This document shows positions 1-64,000 of a DNA stretch of 64,000 nucleotides, in pieces; the first letter of the stretch is position 1; every line of letters begins with the position of its first letter. The notes under the pieces were generated by a model that was not told the DNA's origin, searched no databases, and saw only the letters and a program-made list of their open reading frames with translations. A program made the translations under genes and the position numbers. The DNA comes from Pelosinus fermentans JBW45 (lineage in GTDB: Bacteria; Bacillota; Negativicutes; DSM-13327): assembly GCF_000271665.2 (NCBI RefSeq), contig NZ_CP010978.1:4246501-4310500 (forward strand). The letters run 5' to 3'.

Positions 1-119
1 CAGGAAATACAAATGTAGTAGATGTCTATGTTCGCTATTTACGCAGCAAACTAGACGAACAGTTCGAAGAAAAATACATCCATACGGTCAGAGGAGTAGG
101 CTATGTGGTCAAAGATTAA
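1..119 (+). CDS. Response regulator, OmpR/PhoB family, C-terminal fragment
   Basis: The reading frame is open from the window edge (codons in phase with base 3) to a TAA at 117-119 and encodes the last 38 residues of a winged-helix DNA-binding domain. The end [14 protein letters not shown] and the upstream [11 protein letters not shown] are the classic recognition-helix and wing segments of OmpR/PhoB regulators. The receiver domain lies outside the window. The stop overlaps the start of the following sensor kinase by 17 bases, so the two are translationally coupled and form one two-component system. The regulon cannot be read from the fragment; the convergent surface-sugar operon is an obvious candidate target. 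Confidence 0.93.
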
Positions 120-1521
120 GAGTATTGCTTTACCCAGTTCGATTAAATTATCAATACTCTATATCGCAATTTCATTGTGCATTCTATTCATCATCAGTTT
201 AATTTCAGTCTGGCGGGTACAATATATCTTGTATTCTCAAGCACGAGACGATCTGGCTATAAGTGCCAATAACGTAAGGAGTTATATAGCAGAGGGTCAT
301 TCCTTGGATGAACATATGTTAAATGAAAATATTCTCGTACCCAATGTTATCCTCAGGGTCTTTGACGACCAAAGCACCTTGCTACTAGACAATTCTCCCT
401 ACAAACTTAGCGCTCTCCAACTTCAGATGAAAAATCAGGAAGGCATTCATCTTTTTGAGAATGCTTTACTTAGTGAAAAAGCGTTGCCAGACTTCGAGGT
501 GAACCATACTCATTTTTATTCCCTAAAGCAATCGGTACAACTAAATGGACATTCATATCAATTGCACTTTCTGAAAATAATCGCAGAAAATGATGACTTT
601 CTAGAGAATTTATCATATATCATGAAAGCAAGCAGTTTCCTCGGACTATTGATTCTCATCATGTTAGGTCTATTTATCATCCGCAATATTTTGCGACCCA
701 TTAGCGATATAACGGAAATTGCTAAAGCTATCGAGATTAACGACCTAGGTAAGCGCATTCCTATCAGTGATAACAATAATGAACTGCACAAATTGGCAAA
801 AACATTCAATCATATGTTAGATCGGCTTCAGATGGGCTTTGAACAGCAGCAGAGATTTGCTGCTGATGCTTCACATGAACTGCGTACTCCCATCGCGGTT
901 ATCAGCGGCTATACAAATATGCTGGACCGTTGGGGTAAACAAGACCCTGTTGTCTTAGAGGAAGGAATCAGCGCAATAAAATCGGAAGCAGCCAATATGC
1001 ATGAACTCATTGAGAAGTTACTTTTTTTGGCACGAGCCGACCAAAGTAAACAGGTTCTGGAGAAGTCTAACCTCGATATAAAGGAGCTAATTAAAGAAAT
1101 CGTACAGGAAACTCGCCTTATCGCCCCAAACCACTGTATACTTTTAATTAAAAATGATACTGCTGTTATTTATGCTGATTCTGCCTCCATCAAGCAAATG
1201 TTACGAATTTTTATCGAAAATAGTATCAAATATACGCCTATCGGCGGAACCATTTCGATCTCCTCACACCGAACCAGCACTTACTTAGCTATTACGATTC
1301 AAGATACTGGAATTGGTATATCACAAGAACACCAATCCAAGATTTTTGACCGTTTTTACCGGGTTGATACATCTCGTTCAAAGCTTACAGGTGGAACCGG
1401 CCTCGGTCTATCGATTGCACAATATATTGCTGAGCAGCACAATAGTATTATAGACTTGATCAGTACACCAGGTGAAGGTACTACACTTAGACTGCATATT
1501 CCCCTGTATTTCGAAAAATAA
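103..1521 (+). CDS. Sensor histidine kinase of a two-component system
   Basis: Membrane-bound histidine kinase of 472 residues. A first transmembrane helix spans about residues 18-40, a periplasmic sensor region of some 135 residues follows, and a second helix lies at about 178-198. Then come a HAMP linker (about 197-250), a HisKA dimerisation domain with the phospho-acceptor His258 in DASHELRTP, and a HATPase_c domain with an N box (IENSIKYT), G1 box (DTGIGIS), F box (FDRFYRVD) and G2 box ([10 protein letters not shown]). All catalytic motifs are intact. It should autophosphorylate and pass phosphate to the regulator encoded just upstream. The periplasmic sensor matches no family I recognise, so the stimulus is unknown. 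Confidence 0.95.
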
Positions 1522-1594
1522 TAATGTCCTTTAATGTCTTACTACAGGAAAAATCGTGAAGGATCCAAACTAACGATTCATAATGGAATTATAA

Positions 1595-1618
1595 CGCATA
1601 ATTACATGCAATTATGCG
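1595..1618. terminator. Palindrome between convergent genes, possible bidirectional terminator
   Basis: A perfect 9-bp stem (CGCATAATT / AATTATGCG) with a 6-base loop sits between the kinase and the convergent methyltransferase gene and covers the latter's stop codon. Neither strand has a clear T-run after it, so its function as a terminator is only inferred from position. Confidence 0.35.
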
Positions 1619-2172
1619 GCTCTGATTAACTCTAAATTGTTCTGATAAATGATAAAGAAAATAATTACTATCACAACACCTAAAAAATTTAGATGCTCTC
1701 TATTTAGAATAACATTTTTCCAACTGAATTTGGCACCATCTTTTTTGAACAAATTTTTAAAAGTGGGAATAAATAAAGGTGTATTATTTTGGTAATTTTC
1801 ATATTTTTGCCCAAATTTATCCATCAAATACCTTTCTTCAAGTTTCATCTTCTTATAATAGGTGCAGAAGAATACAGGAATATATAACACAACCAATGGA
1901 TAAGCATTTACAAAAAGTGCAACGCCTAATCCTTTGATAAAATTTCCTAAATACAATGGGTGACGTAAAAACTTATATGGTCCTGCTGTAGTTACCTCTT
2001 TATTTTTATGGATATATCCTGTAGCCCATATTCTGATAACTATGCCAATCACAACAACTAATAAAGCATAAAAGTTGAGGTTCTCTTGAATAAATAGTAG
2101 AAATATTAGCCCCATTATTCTTCCGGCCCAGATGCGAAATTTATTATAACTCAATGATACCATCTCCCTCAT
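1612..2172 (-). CDS. Isoprenylcysteine carboxyl methyltransferase-like membrane protein
   Basis: Small integral membrane protein of 186 residues with four to five hydrophobic helices. The segment GPYKFLRHPLYLGN, followed by a conserved C-terminal region with EERYL, is the hallmark of the ICMT/phospholipid-methyltransferase family, which transfers methyl from SAM to a lipid-embedded substrate. The substrate in bacteria is generally unknown. The annotated ATG has no ribosome-binding site. A GGGAG inside the reading frame is well placed (9 bases) for a TTG start at 2154, so the true protein may be 6 residues shorter. It is convergent with the kinase and flanked by 15-base direct repeats (1530-1544 and 2275-2289). 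Confidence 0.8.
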   Translation of the reverse strand: MREMVSLSYNKFRIWAGRIMGLIFLLFIQENLNFYALLVVVIGIVIRIWATGYIHKNKEVTTAGPYKFLRHPLYLGNFIKGLGVALFVNAYPLVVLYIPVFFCTYYKKMKLEERYLMDKFGQKYENYQNNTPLFIPTFKNLFKKDGAKFSWKNVILNREHLNFLGVVIVIIFFIIYQNNLELIRAA

Positions 2173-2216
2173 TTTGAAAAATTAACTAATTTAGTGCAGA
2201 AACAACGTAAGCGTCA

Positions 2217-2282
2217 AATAAATCGGCCATTAGCTCCAATACCACATTGCACTGAAAAGTATTTAAACCCTGTTTTTAATGT
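2217..2282 (-). pseudogene. Decayed fragment of a GT2 glycosyltransferase gene
   Basis: About 65 bases of non-coding spacer align by eye, at roughly three identical bases in four, with 3209-3273 inside the intact GT2 gene. They share an exact 15-mer (ATAAATCGGCCATTA) and a near-exact AAACC(C)TGTTTTTA. The region covers the codons for the MADLSD catalytic segment. The frame in the relic is broken (TGA after GRFI). It is most simply the remnant of a second, paralogous glycosyltransferase gene or of a partial duplication. There is no start codon and no continuing frame. Confidence 0.5.
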
Positions 2283-2340
2283 CTTACTAAAAATATTCGC
2301 GTTTTATGAAGTGCCCACTTATGTTGATCACTAGATGATA

Positions 2341-2745
2341 TTAAAAAGTCTGCCGGTACAGCCACCATCTTCGTACTGAAAAATTCCAGATAAACACGAG
2401 GCCTGTAGCTCCAATCTTGGCTGCCACCGGATGTACATGCACCAATTTAATAGCTAAGGACATAATCAATAAGTCAAACAGCAATCCGGTCGTATTCATG
2501 GCTACTATACTTAATGCCTCAATGTTGGCATTGAACTTACACTTATTTTTAAAGACAAACTCTCTTCCCAAGAAAAAATTGACGATAACTGATACTACAA
2601 AGCTGCCGGAAGCCGCAGCAATATAATGAAGCCCGACCATTAGGTGTAGAACGTAAAATAAGCCCCAGTCTACCAGCGCAGAAATACCGCCAACACAGAA
2701 ATAGCGTAAAAACTGATTTAGTAGTCCACTATTTCGAGATAACAT
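2341..2745 (-). CDS. GtrA family membrane protein
   Basis: A 134-residue protein with four predicted transmembrane helices and the GtrA-family pattern: FLRYFCVGGISALVDWG near the N-terminus, an NF..GREFVF motif in the middle and a C-terminal NF..RRWW. GtrA-like proteins are thought to help flip polyprenyl-phosphate-linked sugars across the inner membrane. It overlaps the preceding GT2 gene by 17 bases, a coupling common for GT2-GtrA pairs that build and translocate a lipid-linked sugar. It is the last gene of the five-gene operon. Its substrate is inferred only from context. Confidence 0.88.
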   Translation of the reverse strand: MLSRNSGLLNQFLRYFCVGGISALVDWGLFYVLHLMVGLHYIAAASGSFVVSVIVNFFLGREFVFKNKCKFNANIEALSIVAMNTTGLLFDLLIMSLAIKLVHVHPVAAKIGATGLVFIWNFSVRRWWLYRQTF

Positions 2746-3484
2746 TTTTTTTGCTATCCTGCTTAAGCTTTACATAATTCAGACTAAACCAAGTTTTACG
2801 CAACGCAAATAAATACCATTTCAAGTAGAATGGCAGCCATCTGAACAATTGAAAACGTGATTCCCCTGCTGTCCGGTCATACCAGGAAGAAGGAACCTCA
2901 GTGATTCGATAGCCATTCAAATATGCTTTGACCGTAATTTCCATGCCGATTTCAAAGCCACCGGTACTCTCAATTTGAATCGATTCAATGACAGCCTTAT
3001 GATACATTTTAAAGCTGTTGGATATATCGTGGGTAGGAATCCCTACTGCCCAGTGAAGACTTACACCGGCAAGGCGGGACAACGTCTTTTTAATGAACGG
3101 TCCTCCATATTGTTTCCCGCCTTCCATATACCGTGAACCGCAAACGAGATGATTGCCCTCTTTTACAATTTTATCGTACATTACATCCACTACTTCCAGA
3201 CTATCTGATAAATCGGCCATTAAAACTAACACTACTTTGCTTTCAAAGGTATGTAAACCTGTTTTTATAGCATTGAGCGCACCGCGGCCATAGATATTCT
3301 TTTTTAGAAAAATTGGAAAGTTGTACTTGAAACGTACCTCGTTCACAACAGGTAAGGTGTTGTCATCCTCGCAGTCATAGATAATCGTAAGCCGCTTTTC
3401 TGTCTTGACACTGCTCTCTATCTGGTTAAGCAAATTTTCGATATTTGCCCCCTCGTTATATACCGGTACAACTACATCAAGCAT
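2729..3484 (-). CDS. GT2 family glycosyltransferase (dolichol-phosphate-mannose synthase-like)
   Basis: Glycosyltransferase of 251 residues with a GT-A fold. It begins LDVVVPVYNEG (nucleotide-sugar-binding strand) and carries the metal/donor-binding segment MADLSD, the block CGSRYMEGG and a basic C-terminal tail. Family members charge polyprenyl phosphate with a single sugar. The ATG at 3484 has AAGGAGG 8 bases upstream; a GTG three codons earlier overlaps that site and is not used here. The gene lies between the epimerase and GtrA, so it probably makes the lipid-linked donor for the GT39 enzyme at the head of the operon. A degraded copy of part of this gene lies at 2217-2282. Confidence 0.9.
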   Translation of the reverse strand: MLDVVVPVYNEGANIENLLNQIESSVKTEKRLTIIYDCEDDNTLPVVNEVRFKYNFPIFLKKNIYGRGALNAIKTGLHTFESKVVLVLMADLSDSLEVVDVMYDKIVKEGNHLVCGSRYMEGGKQYGGPFIKKTLSRLAGVSLHWAVGIPTHDISNSFKMYHKAVIESIQIESTGGFEIGMEITVKAYLNGYRITEVPSSWYDRTAGESRFQLFRWLPFYLKWYLFALRKTWFSLNYVKLKQDSKKNVISK

Positions 3485-3549
3485 GTTATACACCTCCTTG
3501 TTTCATTGTTTGCAGGTGAGTCCTAATCAAGGGACTCACCTTTACATAT

Positions 3550-4569
3550 TTAAATATTCCCTGCCCTAACTTGCCTTTGTATCCAGGGAATGACTTCATC
3601 AAGCATATCGCTTAAATTCGACTTAGCCTCAAAACCAAGCAATCTTTTCGCTTTTTCTACTGCAGGTATCCGTTTTTGCACATCATACACAAAGGGTGTA
3701 TCCGATATATAGCGAAATGGCTTGTCCCTATTTACCTTGTTCCAAATGGCTTCTGCCAGTTCTAATACAGTAGTCGAAGCCGATGTTGACAGATTAAAGT
3801 CTTCATTAATTGCTTTTTCGTTTTCAATACACAGCGCAATTCCTTCCGCTAAATCACCGCCATAGGTGTAATGACGTATTTGGTTCCCAGCTCCTAAAAT
3901 ATGAAGTGGATCTTGCCCCTTTAGTATTTTTTGCACCAGATCGGGAACGACATGGCTCATGGCCAGTTTAACATTTCCGGAAAAAATTTCTTTTTCATTT
4001 TTAGCTCGTCGTTCACCAGTTCCCACACAATTAAATGGGCGGATTATCGTATAGGGAAGTTTGTATTGCTCCCAGGCACCTTTGGCAAAATATTCGCACG
4101 CTAACTTTTGAAACCCATAAGTAGACAACGGCGGCGGACATCGTAATTGTTCGCCTTCCGGGCTGGGGTAAACGATAGTAGATTCATACACCATCGAAGA
4201 GGATAAAACATTTATCTTTTGTAATTTTTTATGTTGATGTGCCCAGATGGCAGCATCAAAGGTAGCTGCAGTAATTCGCTCATTTTCTGCGAGCAAATCA
4301 TAGGCATATTCATGAAAATAAGTGATCCCACCAATCATAGCCGCAATCGCCACAACTTGATCGCAGTCAGCTATTAGTTCTTTCATCAACTGGGTATCCT
4401 TAACATCGCCTTGAGCAAAAATATAATTGGGATGATGATCATATGATTTTTCTACAGGACCATATTTACTATAGTTATCAATCCCTACAACTGAATGGCC
4501 GCGTTTCAATAATTCTTCCACCAGATAACCGGCTATAAATCCGGCTGAACCTGTAACAAGCAGCTTCAT
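3550..4569 (-). CDS. NAD-dependent nucleotide-sugar epimerase/dehydratase (extended SDR)
   Basis: Extended short-chain dehydrogenase of 339 residues. It has an N-terminal Rossmann motif (VTGSAGFIAG), a catalytic serine region (LSSSMVYE), the active-site YxxxK as STYGFQK, and the IIRPFNCVGTGE segment that lines the sugar site. These enzymes epimerise, dehydrate or decarboxylate nucleotide sugars; the exact reaction is not readable. Paired directly with a nucleotide-sugar dehydrogenase (TAATG overlap at 4569), decarboxylation or epimerisation of a UDP-uronic acid is a reasonable guess. GAGGAGG lies upstream of the ATG. Confidence 0.88.
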   Translation of the reverse strand: MKLLVTGSAGFIAGYLVEELLKRGHSVVGIDNYSKYGPVEKSYDHHPNYIFAQGDVKDTQLMKELIADCDQVVAIAAMIGGITYFHEYAYDLLAENERITAATFDAAIWAHQHKKLQKINVLSSSMVYESTIVYPSPEGEQLRCPPPLSTYGFQKLACEYFAKGAWEQYKLPYTIIRPFNCVGTGERRAKNEKEIFSGNVKLAMSHVVPDLVQKILKGQDPLHILGAGNQIRHYTYGGDLAEGIALCIENEKAINEDFNLSTSASTTVLELAEAIWNKVNRDKPFRYISDTPFVYDVQKRIPAVEKAKRLLGFEAKSNLSDMLDEVIPWIQRQVRAGNI

Positions 4570-5762
4570 TATATTAGACCTCCTCTTCCCAACACATTCC
4601 AGATGTCGACAATAATCTTATTTTCCGGAACATTCAGCTCTCTATATTGTTTATGTGGTGTCGCAATAATCAAAATATCGGCCTCCTCAATGACTTTCGC
4701 TAGAGGCAGCAAGGAAGCATCAGTCACATAAGGGTCTTCACTCAAAACCTTGCCCGCATGGACTTGCAAGATTTTATGCAATTTGTACGACAAGGATTCA
4801 CGGATATCATCAGAGTTGCCTTTAAATGCCATGCCCAAAATACCTACAGTCATATTTTTTAGCAGATATTTTGCTTTTAATTTTTGCACTACATAATTTG
4901 GTAACCCCTCATTGACTAGCATGGCTGAATGCCCCAGATAAAAGTTACCATTATTGAAAGCCCCCAGTTGCATCGCATCTTTAAACAAACAAGGCCCGGC
5001 GGCAAAGCCGGCTTTCGGTAAATCTTTAGCACGGTCATACTGGTGTGTTACCGCATGATGTACATTGTAAAAATCCAAGTTATAATCATTGGCAATCATA
5101 TAAAATTGATTAGCGACAGCAAATTTAATATACCGCCAGACATTCGTAAACAGCTTAGCCAATTCCGCTTCGGTTGGCTGCACTTCCACCAGTTCATCCG
5201 TCAGCAAACCAAATACATCCCGGCATTTTTGCAAGCCTTCCGGTGTGAAGGACGAAATAATCTGTGGCAAGGAGTATAGCTCAGCCATAGCCTCACCTTC
5301 TAATATCCGTTCTGGACAGAAGCAAACATTCATGGCTAATCCCGCTTCTCGTAACCAATCATTTACCCGCTCACTAATACCTGGATATACTGTGCTGCGC
5401 AAAATCAAGGTTTGTCCATTGCGAAATTGAGGAATGCACTGATTCACAGAATCAATCATCACTTGGAATTTCGGGTTTAAATGTTCATCCACTGGTGTGC
5501 CAGTAATCATAATTACAATCTCACTATCAGAAATTACATTCGGCGAATCTGAAAGTTTCAGCGTGCCGTCAGCAAGTACCTTTTGTAACACCTCACCAGC
5601 ACCTTTTTCATGAAAGGGCATGTTCCCTTGTCTTACGGTATTTACTGACTCTGTGTTAATATCATAAACTATTACTTTTTTGCCACGCTCAGCCAGCGCA
5701 ATGGATAAGGGCAATCCTACATGCCCACATCCTCCAATCACACATATATCATACATAAACAT
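4569..5762 (-). CDS. Nucleotide-sugar dehydrogenase (UDP-glucose/UDP-ManNAc dehydrogenase family)
   Basis: A 397-residue enzyme of the UDP-glucose/GDP-mannose dehydrogenase family. Features are an N-terminal NAD-binding Rossmann domain (CVIGGCGHVGLPLS), a ST-P turn (RSTVYPG), a central dimerisation helix, and the catalytic cysteine in AAGPCLFKDAMQ. A C-terminal UDP-binding domain (GMAFKGNSDDIRES) follows. It performs the two-step NAD-dependent oxidation of the sugar C6 hydroxyl to a carboxylate. The segment around the cysteine departs from the usual GGxCxPxD, so substrate cannot be assigned. It is second in the surface-sugar operon. Confidence 0.88.
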   Translation of the reverse strand: MFMYDICVIGGCGHVGLPLSIALAERGKKVIVYDINTESVNTVRQGNMPFHEKGAGEVLQKVLADGTLKLSDSPNVISDSEIVIMITGTPVDEHLNPKFQVMIDSVNQCIPQFRNGQTLILRSTVYPGISERVNDWLREAGLAMNVCFCPERILEGEAMAELYSLPQIISSFTPEGLQKCRDVFGLLTDELVEVQPTEAELAKLFTNVWRYIKFAVANQFYMIANDYNLDFYNVHHAVTHQYDRAKDLPKAGFAAGPCLFKDAMQLGAFNNGNFYLGHSAMLVNEGLPNYVVQKLKAKYLLKNMTVGILGMAFKGNSDDIRESLSYKLHKILQVHAGKVLSEDPYVTDASLLPLAKVIEEADILIIATPHKQYRELNVPENKIIVDIWNVLGRGGLI

Positions 5763-5787
5763 AGCTTCACCTCATATAATGTTAAAA

Positions 5788-7308
5788 TTAGTGCGTTATA
5801 TATTCTTCCGGAAAATATTTGTCGATAAAATAATTACCCTGCGTTGGCAGCCACGCCGGAATCTGATAATAGTTATTTTTGATCGGCCGTAAAACCTGTT
5901 CCCGATAAACCTCATACTTAAATGCGTTACCTTCGATCAAATACAATTTTGTGTTATCTAACCCTATTTCTTTAACAGAAACGGTTTGAAAATACGGCAT
6001 GTATTTATTCTTATCAGGCGGCTTGGTGCAAACAATTATTATACTTTTTTTGTCAAATTGCCGAAAATCAGTGTACATATCATCGTGGCGGGCGTGAAAC
6101 GAACCCGGCCCAAAGACACTTATATATTGACCTGTATAGTAATAGAGCAATACCGACTTAGAATAGCTTTCGGTAGTCAAAATATAATCCTTAGTATAAG
6201 GCTTGAGGCTATCCACTACTGCCTGGGGTTTAAGATAGAATAACGCTTGCTGATAAGTCTTGCTTTGTGTCAATTTTTCAGGCGGTTCAATCACGATGTA
6301 CGCTATTAAGAAATTTATAGCAAACGTACACCCCGCCACCAACAACGACGCTTTGCGGAAAGTTGCTTCATTAAAGCGAAAGATGGTAAGAATGAATACA
6401 AATGGTATGAAAGCCAGCGGCCAGTGAATGCCAATTGATTTGGTGAAAGATAACAGGGCAAATATGCCCAGAGGCACAAAACATAAAATGGAATGGTAAC
6501 GTCGGAGTGACTCTGCAGCCACAAATTGCCGCGTTAATTTCACCGGACGAAGTAAGAAGTAGATCACAACAGGCGTCAGCAAAAACAGCAATTGCCCCAG
6601 ATAAGCCAAGAAATATCCAAACTTAAAGGTGCCTATATCGTGATTTCGGTTAAATACATTAAACATAATATTCGACCAGGCATGAGTGTAGTTGTAGTAT
6701 AGATTCAGCAGACCAAAGGGTATGGTACAAACAACCACAACGGCAAGCGCGGCAAATCCCTGGCGATTACGCTGATAAATCAGCACATAGACGCCATAGG
6801 CAATGAGAAGTAAGACTGAAAAATATTTTGATAAAAAAGCGCCCCCGAGGAAAATCCCTGCTAAAATTAAGTACGGCAGATTATTACGGTGCAGACCGTG
6901 ATAAAAGCAGACCGCCGACAGTGAAACAAACAAACAAAGCGGCGTATCGGTGGTAACCAATATATTCATCATATTGAACGGTGATACTAAAAATAAGATT
7001 ACCGCCCAGCGAGCGAGATTTTTATCGAGAACTTTTAACAGACTATAAATAACAGCACTAACAATATACGGGAAAATAAGCGGTGGGAGACGAAGGGCAT
7101 ACGGACTTGCGCTAAATTTCATAATTAGAGCAAGCAGCCAGCCAATCATTGGCGGATGATCATAAAAGCCGATATCCGGAAACGTTCCCCATGTATAGAA
7201 TAAGGCCTCATCACCAGTGAACGGAATCACATACGCCAGCAAAGACTTTATCAAAAATGTGGCCATAACTGTTATCCATAAAAGCTTGTTAGTAGACAAT
7301 CGCATCAT
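5788..7308 (-). CDS. GT39/ArnT-like membrane glycosyltransferase
   Basis: Polytopic membrane protein of 506 residues (about 10-12 hydrophobic helices in the first 350) with a soluble C-terminal domain. The early periplasmic loop has paired acidic and DHPP residues (FTGDEALFYTWG, then GFYDHPPMIGW). This is the signature of the PMT/ArnT (GT39/GT83) family, which moves a sugar from a polyprenyl-phosphate carrier to an acceptor outside the membrane. In ArnT the acceptor is lipid A; here it is unknown. Downstream genes could supply the donor: sugar dehydrogenase, epimerase, lipid charging (GT2) and flipping (GtrA). The start is weakly supported: AAAGG is only a few bases from the tandem ATGATG. 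Confidence 0.85.
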   Translation of the reverse strand: MMRLSTNKLLWITVMATFLIKSLLAYVIPFTGDEALFYTWGTFPDIGFYDHPPMIGWLLALIMKFSASPYALRLPPLIFPYIVSAVIYSLLKVLDKNLARWAVILFLVSPFNMMNILVTTDTPLCLFVSLSAVCFYHGLHRNNLPYLILAGIFLGGAFLSKYFSVLLLIAYGVYVLIYQRNRQGFAALAVVVVCTIPFGLLNLYYNYTHAWSNIMFNVFNRNHDIGTFKFGYFLAYLGQLLFLLTPVVIYFLLRPVKLTRQFVAAESLRRYHSILCFVPLGIFALLSFTKSIGIHWPLAFIPFVFILTIFRFNEATFRKASLLVAGCTFAINFLIAYIVIEPPEKLTQSKTYQQALFYLKPQAVVDSLKPYTKDYILTTESYSKSVLLYYYTGQYISVFGPGSFHARHDDMYTDFRQFDKKSIIIVCTKPPDKNKYMPYFQTVSVKEIGLDNTKLYLIEGNAFKYEVYREQVLRPIKNNYYQIPAWLPTQGNYFIDKYFPEEYITH

Positions 7309-7330
7309 CCTTTTTTTAAATATTAGAAAC

Positions 7331-7360
7331 CCTAATAGTTTGCCGACTAAAACTATTAGG
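7331..7360 (-). promoter_or_regulatory. 5' leader hairpin ahead of the GT39 operon
   Basis: An 11-bp perfect stem (CCTAATAGTTT / AAACTATTAGG) with an 8-base loop lies about 22 bases before the first codon of the GT39 gene. Its role is unknown; it could affect translation or mRNA stability. No T-run follows it, so it is not a standard terminator. Confidence 0.4.
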
Positions 7361-7605
7361 CCTATAGAAGCGCCACTTTTATCTTTTCTATTTATTCTTT
7401 AAACGACTTTTCACTCCTCATTTTGATTGATGCTTTATAATACCCTTGGAACATTACACTCTCATTAGACAAAGATTAGAATTAGATTAAAGTTTAAGAT
7501 CAAGCTACGATATCTTTAGCCTTGTTTATAATTAACTGATCAATAAAATTTGTCTAGATAATGGACGCAATGTCATCAGCCCTATATCAATATGACGCTC
7601 CAATC

Positions 7606-7729
7606 TCAAAAAAAGACGACTCAAAATTCAAGGTTTGAATTTTGAGTCGTCTCCTTTTATGCAGTTACTGAATTCTGCTAGATAATCATAGGTTTTTCAA
7701 TAGAATCAACAGAACCTCCCTACCCTTCC
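7606..7729 (-). ncRNA. Candidate small RNA with own promoter and terminator
   Basis: A stretch of about 120 bases is bounded by a TATAAT box (7735-7740) and a very strong intrinsic terminator (7615-7651 plus T7). It holds no convincing gene: the only reading frame with a ribosome-binding site (GGGAGG before a TTG) is 7 codons long. A Crp/Fnr-type palindrome lies upstream at 7773-7786. This architecture suggests a short regulated transcript, either a small RNA or a tiny-peptide message. No homology is known to me. Confidence 0.3.
7615..7651 (-). terminator. Strong intrinsic terminator
   Basis: A perfect 17-bp stem (GACGACTCAAAATTCAA and its complement) with a 3-base loop, followed on the minus strand by TTTTTTTGAG. 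It ends any transcript coming from the VOC gene or from the TATAAT box at 7735-7740. Confidence 0.9.
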
Positions 7730-7734
7730 ATCCC

Positions 7735-7786
7735 ATTATACACAAAAACGGATTGAAAAAAACAACTCAATTTTGACATAAGTCAA
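7735..7786 (-). promoter_or_regulatory. Putative Crp/Fnr-family box and promoter
   Basis: TTGACTTATGTCAA (7773-7786, minus strand) fits the TTGA-N6-TCAA consensus of Crp/Fnr regulators exactly. A perfect TATAAT -10 element follows at 7735-7740, with a poor -35 in front of it as often seen at activator-dependent promoters. The box centre is about 51 bases from the predicted start, not at the canonical -41.5 or -61.5, so activation is uncertain. Confidence 0.4.
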
Positions 7787-8029
7787 GACCCTAATTGCTC
7801 CCCCACCTGGCGGCCATCTTCTACCTGATATACACCCAACGCCAGCCATCATTTTTACACCATTATGCAATATGACAGCATCAGTAGTGGCGTTCATGTT
7901 GCACATCCCCCCTCTCATTTAACCAGTAAATATTATTGCATTCCTTTACTTCATAATCACTTTGCCAATAAATACAGTTTCTCTGTACATGAAGAATATA
8001 GCAAAGCCTGGCAAATGAACAATTCTGTT

Positions 8030-8488
8030 CTATTTAACGAATTGTACTACTTCAATAATATTGCCTTCCGGATCGCGAATGTATACTGCCGTAAATTTCC
8101 CTAGATTATCAAGTGTTTCTGTTACGGTTGCACCAAACTGTTGCCCCCCATAGCCCAGTGCCTTTTGCAAGATATTATCAACTGAGTCTACATGAAATAC
8201 CAAACTAGTAACTCCCTGAAGATTGGGTATTATGTCGTGCTTTCTTAAACTGGTTTGATCATAGCTGATGATTTCAATAGTCGGACCATCTTCATAACCT
8301 GGCAAAATCAATTGAATTCCGTTGATTCCGGCATCTTCCAATCTGGTCAGTTCATCCAGCCATTTTCCTGAAAAATAAAATTCAGAGGAGCGAGGCCGGC
8401 ACTGAAATACGTCAATATAGAAGTTGGCCAAATTTCTCCACTCTTTTGCAAGCAGAGTTGAATATACGTATTTTATTTTATTTTCCAT
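8030..8488 (-). CDS. VOC (glyoxalase/bleomycin-resistance fold) family protein
   Basis: A 152-residue protein made of two beta-alpha-beta-beta-beta units typical of the vicinal oxygen chelate superfamily. The closing motif YIRDPEGNIIEVVQF carries the usual C-terminal metal-binding Glu, and VTSLVFHVDSVD opens the second half with its His. Members include glyoxalase I, dioxygenases and antibiotic-binding proteins; substrate cannot be assigned. It lies downstream of the NmrA-like gene, separated by a hairpin. GGAGTG is placed before the ATG. Confidence 0.85.
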   Translation of the reverse strand: MENKIKYVYSTLLAKEWRNLANFYIDVFQCRPRSSEFYFSGKWLDELTRLEDAGINGIQLILPGYEDGPTIEIISYDQTSLRKHDIIPNLQGVTSLVFHVDSVDNILQKALGYGGQQFGATVTETLDNLGKFTAVYIRDPEGNIIEVVQFVK

Positions 8489-8515
8489 GCTATTTCACTC
8501 CTTTGGGAATCGACA

Positions 8516-8548
8516 TGCAAAGGAGGCATATATTAAGCCTCCTTTGCA
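8516..8548 (-). terminator. Hairpin between NmrA-like and VOC genes
   Basis: Perfect 12-bp stem TGCAAAGGAGGC / GCCTCCTTTGCA with an 8-9 base loop. It probably terminates the NmrA-like transcript, though no T-run follows. It shares the TGCAAAGGAG...CTCCTTTGCA core with the hairpin at 22811-22842. Confidence 0.55.
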
Positions 8549-8573
8549 CAGTAAGCTGACTCACAACTAGTTG

Positions 8574-9476
8574 TTACTGTTTCTTTAGCTTATACAAGGG
8601 CAGTAACGTTTCGCTGACAAACCTTTCATAAGATATGGGCGTCGAGTTGTCTGCCGAGCGTGGTTCCAACATTTGTATATGACCCGCATTCATTGCGTCT
8701 GCCACTTCAAGAATGAGTTGAATGATGTGTTCGGAAAAATTGAGGTCCAGCAAATCCTGCCGGGATCTTTCCTTTGAATCCTGAACGTAAGTTAGACCAG
8801 GATATTGAATGGCTTCTCCAATAATGGCGGCAATTTCGAGCATTGTAAGATCCTGGTTTCCGTGAAGTTCACGGATTTGCTTGCCTTGAAAATCCAGTTT
8901 CAACAAGGCCTCACCGGCAGCAAGGCCAACATCGCGTGTAGCGATAAAAGGGAACTTTACATTGTGACTAAACGGGCCGGCTGCCGTATTGCGAGCTAGA
9001 ATGGTGTCGACCTGCGACAGGGTATTTTCCATGAAGTAGCCTGGACGTATATGAAGTACATTCAGACCGACAATACGGTTCAGACGTTGTTCAAGCCGGT
9101 GCAGGCCGGCGACGGGTCCGGTTCCTTCAGGTTGATCAGCGCCCCAGCTGCTTAAAGATACGGCGTATTTTACTTTCGCTTTTTCCAAAGCAGGCATAAT
9201 TGCATCCATGTTCCGGTCTTGGAAGGCGCGAAAGTCGTTGCTTGTAGCAATATAGTTCGGCTGGAGCATGACATAGACTGCTTTTGCCCCGGCGAAGGCC
9301 TTGGTCAGCGCCGCCTGGTCTGCTGGCTCAGCGACAAAGACATCGGCGCCTTTTTTGGCAAACGTAGCCAGCCGTTCTGCATTCCGACCAAGCACCCTTA
9401 CTGGCTCTCCTTTCTCTATTAAGTAATTTGCCACGACACTTCCTGTTCTGCTAGTTGCACCTGTTATTACATACAT
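8574..9476 (-). CDS. NmrA-like NAD(P)-binding protein (atypical SDR)
   Basis: A 300-residue protein beginning YVITGATSRTGS, a Rossmann glycine motif, with the domain order of NmrA/TMR-like atypical short-chain dehydrogenases (LSSWGADQ, IRPGYFMEN). These proteins sense or use NAD(P)H; some are quinone or azo reductases and others redox-sensing regulators. The catalytic YxxxK is not evident, fitting the NmrA-like group. It follows the truncated flavin-reductase relic and is transcribed away from the AraC gene, its likely regulator. AGGAGG lies 8 bases before the ATG. Confidence 0.87.
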   Translation of the reverse strand: MYVITGATSRTGSVVANYLIEKGEPVRVLGRNAERLATFAKKGADVFVAEPADQAALTKAFAGAKAVYVMLQPNYIATSNDFRAFQDRNMDAIMPALEKAKVKYAVSLSSWGADQPEGTGPVAGLHRLEQRLNRIVGLNVLHIRPGYFMENTLSQVDTILARNTAAGPFSHNVKFPFIATRDVGLAAGEALLKLDFQGKQIRELHGNQDLTMLEIAAIIGEAIQYPGLTYVQDSKERSRQDLLDLNFSEHIIQLILEVADAMNAGHIQMLEPRSADNSTPISYERFVSETLLPLYKLKKQ

Positions 9477-9488
9477 TGTGTTTTCCTC

Positions 9489-9614
9489 CTAACGAATTCT
9501 TGTTAATGTTCCGTCGATATTTTTTGTTGCATATATCGGACGTTCGTAATATGTGCCAACAAACCATACTGGCAAAGGCATTCCAAACGTTTTTGCTCCA
9601 ATGGATTTTTTCAA
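9489..9614 (-). pseudogene. Truncated flavin-reductase-like gene (N-terminus only)
   Basis: A TTG at 9614 with GAGGAG 8 bases upstream opens a 41-codon frame that ends at TAG just before the NmrA-like ribosome-binding site. The first 20 residues, KKSIGAKTFGMPLPVWFVG, look like the N-terminus of flavin-reductase (FMN-binding split-barrel) proteins of about 160-190 residues. The similarity stops after VGTY, and the rest (19 residues) is unrelated, so an internal deletion seems to have joined the start to other sequence. It could still be translated as a short peptide. Family assignment is from memory of the motif, not a search. Confidence 0.45.
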
Positions 9615-9831
9615 TGGTCATTCTCCTCTCAATACTGTGGTAATTGCACAAAAAAATCACGCAGTACTTCAGACATTTTTCTGACTACTCTTATTATCCA
9701 CCATTAAGGACTTGAGGCGGTAGAGCATTTTACGCAAAACATTGCCTAATTCTATCACATATGCTAAAATTCAAATAGGATACAGGAGTAGATTTTTGTC
9801 AGTGTTTATCTAAAGCAGAGGTGAATTAATC

Positions 9832-10761
9832 ATGGCAACAAGTATGGATATAGATAAGATTACGGAAAAGCAGACGGAATTGGTTCAACTTATTAAACGG
9901 TACGCCACAACCGACGGAAGTCATTCAACAGCGATTGCCTCATTGCACTTTTCTCGCACCTCCTATCTAGAAGGTCCTGTCTATGCGGTTCAAGGGCCGG
10001 CCTTGTGTATTATTGTTCAGGGAACAAAAAAGTTCATGGTGGCTAAAAGCAGCTATTATTACGATCCGTTCCATTACCTGGTAGTTTCGCTGGATTTGCC
10101 GCATATTGGGCAAATTACGCAGGCCGATCCCCAATTTCCCCTATTATGCATGAGCTTGCATTTCGAACCGGAGTTGATTTTTGACATTATCCAAAATACC
10201 GACCTATCCATGAGTGTGGAAAGCGATTCGCACCAAGGCATGTTTGTGGGAGAAATCAATCTGCCTCTATTGGATGCATGCTGCAGGCTAGTCAGGCTCT
10301 TGGAGACGCCACAGGATATTCCGGCGCTTGCCGTCCTAGTAATAAGGGAAATATTTTATCGCATTCTTCAAGCCGAACAAGGGGATCTTTTAAAACAAAT
10401 CGGAATCAGCGACAGTCACGCCCGAAAAATCGCTGAAGTCACCCGCATTATCAAGCAAGACTTTGCCAAACCGCTGCGTATTGAGAATTTAGCAATGGCC
10501 GCCAACATGAGTGTTGCATCCCTGCACCGTCATTTTAAACAAGTTACGGCGATGAGTCCGCTGCAATATCAGAAACAATTACGCTTGCAGGAAGCACGCC
10601 GCCTTTTGTTGTCATCGCAAGTAAATGCCGCTGACGCAGGCTTTCAGGTTGGGTATGAGAGTCCTTCTCAGTTTAGCCGTGAATATGCTCGCATGTTCGG
10701 GTTACCACCAAAAAGTGACGCGAAACAGCTGCGGGATTCACTCAGTCTGATTACAAACTGA
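9832..10761 (+). CDS. AraC-family transcriptional regulator
   Basis: A 309-residue regulator with an N-terminal AraC_N-type cupin domain (about residues 25-180; ALCIIVQGTKKF, MSLHFEPELI) and two C-terminal helix-turn-helix motifs in the last 100 residues. The final RIENLAMAANMSVASLHRHF and VGYESPSQFSREYARMFG segments are the two recognition units. The N-terminal type is usual for regulators that sit beside oxidoreductase genes. It is divergent from the NmrA-like gene across 355 bases and probably controls it. A GAGGTGA lies ahead of the ATG and a terminator follows at 10777-10819. Confidence 0.93.
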   Translation: MATSMDIDKITEKQTELVQLIKRYATTDGSHSTAIASLHFSRTSYLEGPVYAVQGPALCIIVQGTKKFMVAKSSYYYDPFHYLVVSLDLPHIGQITQADPQFPLLCMSLHFEPELIFDIIQNTDLSMSVESDSHQGMFVGEINLPLLDACCRLVRLLETPQDIPALAVLVIREIFYRILQAEQGDLLKQIGISDSHARKIAEVTRIIKQDFAKPLRIENLAMAANMSVASLHRHFKQVTAMSPLQYQKQLRLQEARRLLLSSQVNAADAGFQVGYESPSQFSREYARMFGLPPKSDAKQLRDSLSLITN

Positions 10762-10776
10762 TTTTGATGAATAACA

Positions 10777-10819
10777 AAACACCCGGTAAATCGTATGTTA
10801 ACGAAATATCCGGGTGTTT
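10777..10819 (+). terminator. Terminator after the AraC gene
   Basis: A 10-bp stem AAACACCCGG / CCGGGTGTTT around a 23-base loop, 16 bases after the araC-type stop codon, ending in TTTATA. It is a plausible rho-independent terminator. Confidence 0.65.
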
Positions 10820-10874
10820 ATAGCGTCATCATTAATCTGATTATGAGGGTATTACTTAATGGTACAATTCTTAG

Positions 10875-11108
10875 TTTTGGAATTCTTACCCGTTTGCAGA
10901 CATAGAGACCATTTCTCCTCGTCCCCTGCTTTTCATCGCGGGTGAGAACGTTCATTCCAGAGAGTTCAGCGAAGACGCCTACAAGCTAGCAGCCGAACCG
11001 AAGGAACTCTACATTGTTCCGGGCGCAGGTCATGTGGCTCTGTACGACCGGGTGAATCTTGTCCCCTTTGACAAGCTCACATCCTTCTTTTCCAAGTATC
11101 TGAAATAG
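10875..11108 (+). pseudogene. Remnant of an alpha/beta hydrolase (C-terminal 70 residues)
   Basis: A frame open from just after a TAG at 10872 to TAG at 11106-11108 encodes the end of an alpha/beta hydrolase. It has a PRPLLFIAGEN strand, the SREFSEDAY loop, and the catalytic-histidine segment YIVPGAGHVALYDR followed by the usual final helix. No start codon or ribosome-binding site precedes it and the nucleophile half is missing, so it is a 5'-truncated relic. In relatives such hydrolases are often neighbours of AraC regulators and short-chain dehydrogenases. A clean terminator still follows it. Confidence 0.75.
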
Positions 11109-11167
11109 GGATTGTGCTGAAGCTCTAGAGGACTTCACGTGCCAATGTTACTTTGAATAAAACCGCT

Positions 11168-11209
11168 GTGTGAATCCCGTACATCTTTTATCGGGGTTCA
11201 CACTTTTTT
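11168..11209 (+). terminator. Intrinsic terminator after the hydrolase relic
   Basis: Stem GTGTGAATCCCG / CGGGGTTCACAC, with one wobble pair, followed by TTTTTT. The terminator has outlived the gene it served. Confidence 0.8.
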
Positions 11210-11271
11210 ATCTAAATAGAGAACCATACGCTCTTCCCCTTACCTGTACCTCTTTATTCGAAGTCAATCCT

Positions 11272-13620
11272 TTACTTCTCCCAAAATGCTTGAATCAATG
11301 CATTGAGCTTGTTTCCGTTTCTCACTTCTCTAGGATAACGCCAGTGTGCTGGAAATAGCTTTTTGTAATAGTAACTGGAAAATCTTGCATCAATCAAAAG
11401 TACTACGCCTTTATCCTCTTCCGAACGAATTACACGCCCAGCTGCTTGTAACACTTTATTCATGCCGGGATACATATACGCATATTCATATCCCTGCTCA
11501 TTTTTCTTCTTAAAATGCTCCATGATAAGGTTGCGCTCTATACATATCTGGGGAAGCCCCACTCCTATAATAACAGTCCCCAACAGTTTATCCCCTTTGA
11601 GGTCAATACCTTCGGAAAAAATCCCCCCTAACACACAAAAGCCAACTAACATACGGTCACGATCCGGCTGGAACCGATCTAAGAAACGTTCCCGCTCTTC
11701 TTCTGACATGATATTGGTCTGCACTATAGTCTCGGTGTCAGGGTACAATTCCGCAAAGACATGATGCACTTCCTGCATATAGTGATAAGATGGGAAAAAA
11801 ATTAGATAATTTCCGGTTTTCTGTTGGATCACCAAATGAATATAGTGAGCAATTTCACCATAGCTGCTCTCACGATCTTTGAACTTTGTGGATATTTGGT
11901 CAGCTACCAATAAACATAGATTCTCGGTTTTAAAGGGCGATGGGAATGCAATTTTTGCATCCATTGTCTCACCGCCTAATATTTCACAGAAATAATCCAG
12001 CGGTGCCAGGGTCGCCGAGAAAAATACGCTGGACTTGCCCCTCTTGACTGCTTCACCCAACAACTTGGATGGGTCAAGGCAAAACAGTTTCAGCGTAACC
12101 TCTGACGAGGATTTTTCTACGTACGTAATATAGTGATCATCATAGAACTCTACCATTTTCAAAAATATGAGTACATTAAAATAGAGTTCCAACAATGCAT
12201 CATAACCCTCTGTTTTATGATTGTCAGTTAATAAAGCAGGCGCTTTGTTAACAAACGTCCAAAGCAAAGGATAGATTTCCTCCGGTTGATGCAATTGTGT
12301 ATAATACCCCTCTTCACTGCACTCCTTTCTCATTCCCAGCATAACCGTATTGATTTTACCCAGAGTCTTGCTAATACTATGGCCTTTATAGAGGTTTTTC
12401 ACCTTCAAGAAAGAACTTTTTGTTAGTTCTGCGGAAAACATCTCTCTTGCTCGATCCACCAAATTATGCGCTTCATCAATTAGAAACGTATAATCACCCT
12501 GGCTCGTCTGAAAAAATCGTTTTAAATACACTCTGGGATCAAAAACATAATTGTAATCACAAATAATGCAGTCCGCCCACATGGATAAGTCCAAGGAAAG
12601 CTCAAATGGACATACCGTATACTTTTGCGAATACGCTTCTATCACTTCCCGTGTAAATGCTCTCTCCTTCAAAAATACATCGATAATGGCATCATTGACT
12701 CGATCAAAATGCCCTTTGGCATATTCGCAATGATCCGGGTTGCAGATGGCCTTTTCCTTAAAACAGATTTTATCTTTCGCAGTGATCGTAATTGATTTAA
12801 AGTCCAAGCCACATTCCCGCATGGCGTTCACTGCTTCCTCAGCGACTTGACGAGTAATGGTTTTAGCTGTCAAATAAAAAATCTTGCTCGTTTTATTCTC
12901 TCCCATAGCCTTGACGGCAGGAAACAAGGTAGAAATGGTTTTCCCAATCCCGGTAGGTGCTTGTACAAACAGTTTTTTGTTATCCGAAATGGCTTTATAT
13001 ACCGAAACCGCTAATTCACGCTGGCCTTGGCGGTACGCTGCAAAAGGAAAGTTCAGCTTTTTTATAGATAAATCCCGTAACAGATTCCATTCCTTGAGAT
13101 GTTTAGCCCAAACTAAATAGATATCCAACAACCCGTAAAAGAACGTTTGCAGCTCCTTCAATGTAACGATTTCTCTTAGCCTTTTTATTTCATCCGTATC
13201 AATATTGTAATAGGTCAGTTGAATTACGAGCTGCTCTACATTGTTTTGCTCACCATAAATGAGTCCATAACATTTCGCTTGCGCCCAATGCAGGGGATTA
13301 AATTTGTCATCGATCCGTTCCAAAGGGACAGCCGTTGTTTTGATTTCATCGATCACCACATGCTGATCCTCGATAATGATCCCGTCCGCACGGCCTTCTA
13401 CAAGGAATACAAACTCTTTGTATTTCATTTCATATTTCAATTGGGCTTCTGCCAAATAATTCTCGCCACCAGCCTTTTGAAGCTTTTGGTGTATTCTGGT
13501 TCCTTCTACCGCTCTGCTAGTACCCACAAAGCGAGTATCAATATCACCCGAACGCAAAGTATACTCAACTAAGTTTTTGACTGATATGCGAACTACATCC
13601 GGTGTCACGTAAGCTGGCAC
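11272..13620 (-). CDS. PD-(D/E)XK nuclease fused to XPD/DinG-like iron-sulphur helicase
   Basis: A 782-residue protein. Residues about 15-175 form a RecB/Cas4-type nuclease: His44, Asp79 (GRADG), the E92-I-K94 pair in VVIDEIKTT and the QxxxY motif Q114-Y118. Then comes a superfamily-2 Rad3/XPD-type helicase with a Q-motif (YRQGQ, 196-200), Walker A APTGIGKT (221-228), DEAH box (382-385) and C-terminal motif VI region (QAAGRVIRS). Four cysteines between motifs I and II (286, 293, 298, 337) are spaced for a [4Fe-4S] cluster. It should be a 5'-3' helicase coupled to a nuclease, probably for DNA repair. The start is GTG at 13620; a GTG at 13608 has the better-spaced GAGGTG. Confidence 0.9.
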   Translation of the reverse strand: MPAYVTPDVVRISVKNLVEYTLRSGDIDTRFVGTSRAVEGTRIHQKLQKAGGENYLAEAQLKYEMKYKEFVFLVEGRADGIIIEDQHVVIDEIKTTAVPLERIDDKFNPLHWAQAKCYGLIYGEQNNVEQLVIQLTYYNIDTDEIKRLREIVTLKELQTFFYGLLDIYLVWAKHLKEWNLLRDLSIKKLNFPFAAYRQGQRELAVSVYKAISDNKKLFVQAPTGIGKTISTLFPAVKAMGENKTSKIFYLTAKTITRQVAEEAVNAMRECGLDFKSITITAKDKICFKEKAICNPDHCEYAKGHFDRVNDAIIDVFLKERAFTREVIEAYSQKYTVCPFELSLDLSMWADCIICDYNYVFDPRVYLKRFFQTSQGDYTFLIDEAHNLVDRAREMFSAELTKSSFLKVKNLYKGHSISKTLGKINTVMLGMRKECSEEGYYTQLHQPEEIYPLLWTFVNKAPALLTDNHKTEGYDALLELYFNVLIFLKMVEFYDDHYITYVEKSSSEVTLKLFCLDPSKLLGEAVKRGKSSVFFSATLAPLDYFCEILGGETMDAKIAFPSPFKTENLCLLVADQISTKFKDRESSYGEIAHYIHLVIQQKTGNYLIFFPSYHYMQEVHHVFAELYPDTETIVQTNIMSEEERERFLDRFQPDRDRMLVGFCVLGGIFSEGIDLKGDKLLGTVIIGVGLPQICIERNLIMEHFKKKNEQGYEYAYMYPGMNKVLQAAGRVIRSEEDKGVVLLIDARFSSYYYKKLFPAHWRYPREVRNGNKLNALIQAFWEK

Positions 13621-13778
13621 CTCACTTTCTGTCCCCTGTTTAAACCTTTAAAGTGTAAAATCCAATTTTAAAAGTACTATCCACTACTTCCACGCCAAGC
13701 AGCCTATCCCTTTAAATGTTTTACAGGAAGAATAACCCATCTAGCAATTGCAATACCCTTAACACAAGTTTAATTTCA

Positions 13779-13816
13779 AAAAGCCAATTCCCTTACCGTA
13801 AAGGGAATTGGCTTTT
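13779..13816 (-). terminator. Terminator of the BASS transporter gene
   Basis: A 16-bp perfect stem AAAAGCCAATTCCCTT / AAGGGAATTGGCTTTT with a 6-base loop overlaps the transporter's stop codon. On the minus strand it is followed by a run of Ts. Confidence 0.88.
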
Positions 13817-14765
13817 ATGCTGCCTGAAGACGTTTATATAAATGAGATACAATTGTTGCGAGTGGCTGCTGATACAAAATAGCTAGTGTCATAGGAACTG
13901 CTACCCTTGGCGGAAAATAGGTGAGTGCAATGACGAGTCCACAAGCGTTATTACGGATGCCCACATTAAAAATCATCGTTAGAATAATATTGTGAGTCCG
14001 TTCTTTTAATGCAAATGATCCTAGATAACCGACAAAGAAGCTTGCTGATACAACAAATAAGGTAACGAGTAATGTTTTTAGTATGGAGATGTCCCAATTA
14101 ATTTGTGGCATTACGACAGCTGAATTAATTAGGATGACCATAAAAAGTGCTCCTTTTGATGTGGCACCCCCAATGCTGTTAGCGAAATTAACACTCCTCC
14201 CCTTTGTCCAATCATGCAGGAGCATACCGATGATGCTAGGTACCGTAACCATGAGCATAAGGTCGATAACCATTTTACTATAGCTAATGTTGATGGTTTG
14301 ACCAACAACAATATGGAAAAATAACGGTAATACTGTAGGTACAATAAAAGTATCCAATGTTACTGCAACAAAAGATATGCCTAAATCACCTTTGATTAAC
14401 GAAGTCCAAATAATGGATGTAACCCCAATTGGAATTGAAGAACCGATTAGATAGCCTAGGCGGATGTCAGGATCATTGGGGTAGAAGATCATGCCAACAG
14501 CCCAAGCTGTCAAAGGTGTAACAAAATGAACTAAAATCAGCACCCATATAGGAATCCAGGGCTTCTTTAGCACAGTAGTGAATTCCTTAAAACTTGTACC
14601 TAATGCGGTGATAAAGGTCATATAAGCGAATAAAGCCACCACAATTTGCCGTAGAGATGGGGAATCAGTAATAGTAACGAAAAAGCCTAAGAATAGTCCA
14701 GAAAGCACTACAATAAATATGTTTTTGGATAACCAATCATTTAATTGAATAAAGAAAATAGACAT
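13815..14765 (-). CDS. Bile acid:sodium symporter (BASS) family transporter
   Basis: A 316-residue integral membrane protein with 9-10 hydrophobic helices and the BASS/ACR3-like pattern. This includes a GYLIGSSIPIGVTSIIWTSL crossover region and a FNVGIRNNACGLVIALTYFP segment that corresponds to the second unwound, ligand-binding helix. Relatives import organic anions with sodium (bile acids, pyruvate, pantoate). The substrate here is unknown. It follows the LysR gene by 21 bases, on the same strand, so the two may be one transcript. GGAGG lies 5 bases before the ATG. Confidence 0.85.
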   Translation of the reverse strand: MSIFFIQLNDWLSKNIFIVVLSGLFLGFFVTITDSPSLRQIVVALFAYMTFITALGTSFKEFTTVLKKPWIPIWVLILVHFVTPLTAWAVGMIFYPNDPDIRLGYLIGSSIPIGVTSIIWTSLIKGDLGISFVAVTLDTFIVPTVLPLFFHIVVGQTINISYSKMVIDLMLMVTVPSIIGMLLHDWTKGRSVNFANSIGGATSKGALFMVILINSAVVMPQINWDISILKTLLVTLFVVSASFFVGYLGSFALKERTHNIILTMIFNVGIRNNACGLVIALTYFPPRVAVPMTLAILYQQPLATIVSHLYKRLQAA

Positions 14766-14786
14766 TGAAACCTCCGTGCATAAAAG

Positions 14787-15704
14787 TCACCCACTGTGTT
14801 TTGTTGCTGATAACGTTTTAGGCATTTCCTGTTCTATTAGTTTTATGAACTCTTTTAACAAAGGAGAAAGCCACTTATTTTTATGATAGATCAGTTGTGT
14901 ACTCACTTTATCTTCGGGAGATAAATCAAGCTCAAAAAAACTTATTTGTCCAGACTGAGTTTCATATTGAACAGTACTATAGGGCAAAATACTAACTCCA
15001 GAGTTTATTACTATACTTTGTTTTATAGTTTGTATGCTTAGCGCTTCAATACTATTTTTTCTTGACTCTAAATAAACACCTAAGTATTTTTCAAATGCAT
15101 TCCGATAGCTGCAATCATTTTTAGGATATATCAACACAAAATTCTTATTTTTCAAATCATCTAATGAATGCAGATTTTGACCTAATCCCACTATGCCCAT
15201 TTTTTCTTCGACCAAATCTATCGCTACTAAATTAGCATTGTCATGCTGTCGCTGCATAACAAATAGCAAATCGATTTCTCCAGTTAATAACTTGTCAATT
15301 AGCTCAGACTTCTGACCTAAAACTTGAATTATCTTTATTTGAGGAAAAATTTGTTGAAACTGATTCATGATTGGCTGTAATCGATATAAGGCTACAGATT
15401 CCTGAGCACCTATTCTAATGGTACTTTCATTGACATTCTTTCCATTTTTCAATGTTTCAATTTTTTCATGTGCCTTTACTATGACATCAGCAATAGAAAG
15501 CAACTCATTACCTAATTCAGTTATTACGATATTTTTGCCTATTCTCTCAAACACTTTTCCATTCAATTCTTTTTCAATCGCTTGAATATGTATGGTTAAC
15601 GTTGATTGAGAGTAACGTAATTCATCACTGGCTTTTGTAAAGCTTCCCAGCCGTGCAATTGTTTTTAATGTAACCAAATGCCTAATATCCAAGATACACC
15701 TCAT
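14787..15704 (-). CDS. LysR-family transcriptional regulator
   Basis: A 305-residue LysR regulator. The winged HTH covers residues 1-65 (LVTLKTIARLGSFTKASDEL, SQSTLTIHIQAIEKEL), and a periplasmic-binding-like effector domain follows from about residue 90. The more usual start of the family, LDIRHLVTL, corresponds to a TTG at 15692 preceded by GAGGTG, so the first four residues are doubtful. It is divergent from the phzF-like gene and upstream of the BASS transporter, and may regulate both. Confidence 0.93.
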   Translation of the reverse strand: MRCILDIRHLVTLKTIARLGSFTKASDELRYSQSTLTIHIQAIEKELNGKVFERIGKNIVITELGNELLSIADVIVKAHEKIETLKNGKNVNESTIRIGAQESVALYRLQPIMNQFQQIFPQIKIIQVLGQKSELIDKLLTGEIDLLFVMQRQHDNANLVAIDLVEEKMGIVGLGQNLHSLDDLKNKNFVLIYPKNDCSYRNAFEKYLGVYLESRKNSIEALSIQTIKQSIVINSGVSILPYSTVQYETQSGQISFFELDLSPEDKVSTQLIYHKNKWLSPLLKEFIKLIEQEMPKTLSATKHSG

Positions 15705-15862
15705 AAAATCACTTCAGAATCCTTGATCAATTTTCTTTCAAGACATTCCCTATTACTATTTTCAATACTTACATTTAATAAATTGAATTTTACTTATGTC
15801 CAGTTTACCACTACTATAATAAGTAAGAAAGGTAAAATTACTAGTTTGAGGAGGCATAATTG

Positions 15863-16762
15863 ATGAAAGTACATACAGTCTATCAAATCGATGCGTTTAC
15901 ATCTGAAAAATTCAGCGGCAATCCTGCTGGCGTAATCACAAATGCACAAGGATTATCCGAACTTGATATGCAGCGTATCGCACGAGAACTTAATAATTCT
16001 GAGACGGTTTTCATTTTTCCACCCGATGATGCAAGTCACGATGTGAAACTTAGATATTTTACGCCAACGACTGAAGTACCGTCGTGTGGACACGCCACTA
16101 TTGCAGCTCATTACGCTCGCTCCATAGAAAATCAACTCGGATCGGAAAGGGTCATTCAGAAAATAGGGATTGGTATTTTACCGATCGATATTGTAAAAAA
16201 TAACAATTATACAATATGGATGACGCAAGGATCTATCGAATTTTCTGGGCCCCTTTCCACTAAAGATCGTGAACTCTTATTATCATCCCTCGGTCTAGCA
16301 GAAGAGGAAATAGACGAGCGCTGTCCAATTCAGATCGTTTCTACAGGACACTCCAAAGTAATGATTGGGATTAAATCCATAGCAACGCTTCATAATTTAT
16401 CTCCTAATATGAGCATGTTAAGTAACTTAAGTAAATCCATTGGCTGTAACGGTTATTATGTCTTTACTTTTGCATCCCGCCCCAGTACTATTTTAACCCA
16501 TGGCAGAATGTTTGCACCGGCTATTGGTATTTCCGAAGATCCCGTAACGGGAAATGCCATCGGCCCACTTGGAGCCTATCTCGTTAAGCATGGATTAGTT
16601 GAACATGACAGCTCCTTGTTTTCATTCACGGGGATTCAGGGAGAGGCTATTGGACGTGTTGGAACAGTAGATGTAAAGGTAAAAATAGAAAATGGTGAAC
16701 CAACACAGGTTCAGATAGGTGGTACAGCCGTTATTGTATTTAAAACACAAGTAGAAATATAA
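15863..16762 (+). CDS. PhzF-family isomerase-like protein
   Basis: A 299-residue protein of the PhzF/DAP-epimerase fold. It has two similar halves: the first carries GNPAGVI and LNNSETVFIF with the conserved catalytic Glu, plus the RYFTPTTEVPSCGHATIAAH segment; the second has EDPVTGNAIGPLGAYL. PhzF of phenazine synthesis is an isomerase; most homologues outside phenazine clusters have unknown substrates. The ATG at 15863 has GAGGAGG 8 bases upstream. A TATAAT at 15815-15820 is a likely -10 element. It is divergent from the LysR gene. Confidence 0.9.
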   Translation: MKVHTVYQIDAFTSEKFSGNPAGVITNAQGLSELDMQRIARELNNSETVFIFPPDDASHDVKLRYFTPTTEVPSCGHATIAAHYARSIENQLGSERVIQKIGIGILPIDIVKNNNYTIWMTQGSIEFSGPLSTKDRELLLSSLGLAEEEIDERCPIQIVSTGHSKVMIGIKSIATLHNLSPNMSMLSNLSKSIGCNGYYVFTFASRPSTILTHGRMFAPAIGISEDPVTGNAIGPLGAYLVKHGLVEHDSSLFSFTGIQGEAIGRVGTVDVKVKIENGEPTQVQIGGTAVIVFKTQVEI

Positions 16763-16810
16763 TTACTAAACAAAAGAAGTATCAGCATTACGTTCAAAGA
16801 ACGTAAGAAA

Positions 16811-16865
16811 AAAGGGCTGTCGCATTAGTGATATAATTATATCGCTGCGACAGGCTCCTTTTTGA
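16811..16865. terminator. Bidirectional terminator between phzF-like and RNase J genes
   Basis: A long hairpin: AGGGCTGTCGCA pairs with TGCGACAGGCTCCT, allowing small bulges, around an inner AT-rich palindrome (GATATAATTATATC). It has A-rich/T-rich flanks on both sides and sits between two convergent genes. Confidence 0.75.
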
Positions 16866-16911
16866 AACTTTGCAGCATAGATACTTACATCTACCTGCAC
16901 AATATATATTT

Positions 16912-18585
16912 TTATACTTCCATAATGATGGGTAAAATAATTGGACGCCGACGAGTCTTTTCATAAATAAATTTACCCAGTGCATCACGGATACTACTCT
17001 TAATCGCAGCCCATTCAGTAATTTGGCCGGCCTCGCATTTATCTAGGGCCTGCTTAACCTGTTGCTTGGCTTCTCCCATCAAGGATCCGGATTCACGTAC
17101 ATAGACAAAACCACGAGAAACCAGATCCGGTCCAGCTACAATGCCACCTGATCCTTTATCCATCGTAACGACAACAATAAGAACCCCATCCTGAGATAGC
17201 ATTTGACGGTCACGAAGAACAATGTTACCAACATCACCTACACCCAACCCATCAACGAAAACCTTGCCTGCGGTTACTTTCCCAGTTAACTTTCCGGTTA
17301 CCCCATCGACGCCTTGCTCAAATTCAAAAACCTGTCCATTTGTACCAATAAAGATATTCTCTTTCGGGATTCCCAGGTCTTGTGCAAGCTTACCATGAGT
17401 GATCAACATGCGATGCTCTCCATGTACTGGGATTAAAAATTGAGGCCGAACCAGAGTTAACATTAGCTTTAATTCTTCTTGGCTGGCGTGACCAGAAACA
17501 TGAATCCCCATGGAACGTTCATGAATGACTTCTGCACCCAAACGTAATAAGGCATCAATCGTTTTCGATACTGACTTTTCGTTGCCAGGGATTGGTGTAG
17601 CTGAAATGATGATTGTATCACTTGGAGTAATCGCTACTTTTCGGTGATCGCTCAACGCCATTCGCGTCAATGCAGACATCGGTTCCCCTTGGCTGCCAGT
17701 CGTCAAAATTAAGATCTGGTTATCGGGATAGTTTTTTATCTCATCTATATCAATTATTGTTCCTTCAGGGACGAGTAAGTATTCAAGTTCTCTGGCAATG
17801 TTTATAACGTTTATCATACTGCGGCCGATAATTGCCACTTTTCGGCCATTCTTACAAGCAGAATTGATCGCCTGCTGGACACGCAATACGTTTGATGCAA
17901 AAGTTGCTAAAAGAATTCGACCTTTCGCACCGTTAAATGCCTCATCTAGAACAGCGCCAACGGTACGCTCCGATTTGGTAAAGCCGGGACGTTCCGCGTT
18001 GGTACTGTCTGACATTAAGACGAGTACACCTTCATTTCCGAGTTGCGCGAATTTAGGAAGATCAATTACTTTGCCATCTACTGGTGTATAATCAATTTTA
18101 AAGTCGCCTGTGTGAACAATCGTACCTACTGGCGTACGAAAATATATTCCTACCACATCAGGAATGGAATGATTTCCTTGAATAAACCCTACCTGAATAC
18201 TGCCAAAGGTCAGTTCATCACCTGGTTTTATTGGAATCAAGGTATAATTCGCTACATTATTTTCTTTTAACCGAACTTCGGCTATGCCCATCGCCAGCCG
18301 CGTACCATACACTGGTACATCAATTTGTTTTAAGAAATAGGATAAGGATCCAATATGGTCCTCATGACCGTGGGTGATCACAACTGCCCGTATCTTATCC
18401 TGGTTTTCAAGAAGATAGGTAATGTCGGGTATCACTAAGTCAATCCCTAACATTTCATCTTCGGGGAATGCTAAACCACAGTCAAGTACGACGATGTCAT
18501 CGCCATAGCGAATCACTGTCATGTTTTTGCCGATTTCGCCGAGTCCACCTAGTGGAATGATGGCGAGCTTATTTTGTTTTTCCAA
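16912..18585 (-). CDS. rnjA: Ribonuclease J
   Basis: A metallo-beta-lactamase/beta-CASP ribonuclease of 557 residues. The Zn-binding motif HGHEDHIGS and later HTGDFKID lie in the lactamase domain, followed by the beta-CASP insert (SDSTNAERPG) and HVSGHASQEE, with a C-terminal domain after about residue 450. In Firmicutes RNase J does 5'-3' exonucleolytic and endonucleolytic mRNA decay and rRNA maturation. An upstream ATG lies too close to the ribosome-binding site. The TTG at 18585 has TGGAGG 8 bases away and gives the usual N-terminus, so it is preferred. Whether this is J1 or J2 cannot be told. Confidence 0.93.
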   Translation of the reverse strand: MEKQNKLAIIPLGGLGEIGKNMTVIRYGDDIVVLDCGLAFPEDEMLGIDLVIPDITYLLENQDKIRAVVITHGHEDHIGSLSYFLKQIDVPVYGTRLAMGIAEVRLKENNVANYTLIPIKPGDELTFGSIQVGFIQGNHSIPDVVGIYFRTPVGTIVHTGDFKIDYTPVDGKVIDLPKFAQLGNEGVLVLMSDSTNAERPGFTKSERTVGAVLDEAFNGAKGRILLATFASNVLRVQQAINSACKNGRKVAIIGRSMINVINIARELEYLLVPEGTIIDIDEIKNYPDNQILILTTGSQGEPMSALTRMALSDHRKVAITPSDTIIISATPIPGNEKSVSKTIDALLRLGAEVIHERSMGIHVSGHASQEELKLMLTLVRPQFLIPVHGEHRMLITHGKLAQDLGIPKENIFIGTNGQVFEFEQGVDGVTGKLTGKVTAGKVFVDGLGVGDVGNIVLRDRQMLSQDGVLIVVVTMDKGSGGIVAGPDLVSRGFVYVRESGSLMGEAKQQVKQALDKCEAGQITEWAAIKSSIRDALGKFIYEKTRRRPIILPIIMEV

Positions 18586-18600
18586 GAAAAATACCTCCAT

Positions 18601-19020
18601 TATTTGAGTTTATATATTAATTTACATATTCACTAATAAGATGTTCCGAAATCAACCACTGCCTAAAAGATGGATGATTTCATCTCAATGTTCGCAAATC
18701 CGAATATCCGCTCATAACTATTGTTTATTATTGTACTCTATGTTGCTTGAATATACAAGTTTTCACTATACAGCAGTATCTATACCAGATATTGCCTTAT
18801 GAATGTACAATGAAATAATCTACGCTCCAAGCGAACACTGATAAGATCAAACTAAAACTCACTACTCCATTTATTTGGGGTAGTGAGTTTTAGTTTGATG
18901 ATCATAGCCTTCTGTTTCTGCCAAAATTATTCCTTTGACTTTGTGAATTTACTTTTAAGCCTTATTGTGAATCACTGTACTCCAGTGTTCCTCCCCTTTA
19001 TACCTTCGCTAACCGAACTA
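18601..19020. other. Intergenic region with one long palindrome
   Basis: No gene is visible in these 420 bases. The only structure is a perfect 20-bp inverted repeat at 18846-18865 / 18880-18899 (arms ATCAAACTAAAACTCACTAC and complement) with a 14-base loop. It lies downstream of dps and probably acts as its terminator or a 3'-end stabiliser, though no T-run follows on either strand. Confidence 0.6.
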
Positions 19021-19491
19021 TTAACATCTTGTTAAATAAGCATTAAAGAACCAGATATATTTTTCAAAAAAACAAATGCCTTCACCTAATAGTCCGCAAT
19101 CACCATTGGCGTCTTTAGTCATATTTTTAATTTTTTTTAGTAAGCTCACCATACAACAAAAGTCATCTATTAGTATTTCAGCTACTCTTTGAGAACTTAA
19201 ATTTGTATTGGGAAGTTCCCGTATTGTGGCAACTTCAAGATAATCTTGTGTTGAAGCTAGAGGTTGATAACCTAACATTTTAATCCTTTCAGCAACAGCA
19301 TCAAATTTATCTGCAATTGCTTCATAGAGTATTTGTGTTTGTTCATGTAAGTCAAAAAAACCTATGCCTACCACATTCCAATGCATGTTATGGAGTTTCA
19401 CAAACAGTATATTGAGATTTGCTAAATATATGTTTAGACCTTCAACTACCTCACAAACTTGTTCCTGATCGTGTATACAGTGTTTACTCAT
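19021..19491 (-). CDS. dps: Dps-family ferritin-like protein
   Basis: A 156-residue four-helix ferritin-like protein. The first helix has KLHNMHWNVVGIGFFDLHEQ, which supplies the inter-subunit ferroxidase His, and the next has DKFDAVAERIKMLG with the Asp and Glu ligands. Dps dodecamers oxidise and store iron and protect DNA from peroxide, useful in an oxygen-sensitive cell. AAGGAGG lies ahead of the ATG. It is transcribed alone. An AT-rich stretch upstream (AATATTATAAA) could hold a PerR-like site, but the match is weak. Confidence 0.9.
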   Translation of the reverse strand: MSKHCIHDQEQVCEVVEGLNIYLANLNILFVKLHNMHWNVVGIGFFDLHEQTQILYEAIADKFDAVAERIKMLGYQPLASTQDYLEVATIRELPNTNLSSQRVAEILIDDFCCMVSLLKKIKNMTKDANGDCGLLGEGICFFEKYIWFFNAYLTRC

Positions 19492-19593
19492 TGAGATAAA
19501 GCCTCCTTACTTTTTAGATAGTAACCTTTATAATATTCTATGTAAACAGTAAGAATTTTGCGACAGAGCAAAGCCATCCCCCATACGCACCAA

Positions 19594-19634
19594 AACCGCT
19601 CCTACCCTCAAACGTTCTGAGGACAGGAGCGGTT
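19594..19634 (-). terminator. Terminator behind the glmS relic
   Basis: 10-bp stem AACCGCTCCT / AGGAGCGGTT, with an inner short stem and TTTT on the minus strand. It now terminates the alpha/beta hydrolase transcript. Confidence 0.75.
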
Positions 19635-19640
19635 CATAAT

Positions 19641-19692
19641 ATTCTACTGCTACGGACTTCGCCACGTTTCTTGGCTCATCTACGTCTCGCAG
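19641..19692 (-). pseudogene. Relic of a glmS 3' end
   Basis: About 50 bases encode DVDEPRNVAKSVAVE, the extreme C-terminus of GlmS, and match the end of the intact glmS (20651-20700) at about 41 of 47 bases plus a 2-base insertion. The stop codon has been lost (TAT TAT in place of TAA TAA). The relic lies directly after the hydrolase stop codon, one kilobase downstream of true glmS. It shows that a second glmS end once stood here, by duplication or by insertion at the glmS 3' end. Confidence 0.7.
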
Positions 19693-19709
19693 CGGTAAAA
19701 AGCACGAGG

Positions 19710-20426
19710 TCAGGGCTTGACTTGAAAAATAGTATCTCCCAGCCACTGTCTAAAATATCGCAATTGTTCGTTCGTATGGAAATAATGTTCCCCATGTTCC
19801 AAGACGTGCAATTTGCAATGATAACGTTCAACAAAATCTGAGACTACATCAAACTCAGAAAGATTGTCATCTGAACCATAGAGAATCGCAGTTGGCTTAT
19901 TCCATGTGTCGATAGGATTGGATTTTACATAGCAATAATAATCCCAGTAGAGTGTTTGTCCTATTGGCGTTTCAATCTCTTTTTCGACTTTTAATCTTTC
20001 CTCACCTACATTGAACCATGACATCATATTATTTATGATGCGCTCCATGTTTAATACAGGCGAAAGAAACAGACATTGTTCGAGTGGCAAGTCCCGGTAT
20101 GTAAGTAAGCTGAAATATGCCCCCATGCTACAAGCAAACAAGCTTATATTATTTGAAATAGTTCGTGCATAATCCATGATAGTAGTAAGGTCTCTAACAC
20201 AGTTTTGAACTTTGCAAGCATAATCTTCATCTTTGCGGTCTCCGTGTTCAGGTAAGTCAAAACTCAGCACCTGATACCTTTTGGCAGTTGCTTCTTCTGC
20301 AAAGACTACAATCGCGTCATCATCCTTACTCGACATGTTTCCGTGAACAGCAATAAATAGTTTAGACGATGGCTCTCCCCACAGAATTGCAGGAATACCT
20401 TGAATTATCAAATTCGTCTTTATCAT
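19710..20426 (-). CDS. Alpha/beta hydrolase
   Basis: A 238-residue alpha/beta-hydrolase-fold protein. An oxyanion segment AVHGNMSSK is followed by the nucleophile elbow FACSMGAYFS (Ser in a C-S-M-G variant of GxSxG), the acidic residue region LYGSDDNLSE, and the catalytic histidine in EHGEHYFHTNEQ. All triad members appear present. It probably cleaves an ester or acyl substrate; none can be named. The gene lies between the intact glmS and the relic glmS 3' end, so it may have arrived with that insertion. A cytoplasmic location is likely because no signal peptide is seen. Confidence 0.88.
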   Translation of the reverse strand: MIKTNLIIQGIPAILWGEPSSKLFIAVHGNMSSKDDDAIVVFAEEATAKRYQVLSFDLPEHGDRKDEDYACKVQNCVRDLTTIMDYARTISNNISLFACSMGAYFSLLTYRDLPLEQCLFLSPVLNMERIINNMMSWFNVGEERLKVEKEIETPIGQTLYWDYYCYVKSNPIDTWNKPTAILYGSDDNLSEFDVVSDFVERYHCKLHVLEHGEHYFHTNEQLRYFRQWLGDTIFQVKP

Positions 20427-20605
20427 TACGTTCCTCCCCTATAAAACATCGTGTTTGCCTTATTTGAGGTCTTTCTTATAAAACTTCACAATACGCTCTC
20501 TTATGTTGTTGCGTGGATTATTAAGCACATTTTGTTAAAGGACGTCGGCTGCTGAAACGTCCTGACATCTGATTCAGTATATTTTGTCCGCTGTGTCGTA
20601 TTACA

Positions 20606-20637
20606 AATGACGGGGAGTGAAATCACTCCCCGTCATT
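20606..20637 (-). terminator. glmS terminator
   Basis: A 14-bp perfect stem AATGACGGGGAGTG / CACTCCCCGTCATT with a four-base loop, 11 bases downstream of the glmS stop codon. Confidence 0.85.
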
Positions 20638-20648
20638 CAATAAATTTA

Positions 20649-22478
20649 TTATTCTACCGTTACTGACTTCGCCAAGTTTCTTGGTTTATCTACGTCGCAG
20701 CCGCGAGTTACGGCAGCGTAGTAGGCCAATAATTGGAGGGGAAGAACAGCGAGGATTGGTGCTAAGAATTTATCAGCTTGTGGGATGAAGATGGTGTGAT
20801 CCACATATTTTTTGATCTGTTCATCACCTTGCTGAGCGATACCAATAACAATGGCATCACGAGCTTTGACTTCTTTGATGTTGCTAAGTGTCTTTTCATA
20901 TACATCATGTTGCGTAGCTAGAGCGATAACGGGTACACCTTCAATAATGAGAGCTAATGTACCATGTTTTAATTCTCCAGCAGCATAGGCTTCTGCATGA
21001 ATATAGGAAATTTCTTTCAGCTTCAATGCGCCTTCTAAGGCTACAGCATAATCTAAAGAACGACCGATGAAGAATACATCTTCGTTAAAACCATATTTTT
21101 GGGCAAAGGTTTTAATGGATTCCACATCTTCTAATATTTCATGCAATTGGGCTGGCAGATTACGCAAACCAGAAATTAGCTCACGACTGCGTTCTGCTGA
21201 AATGGTATCACGGAGTCCTGCAATATAGATCGCCAACATGCTCATGAGAACTAGTTGGGTCGTATATGCTTTTGTGGAAGCTACCGCAATTTCTGGACCT
21301 GCCCAAGTATAGATGACTTGATCCGCTTCCCGAGAAATCGAAGATCCAACTACATTAGTAATTGCCAGTGTTTTCGCTCCAAGACGTTTTGCTTCTTTCA
21401 AAGCGGCTAAAGTGTCTAGTGTTTCACCGGATTGGCTCACCACAATCGCTAAGGTATTTTCATCCACTAGAGGTGAACGGTAGCGGAATTCAGAAGCTAC
21501 GTCTACTTCTACAGGTATACGAGACAAGGATTCAAGATAATATTTGCCTACAAGACCAGCATTATAAGCAGTGCCGCAAGCTACAACCACTATTTTTTTG
21601 ATCGCTGCCATTTCTTGTTTGGTCCATTTTAGTTCATCCAAGATGATGTGACTATCATCTTTTGCTAAACGGCTGGACATGGTTTCTCGAATGGCTCTTG
21701 GCTGTTCATAGATTTCTTTGATCATGAAATGTTCATAGCCGCCTTTTTCAGCAGCTTCTGCATCCCAATGTACTTCAAATACTTTTTTGGTAATGGGGAC
21801 CCCTTGACGATTCATAACCCATACAGAGTCTTTGGTGACAACAGCCAATTCTCCGTCACTTAAGATATAGGTTCTGCGGGTGCGATTAATGATGGCTGGA
21901 ATGTCAGATGCGATAAAATTCTCGCCTTCTCCTAAACCAATGACCAATGGATTGTCTTGTTTCGTGCAGATAATTTTATCTGGCTCATGTTTTGTCATAA
22001 ATACTAAGGCATAGGAGCCTTCAATTTCTGATAATACTTGCTTTACTGCCGCTTCAAAATCACCTTTGTAGTATTCTTCTACTAGATGAGCTACTACTTC
22101 CGTATCTGTCTCAGAAGCAAAAATATGACCTTTTGCAATGAGTTTTTCTTTTAAGTGCATGTAGTTTTCAATAATACCATTATGCACTACAACAAAATCT
22201 CCTGAGCAGTCCGTATGAGGATGGGAGTTTACATCAGAAGGACGACCATGAGTTGCCCAGCGAGTGTGCCCAATACCTATGCTCCCAACAAGTTGGTTGC
22301 TTTCTAATTTCTTTTCTAAATTTGCTAAGCGACCTACACTTTTTTCTACATGAATCTGTGTTCCATCATATACAGCAATTCCTGCAGAATCATAACCCCG
22401 ATATTCCAGTTTACTTAAACCATCCATCAAAAATGTTGAGGCCTGTTCAGGGCCTATATAGCCAACGATACCACACAT
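20649..22478 (-). CDS. glmS: Glutamine-fructose-6-phosphate aminotransferase (isomerising)
   Basis: Makes glucosamine-6-phosphate from fructose-6-phosphate and glutamine, the entry step to UDP-GlcNAc for peptidoglycan and LPS. The ATG at 22478 is chosen because it exposes the nucleophile Cys2 (MCGIVGYIG) and has AGGAGG 9 bases upstream; an in-frame ATG eight codons earlier would bury it. The N-terminal Ntn amidotransferase domain covers about residues 1-230, followed by two SIS sugar-isomerase domains (VACGTAYNAG, SQSGETLDTL) and the C-terminal tail PRNLAKSVTVE. At 609 residues it has the family's usual length. Its mRNA is controlled by the glmS ribozyme just upstream. Confidence 0.98.
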   Translation of the reverse strand: MCGIVGYIGPEQASTFLMDGLSKLEYRGYDSAGIAVYDGTQIHVEKSVGRLANLEKKLESNQLVGSIGIGHTRWATHGRPSDVNSHPHTDCSGDFVVVHNGIIENYMHLKEKLIAKGHIFASETDTEVVAHLVEEYYKGDFEAAVKQVLSEIEGSYALVFMTKHEPDKIICTKQDNPLVIGLGEGENFIASDIPAIINRTRRTYILSDGELAVVTKDSVWVMNRQGVPITKKVFEVHWDAEAAEKGGYEHFMIKEIYEQPRAIRETMSSRLAKDDSHIILDELKWTKQEMAAIKKIVVVACGTAYNAGLVGKYYLESLSRIPVEVDVASEFRYRSPLVDENTLAIVVSQSGETLDTLAALKEAKRLGAKTLAITNVVGSSISREADQVIYTWAGPEIAVASTKAYTTQLVLMSMLAIYIAGLRDTISAERSRELISGLRNLPAQLHEILEDVESIKTFAQKYGFNEDVFFIGRSLDYAVALEGALKLKEISYIHAEAYAAGELKHGTLALIIEGVPVIALATQHDVYEKTLSNIKEVKARDAIVIGIAQQGDEQIKKYVDHTIFIPQADKFLAPILAVLPLQLLAYYAAVTRGCDVDKPRNLAKSVTVE

Positions 22479-22519
22479 ATGGTAATTCCTCCTAATTTTC
22501 AAATAAAATTCAAATCATT

Positions 22520-22711
22520 CTGTCAATCTGCCTCAGTCGTTTTGTCCTGCAAGTTGCCTTACAGTTTTGTCGCTGTTTAACGGCCGCAGAGTAGCCGAGA
22601 GGTATCCGCTGAATCGTCTCGATAAACCTCTTCCTCGTCAGCTTTACGTCAACACGCCCTTATACAGGCTGCCACCGAGATGTGGTACTATGTCACGCAA
22701 GCTCCAGCGCT
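22520..22711 (-). ncRNA. glmS ribozyme (GlcN6P-activated self-cleaving riboswitch)
   Basis: The minus-strand leader of glmS carries the conserved core of the glmS ribozyme: AGCGC at the 5' end, then CTGACGAGG, GGTTTATCGAGA and CAGCGGATACCTCTCGGC, in order and with the usual spacing. These match the strongly conserved P1-P2-P2.1 catalytic core known from Bacillus and Thermoanaerobacter. Cleavage is expected between A22711 and G22710. Downstream, a P3/P4-like part reaches to about 22520. Binding of glucosamine-6-phosphate triggers cleavage and decay of the glmS message by RNase J, which is itself encoded 2 kb downstream. The 3' boundary is approximate. Confidence 0.93.
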
Positions 22712-22781
22712 ATAATGAGTTACTTTTGGTTCTGATCTCTTGTAAAATGTAGTTTCCACCAATCTTCTTTGCTTTATCCAT
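22710..22781 (-). CDS. Possible 23-codon upstream ORF ending at the ribozyme cleavage site
   Basis: An ATG at 22781 with a very strong AGGGGGTGA six bases upstream opens a 23-codon frame (MDKAKKIGG at its start, otherwise unrecognised) that ends in TAG at 22712-22710. The ribozyme's scissile bond lies between the last two bases of that stop codon. It would be translated only from transcripts that start upstream, for example readthrough from glmM or from a promoter at TATAGTATTATAG. It could be chance, but the ribosome-binding site is better than those of many real genes here. Confidence 0.3.
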   Translation of the reverse strand: MDKAKKIGGNYILQEIRTKSNSL

Positions 22782-22810
22782 TTCTCACCCCCTACTATAA
22801 TACTATACAT

Positions 22811-22842
22811 ATGCAAAGGAGCACCATTGTGCTCCTTTGCAT
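22811..22842 (-). terminator. Hairpin after glmM
   Basis: A 14-bp perfect stem ATGCAAAGGAGCAC / GTGCTCCTTTGCAT with a 4-base loop, 35 bases downstream of the glmM stop. No T-run follows on the minus strand, so termination may be partial and glmS may be reached by readthrough. Confidence 0.6.
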
Positions 22843-22876
22843 TTACATTGTAATATAAACAATGACTTTGGTCAAC

Positions 22877-24220
22877 TCATCCTTGTTCTTTTTTTACCAC
22901 AGCAGCGATTTCATGCACAATCTGCTCCAACTCTGTCATACATGGACCTTCAGCCATGACACGAATTAATTGCTCTGTACCGGAAGGACGAACTAAGATG
23001 CGTCCATTTTCTCCTAACTGGGCATTGCTTTTTTCGATGGAGCGAGAAATCGCCTCATTTTTTTCCCAGCCATCTTTACTTGCTACAGAAACATTCACCA
23101 GCAATTGAGGATAACGAGTCATAACACCTGCGAGTTCCGCCATGCTCTTACCGCTCTTTTTCAAAGCTGCAATTAATTGAAGGGCTGTTAATATACCATC
23201 CCCTGTTGTACTATGCTCGGCAAATATCACATGTCCTGATTGTTCTCCACCTAGCATGAATGATTTTTCCAGCATCGCTTCTAGTACATAACGGTCACCT
23301 ACTGCTGTTACTTCGACTTTACCGCCTGCCTTTTTTATCGCTTGGTATAAACCAATATTACTCATCACAGTGGCAACTAAGGTATTATCTTTTAGTTTGT
23401 TCGCCTTTAATCGATCTAGTGCACAAATGACCATCATTTGATCACCATCAACGATAACACCTTTTTCATCCACTGCCAGGCAGCGATCTGCATCACCATC
23501 ATGGGCAATGCCAAAATCGGCTTTATGGTGGACTACAGCTTCTTGCAGTCCTTCCATATGGGTAGAACCACAGTTCGCATTGATATTAATGCCTGTAGGT
23601 TTATTATTTATGGTAATGACCTTGGCACCTAGCCGTTCATATACGATCGGTCCTACTTCATAGGCTGCTCCATGAGCACAATCCACTACCATTTTTAATC
23701 CTGTGAAATCTACATCCACTGTATTTACTAAATAATCGATATATTCCTTTAGTAGATCATGGCGATGCAGTATGGTGCCAACTCCATCACCAACAGGGCG
23801 CTCCATGTCTTCTTTATAGGTAAATACCAGTTCTTCCAGTTTATCTTCTACAGCATCAGGCAATTTATAACCTGACCCTGCAAAGAATTTGATTCCGTTA
23901 TCAGGATATGGATTATGAGATGCAGAAATAACAATCCCAGCTTGGGCATTGATTTTTCCTGCTAAATAGGCTACTGCCGGAGTGGGAACCACCCCTAATA
24001 ATATTGCCTGCCCTCCTGCGGAGCAAATCCCAGCTGCTAATGCAGCTTCAAGCATATGTCCTGAAACCCGTGTGTCACGACCAATCACCATGACCGGACT
24101 GGTATGATATTCTCTACCAAAATAGGTTGTTGCTGCCCAGCCTAATTTAAAAGCTAATTCTGGCGTTAACTGTGCATTGGCTACCCCACGTACGCCATCT
24201 GTTCCAAAAAGTCTACCCAT
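22877..24220 (-). CDS. glmM: Phosphoglucosamine mutase
   Basis: Converts glucosamine-6-phosphate to glucosamine-1-phosphate, the step after GlmS. The 447-residue protein has the phosphohexomutase layout: N-terminal LFGTDGVRG, the phosphoserine loop VISASHNPYPDNG (Ser101), the Mg-binding DGDADRC, sugar-binding GGEQSGH and the phosphate-binding RPSGTEQLIRVM. It follows cdaA-cdaR and the COG2509 flavoprotein, the classic Firmicute cdaA-cdaR-glmM arrangement in which GlmM can bind and restrain the diadenylate cyclase. A hairpin and the ribozyme leader separate it from glmS. Confidence 0.97.
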   Translation of the reverse strand: MGRLFGTDGVRGVANAQLTPELAFKLGWAATTYFGREYHTSPVMVIGRDTRVSGHMLEAALAAGICSAGGQAILLGVVPTPAVAYLAGKINAQAGIVISASHNPYPDNGIKFFAGSGYKLPDAVEDKLEELVFTYKEDMERPVGDGVGTILHRHDLLKEYIDYLVNTVDVDFTGLKMVVDCAHGAAYEVGPIVYERLGAKVITINNKPTGININANCGSTHMEGLQEAVVHHKADFGIAHDGDADRCLAVDEKGVIVDGDQMMVICALDRLKANKLKDNTLVATVMSNIGLYQAIKKAGGKVEVTAVGDRYVLEAMLEKSFMLGGEQSGHVIFAEHSTTGDGILTALQLIAALKKSGKSMAELAGVMTRYPQLLVNVSVASKDGWEKNEAISRSIEKSNAQLGENGRILVRPSGTEQLIRVMAEGPCMTELEQIVHEIAAVVKKEQG

Positions 24221-24242
24221 ATATTTTACGTTCCCCCTTTTC

Positions 24243-25838
24243 TTAGACCTTGCTCTTTTTTATTATCGAAATTGCGGAATTAAGGCCGTCAAGTGCGGCA
24301 CTCATGATACCGCCAGCATAGCCGGCACCTTCCCCAATTGGATATAACCCTTTCGTATTTAACGACTGATAATCACTGCCACGCAAGATTCGAACTGGAG
24401 CTGAGGTTCTCGTTTCTACCCCAATCATAACCGCCTCCGGACTGGCAAAGCCTTTAATTTTACGTTCAAAATCTGGCAATGCTTGTGCAAGGGTATTGGT
24501 TACAAAATCAGGCAAGCATTGGCGCAAGTCCGCTGCCTGTACTCCCGGCCTATAGCTAGGCTTCGTTGCAAAAGCGGTACTGCCAGTTGTCCCTGCAAGA
24601 AAATCACCTACAGTCTGCAAAGGAGCATGATAATTGCCGCCGCCACAGACAAAAGCCAATTGCTCATATTTACGCTGAAAATTGATACCGCCTAAGACTT
24701 CGCCACCAAAATCCTCCGGCGTTACATTGACCACCAAAGCGCTGTTAGCCACTCCTGAAGCCCTTTTGTACAAACTCATACCATTGGTCACCACTCCTCC
24801 AATTTCAGAGGAAGCAGCCACTACCAGACCGCCTGGACACATGCAAAAAGAATAGGCCGTACGACCAGTGTCTTTTGCATGATAGACAAGAGCATAATCC
24901 GCTGCCTTTAGCTGCGGGTGTCCTGCCGATATGCCATATTGAGATGTATCAATCACTTCTTGGGGATGTTCAATTCGTACCCCCATGGAGAAGGCTTTTG
25001 CCTCCATGGCCACTCCTTGCTGGTGCAGCATCTCATAGGTATCCCGAGCGCTGTGCCCAATCGCAAATAGGGCTGCACAGCAGGGTATGTAAGTAGTCCC
25101 ATTAACAACTATACCTTTTAGCTGTCCTTCTTTTACGTCAATATTGGTAACCTTGGATTCAAATTCCACTCGTCCACCTAAAGCAATAATCTCTTGCCTG
25201 ATGGATTTTACGATTTCACGCAGTTTGTCTGTACCAATATGGGGCTTATGCAAATAGGCGATTTCTTCTGGTGCTCCGGCCTTAATCAAAATATCCAGAA
25301 CTTGGCGCATGAGAGGATCATTGACGCGAGTGGTCAGCTTACCATCAGAAAAGGTACCTGCTCCCCCTTCGCCAAACTGCACATTGGAAATGGCATCAAA
25401 CTGCCCCGTCTGCCAGAACATACTTACATCCCGGGTTCGCTGCTCAATATTTCGTCCCCGTTCTAATAGAATTGGCTTATAACCATGCTGCGCCAAGGTC
25501 AAGGCTGCCAGCATGCCAGCAGGTCCAAAACCAATCACAACTGGGGGGTGTTCTAATGTATCCTGCCCTTGTACAATCACTTCTGGCACATATTCCTTGG
25601 CTACAGATATATCCTTATCACCTTTCAAACGCGACAGCACTTGGCCTTCGGGTAGTGCAACCTTCACATCCAGAGTGTAAACAAAACTAATATTACTTTT
25701 TCGACGAGCGTCTAAAGCCCGACGTACAATGACCACCTCAAGCACAGCTTGGGGTGGTATTTTAAGCCTTTTTGCTGCCAACTTATTTAAAGATGTCTCA
25801 TTGTCTAGCAGCACCCGCATATTAATGATCCGTAACAA
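24243..25838 (-). CDS. COG2509-type FAD-dependent oxidoreductase
   Basis: A 531-residue flavoprotein. A basic N-terminal domain of about 90 residues (VRRALDARRKSNISF) is followed by the FAD dinucleotide-binding VIGFGPAGMLAALTLAQ and a second motif VQFGEGGAGTFSDGKL. The C-terminus closes with LYPIGEGAGYAGGIMSAALDG. This is the layout of the widespread, uncharacterised FAD-dependent dehydrogenases of COG2509. Substrate and partner are unknown. The start is TTG with AAGGAG about 9 bases upstream. It lies between cdaR and glmM; it has no known place in c-di-AMP signalling. Confidence 0.85.
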   Translation of the reverse strand: MLRIINMRVLLDNETSLNKLAAKRLKIPPQAVLEVVIVRRALDARRKSNISFVYTLDVKVALPEGQVLSRLKGDKDISVAKEYVPEVIVQGQDTLEHPPVVIGFGPAGMLAALTLAQHGYKPILLERGRNIEQRTRDVSMFWQTGQFDAISNVQFGEGGAGTFSDGKLTTRVNDPLMRQVLDILIKAGAPEEIAYLHKPHIGTDKLREIVKSIRQEIIALGGRVEFESKVTNIDVKEGQLKGIVVNGTTYIPCCAALFAIGHSARDTYEMLHQQGVAMEAKAFSMGVRIEHPQEVIDTSQYGISAGHPQLKAADYALVYHAKDTGRTAYSFCMCPGGLVVAASSEIGGVVTNGMSLYKRASGVANSALVVNVTPEDFGGEVLGGINFQRKYEQLAFVCGGGNYHAPLQTVGDFLAGTTGSTAFATKPSYRPGVQAADLRQCLPDFVTNTLAQALPDFERKIKGFASPEAVMIGVETRTSAPVRILRGSDYQSLNTKGLYPIGEGAGYAGGIMSAALDGLNSAISIIKKSKV

Positions 25839-25871
25839 CGATTTTCGCTCCTTCGCATTGCCATATTTCTA

Positions 25872-26795
25872 TCATTGCTGTTTGATTACAGTAATATTCA
25901 CTTTTATAGTGTTTCTACTATAGGTAACGCCTTCTCGTACCTGCAGTTTTCCTTCCACTTCCACATCTTTATCAATTCCATCCAAGCTAATCGGTTCGGT
26001 ATAAACTGCATCAATTTTGTCTATGATTTGGCGGCTACCGCTGACCTCTATTTTATTTGGGTTCGTAAGAATTTGTTTTAGCGCAACATCTTTTGCTAAC
26101 TGTCCTGTCATATTCGGTTTAATATCAACGGTCTTTTTAACGACACTGGGGACAAAGAATAAAGAAACATACATACTATTGGGCTTCATTTGCAGACCTT
26201 CTCCTACGCCCTTACCATTGTGATCTAACAACTTCAAGGGAACCCCTAAAGTGAAATCCTCGCTTTTTCCTGCCACGTCTACATAGGCTACAGCTTTAGC
26301 CGCTGTCTCTAATAGACCTTTGGGTCCCACCACAACGACATTCTGAGAGCTGTAGGTTATTTTGTCTACGATGATATCAGCAGGTGGTGCACCGCTTAAT
26401 TTCACTTCCACGGGAACCTGCCGGCTGACAATGCTGTCTAAGTGAAAAGTAATAGGATCAGGACTGACTTCCACCACTTCAATACTTGTGGGAATCGTGG
26501 TATGCACTTTGGCGGTATTAACGCCTTCTGATAAACCTTTTAAATCAACGTATGTCTTGATATCCTGTTTCGCAAGTCCGGCAATAATCGTCCTTGGCCC
26601 TCGTACTCTGATTCGAACCGAGTCAGGAACATCCACAGCTACAACGGTGCTAGAAAGATTGCGTACTTCCAGAGGAATCTCCATATTTATTTCTACAGGA
26701 GGATTTTGTTCATTCATTACGAAAATCCATAAAATAATTGCACAAATGAGTGCTATAATTTTTGCTGTCATATTTTTCTTTGGAAGTCTATCCAT
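25872..26795 (-). CDS. cdaR: YbbR-domain regulator of diadenylate cyclase
   Basis: A 307-residue protein with one N-terminal transmembrane helix (about 11-25) and a chain of four extracytoplasmic YbbR repeats of about 75-80 residues. The repeats are recognisable from recurring patterns such as VRVRGPRTII, VVVVGPKGLLE and IEVSGSRQIID. CdaR binds CdaA and modulates c-di-AMP output. Start and the cdaA stop overlap as TAATG at 26795, so synthesis is coupled. Confidence 0.93.
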   Translation of the reverse strand: MDRLPKKNMTAKIIALICAIILWIFVMNEQNPPVEINMEIPLEVRNLSSTVVAVDVPDSVRIRVRGPRTIIAGLAKQDIKTYVDLKGLSEGVNTAKVHTTIPTSIEVVEVSPDPITFHLDSIVSRQVPVEVKLSGAPPADIIVDKITYSSQNVVVVGPKGLLETAAKAVAYVDVAGKSEDFTLGVPLKLLDHNGKGVGEGLQMKPNSMYVSLFFVPSVVKKTVDIKPNMTGQLAKDVALKQILTNPNKIEVSGSRQIIDKIDAVYTEPISLDGIDKDVEVEGKLQVREGVTYSRNTIKVNITVIKQQ

Positions 26796-27613
26796 TATGA
26801 ATACTGCCTCCAGTTCAAGAAGTTGCCGAAGGTGTGATTTTTACTGGTAAACAACGGACGTATTTTTTCTTTTAATGACTCTGCATCCAGATCTCGTACC
26901 AGTCTCCCACCTCGGGCTAGGGAAATAATTCCTGTTTCTTCACTCACGATCACCACTGCCGCATCTGACTGCTCCGTAATACCAATCGCGGCTCTGTGTC
27001 TTGTACCCAATTCTTTATTCAAACTTCGATCTTCCGTCAATGGCAGTAAACAGCCTGCTGCCATAATTCGACTTCCTCTTAAGATGGCTGCCCCATCATG
27101 CATAGGGGTATTAGGAATAAAAATATTAATTAAAAACTCATTGGAAACAAGACCATCTACTTTGATTCCGGTTTCAATATAATCACTAAGACCGGTTTCT
27201 CGTTCTAGTACAATAAGAGCGCCAATTTTATTTTTAGCTAGCACAGCTACAGCTTTTCCTAGTTCATCTAATAAACTTTCTTGTTCCTGTTCATCCAAGA
27301 ACACACTTTTCTTGAATAAATTTCCTCGACCTAGTTGTTCTAAGGCACGTCTAAGCTCTGGCTGAAAAACAATCGGCAAGGCTACCAAAACGACTGTCAT
27401 GGTTTTGTTCAATAACCAGTTGATCACATTAAGTCCCAGCCATTTACTGATAACGGTGGCAATTAAAAGCACAATCAGCCCTTTCAGTAAAGCCAGAGCT
27501 CTTGTGTCGCGGATCATGACATACAGCTTATACAAAACAAAAGCCACTATGACCATATCCAGAAGATCTAATAAACTAATCGTAGAGATAATTCCTTGAA
27601 TTTGTAGCAACAT
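26795..27613 (-). CDS. cdaA: Diadenylate cyclase
   Basis: Makes cyclic di-AMP from two ATP. Three N-terminal transmembrane helices (about residues 12-30, 39-56, 63-83) precede a DAC domain with the catalytic DGA (173-175) and RHR (205-207) motifs, both intact. At 272 residues it is the standard CdaA length. GAGGAG lies before the ATG. It heads the cdaA-cdaR-flavoprotein-glmM block that links c-di-AMP to cell-wall precursor supply and osmotic control. Confidence 0.96.
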   Translation of the reverse strand: MLLQIQGIISTISLLDLLDMVIVAFVLYKLYVMIRDTRALALLKGLIVLLIATVISKWLGLNVINWLLNKTMTVVLVALPIVFQPELRRALEQLGRGNLFKKSVFLDEQEQESLLDELGKAVAVLAKNKIGALIVLERETGLSDYIETGIKVDGLVSNEFLINIFIPNTPMHDGAAILRGSRIMAAGCLLPLTEDRSLNKELGTRHRAAIGITEQSDAAVVIVSEETGIISLARGGRLVRDLDAESLKEKIRPLFTSKNHTFGNFLNWRQYS

Positions 27614-27716
27614 ACGCCAAACTCCTCATCATAATCGTAAGAATAATAACAATAAATATTAATTTATTCTACCCAATATTACGGAAAACCTTTAATATTT
27701 CCACTTATAAATAAAA

Positions 27717-27749
27717 AAATAATACCTCAGAGTGTCAGAGGTATTATTT
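27717..27749 (-). terminator. ilvE terminator
   Basis: A 12-bp stem AAATAATACCTC / GAGGTATTATTT, followed on the minus strand by a T-rich tract (TTTTATTTAT), 25 bases past the ilvE stop codon. Confidence 0.85.
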
Positions 27750-27773
27750 TGGACATTTTTTTTAATTTTTAAT

Positions 27774-28847
27774 CTATAATTTGGTTACTTCGTCAACCCA
27801 GCCAAATGTATCTTCCACTTTACCATATTGTATGTCTGTCACGGTATCAAATAACTTTTTGGCAAAGTCTCCTGTCTGATTCTGATTAATCGTAATCTTT
27901 TTACCTTTCCAGGACAATTCTCCAACAGGAGAAATAACAGCTGCTGTTCCTGTACCAAAGACTTCTTCCAGCTGCCCTTTCTCGTGGGCTGCAAAAACTT
28001 CTTCCACCGAAATGCGGCGTTCTGAAACTTTTACACCCCATGCCTTCGCCAATTCTAATACGGTTCTTCTTGTCATGCCGCCTAAAATGCTGCCAACTAA
28101 ATCAGGAGTAATCAATTCTCCGTTAATTTTGAAGAAAATATTCATGGTACCGACTTCTTCAATGTATTTACGTTCTACAGCATCGAGCCACAATACTTGA
28201 GCAAAGCCTTCTTTTTTAGCTTCTTCTTGTGCTCTTAAGCTCATCGCATAATTGGCAGGAGTTTTTGCTTCTCCTAAGCCGCCTAAGGTAGCACGTACGT
28301 ATTTGTCTTCCACTTTAATGTTTACAGGATTGAACCCTGCCGCGTAGTAAGCACCTACTGGTGATAATAAGATAAATAATTTATAGGTATCTGATACTTT
28401 TACCCCTACATACGGATCAGTAGCAATAATAAAAGGTCTGATATACAAAGCTGTACCTACTTTGGTTGGTACCCATGCTTTATCTACTTCAATTACCTTC
28501 TTTAAACCTTCGGTCACCACATCTATATCAATATTTGGAATACACAGAGCATCTGCAGAACGATTGAACCGTGCCAAATAATCTTTCGTGCGGAAAACAA
28601 TAATCCGATCATCTTCCGTACGAAATGCTTTCATTCCTTCAAAAATTGCTTGCCCATAATGAAAAACCATTGCCGCCGGTAAAACAGAATATTCATTATA
28701 AGGAATAACTGCCGGATTGTGCCACCCATTTTCAGGATCATAATCCATCGTAAACATATGATCGGTAAAATATTTGCCAAACCCTAGCTGTTCCTCAGGC
28801 GGCATTATCCCAAGTGTATTGCTTTTTGTAAATGCGATTTCAGTCAT
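27774..28847 (-). CDS. ilvE: Branched-chain amino acid aminotransferase
   Basis: PLP-dependent fold-type IV transaminase, 357 residues, of the eukaryotic-like (type II) BCAT group. Motifs are HYGQAIFEGMKAFR near the N-terminus, the R-F-N-R-S substrate loop, ARATLGGLGEAKTPANYA, the EEVGTMNIFF segment and ILGGMTRRTVLELA. It interconverts Leu, Ile and Val with their keto acids. It sits behind the arginine operon but has its own leader with a terminator (28872-28922), so it is likely regulated separately. AAGGAGG is 9 bases ahead of the ATG. Confidence 0.96.
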   Translation of the reverse strand: MTEIAFTKSNTLGIMPPEEQLGFGKYFTDHMFTMDYDPENGWHNPAVIPYNEYSVLPAAMVFHYGQAIFEGMKAFRTEDDRIIVFRTKDYLARFNRSADALCIPNIDIDVVTEGLKKVIEVDKAWVPTKVGTALYIRPFIIATDPYVGVKVSDTYKLFILLSPVGAYYAAGFNPVNIKVEDKYVRATLGGLGEAKTPANYAMSLRAQEEAKKEGFAQVLWLDAVERKYIEEVGTMNIFFKINGELITPDLVGSILGGMTRRTVLELAKAWGVKVSERRISVEEVFAAHEKGQLEEVFGTGTAAVISPVGELSWKGKKITINQNQTGDFAKKLFDTVTDIQYGKVEDTFGWVDEVTKL

Positions 28848-28864
28848 AGTAGAGTGCCTCCTTA

Positions 28865-28969
28865 TTATTTAAGAAAAACGCTGGCAGTCCTTTTCACCAC
28901 AAAAGCGCATAGGACTACCAGCATACTCTGCGCCTTTGCAGTTTCATTGAAGAAAGATCTCACAAACAT
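28865..28969 (-). promoter_or_regulatory. Putative leader peptide of ilvE
   Basis: A frame running from ATG at 28969, or from a better-placed ATG at 28924 with AAAGG 8 bases upstream, ends in TAA TAA at 28867. The shorter form has 19 codons and starts MLVVLCAFVV: six of its first ten residues are Leu or Val, the products of IlvE. The codons CTG GTA GTC CTA lie exactly on the left arm of the terminator. Ribosome stalling there could block the terminator. Unlike classical leaders, the frame runs on through the whole hairpin, which argues for caution. Confidence 0.4.
28872..28922 (-). terminator. Terminator/attenuator in the ilvE leader
   Basis: A 12-bp stem GCTGGTAGTCCT / AGGACTGCCAGC (one G-T pair) followed by GTTTTT, ending only about 25 bases before the ilvE start. 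An alternative 9-bp pairing between AAAGGCGCA upstream and TGCGCTTTT in the terminator loop would conflict with it. This suggests attenuation of ilvE, or termination of the arg transcript. Confidence 0.8.
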
Positions 28970-29015
28970 CAACTTCTTAATGCAACAGACAGACCCCTAG
29001 CCGTCTTAATGGAAT

Positions 29016-29039
29016 GTAAGAAAGCAGCTGCTTTCTTAC
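29016..29039 (-). repeat. 24-bp perfect palindrome in the argH-ilvE spacer
   Basis: GTAAGAAAGCAG and its exact complement lie back to back, within a longer fold in which CAGACCC (near 29055) can pair with GGGTCTG (near 28993). The sequence is non-coding. It may be part of the structured ilvE leader or the end of the arg transcript. Confidence 0.6.
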
Positions 29040-29087
29040 TCCAAAAACGCTTTACAGGGTCTGCTACATTGCTCTAATTTATGGTTA

Positions 29088-30503
29088 TTATATATTGCCT
29101 TTTGTATACATGTCAAGTACACTTTGCTGCTTCTTTAAGATATCCTGAGCTACCGTAAATTGCTGTTTTACTCCAGTGGACGAAGTTCCACCATAAGAAT
29201 TCCGAGCATCTACACAAGTTTCCACTTTTATGGCTTCAAGAATATCAGTTTCAAATAGAGGGGAAAATTCTTTAAACTCAGCTAAGGATAAATCCATCAG
29301 CCACTTATTAGCCCCCAGGCAATAAGCCACAGACTTTCCTACGACTTCATGAGCCTGACGGAAAGGCAAGCCTTTTTTCACCAGATAATCGGCCATATCC
29401 GTAGCATTGGAAAAATCGTTGCGTACTGCGGAGCCCATAACTTCTTCATTTACCTTCATTGCTCTTAACATCGAAGCATATACGCTTAAACTAAATTTTA
29501 ATGTATCAATGGTGTCAAACATACCTTCTTTGTCTTCCTGCAAGTCCTTATTATAGGCTAATGGCAACCCTTTGGCTGTGGTCAATAAGGCCATTAAATG
29601 ACCAAAAACCCGCCCGGTTTTCCCACGGACCAATTCTGCCACATCGGGGTTCTTCTTCTGCGGCATAATGCTAGAGCCAGTACAATGACTGTCATCTAAT
29701 TCAATAAAGGAAAACTCTGTTGAAGACCATAAAATAATCTCTTCACTGATTCGGCTAAGGTGCATCATGAGAATCGAGGCAAAGGATAAGAACTCTAAAA
29801 TATAGTCTCGATCGCTCACTGCATCCATACTATTTTCATATACTTGGCTGAAATTAAGCTGCTCTGCCACAAAGTGTCTATCAATGGGAAAAGTAGTACC
29901 AGCTAAAGCTCCTGCCCCTAATGGCAGAATGTCTGTTCCTTCCCATACACCTTTTAGTCGTCTAAAGTCACGGGTTAACATGGAAAAGTACGCCATCATA
30001 TGATGAGAGAACAAAATAGGCTGTGCCCTTTGCAGGTGAGTATAGCCAGGCATAACCACACCTTGGTGTTTTTGCGCCACTTCCACAATGGCCTGCTGCA
30101 AATCCTGCAGCAAGGTACCAATCGCTGCAATTTCGTGTTTCAAATACATATGAGTATCTAAGGCAACTTGGTCATTACGGCTGCGAGCGGTATGAAGTTT
30201 TCCCCCCACTGCTCCAATGCGTTCTGTTAAGCGCTTTTCAATATTCATATGGATGTCTTCCAAGGATATTTCAAAACTAAAATTACCAGCTTCAATATCT
30301 GTTAATATGGTTTTAAGTCCTTCAATAATCGTATCTGCTTCTTCCTTGGCAATAATGCTGCACTTGGCCAGCATCGCAGCATGAGCAATGCTCCCTGCAA
30401 TATCTTCTGCGTACATACGCTTATCAAAAGAAATGGAGGAGGTAAATTCCTCCACCATTACATCTGTATTTTTGGCAAATCTACCGCCCCATAACTTACT
30501 CAT
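29088..30503 (-). CDS. argH: Argininosuccinate lyase
   Basis: Last step of arginine synthesis: splits argininosuccinate to arginine and fumarate. The 471-residue protein shows [10 protein letters not shown] at the N-terminus, the [10 protein letters not shown] segment, and the fumarase/aspartase signature [12 protein letters not shown]. It overlaps argG by four bases (ATGA), so translation is coupled. It is the last gene of argCJBDFGH. Confidence 0.97.
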
Positions 30504-31714
30504 TTCTTTTCCGCCTCTTTCAGCATTAGTGCTCTGACTTTTAATGGCAAGCCGAAAAGGTTAATAAAGCCTTCTGCATCTTTCTGGTTATACACTTCAT
30601 CACGACCAAAGGTTACGAATCCTTCATGGTATAAAGAGTATGGAGATTTAGATCCAGCACTCATAATATTACCTTTGTATAATTTCAAACGAACCGTACC
30701 GGTCACCGTCTGCTGCGTGGAATCAACAAATGCGTCCAAGGATTCTTTTAATGGAGAAAACCACATGCCATCATATACAAGTTCTGCATAGCGAATCGCG
30801 ACTTGTTCTTTATAATGCATCGTTGCCCGATCCAAGGTCAAATATTCTAATTCCCGATGTGCATAGTACAAAATAGATCCGCCTGGATTTTCATATACGC
30901 CGCGAGATTTCATACCTACCAAACGATTCTCTACGATATCTGTAATCCCGATACCATGCTGGGCACCAAGAATATTTAATTTCTCTAATAGTGCTACGGC
31001 ACCAAGTTTTTCACCATCAACGGCTACTGGAATACCTTTCTCAAAGCAGATGTCTACATAAACCGCTTTATCCGGTGCATTCTCAGGAGATTTTGATACC
31101 AGATATACATCATCCATTGGTTCATTTGCTGGATTTTCTAAATCTGCACCTTCATGGCTCAAATGCCAGATATTACGATCCATGCTGTAAGGACGGCTTT
31201 TTGCTACGGGAATAGGAATGTTGTGTTTTTCAGCATAATCAAAGGCATCTTCACGGGAACGAATATCCCACAGTCTCCAAGGAGCAATAATTTTCAAATG
31301 AGGTGCTAATGCTTTTACGGTAAGTTCAAAACGTACTTGGTCGTTACCTTTACCTGTCGCACCATGGGCGATGGCATCTGCCCCTTCTTTTTCCGCAATG
31401 GCGACTAAGGCTTTCGCAATAATCGGTCTCGCAAAAGAAGTACCTAACAAATATTTCCCTTCATATACAGCACCAGCCTTCAAAGTAGGCCAAACATAAC
31501 TTTCCACAAACTCTTGTTTTAAATCTTCAATATATACTTTACTGGCTCCAGATTTAAGGGCCTTATCGTGTACAGGTGCTAGTTCATCCCCTTGACCGAC
31601 ATCCGCACACATAGCAATTACTTCGCAGTTATAGTTTTCTTTCAGCCACGGAATAATAACCGAAGTATCCAATCCTCCAGAATAGGCTAATACTACTTTT
31701 TTAATTTCACTCAT
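30500..31714 (-). CDS. argG: Argininosuccinate synthase
   Basis: Joins citrulline and aspartate using ATP. The 404-residue protein opens with the PP-loop [10 protein letters not shown] and has the later [13 protein letters not shown] and [14 protein letters not shown] segments of the family. AGGGGG precedes the ATG. It is separated from argF by about 130 bases that hold two small hairpins. Confidence 0.98.
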
Positions 31715-31780
31715 TTTTGTAATCCCCCTTGTTTTAAATTGTCGTTTCTATATTGAGCAGTTTGTAAAATTAAAATGATG

Positions 31781-31835
31781 TTAGCATTACGATGCTAAGG
31801 TCGCGTAGCTTACATAAATCTTTTTACAAAGATTT
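31781..31835 (-). repeat. Two small hairpins between argF and argG
   Basis: TTAGCAT / ATGCTAA (31781-31798) and AAATCTTT / AAAGATTT (31816-31835) lie in the 132-base spacer between argF and argG. They may slow transcription or protect message ends. No T-run, so probably not full terminators. Confidence 0.4.
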
Positions 31836-31846
31836 GGTGCGCTGCT

Positions 31847-32794
31847 TCATTTTCCCATTAATAAAACCATAATTGCTTTTTGTACATGCAAACGATTTTC
31901 TGCCTGATCGAAGACAACAGATTGCTTGCTTTCCAGAACTTCTTCCGTAATTTCTTCCCCTCTGTGGGCTGGCAGGCAGTGTAAAACGATGGCATCTTTT
32001 TTGGCAACATTCATTACGTTTTGATTGATCTGGTAATTGACAAATACTTCTCGTCTGTCTTCTTGTTCGATCTCCTTGCCCATACTTGCCCATACATCGG
32101 TATACAACACATCTGCATCTTTAGCAGCTTCAAGAGGATCTTCACACAATACAATCTTACTGCCAGTCTCGGCTGCAACGGTTAAAGCCTCCGCTACAAT
32201 AGCAGCATCTGGTTCATAACCTTTTGGTGTAGCAATGGAAATATCCATACCGACTTTTGCACAAGCCTGCAACAAGGAATTTACCATGTTGTTGCCGTCA
32301 CCAATATAAACCATCTTTAACCCTTGCAGCCTTCCTTTATGTTCTAAGACCGTAAATATATCTGTTAACGCTTGGCAAGGATGCATCAAATCTGTGAGAG
32401 CATTAATCACTGGTATCGTAGCAAACTGAGCCAGTTCGATCACTTCATCATGGGAAAAAGTGCGAATCATGATACCATCTACATACCGTGATAATACACG
32501 GGCAGTATCTTTGACAGGTTCCCCTCGGCCAATTTGCATATCATTGGCATTTAGAAATAACGCTGCACCGCCTAGCTGCCACATACCTACTTCAAAAGAG
32601 ACTCTGGTACGGGTCGATGCTTTTTGAAAGATCATTCCCAGCGTTTTTCCTTTTAGCAAATGATGCTGTTCACCGTTTTTCAACTGTGTTTTTAGCGTTT
32701 TAGCCAAGTCCAATATGTCATTGATTTCTTTTGTCGACAAATCATGAATAGATAATAAATCCTTCACCTCTATACCCACAACAATAACCCCCAT
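31847..32794 (-). CDS. argF: Ornithine carbamoyltransferase
   Basis: Makes citrulline from ornithine and carbamoyl phosphate. Family motifs are present: the carbamoyl-phosphate loop STRTRVSFE, HPCQALTD, and the ornithine-binding HCLPAHRGEEI. As written it has 315 residues. The annotated ATG has a poor ribosome-binding site, and a GTG five codons later (32779) has GGGGG at a better distance, which would give 310 residues and a more usual N-terminus. It lies between argD and argG. Confidence 0.96.
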   Translation of the reverse strand: MGVIVVGIEVKDLLSIHDLSTKEINDILDLAKTLKTQLKNGEQHHLLKGKTLGMIFQKASTRTRVSFEVGMWQLGGAALFLNANDMQIGRGEPVKDTARVLSRYVDGIMIRTFSHDEVIELAQFATIPVINALTDLMHPCQALTDIFTVLEHKGRLQGLKMVYIGDGNNMVNSLLQACAKVGMDISIATPKGYEPDAAIVAEALTVAAETGSKIVLCEDPLEAAKDADVLYTDVWASMGKEIEQEDRREVFVNYQINQNVMNVAKKDAIVLHCLPAHRGEEITEEVLESKQSVVFDQAENRLHVQKAIMVLLMGK

Positions 32795-32835
32795 ACATAG
32801 TTATATCATCCTTGCAATATAACTTTCTTTTATTC

Positions 32836-34026
32836 TTATATTTCAGCCAGCACTGCATCCAGCACAGCCAATACTTCATCCACATGAGCACGCTCAATGG
32901 TAAGCGGTGGAACAAATCGTAATACATCACCTGCGGTGCAGTTGATAATCACACCTTTTGCCAAACAAGCATTTACAATATCTCTGCCGGGAAGAGTTAA
33001 CTGCGCCCCGAGCATCAGACCTTTGCCACGTACCTGGGTAATTAACTTAGGATACTTAGCTTGTAAGACTAGCAAGCCTTTTGCAAAGTAGTTTCCTAAT
33101 TCTTTGGCATTTGCCAGCAATCCTTCTTCCTTAATCGCCAATAGTACAGCATTAGCAGCCGCACAAGCCAGTGGATTACCGCCAAAGGTGGAACCATGGT
33201 CACCGCTGGTAAAAACAGAAGCTACTTTATCACTGGCAATAAACGCACCAATGGGCACGCCGCCTCCTAATCCTTTTGCTAATGTGACGATATCAGGGAC
33301 AATGCCATATTGCTCATAAGCAAACATCGTACCAGTACGTCCCATACCTGTTTGGATTTCATCGAGTATAAGCAGTATTTCCTTTTCATTACACAACTGG
33401 CGTACTTGCTGTAAATACGTTTCATCCGGCATGTTGATGCCGCCTTCCCCTTGAATGGGTTCAAGAAGAATCGCACAAGTTTTTTCCGTTACAGCAGCTT
33501 TAAGAGCCTCTATATCATTAAAAGGCACATAGTTAAAGCCACCAGGCAGAGGTTCGTACCCTTTCTGATATTTAGGCTGGGCAGTGGCAGTAAGAGTCGC
33601 TAACGTTCGCCCATGAAAACAATGCTGAGCACTAATAATCTCGACTTTATCTGCATTTATTTTTTTTGCATACTTGCGAGCTAGTTTTATGGCGCCTTCA
33701 TTGGCCTCGGCACCGCTGTTTGCCATAAAAACTTTCCCCAGACCACTGACTTTCGCTAAACTTTCCACCAATTTTGCCTGCACTTCTGTGTAGTATAAAT
33801 TGGAGCAATGAATCAATTTTCCAGCCTGCTGGCTAATCGCTGCCACTAAGGCAGGATGCCCATGGCCTAGCACATTTACTGCAATACCAGCTAGAAAATC
33901 CAAGTACTTCTTACCGTCATTATCATACACATACGGACCCTCACCGTGTGATAATGCAATGCTATAACGGGCAAATACCGGCATGTAATTGTCATCAACG
34001 GTTTGAATAATCTCTTGTGTTTTCAT
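32836..34026 (-). CDS. argD: Acetylornithine aminotransferase
   Basis: PLP-dependent class III transaminase of 396 residues. It converts N-acetylglutamate semialdehyde to N-acetylornithine. It has NSGAEANEGAIKLARKY, FHGRTLATLTAT, LILDEIQTGMGRTG and the PLP lysine in TLAKGLGGGVPIGAF. The start ATG at 34026 is preceded by AAGGAGG; an ATG 13 codons upstream reads through that site and is rejected. It lies 43 bases after argB. Confidence 0.97.
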   Translation of the reverse strand: MKTQEIIQTVDDNYMPVFARYSIALSHGEGPYVYDNDGKKYLDFLAGIAVNVLGHGHPALVAAISQQAGKLIHCSNLYYTEVQAKLVESLAKVSGLGKVFMANSGAEANEGAIKLARKYAKKINADKVEIISAQHCFHGRTLATLTATAQPKYQKGYEPLPGGFNYVPFNDIEALKAAVTEKTCAILLEPIQGEGGINMPDETYLQQVRQLCNEKEILLILDEIQTGMGRTGTMFAYEQYGIVPDIVTLAKGLGGGVPIGAFIASDKVASVFTSGDHGSTFGGNPLACAAANAVLLAIKEEGLLANAKELGNYFAKGLLVLQAKYPKLITQVRGKGLMLGAQLTLPGRDIVNACLAKGVIINCTAGDVLRFVPPLTIERAHVDEVLAVLDAVLAEI

Positions 34027-34069
34027 ATCGTTACGTCCTCCTTCATGTAATTTTTTTTCAAACACCCTT

Positions 34070-34954
34070 TTATTTTACAACCTGTGTACCGATACCTTGA
34101 GAAGTAAATATTTCAAGTAATATGGAATGAGGCTGTCTTCCGTCAATAATATGTGTTTTTCCAGTGCCACCCTGCAACGCTTTGATGCATGTTTCTACCT
34201 TAGGAATCATGCCGCCTCCGATACTTCCTTGTGCGATCATCTGTTGGGCTTCCTCAAGAGATAAAGAGGAGATAAAGGAGCCTTTATCTTGATAATCGCG
34301 ATAAATCCCTTCTACATCTGTTAACATGATTAGTTTTTCGGCCCCCAGAGCACCTGCGACTTCGCCCGCTACATAATCGGCATTAATGTTGTAGCTTTCA
34401 CCGTTTTTCCCTACTCCAATGGGTGCAATAACAGGAATGTAACCGCTGTCGATAAGGGTATTGAGTATATTGGTATTGATTGATTCTACTTCTCCCACAA
34501 ACCCAATGTCTACCATGCTGATTCCACCATTTTCATGTACTTCAGCAAAATGTTTTTTTGCAAGTATCAAGTTGGCATCTTTCCCGCTTAAGCCTACTGC
34601 TTTGGATCCATGGCGATTCAGCAAGTTCACAATTTCTGTATTAATTTTACCAACAAGCACCATTTCTGCAATGGATACCGTTTCTTCGTCTGTTACCCTA
34701 AGACCACTGATAAACTCTGTCTTTTTACCGAATTTATTTAAAACACTGGTAATTTCCGGACCACCGCCATGAACAACGATGGGTCTCATTCCTACATATT
34801 TTAATAATGTAATATCTTGAATTACACTATTTTTCAATTCACTATTAATCATGGCATTACCGCCATATTTAATTACCACTGTTTTGCCATAAAAATCCTG
34901 CATATATGGCAAGGTTTCAATTAATACGGCAGCAGTTTCCAAGGAATTTTTCAC
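34070..34954 (-). CDS. argB: Acetylglutamate kinase
   Basis: Phosphorylates N-acetylglutamate. 294 residues with the amino-acid-kinase motifs VIKYGGNAM, IVVHGGGPEI and the closing GGMIPKVETC. Length and the N-terminal helix before the kinase core are typical of the arginine-sensitive hexameric type, so feedback inhibition is likely (inference). The start codon is GTG with AGGAGG 7 bases away, 12 bases after argJ. Confidence 0.97.
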   Translation of the reverse strand: MKNSLETAAVLIETLPYMQDFYGKTVVIKYGGNAMINSELKNSVIQDITLLKYVGMRPIVVHGGGPEITSVLNKFGKKTEFISGLRVTDEETVSIAEMVLVGKINTEIVNLLNRHGSKAVGLSGKDANLILAKKHFAEVHENGGISMVDIGFVGEVESINTNILNTLIDSGYIPVIAPIGVGKNGESYNINADYVAGEVAGALGAEKLIMLTDVEGIYRDYQDKGSFISSLSLEEAQQMIAQGSIGGGMIPKVETCIKALQGGTGKTHIIDGRQPHSILLEIFTSQGIGTQVVK

Positions 34955-34966
34955 ATTTCTACCTCC

Positions 34967-36172
34967 TTATGTATGGTATTCTCCGTTAATTTTTACATAT
35001 TCATAAGAAAAATCACAAGTCCACATCGTAGCTTCTGCTTGGCCTAATCCTAAGTCCACAACGACTCTAATATCATGTTCAGCCATAATTTTTTTTAATT
35101 CAAGTTCGTCAATTGTAACACCTAGACCTTGTTTTACAATGGTCAAATCACCAATGGACAAGGATATTTTAGTAGGATCTGCCGCTGCTTCTGAATAACC
35201 TACAGCACATAAAATTCGTCCCCAATTGGCATCTTCACCAAAGAATGCGGTTTTAACCAAAGGTGATTTCGCAATCGCCATGGCAGTCTTTTTCGCATCG
35301 GCAAAACTGGCAGCTCCTGTTACATTCAGTTCCAAGAACTTTGTTGCACCTTCACCGTCAACAACAATTTTTTTTGCTAAATAAATGCATACTTCTGTGA
35401 GTATTTTTGTAAAGGCAGCGTAATCCTCATTCTTAGTCTCAATCTTTTTATTGCCTGCCAAGCCATTTGCCAGTACGGTTGCCATATCATTCGTACTAGT
35501 ATCTCCATCTACAGAAATCATATTAAACGATACATTCACAGCATCTGTCAACGCTTGTTTCAGCAGAGCCGGAGCAATAGCAGCATCCGTTGTAATAAAT
35601 GCCAGCATCGTAGCCATATTAGGGTGAATCATTCCTGATCCCTTGGCAATACCAGCAATACGTACAGGCACACCACCTAGCTTAAATTCATAAGCACAAT
35701 GCTTTTGGAACGTATCCGTAGTCATAATCGCCTGGGTAGAATAATCTTGTTCATCTGGACCTAACTGGGCAACAGCTGCTTTTATGCCCGCTGTTACTTT
35801 CTCCATTGGCAGTGTCACTCCAATAATACCTGTAGATGCCACTAAAACATCTTCCTTTGGTATGCTTAGAAGATCGGCTGTAATTTGAGCCATCGCATTG
35901 GCGTCAGAAAGTCCCTGTTCACCCGTGCAAGCATTGGCACATCCAGAATTCACAACAATCGCAGAAGCAATACCGCTTTCAAAAGCTAAACGAGATACAG
36001 CCACTGGAGCTGCTGCCATGGTATTTGTCGTACATACTCCTGCCACACTAGCAGGTACTGTACTGTAAATGACTGCTACATCATGTTTACCGCTCTTTTT
36101 TATCCCTGCCTGCACTCCAGCAGCCTTAAATCCTTTAGGTGCTGTAATACCGCCTTTAATTTCTGTATACAT
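34967..36172 (-). CDS. argJ: Bifunctional ornithine acetyltransferase / N-acetylglutamate synthase
   Basis: Recycles the acetyl group from N-acetylornithine to glutamate. The 401-residue precursor cleaves itself before the threonine in MATMLAFITTDA to give alpha and beta chains. No argA is seen in the operon, fitting use of ArgJ for the cyclic pathway and possibly for the first step as well. The ATG at 36172 has AAGGAGG 8 bases upstream; an earlier in-frame ATG is rejected because the ribosome-binding site lies inside it. Confidence 0.96.
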   Translation of the reverse strand: MYTEIKGGITAPKGFKAAGVQAGIKKSGKHDVAVIYSTVPASVAGVCTTNTMAAAPVAVSRLAFESGIASAIVVNSGCANACTGEQGLSDANAMAQITADLLSIPKEDVLVASTGIIGVTLPMEKVTAGIKAAVAQLGPDEQDYSTQAIMTTDTFQKHCAYEFKLGGVPVRIAGIAKGSGMIHPNMATMLAFITTDAAIAPALLKQALTDAVNVSFNMISVDGDTSTNDMATVLANGLAGNKKIETKNEDYAAFTKILTEVCIYLAKKIVVDGEGATKFLELNVTGAASFADAKKTAMAIAKSPLVKTAFFGEDANWGRILCAVGYSEAAADPTKISLSIGDLTIVKQGLGVTIDELELKKIMAEHDIRVVVDLGLGQAEATMWTCDFSYEYVKINGEYHT

Positions 36173-36203
36173 GTAAGAAACCTCCTTATAATTCCAAGCT
36201 AAT

Positions 36204-37235
36204 TCAAGGGTATAACGCAACTTGCTTTAAGCCGCTGCCTTCGTCCAAACCAAACATTACATTTAAATTCTGTACAGCCTGACCTGCTGCACCTTTTACT
36301 AAATTATCAATCGCCGATACCACAATGACTCTGTTGGTACGAGAATCGATGTGCCAGCCTAAATCACAGAAATTAGACCCTCGCGTATGCTTCACAGCAG
36401 GATACCCGCCCCGTCCTAAGAGCCTGATAAAGAATTCTTGACCATACATCTCATAAAATGCCTGATCAACGTCTTCCGGTTTTACTCCTTCTTGCAAGGC
36501 AGCATAGCAAGTACTCAAGATTCCTCGTGACATGGGAATCAAATGAGGTGTAAAGCTGATCAGAGAATCCTGACCGGAAATCTCCTGTAATGCCTGTTCA
36601 ATCTCAGGTGTATGACGATGCCCTGCAATACTATAAGCTTTCAGATTTTCAGACATCTCTGCCATATGAACGTTCTGACTGAGTCCGCGTCCCGCACCGG
36701 AAACGCCTGATTTAGCATCTACTACAATATTTTTAGTATCAATTAAATGGGATTTTGCCAAAGGAGCCAAGGCTAAAATACTAGCCGTAGTATAACAACC
36801 TGCATTACCTACAATACTGGCCGTCTTGATTTGCTGACGATATAGTTCTGTCAGCCCATATACCGCACCGGAATTACGGTGAGTATGTTCTACTTTATAC
36901 CAAGCTTCATATATGGATTCATCACGAAAACGATAATCAGCTCCTAAATCAATCACTTTTATGCCTTGCTCTGCCAATGGTCTGCCAATTGCCATGGCAT
37001 GACCATGAGGCAAACCAATAAATACCGCCTGACTATCAGCAAATTGGTCAAGATCGTTCATGCTCGTTAATTTTTTATCATAAAACCCCGCCAGATGAGG
37101 ATATATTTCTGCAATGCTCGTACCCGTGTGACTTTCTGAGGTAATCGCAGCAACCTCTACTTCTGGATGATTGCTTAAAATACGTAATAATTCCGCTCCA
37201 GCATACCCTGTTGCACCGATAACGCTTACTTTCAT
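36204..37235 (-). CDS. argC: N-acetyl-gamma-glutamyl-phosphate reductase
   Basis: NADPH-dependent reduction of N-acetylglutamyl phosphate. 343 residues with an N-terminal Rossmann motif SVIGATGYAGAELLR and the active-site cysteine in VGNAGCYTTAS. First gene of the operon argCJBDFGH, so the whole arginine pathway from N-acetylglutamate is present here. An ArgR-like operator overlaps its promoter. Confidence 0.97.
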   Translation of the reverse strand: MKVSVIGATGYAGAELLRILSNHPEVEVAAITSESHTGTSIAEIYPHLAGFYDKKLTSMNDLDQFADSQAVFIGLPHGHAMAIGRPLAEQGIKVIDLGADYRFRDESIYEAWYKVEHTHRNSGAVYGLTELYRQQIKTASIVGNAGCYTTASILALAPLAKSHLIDTKNIVVDAKSGVSGAGRGLSQNVHMAEMSENLKAYSIAGHRHTPEIEQALQEISGQDSLISFTPHLIPMSRGILSTCYAALQEGVKPEDVDQAFYEMYGQEFFIRLLGRGGYPAVKHTRGSNFCDLGWHIDSRTNRVIVVSAIDNLVKGAAGQAVQNLNVMFGLDEGSGLKQVALYP

Positions 37236-37260
37236 TACCGTCCCCCCTTATAATGTTATA

Positions 37261-37290
37261 ATTATACATTATACATGCATAATAATGCAA
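37261..37290 (-). promoter_or_regulatory. arg operon promoter with ArgR-type operator
   Basis: On the minus strand TTGCAT (37285-37290) and TATAAT (37261-37266) are 18 bases apart, placing transcription start near 37254. A 14-base palindrome TGCATAATAATGCA (37276-37289) and an adjacent TGTATAATTATA-like half overlap this promoter. They match the TNNATWWWWATNNA shape of Firmicute ARG boxes, so repression by ArgR with arginine is likely. Confidence 0.65.
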
Positions 37291-37373
37291 TAACTTTTTT
37301 ACGCTACTTGCTCTTATTTCTCGAATGATTTAGGATGATCCTGTCCACCTTATTATTCTCTTTCATTATAAAA

Positions 37374-39689
37374 TCATGATTCGATTCTATTTTTTTCATC
37401 ACAAGCTCCCATGATCTCACAGAACTTTTCAATAAGCATAGGATCAAATTGTGTTCCTGCACAGCGTTTTAGTTCCTCAATTGCTTTGTCATGAGGCATA
37501 CCCTTGCGATAGGGACGATCATTTGTCATCGCATCATACGCATCGGCAATTGCAAGAATACGGCACTCAATGGGAATATCTTCACCTGCAATACCTAATG
37601 GATAGCCAGTGCCATCCCACCATTCCTGATGCTTCAAAATCCAATCGGCAATCGAAGTAAGATCCGGTGCGGATAAAGCAATCCGCTGACCGATTTCACA
37701 ATGCCTTCGCATTTCCATCGCTTCCTCAGGAGTGAGTGGCTCTTCCTTCATTAAAATTTTCTCCGATATACCTACCTTCCCAATATCATGAAATTGAGCT
37801 AAAAGACGCATATCACGTATTTTTCTTTCCGATAGACCCATTGCCTTAGCAAGACTTGATACCATATCCTGTAGGCGATCTCCGTGACCATCGATAATAA
37901 AATCCCGTTCTGCCAGAAGATTGACAACGGTTTGTACAATTGCACTGCGTGCCTTTTGTCCGCGGTGCAGCTTTTCTCGATACATATTATTATCTGCTTC
38001 TTTAAATAGCTCTCTCATCGTCATAGAAGGTCCGCTGCTGATAGCAAATCCGATGGATAAACTAACGGGTACATCCTGATTTGATTCATTATTCATCCGG
38101 ATTCCATTTTTTAATCGTTGACAAGCTTCTTCCATGTGCTCTCTTGTAATATTCTCCATAATTACAACAAATTCATCACCACCGACTCTTGATACCACAT
38201 CACCATCACGGAAGCTATTCTTAAAAATACTGGCAGCATTAATGAGCATTTGGTCGCCGCTTTCATGACCCAATGTATCATTTACTAATTTTAAGCCATC
38301 CAAATCACATACCATTAAGCCGACTACCCCACTGCGGCGCATGTCTAAGCGTCGTATTTCTTCTTCAAAATAGGATCTGGCATATAGCCCTGTAAGTGAA
38401 TCGTGGAAGGTCACATAGCGCAGTCGCTCTTCTGTTTTCTTGCGCTCTGATATGTCATGAGCAATAATAAAGAAAAATTGTTTTGTCCGCAAGCCAATGA
38501 GAGTCATGCGAACTTCCACATCTCGAATCTCCCCATTGGCTAGTCGATGCTTAAACTCCCACTGTCCGCTTTTTTCCTGAAATGCTTTCGTAAGCACCTC
38601 TCGTAATTCAGTTGTGGAAAGAAGATTAAGATGAGTGATCTTCATTTGTTTAAAGGTTTCTAGTGAGTAGCCATAGAATTTTTGAGCAGCTTCATTGGCA
38701 TTTAAAATGTCGTAGGTCTCTGGGTCCACAAGATACATGATGACCTCTTGTTTGGTAAACATTTGCCGAAATTGCTCTTCGCTTTCTATTAAACTTTCTT
38801 CACTGCAATGAAGGGATGTTTGGACTTCTCGATAATAAATTAAAAACCATACTAATGCAGCGGAGCAAATCGCTAGGAATCCGCCAACCAGCCAAATCCA
38901 GATAAAGGCTGGGCTATATCGTTCCCAGCCTTTAGTTGGTACAGCAGCTAACTGCCAAAGGCCATTGGAAACTTTTACATTTACAATCACTGGATTTTCT
39001 AAGAAGATTCCTTCCTCACCCCAAAAGACTCCGCCATCTTTACCAAGTCCATCACGACCGCGTACAGCAAACTTCAGCATAGACGACTGATCATATAGTC
39101 CGGCTTCTGCAAACAATCGTTCTTGAGACAAGGCTAAGCTAACCTGTCCCCAATAAACCGCTTCGGTTTTACCTTGGGGAGTCCAATAAATGGGCGTACG
39201 ACTAACAAGTCCTACTCCACCTTCAATCAGCTGAATGGGACCTGCAATGATCATACTTCTACTCTCTATCACCTGCTGCAACGCTCTATTTTGATCTGGC
39301 AGTAAAGACAAATCGATTCCAATCATTTTTTCGTTACCATCCAAAGGATAGATGTGAGTAATTTTATTGTTCTGAATTAAGGTAAAATTATTTATTCCAG
39401 AAAGTTGAGGCATAAATTCTGCACCAAACCGATTCACCTCTTCTTGGGTAATCTTGTGCTGAGGATCCATTTCAAGGCGAGTCAATATAAAAGCAATGAG
39501 TCCCTTTTCAAGAAACAGCCTCGCATACAATCCACCTTCTAATCTAGCCTGGCTAGCTCTCAACTGACCTAACACTTCTGCCCGGACCTTTTCTTGATAT
39601 TGCTGTTGTTCACTCTTTGTAAAAACATACACGCCAAAAAGAATGGTAGCCATAGTTAGGAAAGCTAAAAAAGAAGCTTTTAGTTTCAT
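37374..39689 (-). CDS. CHASE-PAS-GGDEF-HD-GYP cyclic-di-GMP protein
   Basis: A 771-residue sensor with both c-di-GMP synthetic and degradative domains. An N-terminal helix (about 5-23), a periplasmic CHASE-like domain (to about 260), a second helix (about 263-287), PAS (about 305-420), GGDEF (about 430-590, with intact GGDEF motif in RVGGDEFVVIM) and HD-GYP (about 600-765, with HDIGK and WDGTGYP) follow in order. Both catalytic signatures appear intact, so it could make or break c-di-GMP according to the sensed ligand. The start ATG has TGGAGG five bases upstream. It is a single gene beyond the arg operon. Confidence 0.93.
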   Translation of the reverse strand: MKLKASFLAFLTMATILFGVYVFTKSEQQQYQEKVRAEVLGQLRASQARLEGGLYARLFLEKGLIAFILTRLEMDPQHKITQEEVNRFGAEFMPQLSGINNFTLIQNNKITHIYPLDGNEKMIGIDLSLLPDQNRALQQVIESRSMIIAGPIQLIEGGVGLVSRTPIYWTPQGKTEAVYWGQVSLALSQERLFAEAGLYDQSSMLKFAVRGRDGLGKDGGVFWGEEGIFLENPVIVNVKVSNGLWQLAAVPTKGWERYSPAFIWIWLVGGFLAICSAALVWFLIYYREVQTSLHCSEESLIESEEQFRQMFTKQEVIMYLVDPETYDILNANEAAQKFYGYSLETFKQMKITHLNLLSTTELREVLTKAFQEKSGQWEFKHRLANGEIRDVEVRMTLIGLRTKQFFFIIAHDISERKKTEERLRYVTFHDSLTGLYARSYFEEEIRRLDMRRSGVVGLMVCDLDGLKLVNDTLGHESGDQMLINAASIFKNSFRDGDVVSRVGGDEFVVIMENITREHMEEACQRLKNGIRMNNESNQDVPVSLSIGFAISSGPSMTMRELFKEADNNMYREKLHRGQKARSAIVQTVVNLLAERDFIIDGHGDRLQDMVSSLAKAMGLSERKIRDMRLLAQFHDIGKVGISEKILMKEEPLTPEEAMEMRRHCEIGQRIALSAPDLTSIADWILKHQEWWDGTGYPLGIAGEDIPIECRILAIADAYDAMTNDRPYRKGMPHDKAIEELKRCAGTQFDPMLIEKFCEIMGACDEKNRIES

Positions 39690-40042
39690 TTTCGCCTCCA
39701 CAACAATTTATAGTCTCTGCTGTCATTTAAATCGAAAGTTAAGGTCACGACGTTTGATAGAATATTGATAGAATTAATAAGCTGTCGCACCATAAGCTCT
39801 ATTTTCGACAATTTTCCCTAAAACCCTGCGTTTTTTTCAGGCAAAAAAATAGTATGCCATTGGTTTTATTCTCATGAAAATGAAGGAACCACTCTACATG
39901 AAGAGTAGTTCCTAAACTGAAATTTATCATATGTGTTATACAATAAACTAAAAGTATCCGTGCTTCATACTTCATATCAACTACTAGCCATTATTATACA
40001 ATATCTTCCTAGGCAATGACAAATATAAGTGATAAATCGATT
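39690..40042. other. Intergenic region with an imperfect hairpin
   Basis: No gene seen in 353 bases. An imperfect stem AGGAAC-C-ACTCT / AGAGT-A-GTTCCT at 39884-39913 may end the ybaK transcript. The rest is AT-rich and holds the promoter region of the CHASE-GGDEF gene, in which no clear elements could be picked out. Confidence 0.45.
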
Positions 40043-40501
40043 TTAACAACAAACGTCGATAATTTTGGCTCCTGTAATTTCACATAAACGATCTGGCCTC
40101 ACAGGCAGGGCAGAATTAGCAGTCCCTGCAGCTGCATACACCGTATCAAAATCCCATAAACTTTGATCGAGATACAAGGGAATATCGCTTATTAACCCAA
40201 TCGGTGATACACCACCTGGTAAAAAACCAGTAGCATCTTCCACTGTCTTCGCATCTGCAAAACGAATTTTTCTAACCTCTAATTCTTTGGCTAATTTTTT
40301 TGTATTGATCTTCTTATCTCCACAAGTTACTACTAATACAGGTTGTCCATCTGCAAGAAATACCAAGGTTTTAGCAATTTGTGCTGGCGCAACTCCTAAT
40401 GCCTGAGCAGCTAAATCCGCTGTATGCGTACTTTTATCAAATAAAACTATTTCTAAGTCAGGATAGTGACTTACGAATTCTTTAACACGTTCTAATGACA
40501 T
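40043..40501 (-). CDS. YbaK/ProX-family aminoacyl-tRNA deacylase
   Basis: A 152-residue single-domain YbaK protein. The family clears mischarged tRNA (for example Cys-tRNA-Pro or Ala-tRNA-Pro). The conserved lysine lies in AQIAKTLVFL, and the GGVSPIGL turn and the SLWDFDTVYAAAGTANSALPV segment are typical. The ATG at 40501 has GGAG ten bases upstream; a longer frame begins 17 codons earlier but without support. Confidence 0.9.
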   Translation of the reverse strand: MSLERVKEFVSHYPDLEIVLFDKSTHTADLAAQALGVAPAQIAKTLVFLADGQPVLVVTCGDKKINTKKLAKELEVRKIRFADAKTVEDATGFLPGGVSPIGLISDIPLYLDQSLWDFDTVYAAAGTANSALPVRPDRLCEITGAKIIDVCC

Positions 40502-40621
40502 CGCTTCTTCTCTCCTTTTATAAGCAACAACATGAGCAGGCGTCCAAATCATTTTTTAATGATTATATAAAAAATAAATTCCTGCATTATATTGTATCAT
40601 ATACCTTTATTTTCATTATAG

Positions 40622-40658
40622 CAAATACTCTATAATCTAAAAGATTATAGAGTATTTG
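40622..40658 (-). terminator. AT-rich 17-bp hairpin after the LigB-domain gene
   Basis: Perfect stem CAAATACTCTATAATCT and complement with a 3-base loop, 30 bases past the stop codon of the LigB-like gene. No T-run follows. It is likely a terminator or 3'-end stabiliser. Confidence 0.6.
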
Positions 40659-40688
40659 ACCGCCATTTCCATATTTCCTTCTCCATTC

Positions 40689-41546
40689 TCAATGCTTTGT
40701 ACTGGGTGTCTCTTTTGGCTTGTGTTGAAGGGTGATTAAGGATACACCGTAGCCAATACCAAGGGGTGCCTCATAGGATAGGGTTTCTCCTGTAGCATTA
40801 AGACCACCCACCACTCCCATTAGGAAAAAGATCGACCGCAAGCTGCATTCTTTTGCAGCAGCTACTACCTCTCGGTCCATTTGTAATAGTGCTTTTATAT
40901 TTAGCTTTTCAACTGCCTCCATAACCTTGTGGTCAAATTCACGCCCCTTAGCATGATCACTTAATGCATCATCGGCTGGTACGCAATGAGACAAGTTACC
41001 AGAGGCAATGACTGCAACCCGTTTATCTACAGATCCAATCGCAGCTTGCACAGCTTTGCCAAAGGTATACACTTCTTCATAGGATAACATCCCTACTGAA
41101 ATATGTACTAATTGCCCTTTAAACCCGGCTTTCGTCAAGTAATAGAGAGGTACGAGTGCTCCATGATCTAATTCTAAACGGATTCCACGATTCTTGGCTT
41201 CATCATCCGTCAATTCGACGATATTCACACCTAAGCGATCGGCTTTTTTTAATATATGTCGCACAAGTAATCCATCTGTTTCAAATCCTAGAACAACATC
41301 AGGAGTACCAAAAGCGGCAAAGCTTCCTTTAAGCCTGGGATGAACACTGATACTTACAGCATCTTCAAACGCAGGACCATGGGGTGTAATTAAAATAATC
41401 GTTTGAGGATTGTATTCCTTAATCTTTTTTGCAGCTTCCGTAGCAGCAGCAATTGTATTTTTTATTTTATCCAGCTCGCCATTCCCCACTTCAGGAATCA
41501 TACTAGAAGGATGAGGCATAAGAGCACAAATTTCTAAATTTTTCAT
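40689..41546 (-). CDS. LigB-fold (class III extradiol dioxygenase-like) protein
   Basis: A 285-residue protein with the LigB fold seen in AmmeMemoRadiSam and DODA-type proteins. N-terminal ALMPHPSSMIPEVG, the ITPHGPAF metal-ligand segment, LELDHGALVPLYYL and VIASGNLSHCVPADDA carry the conserved histidines. In many bacteria this domain is fused to an AMMECR1 domain; here it stands alone, and no AMMECR1, Memo or radical-SAM partner is in the window. Aromatic ring cleavage is not implied. It is expressed alone or with the amidase. Confidence 0.85.
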   Translation of the reverse strand: MKNLEICALMPHPSSMIPEVGNGELDKIKNTIAAATEAAKKIKEYNPQTIILITPHGPAFEDAVSISVHPRLKGSFAAFGTPDVVLGFETDGLLVRHILKKADRLGVNIVELTDDEAKNRGIRLELDHGALVPLYYLTKAGFKGQLVHISVGMLSYEEVYTFGKAVQAAIGSVDKRVAVIASGNLSHCVPADDALSDHAKGREFDHKVMEAVEKLNIKALLQMDREVVAAAKECSLRSIFFLMGVVGGLNATGETLSYEAPLGIGYGVSLITLQHKPKETPSTKH

Positions 41547-41677
41547 ATAACGCTCCTTTTCGTCTTTAGAAAATACTAATCATCGCCTGAATCTACCATG
41601 CATCTTAAACATCACGTCCAAAGGATACGCGCAGCTGTAACCACTGCTAAAATTGATCTCTCCTGCACTACTCTTCT

Positions 41678-42406
41678 TTATCTTGCCGCATTTTTATAGA
41701 AATGATACGCCAATGCCTTTGCAATATTCTCCACCATCTTCTGTTGGTATTGATCATCTGCCAATAAAGATGCTTCTTCCTGATTGGTTAAATATCCTGC
41801 TTCAACTAACACACCTGGTATATTGATTTCATTCAATAATAAAATGTGCAAATCCTCTTTTACCTGACGTTTATTTCCTGGGGGAAACTCTTTTAATACA
41901 TGCTGCAACCGTGTTGCTAATGCCTTATTCATTTCAAATTTAGGATTATAAAATACTTGTGCACCTGATAAACTAGCTCCTCGATATGCATTGCAATGAA
42001 TGCTTACATACAGCTCTGCACCTGAATGATTAATGATTTTAGCACGTTCTAATAAATCATTGCGTTTACCGCCCTTACCTTTCGTATAATAATCCACATC
42101 GGTTTCTCTTGTGAGTATAACCTTCGCTCCATATTGCTGCAGAAGGCTCGCTAATTTTGTAGAAATGGTTAAGGTAATCTCTTTCTCATCTACGTTATTC
42201 GCATTTGCCCCACTATCAATGCCACCGTGCCCAGGATCAAGCGCAATCGTATGCCCAGCCAACACTGACATGTCCACATTTTCGAAATCATCGCCTATTA
42301 TATACTGCATTGCTAAAAAATGAAGTACAACCATAGTAACGCTTAACATGATGACTCTCTTCACACTGGCTTTTCGAACCAAAATGAGTCTCATATACAC
42401 GAACAA
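41678..42406 (-). CDS. cwlD: N-acetylmuramoyl-L-alanine amidase (CwlD-like)
   Basis: Zinc amidase of the Amidase_3 family: IALDPGHGGIDSGA (Zn His), VDEKEITLTIS (Zn Glu), VSIHCNAYR (Zn His) and GVLVEAGYLTN with the catalytic Glu. One N-terminal transmembrane helix at about 17-35 makes it a surface protein. CwlD in spore formers prepares muramic-delta-lactam in spore cortex, so the gene suggests a sporulating cell; other amidases of this size exist. The start is uncertain: TTG at 42406, GTG at 42400 or ATG at 42394, with GGGAG best spaced for the GTG. Confidence 0.85.
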   Translation of the reverse strand: MFVYMRLILVRKASVKRVIMLSVTMVVLHFLAMQYIIGDDFENVDMSVLAGHTIALDPGHGGIDSGANANNVDEKEITLTISTKLASLLQQYGAKVILTRETDVDYYTKGKGGKRNDLLERAKIINHSGAELYVSIHCNAYRGASLSGAQVFYNPKFEMNKALATRLQHVLKEFPPGNKRQVKEDLHILLLNEINIPGVLVEAGYLTNQEEASLLADDQYQQKMVENIAKALAYHFYKNAAR

Positions 42407-42592
42407 CTCCCTGCTTTCAAAAACTCCTCTATCCGATGACTAAGCCGCTCTAAGAATAAGGATAAGTGCGACCAATCAAGTCTTCTTTATATCCTTATGC
42501 TTCCCTTTTTAGAATTATACAAGGAAAGCATATATAGCCAAACCCCATATAGTGAGGTAAAATAACACTAATGACATATAAGGAGGCTACCA

Positions 42593-43357
42593 ATGAGGTT
42601 TCGTAGATTGATATTACTATCGATACTATTATTTGCTCTATCCTTTGGATGGGCTGGCGGCACCGATTACATAACGGGACTTCTCCCTGCGCTCCCCTCA
42701 TCCCAAAGAATAGCTACTCATTTAGCAAGTTCATGGGAACGCACCTATCGCATGATTGCCCTAAAAAGTGCTGTCAATGAAAAACTCAATAAGACAAATT
42801 ATATTACCATACAATATATTCCTCTAGTCATGCAGCAAAGTATTATTGCAGTAGAAGACAACCGGTTTTACCGCCATTACGGCTTTGATATTGAAGGTAT
42901 CCTAAGAGCCATGTTAGTCAATATGCAAGCAGGAGGCTTCTCTGAAGGCGGCAGTACGATCACACAGCAACTGATTAAGAACTTATTTCTTACCCAAGAA
43001 AAAACCTATGGCCGCAAGGCCGAAGAATTTATTCTCGCCATGAATATGGAACTGCGGTATTCAAAGGAAGAAATCTTAGAAATGTATTTGAATACCATTT
43101 ACTTTGGATCTGGTGCCTATGGCATAGGGGATGCAGCAAAAATTTACTTTGACAAAGCGCCTGTTAATCTTACGTTAGCAGAATGTTCTTTATTAGCAGG
43201 TCTCCCCACCGCTCCTTCCCTTAATTCTCCATACGTGGATTTTAATGCAGCAAAACAAAGACAAGCCATTGTGCTATCTGCAATGGCGCGGCAAGGATAT
43301 ATCGGTCCCCAAACAGCAGAAGAAGCAAGACTTACGCCGATTAAACTGGCGAAGTAA
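42593..43357 (+). CDS. Monofunctional peptidoglycan glycosyltransferase (GT51)
   Basis: Single-domain transglycosylase of 254 residues: one N-terminal signal-anchor helix, then the GT51 domain with the catalytic Glu in SIIAVEDNRFYRHYGFD and GGSTITQQLIKNLFL, RKAEEFILAMNMELRYSKEEILEMYLN, and YFGSGAYGIGDAAK. It polymerises lipid II into glycan strands but lacks a transpeptidase domain. It is the main plus-strand gene in this half of the window and is divergent from the amidase. AAGGAGG lies before the ATG. Confidence 0.93.
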   Translation: MRFRRLILLSILLFALSFGWAGGTDYITGLLPALPSSQRIATHLASSWERTYRMIALKSAVNEKLNKTNYITIQYIPLVMQQSIIAVEDNRFYRHYGFDIEGILRAMLVNMQAGGFSEGGSTITQQLIKNLFLTQEKTYGRKAEEFILAMNMELRYSKEEILEMYLNTIYFGSGAYGIGDAAKIYFDKAPVNLTLAECSLLAGLPTAPSLNSPYVDFNAAKQRQAIVLSAMARQGYIGPQTAEEARLTPIKLAK

Positions 43358-43421
43358 TTGATGTTTTTTACACTATTCTTTGCAATCAGCAAAATAAAAA
43401 ACTAAAATATATTAAACGAGT

Positions 43422-43452
43422 GGAATCACAAAGACGCAAAGGACACAAAGTG
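43422..43452. repeat. Half copy of the CACAAAG/CACAGAG palindromic repeat (R1)
   Basis: GGAATCACAAAGACGCAAAG followed by GACACAAAGTGAT. This is one arm of the intergenic palindromic family seen complete at 44663, 48359, 50755 and 53395. The second arm is missing and a terminator follows immediately. Confidence 0.6.
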
Positions 43453-43461
43453 ATCTAAAAA

Positions 43462-43488
43462 AAAAAAGAGGCCAACGGCCTCTTTTTT
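43462..43488. terminator. Terminator of the secreted unknown gene
   Basis: Stem GAGGCC / GGCCTC, with extra A-T pairs to both sides, and long A and T tracts around it, so it works on both strands: for the minus-strand gene at 43487 and the plus-strand transglycosylase. Confidence 0.9.
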
Positions 43489-44143
43489 AGTTAAAATAAT
43501 TTTTGATAGGTTTCCATTCTGGGTTGCTTGTATCCATATTGTCATGTACTGTCGTGCGTGAAGCGCGTTCAATGATAAATTCCCTAATATATGTATCTTC
43601 ATCAATATTCTCAATATCTTTAATCAGACGACCTTCATCTTGGATGTTGAAGGCAACCAATGTATAATATTTACCGCCTGACAATTCTCTAATGAGTATG
43701 CCCATACCTACAGGGGACTCCCCTTCTTGGAAATTTCGGCTTATTGAGCTGTGAGTTGCAAAAAAATTAGCTTTTGGTGCTTTTGTCAAAGCATATACTT
43801 CGGGGAAGTATAATTTAAACTCTTTAATTGTAATTGGCATATCTGGAGTAAACCGCTGGGCTGCCACTACTGCATCAGGCTTATTATTTGCATACATGAC
43901 TTCCATCTGTACACCTATTCCATTGCGGCTAAAAGAATAACGATACGATGCAGCTTTTGCTTTTTTAAAACCTTTTTCGTCCCAATCGGCTCTTGTCCAC
44001 AACTGATTGTCAGAATCAATCACCAAGCGATAATCTCCATATTGTTGTTGAATCGAAACTTTGTTGTCATCCAAGCTAGCAAAAGCTACGCTAGAAAGCA
44101 TCAACAACATTGAAAAAACTAGCATTACTATGATTTTTCTCAT
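43487..44143 (-). CDS. Secreted protein of unknown function
   Basis: 218 residues with a clear signal peptide (basic MRKIIV, hydrophobic core, AFA cleavage site near residue 22). The mature part has no motif I recognise; it is mixed alpha/beta, rich in charged residues and with no cysteines. It may be periplasmic. A promoter is well placed 150 bases upstream (44301-44330). Lower confidence would apply to any functional label, but the coding call is firm given the signal sequence, terminator and promoter. Confidence 0.85.
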   Translation of the reverse strand: MRKIIVMLVFSMLLMLSSVAFASLDDNKVSIQQQYGDYRLVIDSDNQLWTRADWDEKGFKKAKAASYRYSFSRNGIGVQMEVMYANNKPDAVVAAQRFTPDMPITIKEFKLYFPEVYALTKAPKANFFATHSSISRNFQEGESPVGMGILIRELSGGKYYTLVAFNIQDEGRLIKDIENIDEDTYIREFIIERASRTTVHDNMDTSNPEWKPIKNYFN

Positions 44144-44268
44144 AAACTAACCCCTTCCATTCTTATATCATTACTCTTTATTATTATACCTTACCTGCCA
44201 TATTTCCTGCTACACAGAAGAAAAACACTCCTACATCTCGATGATGTAACTCTTCAACCCTATTCAGT

Positions 44269-44330
44269 TTTTGGGAGAGTTATGACCTCTCCCAAAAGGT
44301 ATTATACCAAAAGCTGGTTGGATTTTCCAA
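44269..44330 (-). promoter_or_regulatory. Promoter and 5' hairpin of the secreted unknown gene
   Basis: TTGGAA (44325-44330) and TATAAT (44301-44306) are 18 bases apart on the minus strand. Transcription would start near 44294, at the edge of an 11-bp stem TTTTGGGAGAG / CTCTCCCAAAA (44269-44297). This gives a leader of about 150 bases with a possible stabilising 5' hairpin. Confidence 0.55.
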
Positions 44331-44385
44331 CGGCTTTTTTCTTTTATTATGCAGAGTGTCCCCTTCTATAAAATAAAAAAATAAC

Positions 44386-44414
44386 CGCCTTACTTCATTA
44401 AAAAAAGCAAGGCG
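44386..44414 (-). terminator. Terminator of the 32-residue membrane protein gene
   Basis: Stem CGCCTT / AAGGCG around an AT-rich loop, followed on the minus strand by GTTATTTTTTTATTTT. Confidence 0.75.
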
Positions 44415-44443
44415 AATTTTAATAATAAGAGCAAATACTGTCT

Positions 44444-44542
44444 TTAAACGCGATCCGAATGAGTTAGCCAATAGATACACAAAGCAGTTACTACGATGAT
44501 AATAAGTCCTACTTCAAGCGCATCAGGCACATCCAGCCACAT
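44444..44542 (-). CDS. Small single-pass membrane protein, 32 residues
   Basis: ATG at 44542 preceded by GGAGGGGAGAGA, ending TAA at 44444, and followed by an intrinsic terminator. The sequence has a short acidic N-terminus (MWLDVPDALEV), a hydrophobic helix GLIIIVVTALCIYWL and a short polar tail. It would insert as a single-span protein. The ribosome-binding site, terminator and clean helix make a real small gene likely. Function unknown. Confidence 0.65.
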   Translation of the reverse strand: MWLDVPDALEVGLIIIVVTALCIYWLTHSDRV

Positions 44543-44662
44543 TCTCTCCCCTCCATTATTTTGAATCCCCTTCTTATATACATACTTTATTTATCATTTT
44601 TTATAACGTAATCTTCAAATAAAAAACAACGCCTTTAAAGTCATACTCGTATAAAGCAATTG

Positions 44663-44719
44663 GAACCACAAAGACGCAAAGGGGTTTTATTTATTTTTTT
44701 GTGCATTCCTTTGTGGTTC
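44663..44719. repeat. Palindromic intergenic repeat (R2)
   Basis: Terminal arms GAACCACAAAG / CTTTGTGGTTC, perfect over 11 bases, enclose about 35 bases including ACGCAAAGG. Second member of the CACAAAG/CACAGAG family. Confidence 0.8.
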
Positions 44720-44881
44720 ATAATATCTGACCTTTTCCGCACCTAAAAACTTATACTTTCTATGCTTATAAAAAGGGCCGCCCATAAGCGTTTTTTTTGT
44801 TTCACATAATTTCACTCTGTTTTATATGATAGATAATTATGGAATATAACGAATCGGTACAAAATGAATACTCCTGAATAT

Positions 44882-44935
44882 ATTAGGAGTATTAACACTG
44901 AAGGATTAGGAGTATTAACACTGAAGGATTAGGAG
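44882..44935 (+). repeat. Tandem 23-bp repeat containing ribosome-binding-like AGGAG
   Basis: Two exact copies of ATTAGGAGTATTAACACTGAAGG plus a third partial copy (ATTAGGAG) that forms the ribosome-binding site of the gene at 44945. The duplication therefore puts three AGGAG motifs in front of one start codon. Confidence 0.9.
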
Positions 44936-44944
44936 GGAAAGCCA

Positions 44945-45190
44945 ATGAATTGCAATATAATCCCTAATGGAATTCCAAATCTTGAGGAATTAGAAAAAAA
45001 GGCTTGCAAAACAATTGAATTTCCTAGATTAGCTACAACTACTGGTAATGCGATTGCATTGTTCACAATGCTCGTGTTAAAAGAAATCCTTAAACAACAG
45101 TCTGCTAATCCAATCGACAATTTGACTAATATTATTTCAATCTCCAATAGCATTGCTGATTTAAATAGCAGTATAAAGATCATTCAATAG
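44945..45190 (+). CDS. Small protein of unknown function, 81 residues
   Basis: Begins MNCNIIPNGIPNLEELEKK with AGGAGG nine bases upstream and is followed 50 bases later by a strong terminator. Helical middle (AIALFTMLVLKEILKQQ) and a Ser/Ile/Asn-rich tail (IISISNSIADLNSSI). No family recognised; it is not strongly hydrophobic enough to be a clear membrane protein. It sits in a patch of small unknown genes. Confidence 0.65.
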   Translation: MNCNIIPNGIPNLEELEKKACKTIEFPRLATTTGNAIALFTMLVLKEILKQQSANPIDNLTNIISISNSIADLNSSIKIIQ

Positions 45191-45242
45191 AAAAGCAACG
45201 CACACAAATACACTATTTCTATAGTATCGACCCAGCCAATGT

Positions 45243-45293
45243 CCCTCTGCAAGAAGGAACGTATTCAGGGGATATGTTCCTTCTTGCAGAGGG
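45243..45293 (+). terminator. Terminator after the 81-residue gene
   Basis: A perfect 18-bp stem CCCTCTGCAAGAAGGAAC and complement, 15-base loop, then AGTTTTCCTTTT. Confidence 0.8.
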
Positions 45294-45368
45294 AGTTTTC
45301 CTTTTGCAATACTATGAATTGTTTGCTTTTATGTATAAGAAAAAGCGCCCCGGAGGACGCCCATAAAT

Positions 45369-45554
45369 CTACCAACAGTGATCATGCTTGCAACCACAAT
45401 TACAACACAAGCAGCAATTCTCAAAACAGTGATGGCATACAGGACATTCACGACATTCTAAATCACATTCGAAATGGCATCTTGGGCATCTACGACGACA
45501 CTTTGAGCACTTTTTGTGGTGATCACAGCAATCCCGATCAGAATTAATACTCAT
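45369..45554 (-). CDS. Cysteine/histidine-rich small protein (possible metal binder)
   Basis: 61 residues of which 18 are Cys and 7 His, almost all as CC, CxC, CxxC and HHC clusters (KCSKCRRRCPRC, ECRECPVCHHC, CCLCCNCGC). It has no signal peptide. The pattern is that of metallothioneins or of Cys-rich spore coat proteins; I cannot place it in a named family. AAGGAGG lies 11-12 bases before the ATG, and a GC-rich hairpin with T-run follows. The opposite strand has a longer frame, but the Cys bias and signals favour this one. Confidence 0.7.
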   Translation of the reverse strand: MSINSDRDCCDHHKKCSKCRRRCPRCHFECDLECRECPVCHHCFENCCLCCNCGCKHDHCW

Positions 45555-45693
45555 TCTTTATCAAGCCTCCTTATCGTATTTATTACATAATATGTTGCTT
45601 TTATAAAAAATGTCCCTCGAGTGAAGAATAAGAACCTTTGACATTCTTATCCTCTAAAAAACAAAAACGCCCTACAGGACGCTTAGTTTTACA

Positions 45694-45945
45694 TTATAAT
45701 TCTGGAAAATCATCAATCTTATCCATATCTTTTAAACGTTGTATCGCTTCAGCTCGTGTTGTTCCAATAATTTTACCTTGCTTTGTTTTTAAGTTTAAGA
45801 AAAAGAATCCACTATCAGATACAATAAGTGCTGCAGTTTTGTCTCTACTAAATATTGGGGTAGTAAGACCATTACTATCACGACTTATGATAATTACCTC
45901 CTTTATAATTTCTGATAATTCCAAATATATCTCTATATTATTCAA
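45694..45945 (-). CDS. Small protein of unknown function with uncertain start
   Basis: Reading frame of 83 codons from a TTG at 45945. Inside it lies a textbook AAAGGAGG followed at 8 bases by ATA, with no ATG, GTG or TTG near. Initiation may be at the upstream TTG, whose ribosome-binding site is poor, or at a rare ATA/ATC codon, giving about 64 residues. The C-terminal half (GKIIGTTRAEAIQRLKDMD) looks like a small alpha/beta domain. A weak terminator (GCGTCC / GGGCGT with T-run) follows. Confidence 0.55.
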   Translation of the reverse strand: MNNIEIYLELSEIIKEVIIISRDSNGLTTPIFSRDKTAALIVSDSGFFFLNLKTKQGKIIGTTRAEAIQRLKDMDKIDDFPEL

Positions 45946-46185
45946 TAAAAGATAATATTATCCTTCAAATATATTAAAATTTTTACAATTTAGTAATTAA
46001 TTTGTAAAAATACCAAATATTGCGCCTGTAGAATTTTACTTTTGCACATCATCATCAAAAAAAGAACCTAATCGGCTTTTTACATAATAAACAGTACCAA
46101 TATTTTTTAAAAATACATACACTATAATGTGGAGTCTACGTAATTTGCACTTCATCAATATTTCACCTCGAAGGGAGGTGATTAT

Positions 46186-46329
46186 ATGGTTATTGACTTC
46201 GACGAACGAAAATTTAGAAATGAAATTAAAAGTATAGCTAAAAAGTATGGAGCAAAGTCTAACGATGCTGAAATGGTAGCAACGATGGCTTTGTCAGTTG
46301 TAATGAAATCAAGCAAACCTGTGAAATAA
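46186..46329 (+). CDS. Small protein of unknown function, 47 residues
   Basis: ATG at 46186 with a near-perfect AAGGGAGGTGA seven bases upstream; TAA at 46327-46329, followed within 15 bases by a terminator. A TATAAT box at 46123-46128 is a likely -10. The protein is charged and helical (FDERKFRNEIKSIAKKYG, then NDAEMVATMALSVVMK), without cysteine or a membrane helix. It could be a small regulator or a DNA-binding or spore protein; no family recognised. Confidence 0.7.
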   Translation: MVIDFDERKFRNEIKSIAKKYGAKSNDAEMVATMALSVVMKSSKPVK

Positions 46330-46341
46330 TACGTTTGCTTT

Positions 46342-46375
46342 CAGCGAGCAGAATATCTTTGCTTGCTGTTTTTTT
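46342..46375 (+). terminator. Terminator after the 47-residue gene
   Basis: Stem CAGCGAGCA / TGCTTGCTG (one wobble pair) with a nine-base loop, followed by seven Ts. Confidence 0.85.
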
Positions 46376-46488
46376 ATATTAGGCTTACCTTGCTCTAATG
46401 GTCCTTAATCATTCATAAAGTAAAAAGGAGGCACAGAGAATACTGAGAAAAGATAATTAGGGTTAAAATTCTGATTCTATAAAAGAAA

Positions 46489-46523
46489 AAAACCCCTGCA
46501 AATTCAATATTTGCAGGGGTTTT
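46489..46523 (-). terminator. rplM-rpsI operon terminator
   Basis: 15-bp perfect stem AAAACCCCTGCAAAT / ATTTGCAGGGGTTTT, then T-rich on the minus strand. Confidence 0.92.
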
Positions 46524-46536
46524 ATTTTTGCTAGCT

Positions 46537-46929
46537 TTAGCGCTTGGAGAACTGAGACGCTTTACGCGCTTTCTTCAAACCATATTTACGACGCTCTTTT
46601 TCACGTGGATCACGAGTAAGGAATCCAGCTTTTTTCAAAGATGGACGGTACTCAGCATCAACTTTAAGTAATGCACGAGAAATACCGTGACGAACCGCGC
46701 CAGCTTGTCCTGAAGGACCGCCGCCCTCCACTTTAATTAACACATTGTATTTGCCAAGAGTTTCTGTCAAATTAAGGGGTTGTTTTACAATAAGTTCTAA
46801 CGTTTTGCGACCAAAATATTCTGCAATAGTACGGTCGTTAACTAGAATATTGCCTTCACCCGGAACCAGACGAACTCTGGCAACCGAGGTTTTTCTGCGA
46901 CCTGTGCCGTAGTAAGTAACCAATGCCAT
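46537..46929 (-). CDS. rpsI: 30S ribosomal protein S9
   Basis: 130 residues with the typical [16 protein letters not shown] start, [19 protein letters not shown] centre and the basic C-terminal tail ending KASQFSKR, which reaches to P-site tRNA. It follows rplM after 21 bases, the universal pairing. Confidence 0.98.
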
Positions 46930-46950
46930 AATATGTTCCTCCTTTCCGGA

Positions 46951-47388
46951 TTATCTTACGTTAATTTCTAATACTTCTGGTAATTGCGCAGCATGCGGAT
47001 GCTCAGCACCACGATATACTTGCAATTTACGATACATCTGACGGCCAAGACGGTTCTTAGGTAACATACCCCTAATAGCCAGCTCAAGCACTCTTTCTGG
47101 TTTGTCTGCAAGCATTTTACCAGCAGTAACGAATGTAGTTCCACCTACATAACCAGAATGACGGAAATATGTTTTTTGTACTAACTTTTTACCAGTTAAT
47201 GCTACTTTATCAGCGTTGATGACGATAACATGGTCACCGGTATCAACATGCGGAGTAAATGTCGGTTTATGTTTGCCGCGAAGAACTTTTGCTACTTCGG
47301 CAGCTAATCTACCTAAAGTTTTACCTTCTGCATCTACAACATACCACTTACGTTCTATGGTGGCAGCATTTGCCATAAATGTTTTCAT
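46951..47388 (-). CDS. rplM: 50S ribosomal protein L13
   Basis: 145 residues; [26 protein letters not shown] and [15 protein letters not shown] are L13 signatures. First gene of the rplM-rpsI transcript, with a consensus promoter 90 bases upstream. GGAGG before the ATG. Confidence 0.98.
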
Positions 47389-47485
47389 GCGATATACCTC
47401 CTTGTCACAACATTACAAAAAAAATTGATTTTGTTTCCTTGAGCTCCGGGGCTAACGGAAGTCATGGCATAAATCTCATAAAAAC

Positions 47486-47514
47486 ATTGTATTAAATTAC
47501 CTGGACAATGTCAA
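47486..47514 (-). promoter_or_regulatory. Sigma-A promoter of rplM-rpsI
   Basis: TTGACA (47509-47514) and TACAAT (47486-47491) separated by 17 bases on the minus strand, giving a start near 47479 and a 90-base leader. The leader contains GTTAGCCCCGGAGCTC and may fold as the L13 leader known in Firmicutes, but I could not confirm that fold. Confidence 0.8.
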
Positions 47515-47568
47515 GGAATATCGGTATGTAAATTCACTTTTTTTTGAGTTATCCACAGTTTATTAGAT

Positions 47569-48303
47569 TTAATACCGAACTTCTTTTAAATATAGTCCAT
47601 GAGCAGGTGCTGTAGCGCCTGCCTTCTTTCGATCTCGTCCCTCAAAGATGGTCTTAAACTTCTCTAAAGAAGTCTTTCCTAACCCCACATTCACTAAAGT
47701 ACCCGTTATATTCCGCACCATATGATATAAGAAACCATTTCCCCAAAAAGAAAGCTCCAATATCCGATCCTGAAGTTGGCATTCAACTGCCATAATTGTG
47801 CGAATCGGACTAACACTTGCTCCTCCCGAGGCCCGAAATGCTGAAAAGTCATGGGTTCCGATGATTGTTTGTGCTGCTTCTTCCATTGCTGACACATTTA
47901 ATGTTTGTGGAATCGTCCAGACCAAATTCCGAAGAAAGGGATTTGGTACGGTATGCTGATAAATCTTATACACATATATTTTGCTTTGTGCGCTGTATTG
48001 AGCATCAAAGTTATCAGGGACCTCCTCTGCATCCAGAACTACAATATCGTAAGGCAGTAAACTCCTAGAGGCTATTGCAATACGATCTACAGGAATAGTG
48101 CTGGTCGTTTTAAAATTGACGACTTGTCCATAAGCATGAACCCCAGAATCAGTTCTGCCAGCCATATGTATCCTGAATGTATGACCGACAATCTTTGCCA
48201 ATTTGTCTTCTAGTACTTGTTGTATCCCGATCGCGTTAATTTGGCGCTGAAAACCATGATAGGCCGTGCCGTCATAAGCCAATGTTAATTTAATATTACG
48301 CAT
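47569..48303 (-). CDS. truA: tRNA pseudouridine synthase A
   Basis: Modifies U38-40 of the tRNA anticodon arm. 244 residues with the catalytic Asp in AGRTDSGVHAYGQV and the FSAFRASG and FLYHMVRNITG segments. Usual Firmicute neighbours are ecf genes upstream and rplM downstream; here helD and a repeat lie between. The ATG is the third codon-like position after a plus-strand repeat-poor spacer; the ribosome-binding site is modest. Confidence 0.96.
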   Translation of the reverse strand: MRNIKLTLAYDGTAYHGFQRQINAIGIQQVLEDKLAKIVGHTFRIHMAGRTDSGVHAYGQVVNFKTTSTIPVDRIAIASRSLLPYDIVVLDAEEVPDNFDAQYSAQSKIYVYKIYQHTVPNPFLRNLVWTIPQTLNVSAMEEAAQTIIGTHDFSAFRASGGASVSPIRTIMAVECQLQDRILELSFWGNGFLYHMVRNITGTLVNVGLGKTSLEKFKTIFEGRDRKKAGATAPAHGLYLKEVRY

Positions 48304-48358
48304 GTTTATACACCCCGTCGCTCACTATACATACACATATATAGCGAAAAAAATATTT

Positions 48359-48482
48359 GAAACACAGAGGACACAGAGCCGCTTACGCGGACACAGAGAA
48401 ACAAAGGGTCTACGTCTCTGTGCTCTCTGTGCTCTCTGTGCTCTCTGTGCTCTCTGTGCATCTCTGCGTCCTCTGTGTTTAA
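48359..48482. repeat. Palindromic intergenic repeat (R3) with five tandem TCTCTGTGC units
   Basis: Outer arms AAACACAGAGGACACAGAG and its near-perfect complement (18 of 19) at the ends. The left arm contains a mini-hairpin CCGC-TTA-CGCGG. The right side contains TCTCTGTGC five times in a row (48415-48459). Both look like internal growth of the same CACAGAG motif. Confidence 0.9.
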
Positions 48483-48491
48483 TCGTTGCTC

Positions 48492-50708
48492 TTAATTTTT
48501 CCCCAATAACAAGGGCGTAAGATTCCCCTGATATAGAATATGTAAATAATACAGTGGACGAGATAAGGCTACATAGAGCAGTTTGGCATCGAAGCTATTG
48601 TTTTTGAATTCTTTATCCGAAGCATTCCATATAATCACACCATCAAATTCTAAACCTTTTGCCAAGCCCACTGGAAGAATGGAAATACCGCCTTGGTAAG
48701 AAAGAGTATCACTGGTAATCACATGCAGCTCCTTATTATCGTCTTCTTGCTGCAGAGCATGATATAAAGAAACACTGTCTTTTTCCATTTTGGTAATAAT
48801 TCCAATGGATTTGCAATCTTGCTCTTTAAACTTTTGAATCGCATCTCGTATCGCCAATACTGCTTCCTTTTCTGTTCTGACCTGCTGATATACGGGATCT
48901 TGACCAATTTCATATACAGGAATGGCAGCAGAGTGTCCTCTAGGCATTACTTTGTTAAAACATTCGATAATTTCCCGTGCTGAACGATAGCTGTAATTGA
49001 CTTCACGATAGATGGATTTTACATCAGAAAATACTTCTTTCATCACGACCTGCCAGCTATCGATACTGCGATAAGCGGTAATTCCCTGAGATAGATCACC
49101 CATAATGGTAAAGGAACTATTCTTTGATAACATTTTAAGAATCATAAACTCTAAAGCATTTAAGTCCTGGGCTTCATCCACTACAATATGTTCAAATTTC
49201 ACTATATGATTCCAGCCATTAACGAGATAAGAAAGATAACAAATGGGCGCCAAGTCTTCTCTCTCTACATTTCCCTCTTGTAATATGCTGCTGGAGTATT
49301 CTGCGATAAACGCAATGTCCAATTTTTTATTCTTTAAAATTTTAAATATACTTTTATTGTTAAATACTTCCTTGTAACAAGTCCTAATATCATCGCAAGA
49401 CCATTTCAAAAAATGGCTTGCCAGAAATTGTGTCCCTTGCTGTGAATATTGCTCATAGGTTTTATCTGTACTGCCAATTTTGCGCCTCTGCTCCATTTCT
49501 AATACTTCCAAGAAATTTCGCACCCTAAACTTAATATAACCGCTTAACGTTTTTACACGCTCATTATAGGGAGTATTGAGCATACTGCCTTGCATAAAGT
49601 TTTCAATTTGCTGTTCTTTTGTAATCAATAATTTCTGATCAAACAGCAGAATGTCTTTTAACTTTAGGCAGAATTTCTCAATTTTCTTATCCATCCAAGC
49701 ATCTAATACTTTCATAAATTCCAAAGATCCCTTTAATCGGGCAACTGCCTCTAATTGATCACGACGGGTATCTTTTATCTTATTTTCTAAAAACAAATGG
49801 GCTTTCTCATCTTGGTGCAAGGAGAATGTTGTCTGGGTTATTTCATGTACTACATCAATAAACGTCTGCTGCCTCACATCATCTGCATCAATCTCTGGCA
49901 GCAGTTCACAAATATAATCTAAGAATAATTTGTTGGGTGCAATGACCATCATTTTCTGTGGATCTAATTTTTCATTATAAAGCAAATAAGATAATCGATG
50001 CAGACCAATGGTACTTTTCCCTGAGCCCGCAACACCTTGGATAATAATCACTTGATGTAATGTTTCCCGAATAATTTTGTTTTGTTCCCCTCGGATGGAA
50101 GTTACAATATCTTTTAGCTTATTACTGGTACCTTGCAGCAGCCTTTCCGTTAAAAAGGGGTCAGCAAGTAATGCCTCCTTTTTAGGATCGGCCAATTGAT
50201 CAAAAATATAATCGTCGGATATTTTTTGCAAAACGCCTTCGACTATTTTGTATTGTCTCTTTAAGTTCACATCACCGCTATAATGGTATTTTCCCAGAAC
50301 ATCGTAACTGGCACGTCCATCTTGGCATTCATAGAAAATAGTTGCTACAGGGTCGCGCCAGTCAAATACTAAGATATCTTTTACGGTAAGAATGTCCAAA
50401 CGGCTGATTTTAATTCGCCCTATATAAAAGCTCTCATAGTCCACCGCATCATCATCTTTAAAATCCACACGACCAAAATAAGGACTCCCTAGAGCCTCTT
50501 TCATATCATAAATCTTTTCAGCATGATCATGTTTCATCATGGAATGAACATAGGTACTAATTTGATCTTTATGCTCCAATGACACACGCATTTGCGCAGT
50601 ACGCTTATCAATATCGTCTTCCAAAGATGTAATGATTTGATTCATCTCTTCCAACGTATAATCCAAGTGCTGTTTTTCTAAAGCATAATCCGGATGATCC
50701 TTAACCAT
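48492..50708 (-). CDS. helD: HelD-type RNA polymerase-recycling helicase
   Basis: 738 residues. The N-terminal coiled-coil (about 1-65) inserts in the RNA polymerase secondary channel in HelD proteins. Then come PYFGRVDF and VFDWRDPVATIFYE, a Walker A GVAGSGKST (225-232), a long helical insertion, VVDEAQDLNALE, GDLSQGI and a C-terminal UvrD-like domain ending VALSRPLYYLHILY. HelD uses ATP to strip stalled polymerase from DNA. AGGAGG is ahead of the ATG. It sits alone between two R-repeats. Confidence 0.92.
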   Translation of the reverse strand: MVKDHPDYALEKQHLDYTLEEMNQIITSLEDDIDKRTAQMRVSLEHKDQISTYVHSMMKHDHAEKIYDMKEALGSPYFGRVDFKDDDAVDYESFYIGRIKISRLDILTVKDILVFDWRDPVATIFYECQDGRASYDVLGKYHYSGDVNLKRQYKIVEGVLQKISDDYIFDQLADPKKEALLADPFLTERLLQGTSNKLKDIVTSIRGEQNKIIRETLHQVIIIQGVAGSGKSTIGLHRLSYLLYNEKLDPQKMMVIAPNKLFLDYICELLPEIDADDVRQQTFIDVVHEITQTTFSLHQDEKAHLFLENKIKDTRRDQLEAVARLKGSLEFMKVLDAWMDKKIEKFCLKLKDILLFDQKLLITKEQQIENFMQGSMLNTPYNERVKTLSGYIKFRVRNFLEVLEMEQRRKIGSTDKTYEQYSQQGTQFLASHFLKWSCDDIRTCYKEVFNNKSIFKILKNKKLDIAFIAEYSSSILQEGNVEREDLAPICYLSYLVNGWNHIVKFEHIVVDEAQDLNALEFMILKMLSKNSSFTIMGDLSQGITAYRSIDSWQVVMKEVFSDVKSIYREVNYSYRSAREIIECFNKVMPRGHSAAIPVYEIGQDPVYQQVRTEKEAVLAIRDAIQKFKEQDCKSIGIITKMEKDSVSLYHALQQEDDNKELHVITSDTLSYQGGISILPVGLAKGLEFDGVIIWNASDKEFKNNSFDAKLLYVALSRPLYYLHILYQGNLTPLLLGKN

Positions 50709-50754
50709 ATAGCCTCCTATCTTTTCCCTATAATAGTAACAGACATACGTTTTG

Positions 50755-50839
50755 AACCGCAGAGGCGCAGAGTACGCTGAGGGATATTTTTTAAATCCTT
50801 TATCAATCCCTTCTCTGTGTTCTCTGCGCCTCTGCGGTT
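50755..50839. repeat. Palindromic intergenic repeat (R4)
   Basis: Perfect 18-bp arms AACCGCAGAGGCGCAGAG and complement around about 49 bases that also hold shorter CGCTGAGGG-like echoes. Located between helD and ecfT. Confidence 0.92.
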
Positions 50840-50870
50840 AATTTTCTTCAGCGCTCACTCTTAATGTTCC

Positions 50871-51674
50871 TTACCTTAAAGTTATCCTCACTGCAACTAG
50901 CACTCCAATGATAATGCCTAGTACTCCATATGCCAGCCAATCTCTCGTTGTAATTTGGAGTTCTTTCATACGGGTTCTCTGATGCCCGCCTCGGTAGCAT
51001 CTGGCCTCCATAGCAGTAGCCAATTCATCCGCACGGCGAAATGCACTAATAAACAGCGGGACGAGTAAAGGAATCATATTACGTGCACGGCGCAATATAT
51101 TTCCTGATGTAAAATCCGCTCCTCTTGCCATTTGCGCTTTCATGATTTTATCTGTTTCTTCTAGCAAAGTTGGAATAAAACGAAGGGCAATTGTCATCAT
51201 CATAGCCAATTCATGCGCAGGCAGACCTATTTTCTTAAAAGGGTTAAGCAATCGTTCAATCCCATCGGTCAAAGCAATGGGGGAAGTGGTAAAAGTCAAT
51301 AAAGAAGATACAACAATTAAAAAGACAAGTCTGATTGTCATAAAAAGCCCTTGACGGACACCTTCCTGGGTCGCCGCCAATGGACCAATCTTATAGATAA
51401 TGCTCCCCGGTGTAGTAAAAATATGAATAAGTAAGGTCAATACAATAATGATCCACAAGGGCTTTAAGGAGCGTAAAATCATAGTAGGAGGTATTGCCGC
51501 TAAGGCAATGATGAATACAATAAAAGCGGCTAGTATGATATAAGCCTGATAGGTATCTGCTAAAAAAATGCTGCTGATAAATAATATCGTACTAATAATC
51601 TTCGTACGCGGATCTAGTAAATGAAGTAAGGAATTACCGGGAAAATATTGTCCCAGCATAATATCTGTTAGCAA
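50871..51674 (-). CDS. ecfT: Energy-coupling factor transporter transmembrane protein EcfT
   Basis: 267 residues, 5-6 transmembrane helices, with the two coupling-helix signatures ARGADF and ARCYRGG that contact the ATPases. With EcfA1 and EcfA2 it forms the shared ECF module into which various vitamin-binding S components plug. It follows ecfA2 by two bases. No S component is seen here, as usual for group II ECF transporters. Confidence 0.95.
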   Translation of the reverse strand: MLTDIMLGQYFPGNSLLHLLDPRTKIISTILFISSIFLADTYQAYIILAAFIVFIIALAAIPPTMILRSLKPLWIIIVLTLLIHIFTTPGSIIYKIGPLAATQEGVRQGLFMTIRLVFLIVVSSLLTFTTSPIALTDGIERLLNPFKKIGLPAHELAMMMTIALRFIPTLLEETDKIMKAQMARGADFTSGNILRRARNMIPLLVPLFISAFRRADELATAMEARCYRGGHQRTRMKELQITTRDWLAYGVLGIIIGVLVAVRITLR

Positions 51675-51676
51675 TG

Positions 51677-52534
51677 TTAACCCCTCCTTACGGCTTTATA
51701 TACGTTTTGAGCAGCAGTTGCAATATCGACTACTGCGCTATCAATTTCTAAACCCCGTTGTTTAAATTGATTCATCAATAAAGTAAGGGGCGGTACATCC
51801 ACACCTGCTTCTTTTAACTGTGCCTGATGATTACAGAAAATATCCTTTGGTTTTCCATCTAAGAGAATTTCACCTTTATTCATAACAATCAATCGATTCG
51901 CCATACGTGCAACATCTTCCATATTGTGCGAAACCAGGACGACTGTAATCCCTGTAGCCTGATGTAAATTCATGATTTGCCCAAAAATTTCATCCCGGCC
52001 TCGCGGATCCAGTCCAGCAGACGGCTCATCCAGAACTAAATATTTTGGATCTAAGGCTACCACACCTGCAATGGCAACTCGCCTCATTTGCCCGCCACTC
52101 AGCTGAAATGGTGTACGTTTTGCAAATTTCTCAAAATCAAGACCGACAAAATCAAGTGCCTTTTTTACTCTGGTCTCAATTTCCTTTTCCTTTACTCCCA
52201 GGTTGCGTGGACCAAAGGCAATATCTTCATATACACTTTCTTCAAATAGTTGATGTTCTGGATATTGAAACACCATACCTACACTTCGTTTGGCGTTCCT
52301 TGCAGTTTCTCCCTTTTCATGTATATTCTGTCCATCTATATGAACCATACCTGATGATGGTTTTAATAGACCATTTAAATGCTGCACCAATGTTGATTTA
52401 CCAGAGCCAGTATGTCCAATAATTCCAACAAACTCACCTTGTTTAATCTCAAGATCAATCTTTTTTATTGCCGCCTTTTCATATGGGGTTTTAGACATGT
52501 AAATATAAGTAACATCTTGTAACCTTATGGACAT
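51677..52534 (-). CDS. ecfA2: Energy-coupling factor ATPase EcfA2
   Basis: 285-residue ABC ATPase: Walker [10 protein letters not shown], signature [10 protein letters not shown], Walker [13 protein letters not shown] and H-loop VLVSHNMED. It pairs with EcfA1 and overlaps its gene by 10 bases. Confidence 0.95.
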
Positions 52535-53358
52535 ACAGCCACCACCAATTCTGTATCTGTAATAATGTCTTCTGGTATTTTCATAGTAAGCTGCCGTAAA
52601 CGATATGCAAATTCTGCCGCTACAGGAACGTCAAGGCCTAATTCTTTTAAACGATTCACTTGACTAAAGACCGTCTTAGGCACGCCTTCCATAACGACCT
52701 TGCCTTGCTCCATAACAATGACACGATCCGCAGCTACCGCTTCTTCCATAAAATGCGTAATATATACGACTGTTATATTCTGTTCACGATGCAGTCTGAG
52801 TACAGTCGATAAGACTTCTTGTCTCCCCTGAGGATCAAGCATTGCTGTCGGTTCATCTAGCACTAAGCAATTAGAACGCATGGCTAATACTCCAGCAATC
52901 GCCACTCGCTGTTTTTGTCCACCTGATAATAAGTGAGGGCTATGCTGCCGATAGTCTTCCATACCTACATCTTTCAATGCTTCCGTTACTCGATTTCTAA
53001 TTTCTTTTGGCGGCACCCCTAAGTTTTCCGGACCAAAAGCAACATCTTCTTCTACTAAGGTGGCAACAATTTGATTGTCTGGGTTTTGAAACACCATACC
53101 AACAGACTGTCTAATTTCCCAAAGATTTTCTTGATCTTTCGTATCCATCCCATCGATGAGACACTGACCGCTTGAAGGGATCAGTAGTGCATTCAGATGC
53201 TTTGCCAATGTAGATTTGCCTGATCCATTGGTGCCAATAATAGCGACAAACTCGCCTTTTCCTATGGCTATATTTATATGATCAAGTGCCTGTACCTCTT
53301 CGCCCTCATGGGCAAGATACGTATGGCACATATCTTTCACTGTTATAAACTCTCCCAT
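52525..53358 (-). CDS. ecfA1: Energy-coupling factor ATPase EcfA1
   Basis: 277-residue ABC ATPase: Walker [11 protein letters not shown]-loop region [11 protein letters not shown], signature LLSGGQKQR, Walker [14 protein letters not shown]-loop YITHFMEE. First of the ecfA1-ecfA2-T set downstream of rplQ, the usual place in Firmicutes. Confidence 0.95.
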
Positions 53359-53394
53359 ATCGCGTTACCCCTTTATATGTAAAAAATATCATTT

Positions 53395-53505
53395 TTGAAC
53401 CACAGAAGCGCAAAGAGCACAAAGTTTTTACACCAGGGGTTATCTTTCATTTTTTCGTGTACCCTTTGTGTACCGCGATAGCGGTATTGTGCCTTTGTGG
53501 TTCAA
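53395..53505. repeat. Palindromic intergenic repeat (R5)
   Basis: Outer arms TTGAACCACAG / TTTGTGGTTCAA, with several CACAAAG and CTTTGTG blocks inside and a nested mini-hairpin ACCGC-GATA-GCGGT in the right arm. Same family as R2-R4; the mini-hairpin recalls the CCGC-TTA-CGCGG insert of R3. Confidence 0.85.
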
Positions 53506-53542
53506 TTTTTTTATTAAATTATTTCAATCATATAGAAATAAA

Positions 53543-53620
53543 GACGGCCTAAAAGGCCGCCTTCCCTATAAACCACAATAACCAGGCGACGAGGCCAAGT
53601 ATATGCCTTTGTCACCTGGC
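53543..53620 (-). terminator. Two hairpins at the end of the ribosomal operon
   Basis: A first, compound stem ACCAGG-GAC / GTC-CCTGG (53581-53620) starts 13 bases after the rplQ stop, and a second GGCGGCCT / AGGCCGTC (53543-53561) is followed by TTTATTT on the minus strand. Together they should end the long S10/spc/alpha transcript. Confidence 0.85.
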
Positions 53621-53633
53621 CCAATTGCAAACG

Positions 53634-53972
53634 TTAGACCAATTCCAATATTACCATTGGTGCAGCATCGCCACGACGCGGTCCCAATTTCATAATACGG
53701 GTATAACCGCCTTGACGAGTAGCATATTTAGGGGCAATCACGTCAAACAATTTTGTAACTACTTCTTCATCCATGAGGCTTGATAACACTTGACGGCGAG
53801 CATGTAAGTCACCGCGCTTAGCCAAAGTAATCATCTTTTCAGCAAGACCATTGATTTCTTTCGCTTTAGCTTCTGTTGTTTCAATACGCTCGTATGCAAA
53901 GAAGGAAGTCAAGATGCTGCGAAACAGCGCTTTACGTGCGCTAGAGTCTCGTCCTAACTTTCTATAGCCCAT
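53634..53972 (-). CDS. rplQ: 50S ribosomal protein L17
   Basis: 112 residues, opening [19 protein letters not shown], the universal L17 start. Fifteen bases after rpoA, last gene of the ribosomal operon. Confidence 0.98.
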
Positions 53973-53986
53973 TTTCTTCCCTCCCT

Positions 53987-54946
53987 TTATTCTTCCTCTT
54001 CACTAAGTCCAAGACCTAGTTCGATTAATTTTTTCTTCACTTCTTCCATTGATTTACGACCAAGGTTACGCACCTTCATCATATCATCTTCGGATTTTTG
54101 TACCAAATCCGCCACTGTATTAATTCCTGCCCGCTTCAAGCAGTTATAAGAACGTACAGACAGATCCAAATCTTCAATCGTCATATCCATGATTTTTGAA
54201 TTTCCTTCTTCTACCACTTCGGTAAAAGTACCATCGATACTATCTTCTTCAGGAATTATGCCTGCTAAATTCTGGAATAGCTTCAAATGAGCGACCATAA
54301 TACTAGCAGATTTGCTTACAGCTTCTTCTGGTCTGATACTTCCATCCGTCCATACTTCCAGAGTTAATTTATCGTAATCAGTAACGTTCCCGACACGAGT
54401 ATCAGTGATCTGATAGTTAACTCTCTGAATGGGTGAAAAAATGGAGTCAATCGGAATAATACCGATCACATGCTCAGGTTTTTTGTTCTTGTCGCCAGGA
54501 ACATAACCCCGACCACGTTCTACGGTGATTTCCATTTTTAGCGATCCACTAGCATCAACTGTCGCCAAATGTAATTCGGGATTTAGAACCTCAATATCCG
54601 GGTCAACAAGAATATCTCCTGCTGTAACTTCCCCTTCAGTCAATCGTTCAATTCTCAAAGTCTTTGGTTCATCATTGTGCATTTTTAGACGCAATGTTTT
54701 TAAATTCAGGATAATGTCGGTAACGTCTTCCCGAACACCTGGAATGGTAGAAAACTCATGAAGGACGCCTTCAATTTTAACCGCTGTAATTGCGGCCCCC
54801 TGCAGGGAGGACAGCAATATACGGCGTAAACTGTTGCCAAGGGTAGTACCATAACCACGTTCTAGTGGTTCACATACAAACTTGCCATATCGATTGTCTT
54901 CACTCAGTTCTACAATTTCAATCTTCGGTTTTTCGATTTCGATCAT
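53987..54946 (-). CDS. rpoA: DNA-directed RNA polymerase subunit alpha
   Basis: 319 residues. N-terminal domain with [19 protein letters not shown], dimerisation and assembly segments; C-terminal domain after a linker (about 245-310) with [22 protein letters not shown] and the UP-element-binding [11 protein letters not shown]. Complete and standard. Confidence 0.98.
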
Positions 54947-55034
54947 CTGGAAAAACCCTCCTCTTTGCGTACGATTAAGTTACGCCATACCCACGGTTGA
55001 GGGCAAATGCGGATTATCTTCAAAAACACTTTGA

Positions 55035-55670
55035 TTATCTGGAGTATAATTCGACAATCAGATGCTCTTGAACTGGTGTATCAATTTCCTCACGAGTGGG
55101 GTAACGCAATACTGTACCATTCATTACCTCTTGAGTTGGTCTTTCCAACCAAGGTGCCACTGTTTTGTGAGCAAGAGATTCTGTAATTTCTTTAATTAAT
55201 GGTGATTCTTTACTGGATTCATGAACCGCAATAACATCACCAGGTTTAATTAAATAAGATGGAATGTCTACTCTTTTTCCATTAACAGTGAAATGTCTGT
55301 GAGTAACCAATTGTCTAGCTTGCGTACGGCTTGCCGCAAAACCAAGACGGTATACCACATTATCCAGACGTCTTTCCAGCAATACCAGCAAGTTTTCACC
55401 AGTAATGCCTTTTTGACGATCTGCTTTGTCAAAATAGGAACGGAATTGAGTTTCCAAAATTCCATAAACGCGACGTGCTTTTTGTTTTTCTCGTAGTTGA
55501 ACACCATACTCGGAAACTTTCTTACGAGTTTGGCCTTGGCCATGTTGACCAGGTGCATACGCACGTTTACCTACTGAACATTTGTCCGTATAGCATCTTT
55601 CGCCTTTAAGATATAATTTTGTGCCTTCACGACGGCATTGTCTACAAACAGGTCCTGTATATCTAGCCAT
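55035..55670 (-). CDS. rpsD: 30S ribosomal protein S4
   Basis: 211 residues. It has the zinc-ribbon (C+) N-terminus with cysteines in [10 protein letters not shown] and ERCYTDKC, then an S4 RNA-binding domain ([19 protein letters not shown]). Binds 16S rRNA early in assembly and in some bacteria represses its own operon. Confidence 0.97.
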
Positions 55671-55696
55671 GTATATTTAACACCTCCCGAAACTTC

Positions 55697-56089
55697 TTAT
55701 ACTCTTCTACGCTTAGGTGGACGGCATCCATTATGAGGTACAGGCGTGCAATCTTTAATAGAACTTACTTCTAATCCAGATGCCTGTAGTGATCTAATGG
55801 CTGCTTCCCGACCTGAGCCAGGTCCTTTTACAAAAACTTCAACCTGTTTTAATCCATGTTCCATTGCCGCTTTAGCAGCTGTTTCTGCTGCCATTTGCGC
55901 AGCAAATGGAGTGCTCTTACGAGAACCTCTAAATCCAAGTCCACCCGCACTAGCCCAAGACAAAACATTACCCTTTGTATCGGAAATAGTCACAATCGTA
56001 TTATTAAAAGTAGAACGAATATGTGCTTGACCATGCTCAATATTCTTACGTTCTTTTCTTTTTGGTCTAATAGCTTTCTTAGCAACCAA
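55697..56089 (-). CDS. rpsK: 30S ribosomal protein S11
   Basis: 130 residues with [18 protein letters not shown] and the basic C-terminal [17 protein letters not shown]. Between rpsM and rpsD as usual. Confidence 0.98.
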
Positions 56090-56106
56090 TCTTTATCCCT
56101 CCTCTA

Positions 56107-56478
56107 CTACTTTTTCTTTTTCGCTCCAACAGTCCGTTTTGGACCTTTGCGGGTGCGGGCATTCGTCTTAGTACGTTGACCACGTACAGGAAGACCCATA
56201 CGGTGACGTTTACCACGATAACATCCAATTTCAATCAGACGTTTAATATTGAGTGCTTGTTCACGGCGTAAGTCGCCTTCTACTCTATGATTCTTATCAA
56301 TCGCTTCACGCAATTTCACAACTTCTTCTTCTGTTAAATCGCGTGTACGTGTATCAGGATTAATCCCAGTAGCTGCCAAGATTTCCTTGGAAGTTGTAAG
56401 ACCAATACCAAAAATGTATGTTAAAGAGATCTCAATTCTTTTATCACGCGGTAAATCTATTCCGGCAATACGTGCCAT
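56107..56478 (-). CDS. rpsM: 30S ribosomal protein S13
   Basis: 123 residues: [40 protein letters not shown] and a lysine-rich tail. Directly after rpmJ. Confidence 0.98.
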
Positions 56479-56492
56479 CTATAGTACACCTC

Positions 56493-56630
<138 letters not shown>

Positions 56631-56684
56631 TCACGAACTCGCGCTCTTCGATTGCTACCGAAAGCATCTTACCTTACGAATCCG

Positions 56685-56903
56685 CTATTTGAAACGGTAG
56701 GTAATACGGCCACGCTTTAAGTCATAAGGCGTAAGCTCTACAGTTACTCTATCCCCAGGTAAAATCCGGATAAAGTTCATGCGGATTTTACCTGAGACAT
56801 GCGCCAATACGACATGCTCATTCTCCAGTTTAACCTGGAACATAGCATTAGGCAAGGCTTCGACAACCGTACCTTCAACCTCAATTACATCTTGCTTGGA
56901 CAC
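56685..56903 (-). CDS. infA: Translation initiation factor IF-1
   Basis: 72 residues, one S1/OB-fold domain: [38 protein letters not shown] and [13 protein letters not shown]. Occupies the A site in initiation. Confidence 0.98.
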
Positions 56904-56927
56904 GAGATATCCCTCCTAGTCCGCTTA

Positions 56928-57212
56928 TCACAGATTCTCTGGCTTGTATAAAACCTGAATGGCGTGGCGAACTTCCTCATCCGTAACTTTTATACCAGAT
57001 TGAATCTTTTCCGCCACACTTTTGGCAATAGAATTAAGAACATTAACATGCCGGATATTTTTGCGCTTAGGATTCACTATTTTTCGATCTCTGCCGTTGA
57101 CGAGCAGGAGATTTTTATTATTTTGCATCCCAACCACAAGATACATCTGCATCTCATCTCTTCCGGCAATACTAGTAACAAGTTGACCCATTGATATATT
57201 CACGACTGACAC
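56928..57212 (-). CDS. KOW-domain RNA-binding protein (L14e-like)
   Basis: 94 residues with an N-terminal KOW-like beta barrel (MGQLVTSIAGRDEMQMYLVVG) and a helical tail. It belongs to the small COG2163-type proteins found between map and infA in many clostridia. Probably a ribosome- or rRNA-associated factor; exact role unknown. Confidence 0.8.
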   Translation of the reverse strand: MSVVNISMGQLVTSIAGRDEMQMYLVVGMQNNKNLLLVNGRDRKIVNPKRKNIRHVNVLNSIAKSVAEKIQSGIKVTDEEVRHAIQVLYKPENL

Positions 57213-57224
57213 CAGAGCTGCCTC

Positions 57225-57971
57225 CTATAACTTAGTTAGAATCTCCGGCTTACCGTCAGTGATGGCAATCGAATGTTCAAAATGCGCTGAGCGCTTGCCG
57301 TCAAGAGTTACAACCGTCCAACCATCGTCAAGTGTCTTTACTTCATAAGTGCCCAGATTGACCATTGGCTCAATGGCCAACGTCATACCAGCTTTTAATC
57401 GTGGTCCACGGCCAGGATCGCCATAATTGGGGACCTGTGGATCTTCATGCATACTCCGGCCAATCCCATGCCCGACATAATCACGCACCACACCAAAACC
57501 ATGTTGTTCTGCGTGAACCTGGACGGCATGAGAAATATCACTTAGACGATTACCTAAAATTGCTTGCTCAATGCCTTTATACAAAGACTCTTCGGTAACA
57601 TCCAAAAGTTTTTGTACTTCGGCATCAACTTCACCAACAGCTACTGTAATCGCGGCATCGCCATTGTATCCATTTATTACCGCTCCAATATCAATACTAA
57701 CATTATCTCCAGATTTTAACTTTCTTAATCCTGGAATGCCATGTACGACTTCTTCATTTATTGAAGAACAAATGTTTCCTGTAAAGCCATGGTATCCCTT
57801 AAAAGCAGGAATCGCACCACGACCTTTAATATATTCTTCGGCTATTCTGTCCAGATCTAGCGTAGTGACCCCGGGTTTAGCGGCTTTTTTAACCTCAACC
57901 AACGTTTCTGCCACTATTTTACCTGCATCACGCAAGTAATTAATTTCTCGCTCTGATTTAAGGATGATCAT
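57225..57971 (-). CDS. map: Methionine aminopeptidase, type I
   Basis: 248 residues; removes N-terminal Met. Metal ligands lie in [16 protein letters not shown] (two Asp), [12 protein letters not shown] (His), AIEPMV (Glu) and HFEHSIAI (Glu). Two bases after adk. Confidence 0.97.
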
Positions 57972-57973
57972 AC

Positions 57974-58636
<663 letters not shown>

Positions 58637-59893
58637 CTACTTCATAAAGCCTTGATAGTGACGCATTAAAACAATCGCCTCTATTTGCTTCATAGTGTCA
58701 AGTGCCACGCCTACCACAATTAAAAGGGCGGTACCGCCAAAATTTAACCCTGGAATATTTGTCACAGCTGCAATAAAGTTCGGCAGTATGGCAATACCTG
58801 CAAGAAAAATGGAACCTGCAAGGGTGATTCTGGTCATAACTCGATCCAAATAATCAGCAGTCGGTTTACCCGGGCGCAGTCCTGGAATAAAACCACCGTA
58901 TTTTTTCATGTTCTCTGCCATATCCGATATGTTCAAAGTAACCGCAGTATAGAAATACGTGAAGAAAATAATAAGCAGCGCATACAATGCTGTTTGCAGC
59001 GGCGTACCCCACGCAAAATATCCTGCCACAGTTTTTACCCAGGCAATATCAACAAACTGGGCAATAGTTACTGGAAACATCAGCACGGATGACGCAAAGA
59101 TTATTGGTATAACTCCCGCCTGATTTACTTTCAGTGGGATATGAGTAGAGTGACCACCGTAGGTTTTACGGCCAACTACTCGTTTTGCATATTGCACCGG
59201 AATTCTTCTTTGACCTTGTGTAATGGCAATTACCAAAACAATCATGGCCAAGGCAATAATTGCGAATAACAATACATTGAAGATATTAATGGTACCTGCG
59301 GTAAGATATTCATACAACATATACAAACCATCAGGCAATCTGGATACAATTCCGGCAAAGATAATCAGCGAAATGCCGTTACCAATACCTTTCTCAGTAA
59401 TTTGCTCTCCAAGCCACATTAGGAAAGTAGTTCCTGCCGTAAGTGTCAATGCAATCAATAACGTAGAAGCAATGCCTGGATTAATAATTGCTGCTTTTAG
59501 TCCAATCGCCATACCAATTGCTTGAATAAATCCGAGAAGAACAGTGCCGTAGCGAGTAATTTGCGTTAGCTTCTTACGACCTTCTTCGCCTTCTTTAGAC
59601 CATTGTTCAAAAGTTGGAACAACAATAGTAATCAGCTGCATAATAATCGAAGCATTAATGTAGGGTGTGATACTCATTGCAAAGATGGAAAACTTACTCA
59701 ATGCTCCACCAGAAAACAAATCTAACAAGCCAAATAAGTTACCGCTGGTAAACATTTGTTCAATAACAGAAACATCGACTCCAGGAACTGGAATATGCGT
59801 ACCAGCTCTGAATACTAAAAACATGGCTAGGGTAAAAACTACCTTTTGTCTAAGCTCAGTGATCTTTAGTATGTTGGACAGAGCAGAAAGCAC
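58637..59893 (-). CDS. secY: Preprotein translocase subunit SecY
   Basis: 418 residues, ten transmembrane helices. The plug and first helices (GTHIPVPGVD), GGHSTHIPLKVNQAGVIPIIFASS, and the last GTALLIVVGVALDTMKQIEA are standard. Central pore of the Sec channel. Confidence 0.98.
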   Translation of the reverse strand: MLSALSNILKITELRQKVVFTLAMFLVFRAGTHIPVPGVDVSVIEQMFTSGNLFGLLDLFSGGALSKFSIFAMSITPYINASIIMQLITIVVPTFEQWSKEGEEGRKKLTQITRYGTVLLGFIQAIGMAIGLKAAIINPGIASTLLIALTLTAGTTFLMWLGEQITEKGIGNGISLIIFAGIVSRLPDGLYMLYEYLTAGTINIFNVLLFAIIALAMIVLVIAITQGQRRIPVQYAKRVVGRKTYGGHSTHIPLKVNQAGVIPIIFASSVLMFPVTIAQFVDIAWVKTVAGYFAWGTPLQTALYALLIIFFTYFYTAVTLNISDMAENMKKYGGFIPGLRPGKPTADYLDRVMTRITLAGSIFLAGIAILPNFIAAVTNIPGLNFGGTALLIVVGVALDTMKQIEAIVLMRHYQGFMK

Positions 59894-60334
59894 TTAGACC
59901 ACCTCAACTTTTCCGCCAGCTGCTTGAATTTTTTCTTCAGCTGACTTGGTAAAGCCATTAGCAATTACAGTAAGTGATTTAGTCAGTTCGCCATTGCCCA
60001 AAATACGTACGCCGTCACGAACATTTTTCAAAATACCACTTTCGATTAAAGCTACAGGGTCAACCACTGCACCGTCTTCAAAACGATTCAAGTCAGAAAT
60101 ATTTACTTCTGCATAGTCTTTTCCAAATTTATTGTAAAAACCACGTTTTGGCAATCTACGATAAAGAGGCATTTGACCACCCTCGAAACCAGGACGAACA
60201 CCGCCGCCAGCACGAGAATTTTGACCTTTATGACCTTTACCTGCTGTTTTACCAAGACCTGAACCCAAGCCGCGACCTACACGAGTGCGGACTTTCTTTG
60301 AACCAGGCGCAGGAGCTAATTCATGTAATTTCAT
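59894..60334 (-). CDS. rplO: 50S ribosomal protein L15
   Basis: 146 residues with the Gly/Lys/Arg-rich start ([20 protein letters not shown]) and [18 protein letters not shown]. Stop and secY start are adjacent. Confidence 0.98.
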
Positions 60335-60353
60335 TATTAGCGCCTCCTCTCAA

Positions 60354-60539
60354 TTAGTCTTGTATTTCTTCAACTGTTACAAGGTGCTCCACTTTACGAA
60401 CCATGCCGCGAATAACTGGAGTATCATCTTGCGTTACAAAAGTATTTGTTTTCTTAAGCCCCAGAGCCTTTACAGTAGCTCGTTGATCTTCTGGTCTGCC
60501 GATCAGGCTTCTGGTAAGAGTGATTTTGAGTTTTGACAT
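60354..60539 (-). CDS. rpmD: 50S ribosomal protein L30
   Basis: 61 residues: [40 protein letters not shown]. Bacterial short L30. Confidence 0.97.
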
Positions 60540-60552
60540 TATAAATTCCTCC

Positions 60553-61053
60553 TTAACCCAAAAGTTCCTGAACGGTTTTACCGCGAAGTGCGGCTACTTC
60601 TTCAGCACGTTTCAATTGCTTCAAACCTGTTAAAGTCGCACGTACCATGTTATTAGCATTAGAAGAACCAAGGGATTTCGTTAAGATATCATGAATCCCG
60701 GCAAGTTCAAGTACGGCACGTGCTGGACCACCAGCAATAACACCAGTACCTTCTGATGCAGGCTTCATAAATACTTTACCAGCGCCAAATACGCCGAGAA
60801 TTTGATGAGGAATGGTAGTGCCTACCAAAGGAACATTAATTAAGTTCTTTTTAGCATCTTCCACACCTTTTCTGATTGCTTCCGGTACTTCGCCAGCTTT
60901 ACCCAAACCAGCACCAACGTGACCATTTTCGTCACCAACAACAACTAGCGCACTAAAGGAAAAACGGCGACCGCCTTTTACTACTTTAGCAACCCTGTTT
61001 ATGAATACAACTTTCTCTTTCAGATCGAGAGTTGTGTAATCAATTCTGGACAT
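60553..61053 (-). CDS. rpsE: 30S ribosomal protein S5
   Basis: 166 residues: [20 protein letters not shown], the [20 protein letters not shown] and [20 protein letters not shown] segments. Works in decoding fidelity. Confidence 0.98.
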
Positions 61054-61071
61054 TCATTTACCTCCTTTTGC

Positions 61072-61434
61072 TTAAAATTCCAGCCCTGCTTCACGCGCTG
61101 CCTGGGCCAAAGCTGCTACTCTACCATGATAAATGTAACCACCACGGTCAAATACCACTTTGTTAATTCCTTTTGCCAAAGCACGTGATGCAACTGCTGC
61201 ACCTACAGCCTTAGCTGCTTCTATATTACCGCCATAGGTTACGCCAAGATCTTTATCCATAGTGCTAGCGGCAACTAATGTAGTACCAGTAACATCATCA
61301 ATAACTTGAGCATACATATGACTTAGGCTACGAAATACGTTTAAACGTGGTCTTGCTGCAGTACCTGAAACAAGCTTACGTACACGTAAATGACGTTTTT
61401 GCCTAGCTTTATTTTTAATCCCTTTACGAAGCAA
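61072..61434 (-). CDS. rplR: 50S ribosomal protein L18
   Basis: 120 residues from a TTG at 61434 that has AAAGGAG eight bases upstream. A GTG six codons earlier overlaps that site and is rejected; the shorter protein has the usual family length. Motifs [19 protein letters not shown] and the 5S-rRNA-binding core with [12 protein letters not shown]. Confidence 0.95.
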
Positions 61435-61460
61435 AGTGGTCACTCCTTTCACTTAAAATC

Positions 61461-62012
61461 TTACTTCTTACCTTTACCGCCTGCTTTACCTACTTTACGG
61501 CGAACAACTTCACCTTCATAACGAACGCCTTTACCTTTGTAAGGTTCAGGTTCTCTATATTTACGGATTTTAGCTGCTAATGCGCCAACGTCTTCTTTGT
61601 TGATGCCAGAAACAATAATTTTATTGGGAGCCGGAACATCAAGTGTCATTCCTTCAGGAGCCGCAACTTCTAAGGGATGAGAAAAACCTAATGTTAAAGC
61701 TACATTTTTACCAGCTTTAGCTGCTCTGTAACCAACACCGACAATTTCAAGAGTTTTGGTGAAACCTTGGGTAACACCAATTACCATATTTGACAGCAAT
61801 GTACGAGTCAAGCCATGCAATGATCTGTGTTCTTTTTCATCTGAAGGCCGTTTTACAACAAGGGTATTGTCTTCAAGTTCCAATATCATATCTTTATGAA
61901 TGGCACGAGTCAATTCGCCTTTAGGGCCTTTTACCGATACCTGATTACCATCGCCAATCGTAATTGTTACGCCGGCAGGGATAGCAATCGGCATTCTACC
62001 GATTCTTGACAT
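61461..62012 (-). CDS. rplF: 50S ribosomal protein L6
   Basis: 183 residues with two similar domains; [16 protein letters not shown] start and the [19 protein letters not shown]-terminal signature. Confidence 0.98.
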
Positions 62013-62037
62013 ATGTGCACCTCCTTAACTACAAAAA

Positions 62038-62436
62038 TTACCAGACGAAAGCTAATACTTCGCCGCCAAGTCCTTCGCGACGAGCTTGCTTATCAGTCAT
62101 AATCCCCTTGGAAGTTGAAATAATTGCAACACCAAGGCCGCCCAACACGCGGGGCATTTGATCTTTTCTTGCATAAACACGTAATCCTGGTTTAGAAATA
62201 CGCTTAATGCCAGTAATTACCTTTTCACGATTAGGTCCATATTTTAAACTTGCTCTTAATACACCTTGTTTATCATCTTTAACAATTTCGAAATCCTTAA
62301 TAAATCCTTCTGCTTTCAAAAGCTGCGCAATTGCTTGCTTAATTTTTGAGGCAGGAATTTCTACTTTGTCATGATAAACCGAGTTTGCATTACGAATACG
62401 AGTAAGCATATCTGCAATTGGATCGGTCATTACCAT
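62038..62436 (-). CDS. rpsH: 30S ribosomal protein S8
   Basis: 132 residues: [16 protein letters not shown] and closing [26 protein letters not shown] is ten bases before the first ATG, which is preferred to the ATG two codons on. Confidence 0.97.
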
Positions 62437-62461
62437 TTAAACATTACCTCCTTCCTGTAAT

Positions 62462-62647
62462 CTACCAGCTAGCCTTAGTTATCCCAGGAATGACACCTTT
62501 ATAGCTCAATTCCCTAAAACAAATACGGCACATTTCAAATTTACGTAAATAACCATGTGGACGACCGCAAACTTTACATCTATTGTACTTACGTACGCTA
62601 AATTTAGGTTCAAGTTTCCATTTTTCAATTAATGCTTTCTTGGCCAC
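62462..62647 (-). CDS. rpsZ: 30S ribosomal protein S14 type Z
   Basis: 61 residues with the four-cysteine zinc ribbon C-x2-C (CKVCGR) and C-x2-C (CRICFR). It is the short zinc-binding form, not the longer zinc-free paralogue. Confidence 0.97.
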
Positions 62648-62661
62648 GAGTGTCCCTCCTT

Positions 62662-63201
62662 TTACGCACTGAACGGCATGCCCATAAGCTTTAACAGTTC
62701 GCGTGCCTCTTCATCCGTTTTCGCTGTGGTTACGATAATAATATCCATACCACGAACTTTATCAACCTTTTCATACTCAATTTCAGGGAAAATCAATTGT
62801 TCTTTAATACCCATGGTATAGTTGCCGCGACCATCAAAGGATTTTGGGCTAACACCGCGGAAATCGCGAACACGTGGTAATGCAATATTTAGTAATTTAT
62901 CTAAAAACTCATACATACGTTGTCCACGCAGGGTAACTTTAGCGCCAATCGGCATACCTTCACGGATTTTAAATGCTGCAATTGATTTTTTTGCACGGGT
63001 TACTACTGGTTTTTGACCGGCAATAATCGTCATATCATTAATGGCAACATCCAGGACTTTAGGATTGCTTACTGCTTCACCTACGCCCATATTTAGAACC
63101 ACTTTTTCAATTTTAGGGATTTCCATAATGTTTTTATAGCCAAATTTCTCCATCAAACCTTTAGCTACTTCATCACTATATTTTTCTTTCATTCTGGACA
63201 A
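62662..63201 (-). CDS. rplE: 50S ribosomal protein L5
   Basis: 179 residues, the normal length, starting at TTG with AGGAGG nine bases upstream. Motifs [29 protein letters not shown] and [17 protein letters not shown]. Binds 5S rRNA. Confidence 0.97.
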
Positions 63202-63226
63202 GTGTCGTTACCTCCTTTCTGCGTGA

Positions 63227-63559
63227 TTATTTATCGATTATTTCGCCACATTTTTTACAAGTACGAACTGATGCTCCGCTTGCAAGAGATGTTTTCTTAA
63301 TACGTGTTGCTTGATCGCAAGCTGGGCACACCAGCATTACTTTTGCTGAATGTAGCGGAGCTTCTTTTACAATAATACCACCTTGAGGTAAGTTTTGCGA
63401 AGGTTTAGTATGACGTTTTACTGTATTTAGTCCTTCAACTACAACTTTGCTCTTCTTAGGTAGTGCTTGAATGATTTTGCCGGTTTTACCTTTATCTTTA
63501 CCAGACAAAACTACGATCTTATCGCCTTTTTTGACGTGTAGTTTTTTCGCTTCTGACAT
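63227..63559 (-). CDS. rplX: 50S ribosomal protein L24
   Basis: 110 residues. KOW domain ([20 protein letters not shown]) and a C-terminal zinc-ribbon-like CPACDQ ... CKKCGE, as in many Firmicutes. Confidence 0.97.
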
Positions 63560-63576
63560 CCCGGATACCTCCTAAC

Positions 63577-63945
63577 TTAGATTACTTCCGGCGCCAGCGA
63601 GATAATCTTCATAAAGTCTTTCTCACGCAGTTCTCTCGCTACTGGCCCAAATATACGAGTTCCTCTAGGGCTTTTATCTTCCTTAATTATAACTGCGGCA
63701 TTCTCATCGAAGCGGATATAAGATCCATCAGGGCGACGTAAGCCTTTTTTCGAACGTACTACTACGGCTTTCACTACGTCACCTTTTTTAACCATACCGC
63801 CAGGAGAAGCAGATTTTACTGCCGCAACAATAACATCACCAATGTTTGCATATCTACGGTAAGAACCGCCTAATGCTCTGATGCACATGATTTGTTTCGC
63901 ACCGCTGTTATCGCCAACATTAAGAATCGTTTGTTGTTGAATCAT
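63577..63945 (-). CDS. rplN: 50S ribosomal protein L14
   Basis: 122 residues with [19 protein letters not shown] start and [19 protein letters not shown] end. GGGAGG ahead of the ATG. The rpsQ gene expected next upstream is not resolvable in the last 55 bases. Confidence 0.98.
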
Positions 63946-64000
63946 CCTGTTCCCTCCTTTTGAAGGTTAGAGGTCGAGGTTCAATTTTACGAACTGCGAA

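Follow-up and report, generated by a model that had tools for sequence, protein, structure and literature searches.

A small cysteine-rich protein of Pelosinus with a sigmaK-type promoter is a probable component of the spore envelope

Within the window, by which we mean the whole 64-kb stretch of Pelosinus fermentans DNA that was analysed, we examined a short gene that starts with ATG and encodes a protein of 61 residues (MSINSDRDCCDHHKKCSKCRRRCPRCHFECDLECRECPVCHHCFENCCLCCNCGCKHDHCW), 18 of them cysteine (29.5%) and seven histidine (Table 1). A sequence-only reading had given these counts and the coordinates of the gene exactly and had left out only the strand, which is minus. The ribosome-binding site and terminator it reported are both in place, the latter as a GC-rich stem followed by a T-run. 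We observed three terminator-like sites in the scanned region, compared with 0.3 in shuffled sequence. In 40 simulated sequences of 64 kb with the dinucleotide composition of the window, ATG-initiated open reading frames of at least 45 residues reached a maximum of 11 cysteines or 15% cysteine.

Table 1 Features of the gene for the 61-residue protein, in positions of the 64-kb window.
Feature	Position	Strand	Basis
Coding sequence, 61-residue Cys/His-rich protein, stop codon included	45369..45554	minus	conserved frame, dN/dS about 0.1
Ribosome-binding site AGGAGG	45566..45571	minus	read in sequence; kept in orthologs
-10 element CATATTATG of sigmaK-type promoter	45586..45594	minus	kept in non-syntenic orthologs; common to yabG
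-35 element AC in conserved context GRGACATTTTTTAT	45612..45613	minus	17 nt upstream of the -10 CATA
Intrinsic terminator hairpin GGGCGTCCTCCGGGGCGCTT, then TTTCTT	45343..45362	minus	conserved downstream of the copies in genomes G005, G006 and G007

Orthologs of the protein are under strong purifying selection. Pairwise comparison of the gene with three close orthologs from the Pelosinus group gave dN/dS values of 0.08-0.15, and the frame is kept. Identity is 80-87% in three other genomes of the same genus and falls to about 50% in a further genome of the genus (G003) and in one from another family (G062). Conservation of the cysteine pattern, whose absence had been named beforehand as a refuting test, is present: 11 of the 18 cysteines are the same in all of the six closest homologs. 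A plus-strand open reading frame over the same bases (45239-45547) was rejected as a gene because conservation and purifying selection sit in the minus-strand frame. Genome G006 carries a truncated second copy of the gene. In genome G001 the ortholog is a remnant (L020:6260-6425; G001:C83:21259-21424) that is frameshifted, with cysteines already replaced; it lies about 4 kb from spoIVA and its -10 box is still intact.

The neighbouring open reading frames at 44945 and 45694 belong to no known family and the locus is not the same between species, so the surroundings of the gene in the window are uninformative. A near-perfect inverted repeat (CCCTCTGCAAGAAGGAAC...GTTCCTTCTTGCAGAGGG) occupies 45240-45292, between the two convergent genes. 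Since genome G007 keeps the hairpin of this repeat with a changed sequence, it is probably a two-way terminator. Two copies of a direct repeat, gagtattaacactgaaggattag, stand at 44885-44935, immediately 5' of the ribosome-binding site of the 81-residue frame at 44945, and a short tandem repeat at 48302-48470, between truA and a helicase-like gene, reads as CALCALCALCALC and HREHREHREHRE in overlapping frames.

The sequence-only reading had not recognised the family of the protein, which was fair: searches of Pfam and NCBIfam at E values up to 10 returned no match, nothing among their metallothionein, coat and metal-chaperone families matched, and no homology was found to the named coat families they contain (CotY/CotZ/ExsY, CdeC, CsxA). 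A profile search of the PDB gave a best E of 0.034, which is not significant, to zinc-ribbon and zinc-finger proteins. AlphaFold2, whose model contains no metals, gave no confident fold (pLDDT 49). We built a family profile from six members and ran it on 380 Negativicutes genomes, 13 of which contain members; no relatives were identified outside this class, and a search of plasmids gave no match. A literature search, with weak coverage of subscription journals, found no published description of the family.

The 18 members that we examined are 57 to 124 residues long. Their commonest plan, which is the ancestral one, has four CPxC knuckles with spacers of 7-10-9, while the spacers of long members alternate as 10-9-10-9-10-9-10 and connect up to eight knuckles. 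In the 61-residue protein the central CPRC-x10-CPVC is retained at residues 23-40, the first linker is shortened and extra cysteines have been acquired around the fourth knuckle (CCLCCNC); this comparison supports its placement as a derived, compacted and cysteine-enriched branch. The same genome holds two further intact paralogs (C1:2574767 and C1:2486804) and one remnant (C1:2470005), and across the family copy number is variable and gain and loss are rapid.

Outside the family, the closest resemblance is to the double zinc ribbon, DZR (Pfam PF12773). The family shares its CPxC-x10-CPxC knuckle spacing, and two CxxC knuckles about 10 residues apart, as in DZR, are found in the 61-residue protein. 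With the DZR profile, the seven-knuckle paralog G001_2 scored 29.3 bits against a gathering cut-off of 27.3; other members fell below the cut-off and the 61-residue protein itself gave no match. The family differs from DZR in having H or D where Gly usually follows the second knuckle cysteine, in linkers of 9 that contain an inserted xDCxC and in the arrangement of its knuckles as a ladder, and the 61-residue protein departs further through its short first linker and extra cysteines. Weak matches elsewhere in the phylum and on viral contigs were rejected as relatives: they are ordinary zinc ribbons (a small membrane-protein double zinc ribbon, a helicase insert) and therefore indicate shared spacing rather than demonstrated kinship. 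Regular CPxC knuckles with the spacing of zinc ribbons are a feature of its relatives, so the 61-residue protein very likely can bind metal, at sites predicted to be of zinc-ribbon rather than metallothionein type.

Orthologs occur in unrelated settings, beside a selenophosphate synthetase-like gene (G005), near dapF (G006) and between transposases (G062). About 50 nt upstream are conserved between them, whereas the flanks are not, and this block contains GRGAC-N16/17-CATATTATGTAAT. The motif AC-N15-18-CATANNNT was found within 100 nt upstream of 15 of the 18 family genes, compared with 0.44 expected from dinucleotide shuffles; the strict form is missing from the copies of G062 and G034 and from a paralog in the same genome (G000_2). 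For comparison we used yabG, an independent gene picked by homology, and spoIVA as a sigmaE control. Of the yabG upstream regions from 27 species, 11 contain the motif where 0.43 would be expected, and most of these show a similarly extended form, CATAGTATGTARTA; none of 20 spoIVA upstream regions contains it, and six of them have ATA-N14-18-CATATATT-like sites instead. In C. difficile, yabG is a sigmaK target and the -35 element, AC for sigmaK as against ATA for sigmaE, separates the two promoter types (PMC3789822). Since the family motif, the contrast between yabG and spoIVA and the C. difficile precedent all bear on it, predicted sigmaK control of the gene is well supported and is the strongest part of our account. 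Such control assigns synthesis of the protein to the mother cell, which need not mean that it ends up on the spore. A sigma-70 promoter was rejected: the single 9-of-12 match (GGGACA, TATTAT) overlaps the sigmaK-type box, and one match was found where 1.7 are expected.

Next to these comparisons we looked at other genes behind the same box in this genome. Exact AC-N17-CATANTATG occurs at 29 sites genome-wide, compared with 21 for a reversed control; as this raw count is only modestly above the control, we placed weight on the genes that follow the sites and on the comparison across species. Of the matches from a 16-mer motif search with 2 mismatches, most of those that have no gene behind them were set aside as chance. 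The genes directly behind AC-N17-CATANTATG sites include the gene under study and those for six CxPR-repeat proteins, three MSxGxCH peptides, a small CPYC protein, a 165-residue protein rich in His and Cys and a radical SAM/SPASM enzyme; a -10 of this kind, with a spacer of 15 nt, also precedes yabG. The six CxPR-repeat proteins (L091, L102, L110, L111, L113 and L119, near locus position 1500) all stand behind AC-N17-CATATTATG. Those tested matched nothing significantly in Pfam or NCBIfam, and the group is possibly a major cysteine-rich repeat family of the spore coat. Proteins with CxPR repeats are also encoded at a distance of up to about 2 kb from a family gene in genomes G006 and G054. The gene list points, suggestively, to co-regulation; it is not independent evidence, because the list itself was made with the motif.

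Several of these products have features of their own. The CxPR proteins are small paralogs that begin with a sequence like MDYxxWxxPEIExW and contain tandem repeats of the CWPRQG type. Three loci behind the same promoter motif (L097, L104 and L105) encode small, coiled-coil-like MSxGxCHxE... peptides, and in the L105 product two MSxGxCH copies are fused in frame, one after the other. The 165-residue product of L112 (1571-2065, plus strand), a gene behind the same motif, carries an insert rich in His, Cys, Asp and Glu (DCCDKDHENEHEHKHEDEKCKKDDKCC) and matched no family. A radical SAM/SPASM protein (L098:236-1468, minus strand; G000:C1 near 1908233) is also preceded by the same sigmaK-like box, and its substrate is possibly a coat peptide.

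All 13 family-positive genomes are among the 52 of the 380 Negativicutes genomes that have spoIVA (chance 1.4e-12, hypergeometric with phylogeny ignored, and weaker once phylogeny is counted). In one of them (G003) less than 1 kb separates the family member G003_2 from a Spo0E-like gene. Conversely, the family is absent from 39 of the 52 spoIVA-positive genomes, including the near-complete G002 of the same genus, and is thus an accessory rather than a core envelope protein. The gene is real and selected, but these absences and the frameshifted copy in G001 show it to be dispensable and lost at times.

The combination of a late-sporulation promoter with a family found only in spore-forming Pelosinus relatives suggests that the protein probably helps to build the outer shell of the spore. 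Our preferred reading, which we hold to be probable, is a sigmaK-dependent coat or exosporium component, made in the mother cell as a ladder of zinc ribbons that metal-thiolate bonds, disulfides or both keep together; we infer its location on the spore surface and the cross-linking chemistry. A cross-linked coat component was one of two functions proposed in the sequence-only reading, and it gains support from the conserved sigmaK-type promoter, the occurrence only with spoIVA and the cysteine-rich genes behind the same promoter. SigmaK-RNA polymerase would transcribe a single-gene unit late in the mother cell from AC-N17-CATATTATG, a step for which the promoter comparisons argue strongly. The product, with support from the family comparison a compacted, cysteine-enriched member of the tandem-knuckle family at zinc-ribbon spacing, may coordinate Zn2+ or another thiophilic metal through its knuckles in the reducing mother cell and so form compact, thiol-exposing units. 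At the forespore surface these units would be cross-linked to one another by metal-thiolate bridging and/or disulfides, and also to other cysteine-rich proteins under the same promoter, such as the CxPR-repeat proteins, which would toughen the shell.

Self-assembly of cysteine-rich envelope proteins is well established in other spore formers, where unrelated proteins of this kind surround the spore with disulfide-linked lattices; the authors of that work extend the lattice proposal to cysteine-rich proteins of many spore formers (PMC7333573). Like CotY/ExsY of Bacillus, CsxA of Clostridium sporogenes and CdeC/CdeM of C. difficile, the 61-residue protein is cysteine-rich, is a predicted late product of the mother cell and is likely a self- or cross-assembling envelope component. 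It differs from them in being much smaller and far richer in cysteine (30%), and it lacks a family match. It is also built on CPxC zinc-ribbon knuckles, which are not known in the CotY/ExsY, CsxA and CdeC/CdeM families.

The other proposed function, a metallothionein-like chelator, found no metallothionein family match in the profile search. Such a protein would act under sigmaK as a store or detoxifier in the mother cell, buffering Zn, Cu or Cd or loading metal into the spore without a structural part, and 18 cysteines and 7 histidines in 61 residues, together with CPxC knuckles at zinc-ribbon spacing, would suit this role. In its very small size and high content of cysteine plus histidine the protein does resemble the bacterial metallothioneins SmtA/BmtA and MymT. 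Unlike these, it has no profile match, its cysteine pattern is zinc-ribbon-like and its gene has a developmental, sporulation-type promoter with no apparent sign of metal-regulated expression. We recognised no metal transporter or regulator beside the gene or beside the copies whose neighbourhoods were read, and the same promoter precedes cysteine-rich repeat proteins of the CxPR plan, which do not look like metal-storage proteins. We consider a metal store unlikely, and the metallothionein-like reading weaker than that of a spore-envelope component.

The weak PDB matches to zinc ribbons and zinc fingers and the DZR-like spacing of the paralogs would also fit an adaptor or nucleic-acid-binding regulator of the late mother cell. 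As many as eight knuckles in tandem, a changing copy number and the rapid turnover of the genes look structural instead, a partner domain is absent, and the protein leaves the zinc-ribbon pattern through its added cysteines; we regard this role as improbable. Least probable, and hardly to be expected, is a modified coat peptide of the ranthipeptide or sactipeptide kind, matured by the radical SAM/SPASM enzyme, although that gene shares the AC-N17-CATATTATG box and the other products behind it are small and cysteine-rich. The enzyme is encoded more than 2 Mb away rather than adjacent, no RiPP family matched, and metal binding explains the regular CPxC knuckles well.

Negativicutes are spore formers with an outer membrane, and their spore-envelope proteins appear to be little characterised. 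The result is a defined family whose sigmaK promoter can be recognised, and with it a wider set of small cysteine-rich genes behind the same promoter. As a spore-envelope component, the family would add a new case, derived from the zinc ribbon, to the cysteine-rich proteins of this structure. It also raises a chemical question, whether metal or disulfide bonds hold thiol-rich spore shells together in strict anaerobes. Tentatively, and with some doubt, we suggest that the tandem zinc-ribbon ladders may be metal-thiolate blocks and that anaerobic spore formers may use zinc or another metal to cross-link or harden the shell, either in place of disulfides or ahead of them. If true, such blocks would solve the problem of cross-linking a shell through cysteines inside a reducing, anaerobic cytoplasm.

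A further observation concerns sigK of the same genome, which lies in two parts (L190:562-1053 and L190:about 7165-7425; G000:C1:2226561-2233424). An insertion of about 6 kb interrupts it; a 517-residue large serine recombinase adjoins the N-terminal half, and both junctions bear a 19-bp repeat in near-identical copies (AAGGAAATGAA). This is a skin-like element in a Negativicute; skin-like splits of sigK also occur in B. subtilis and C. difficile.
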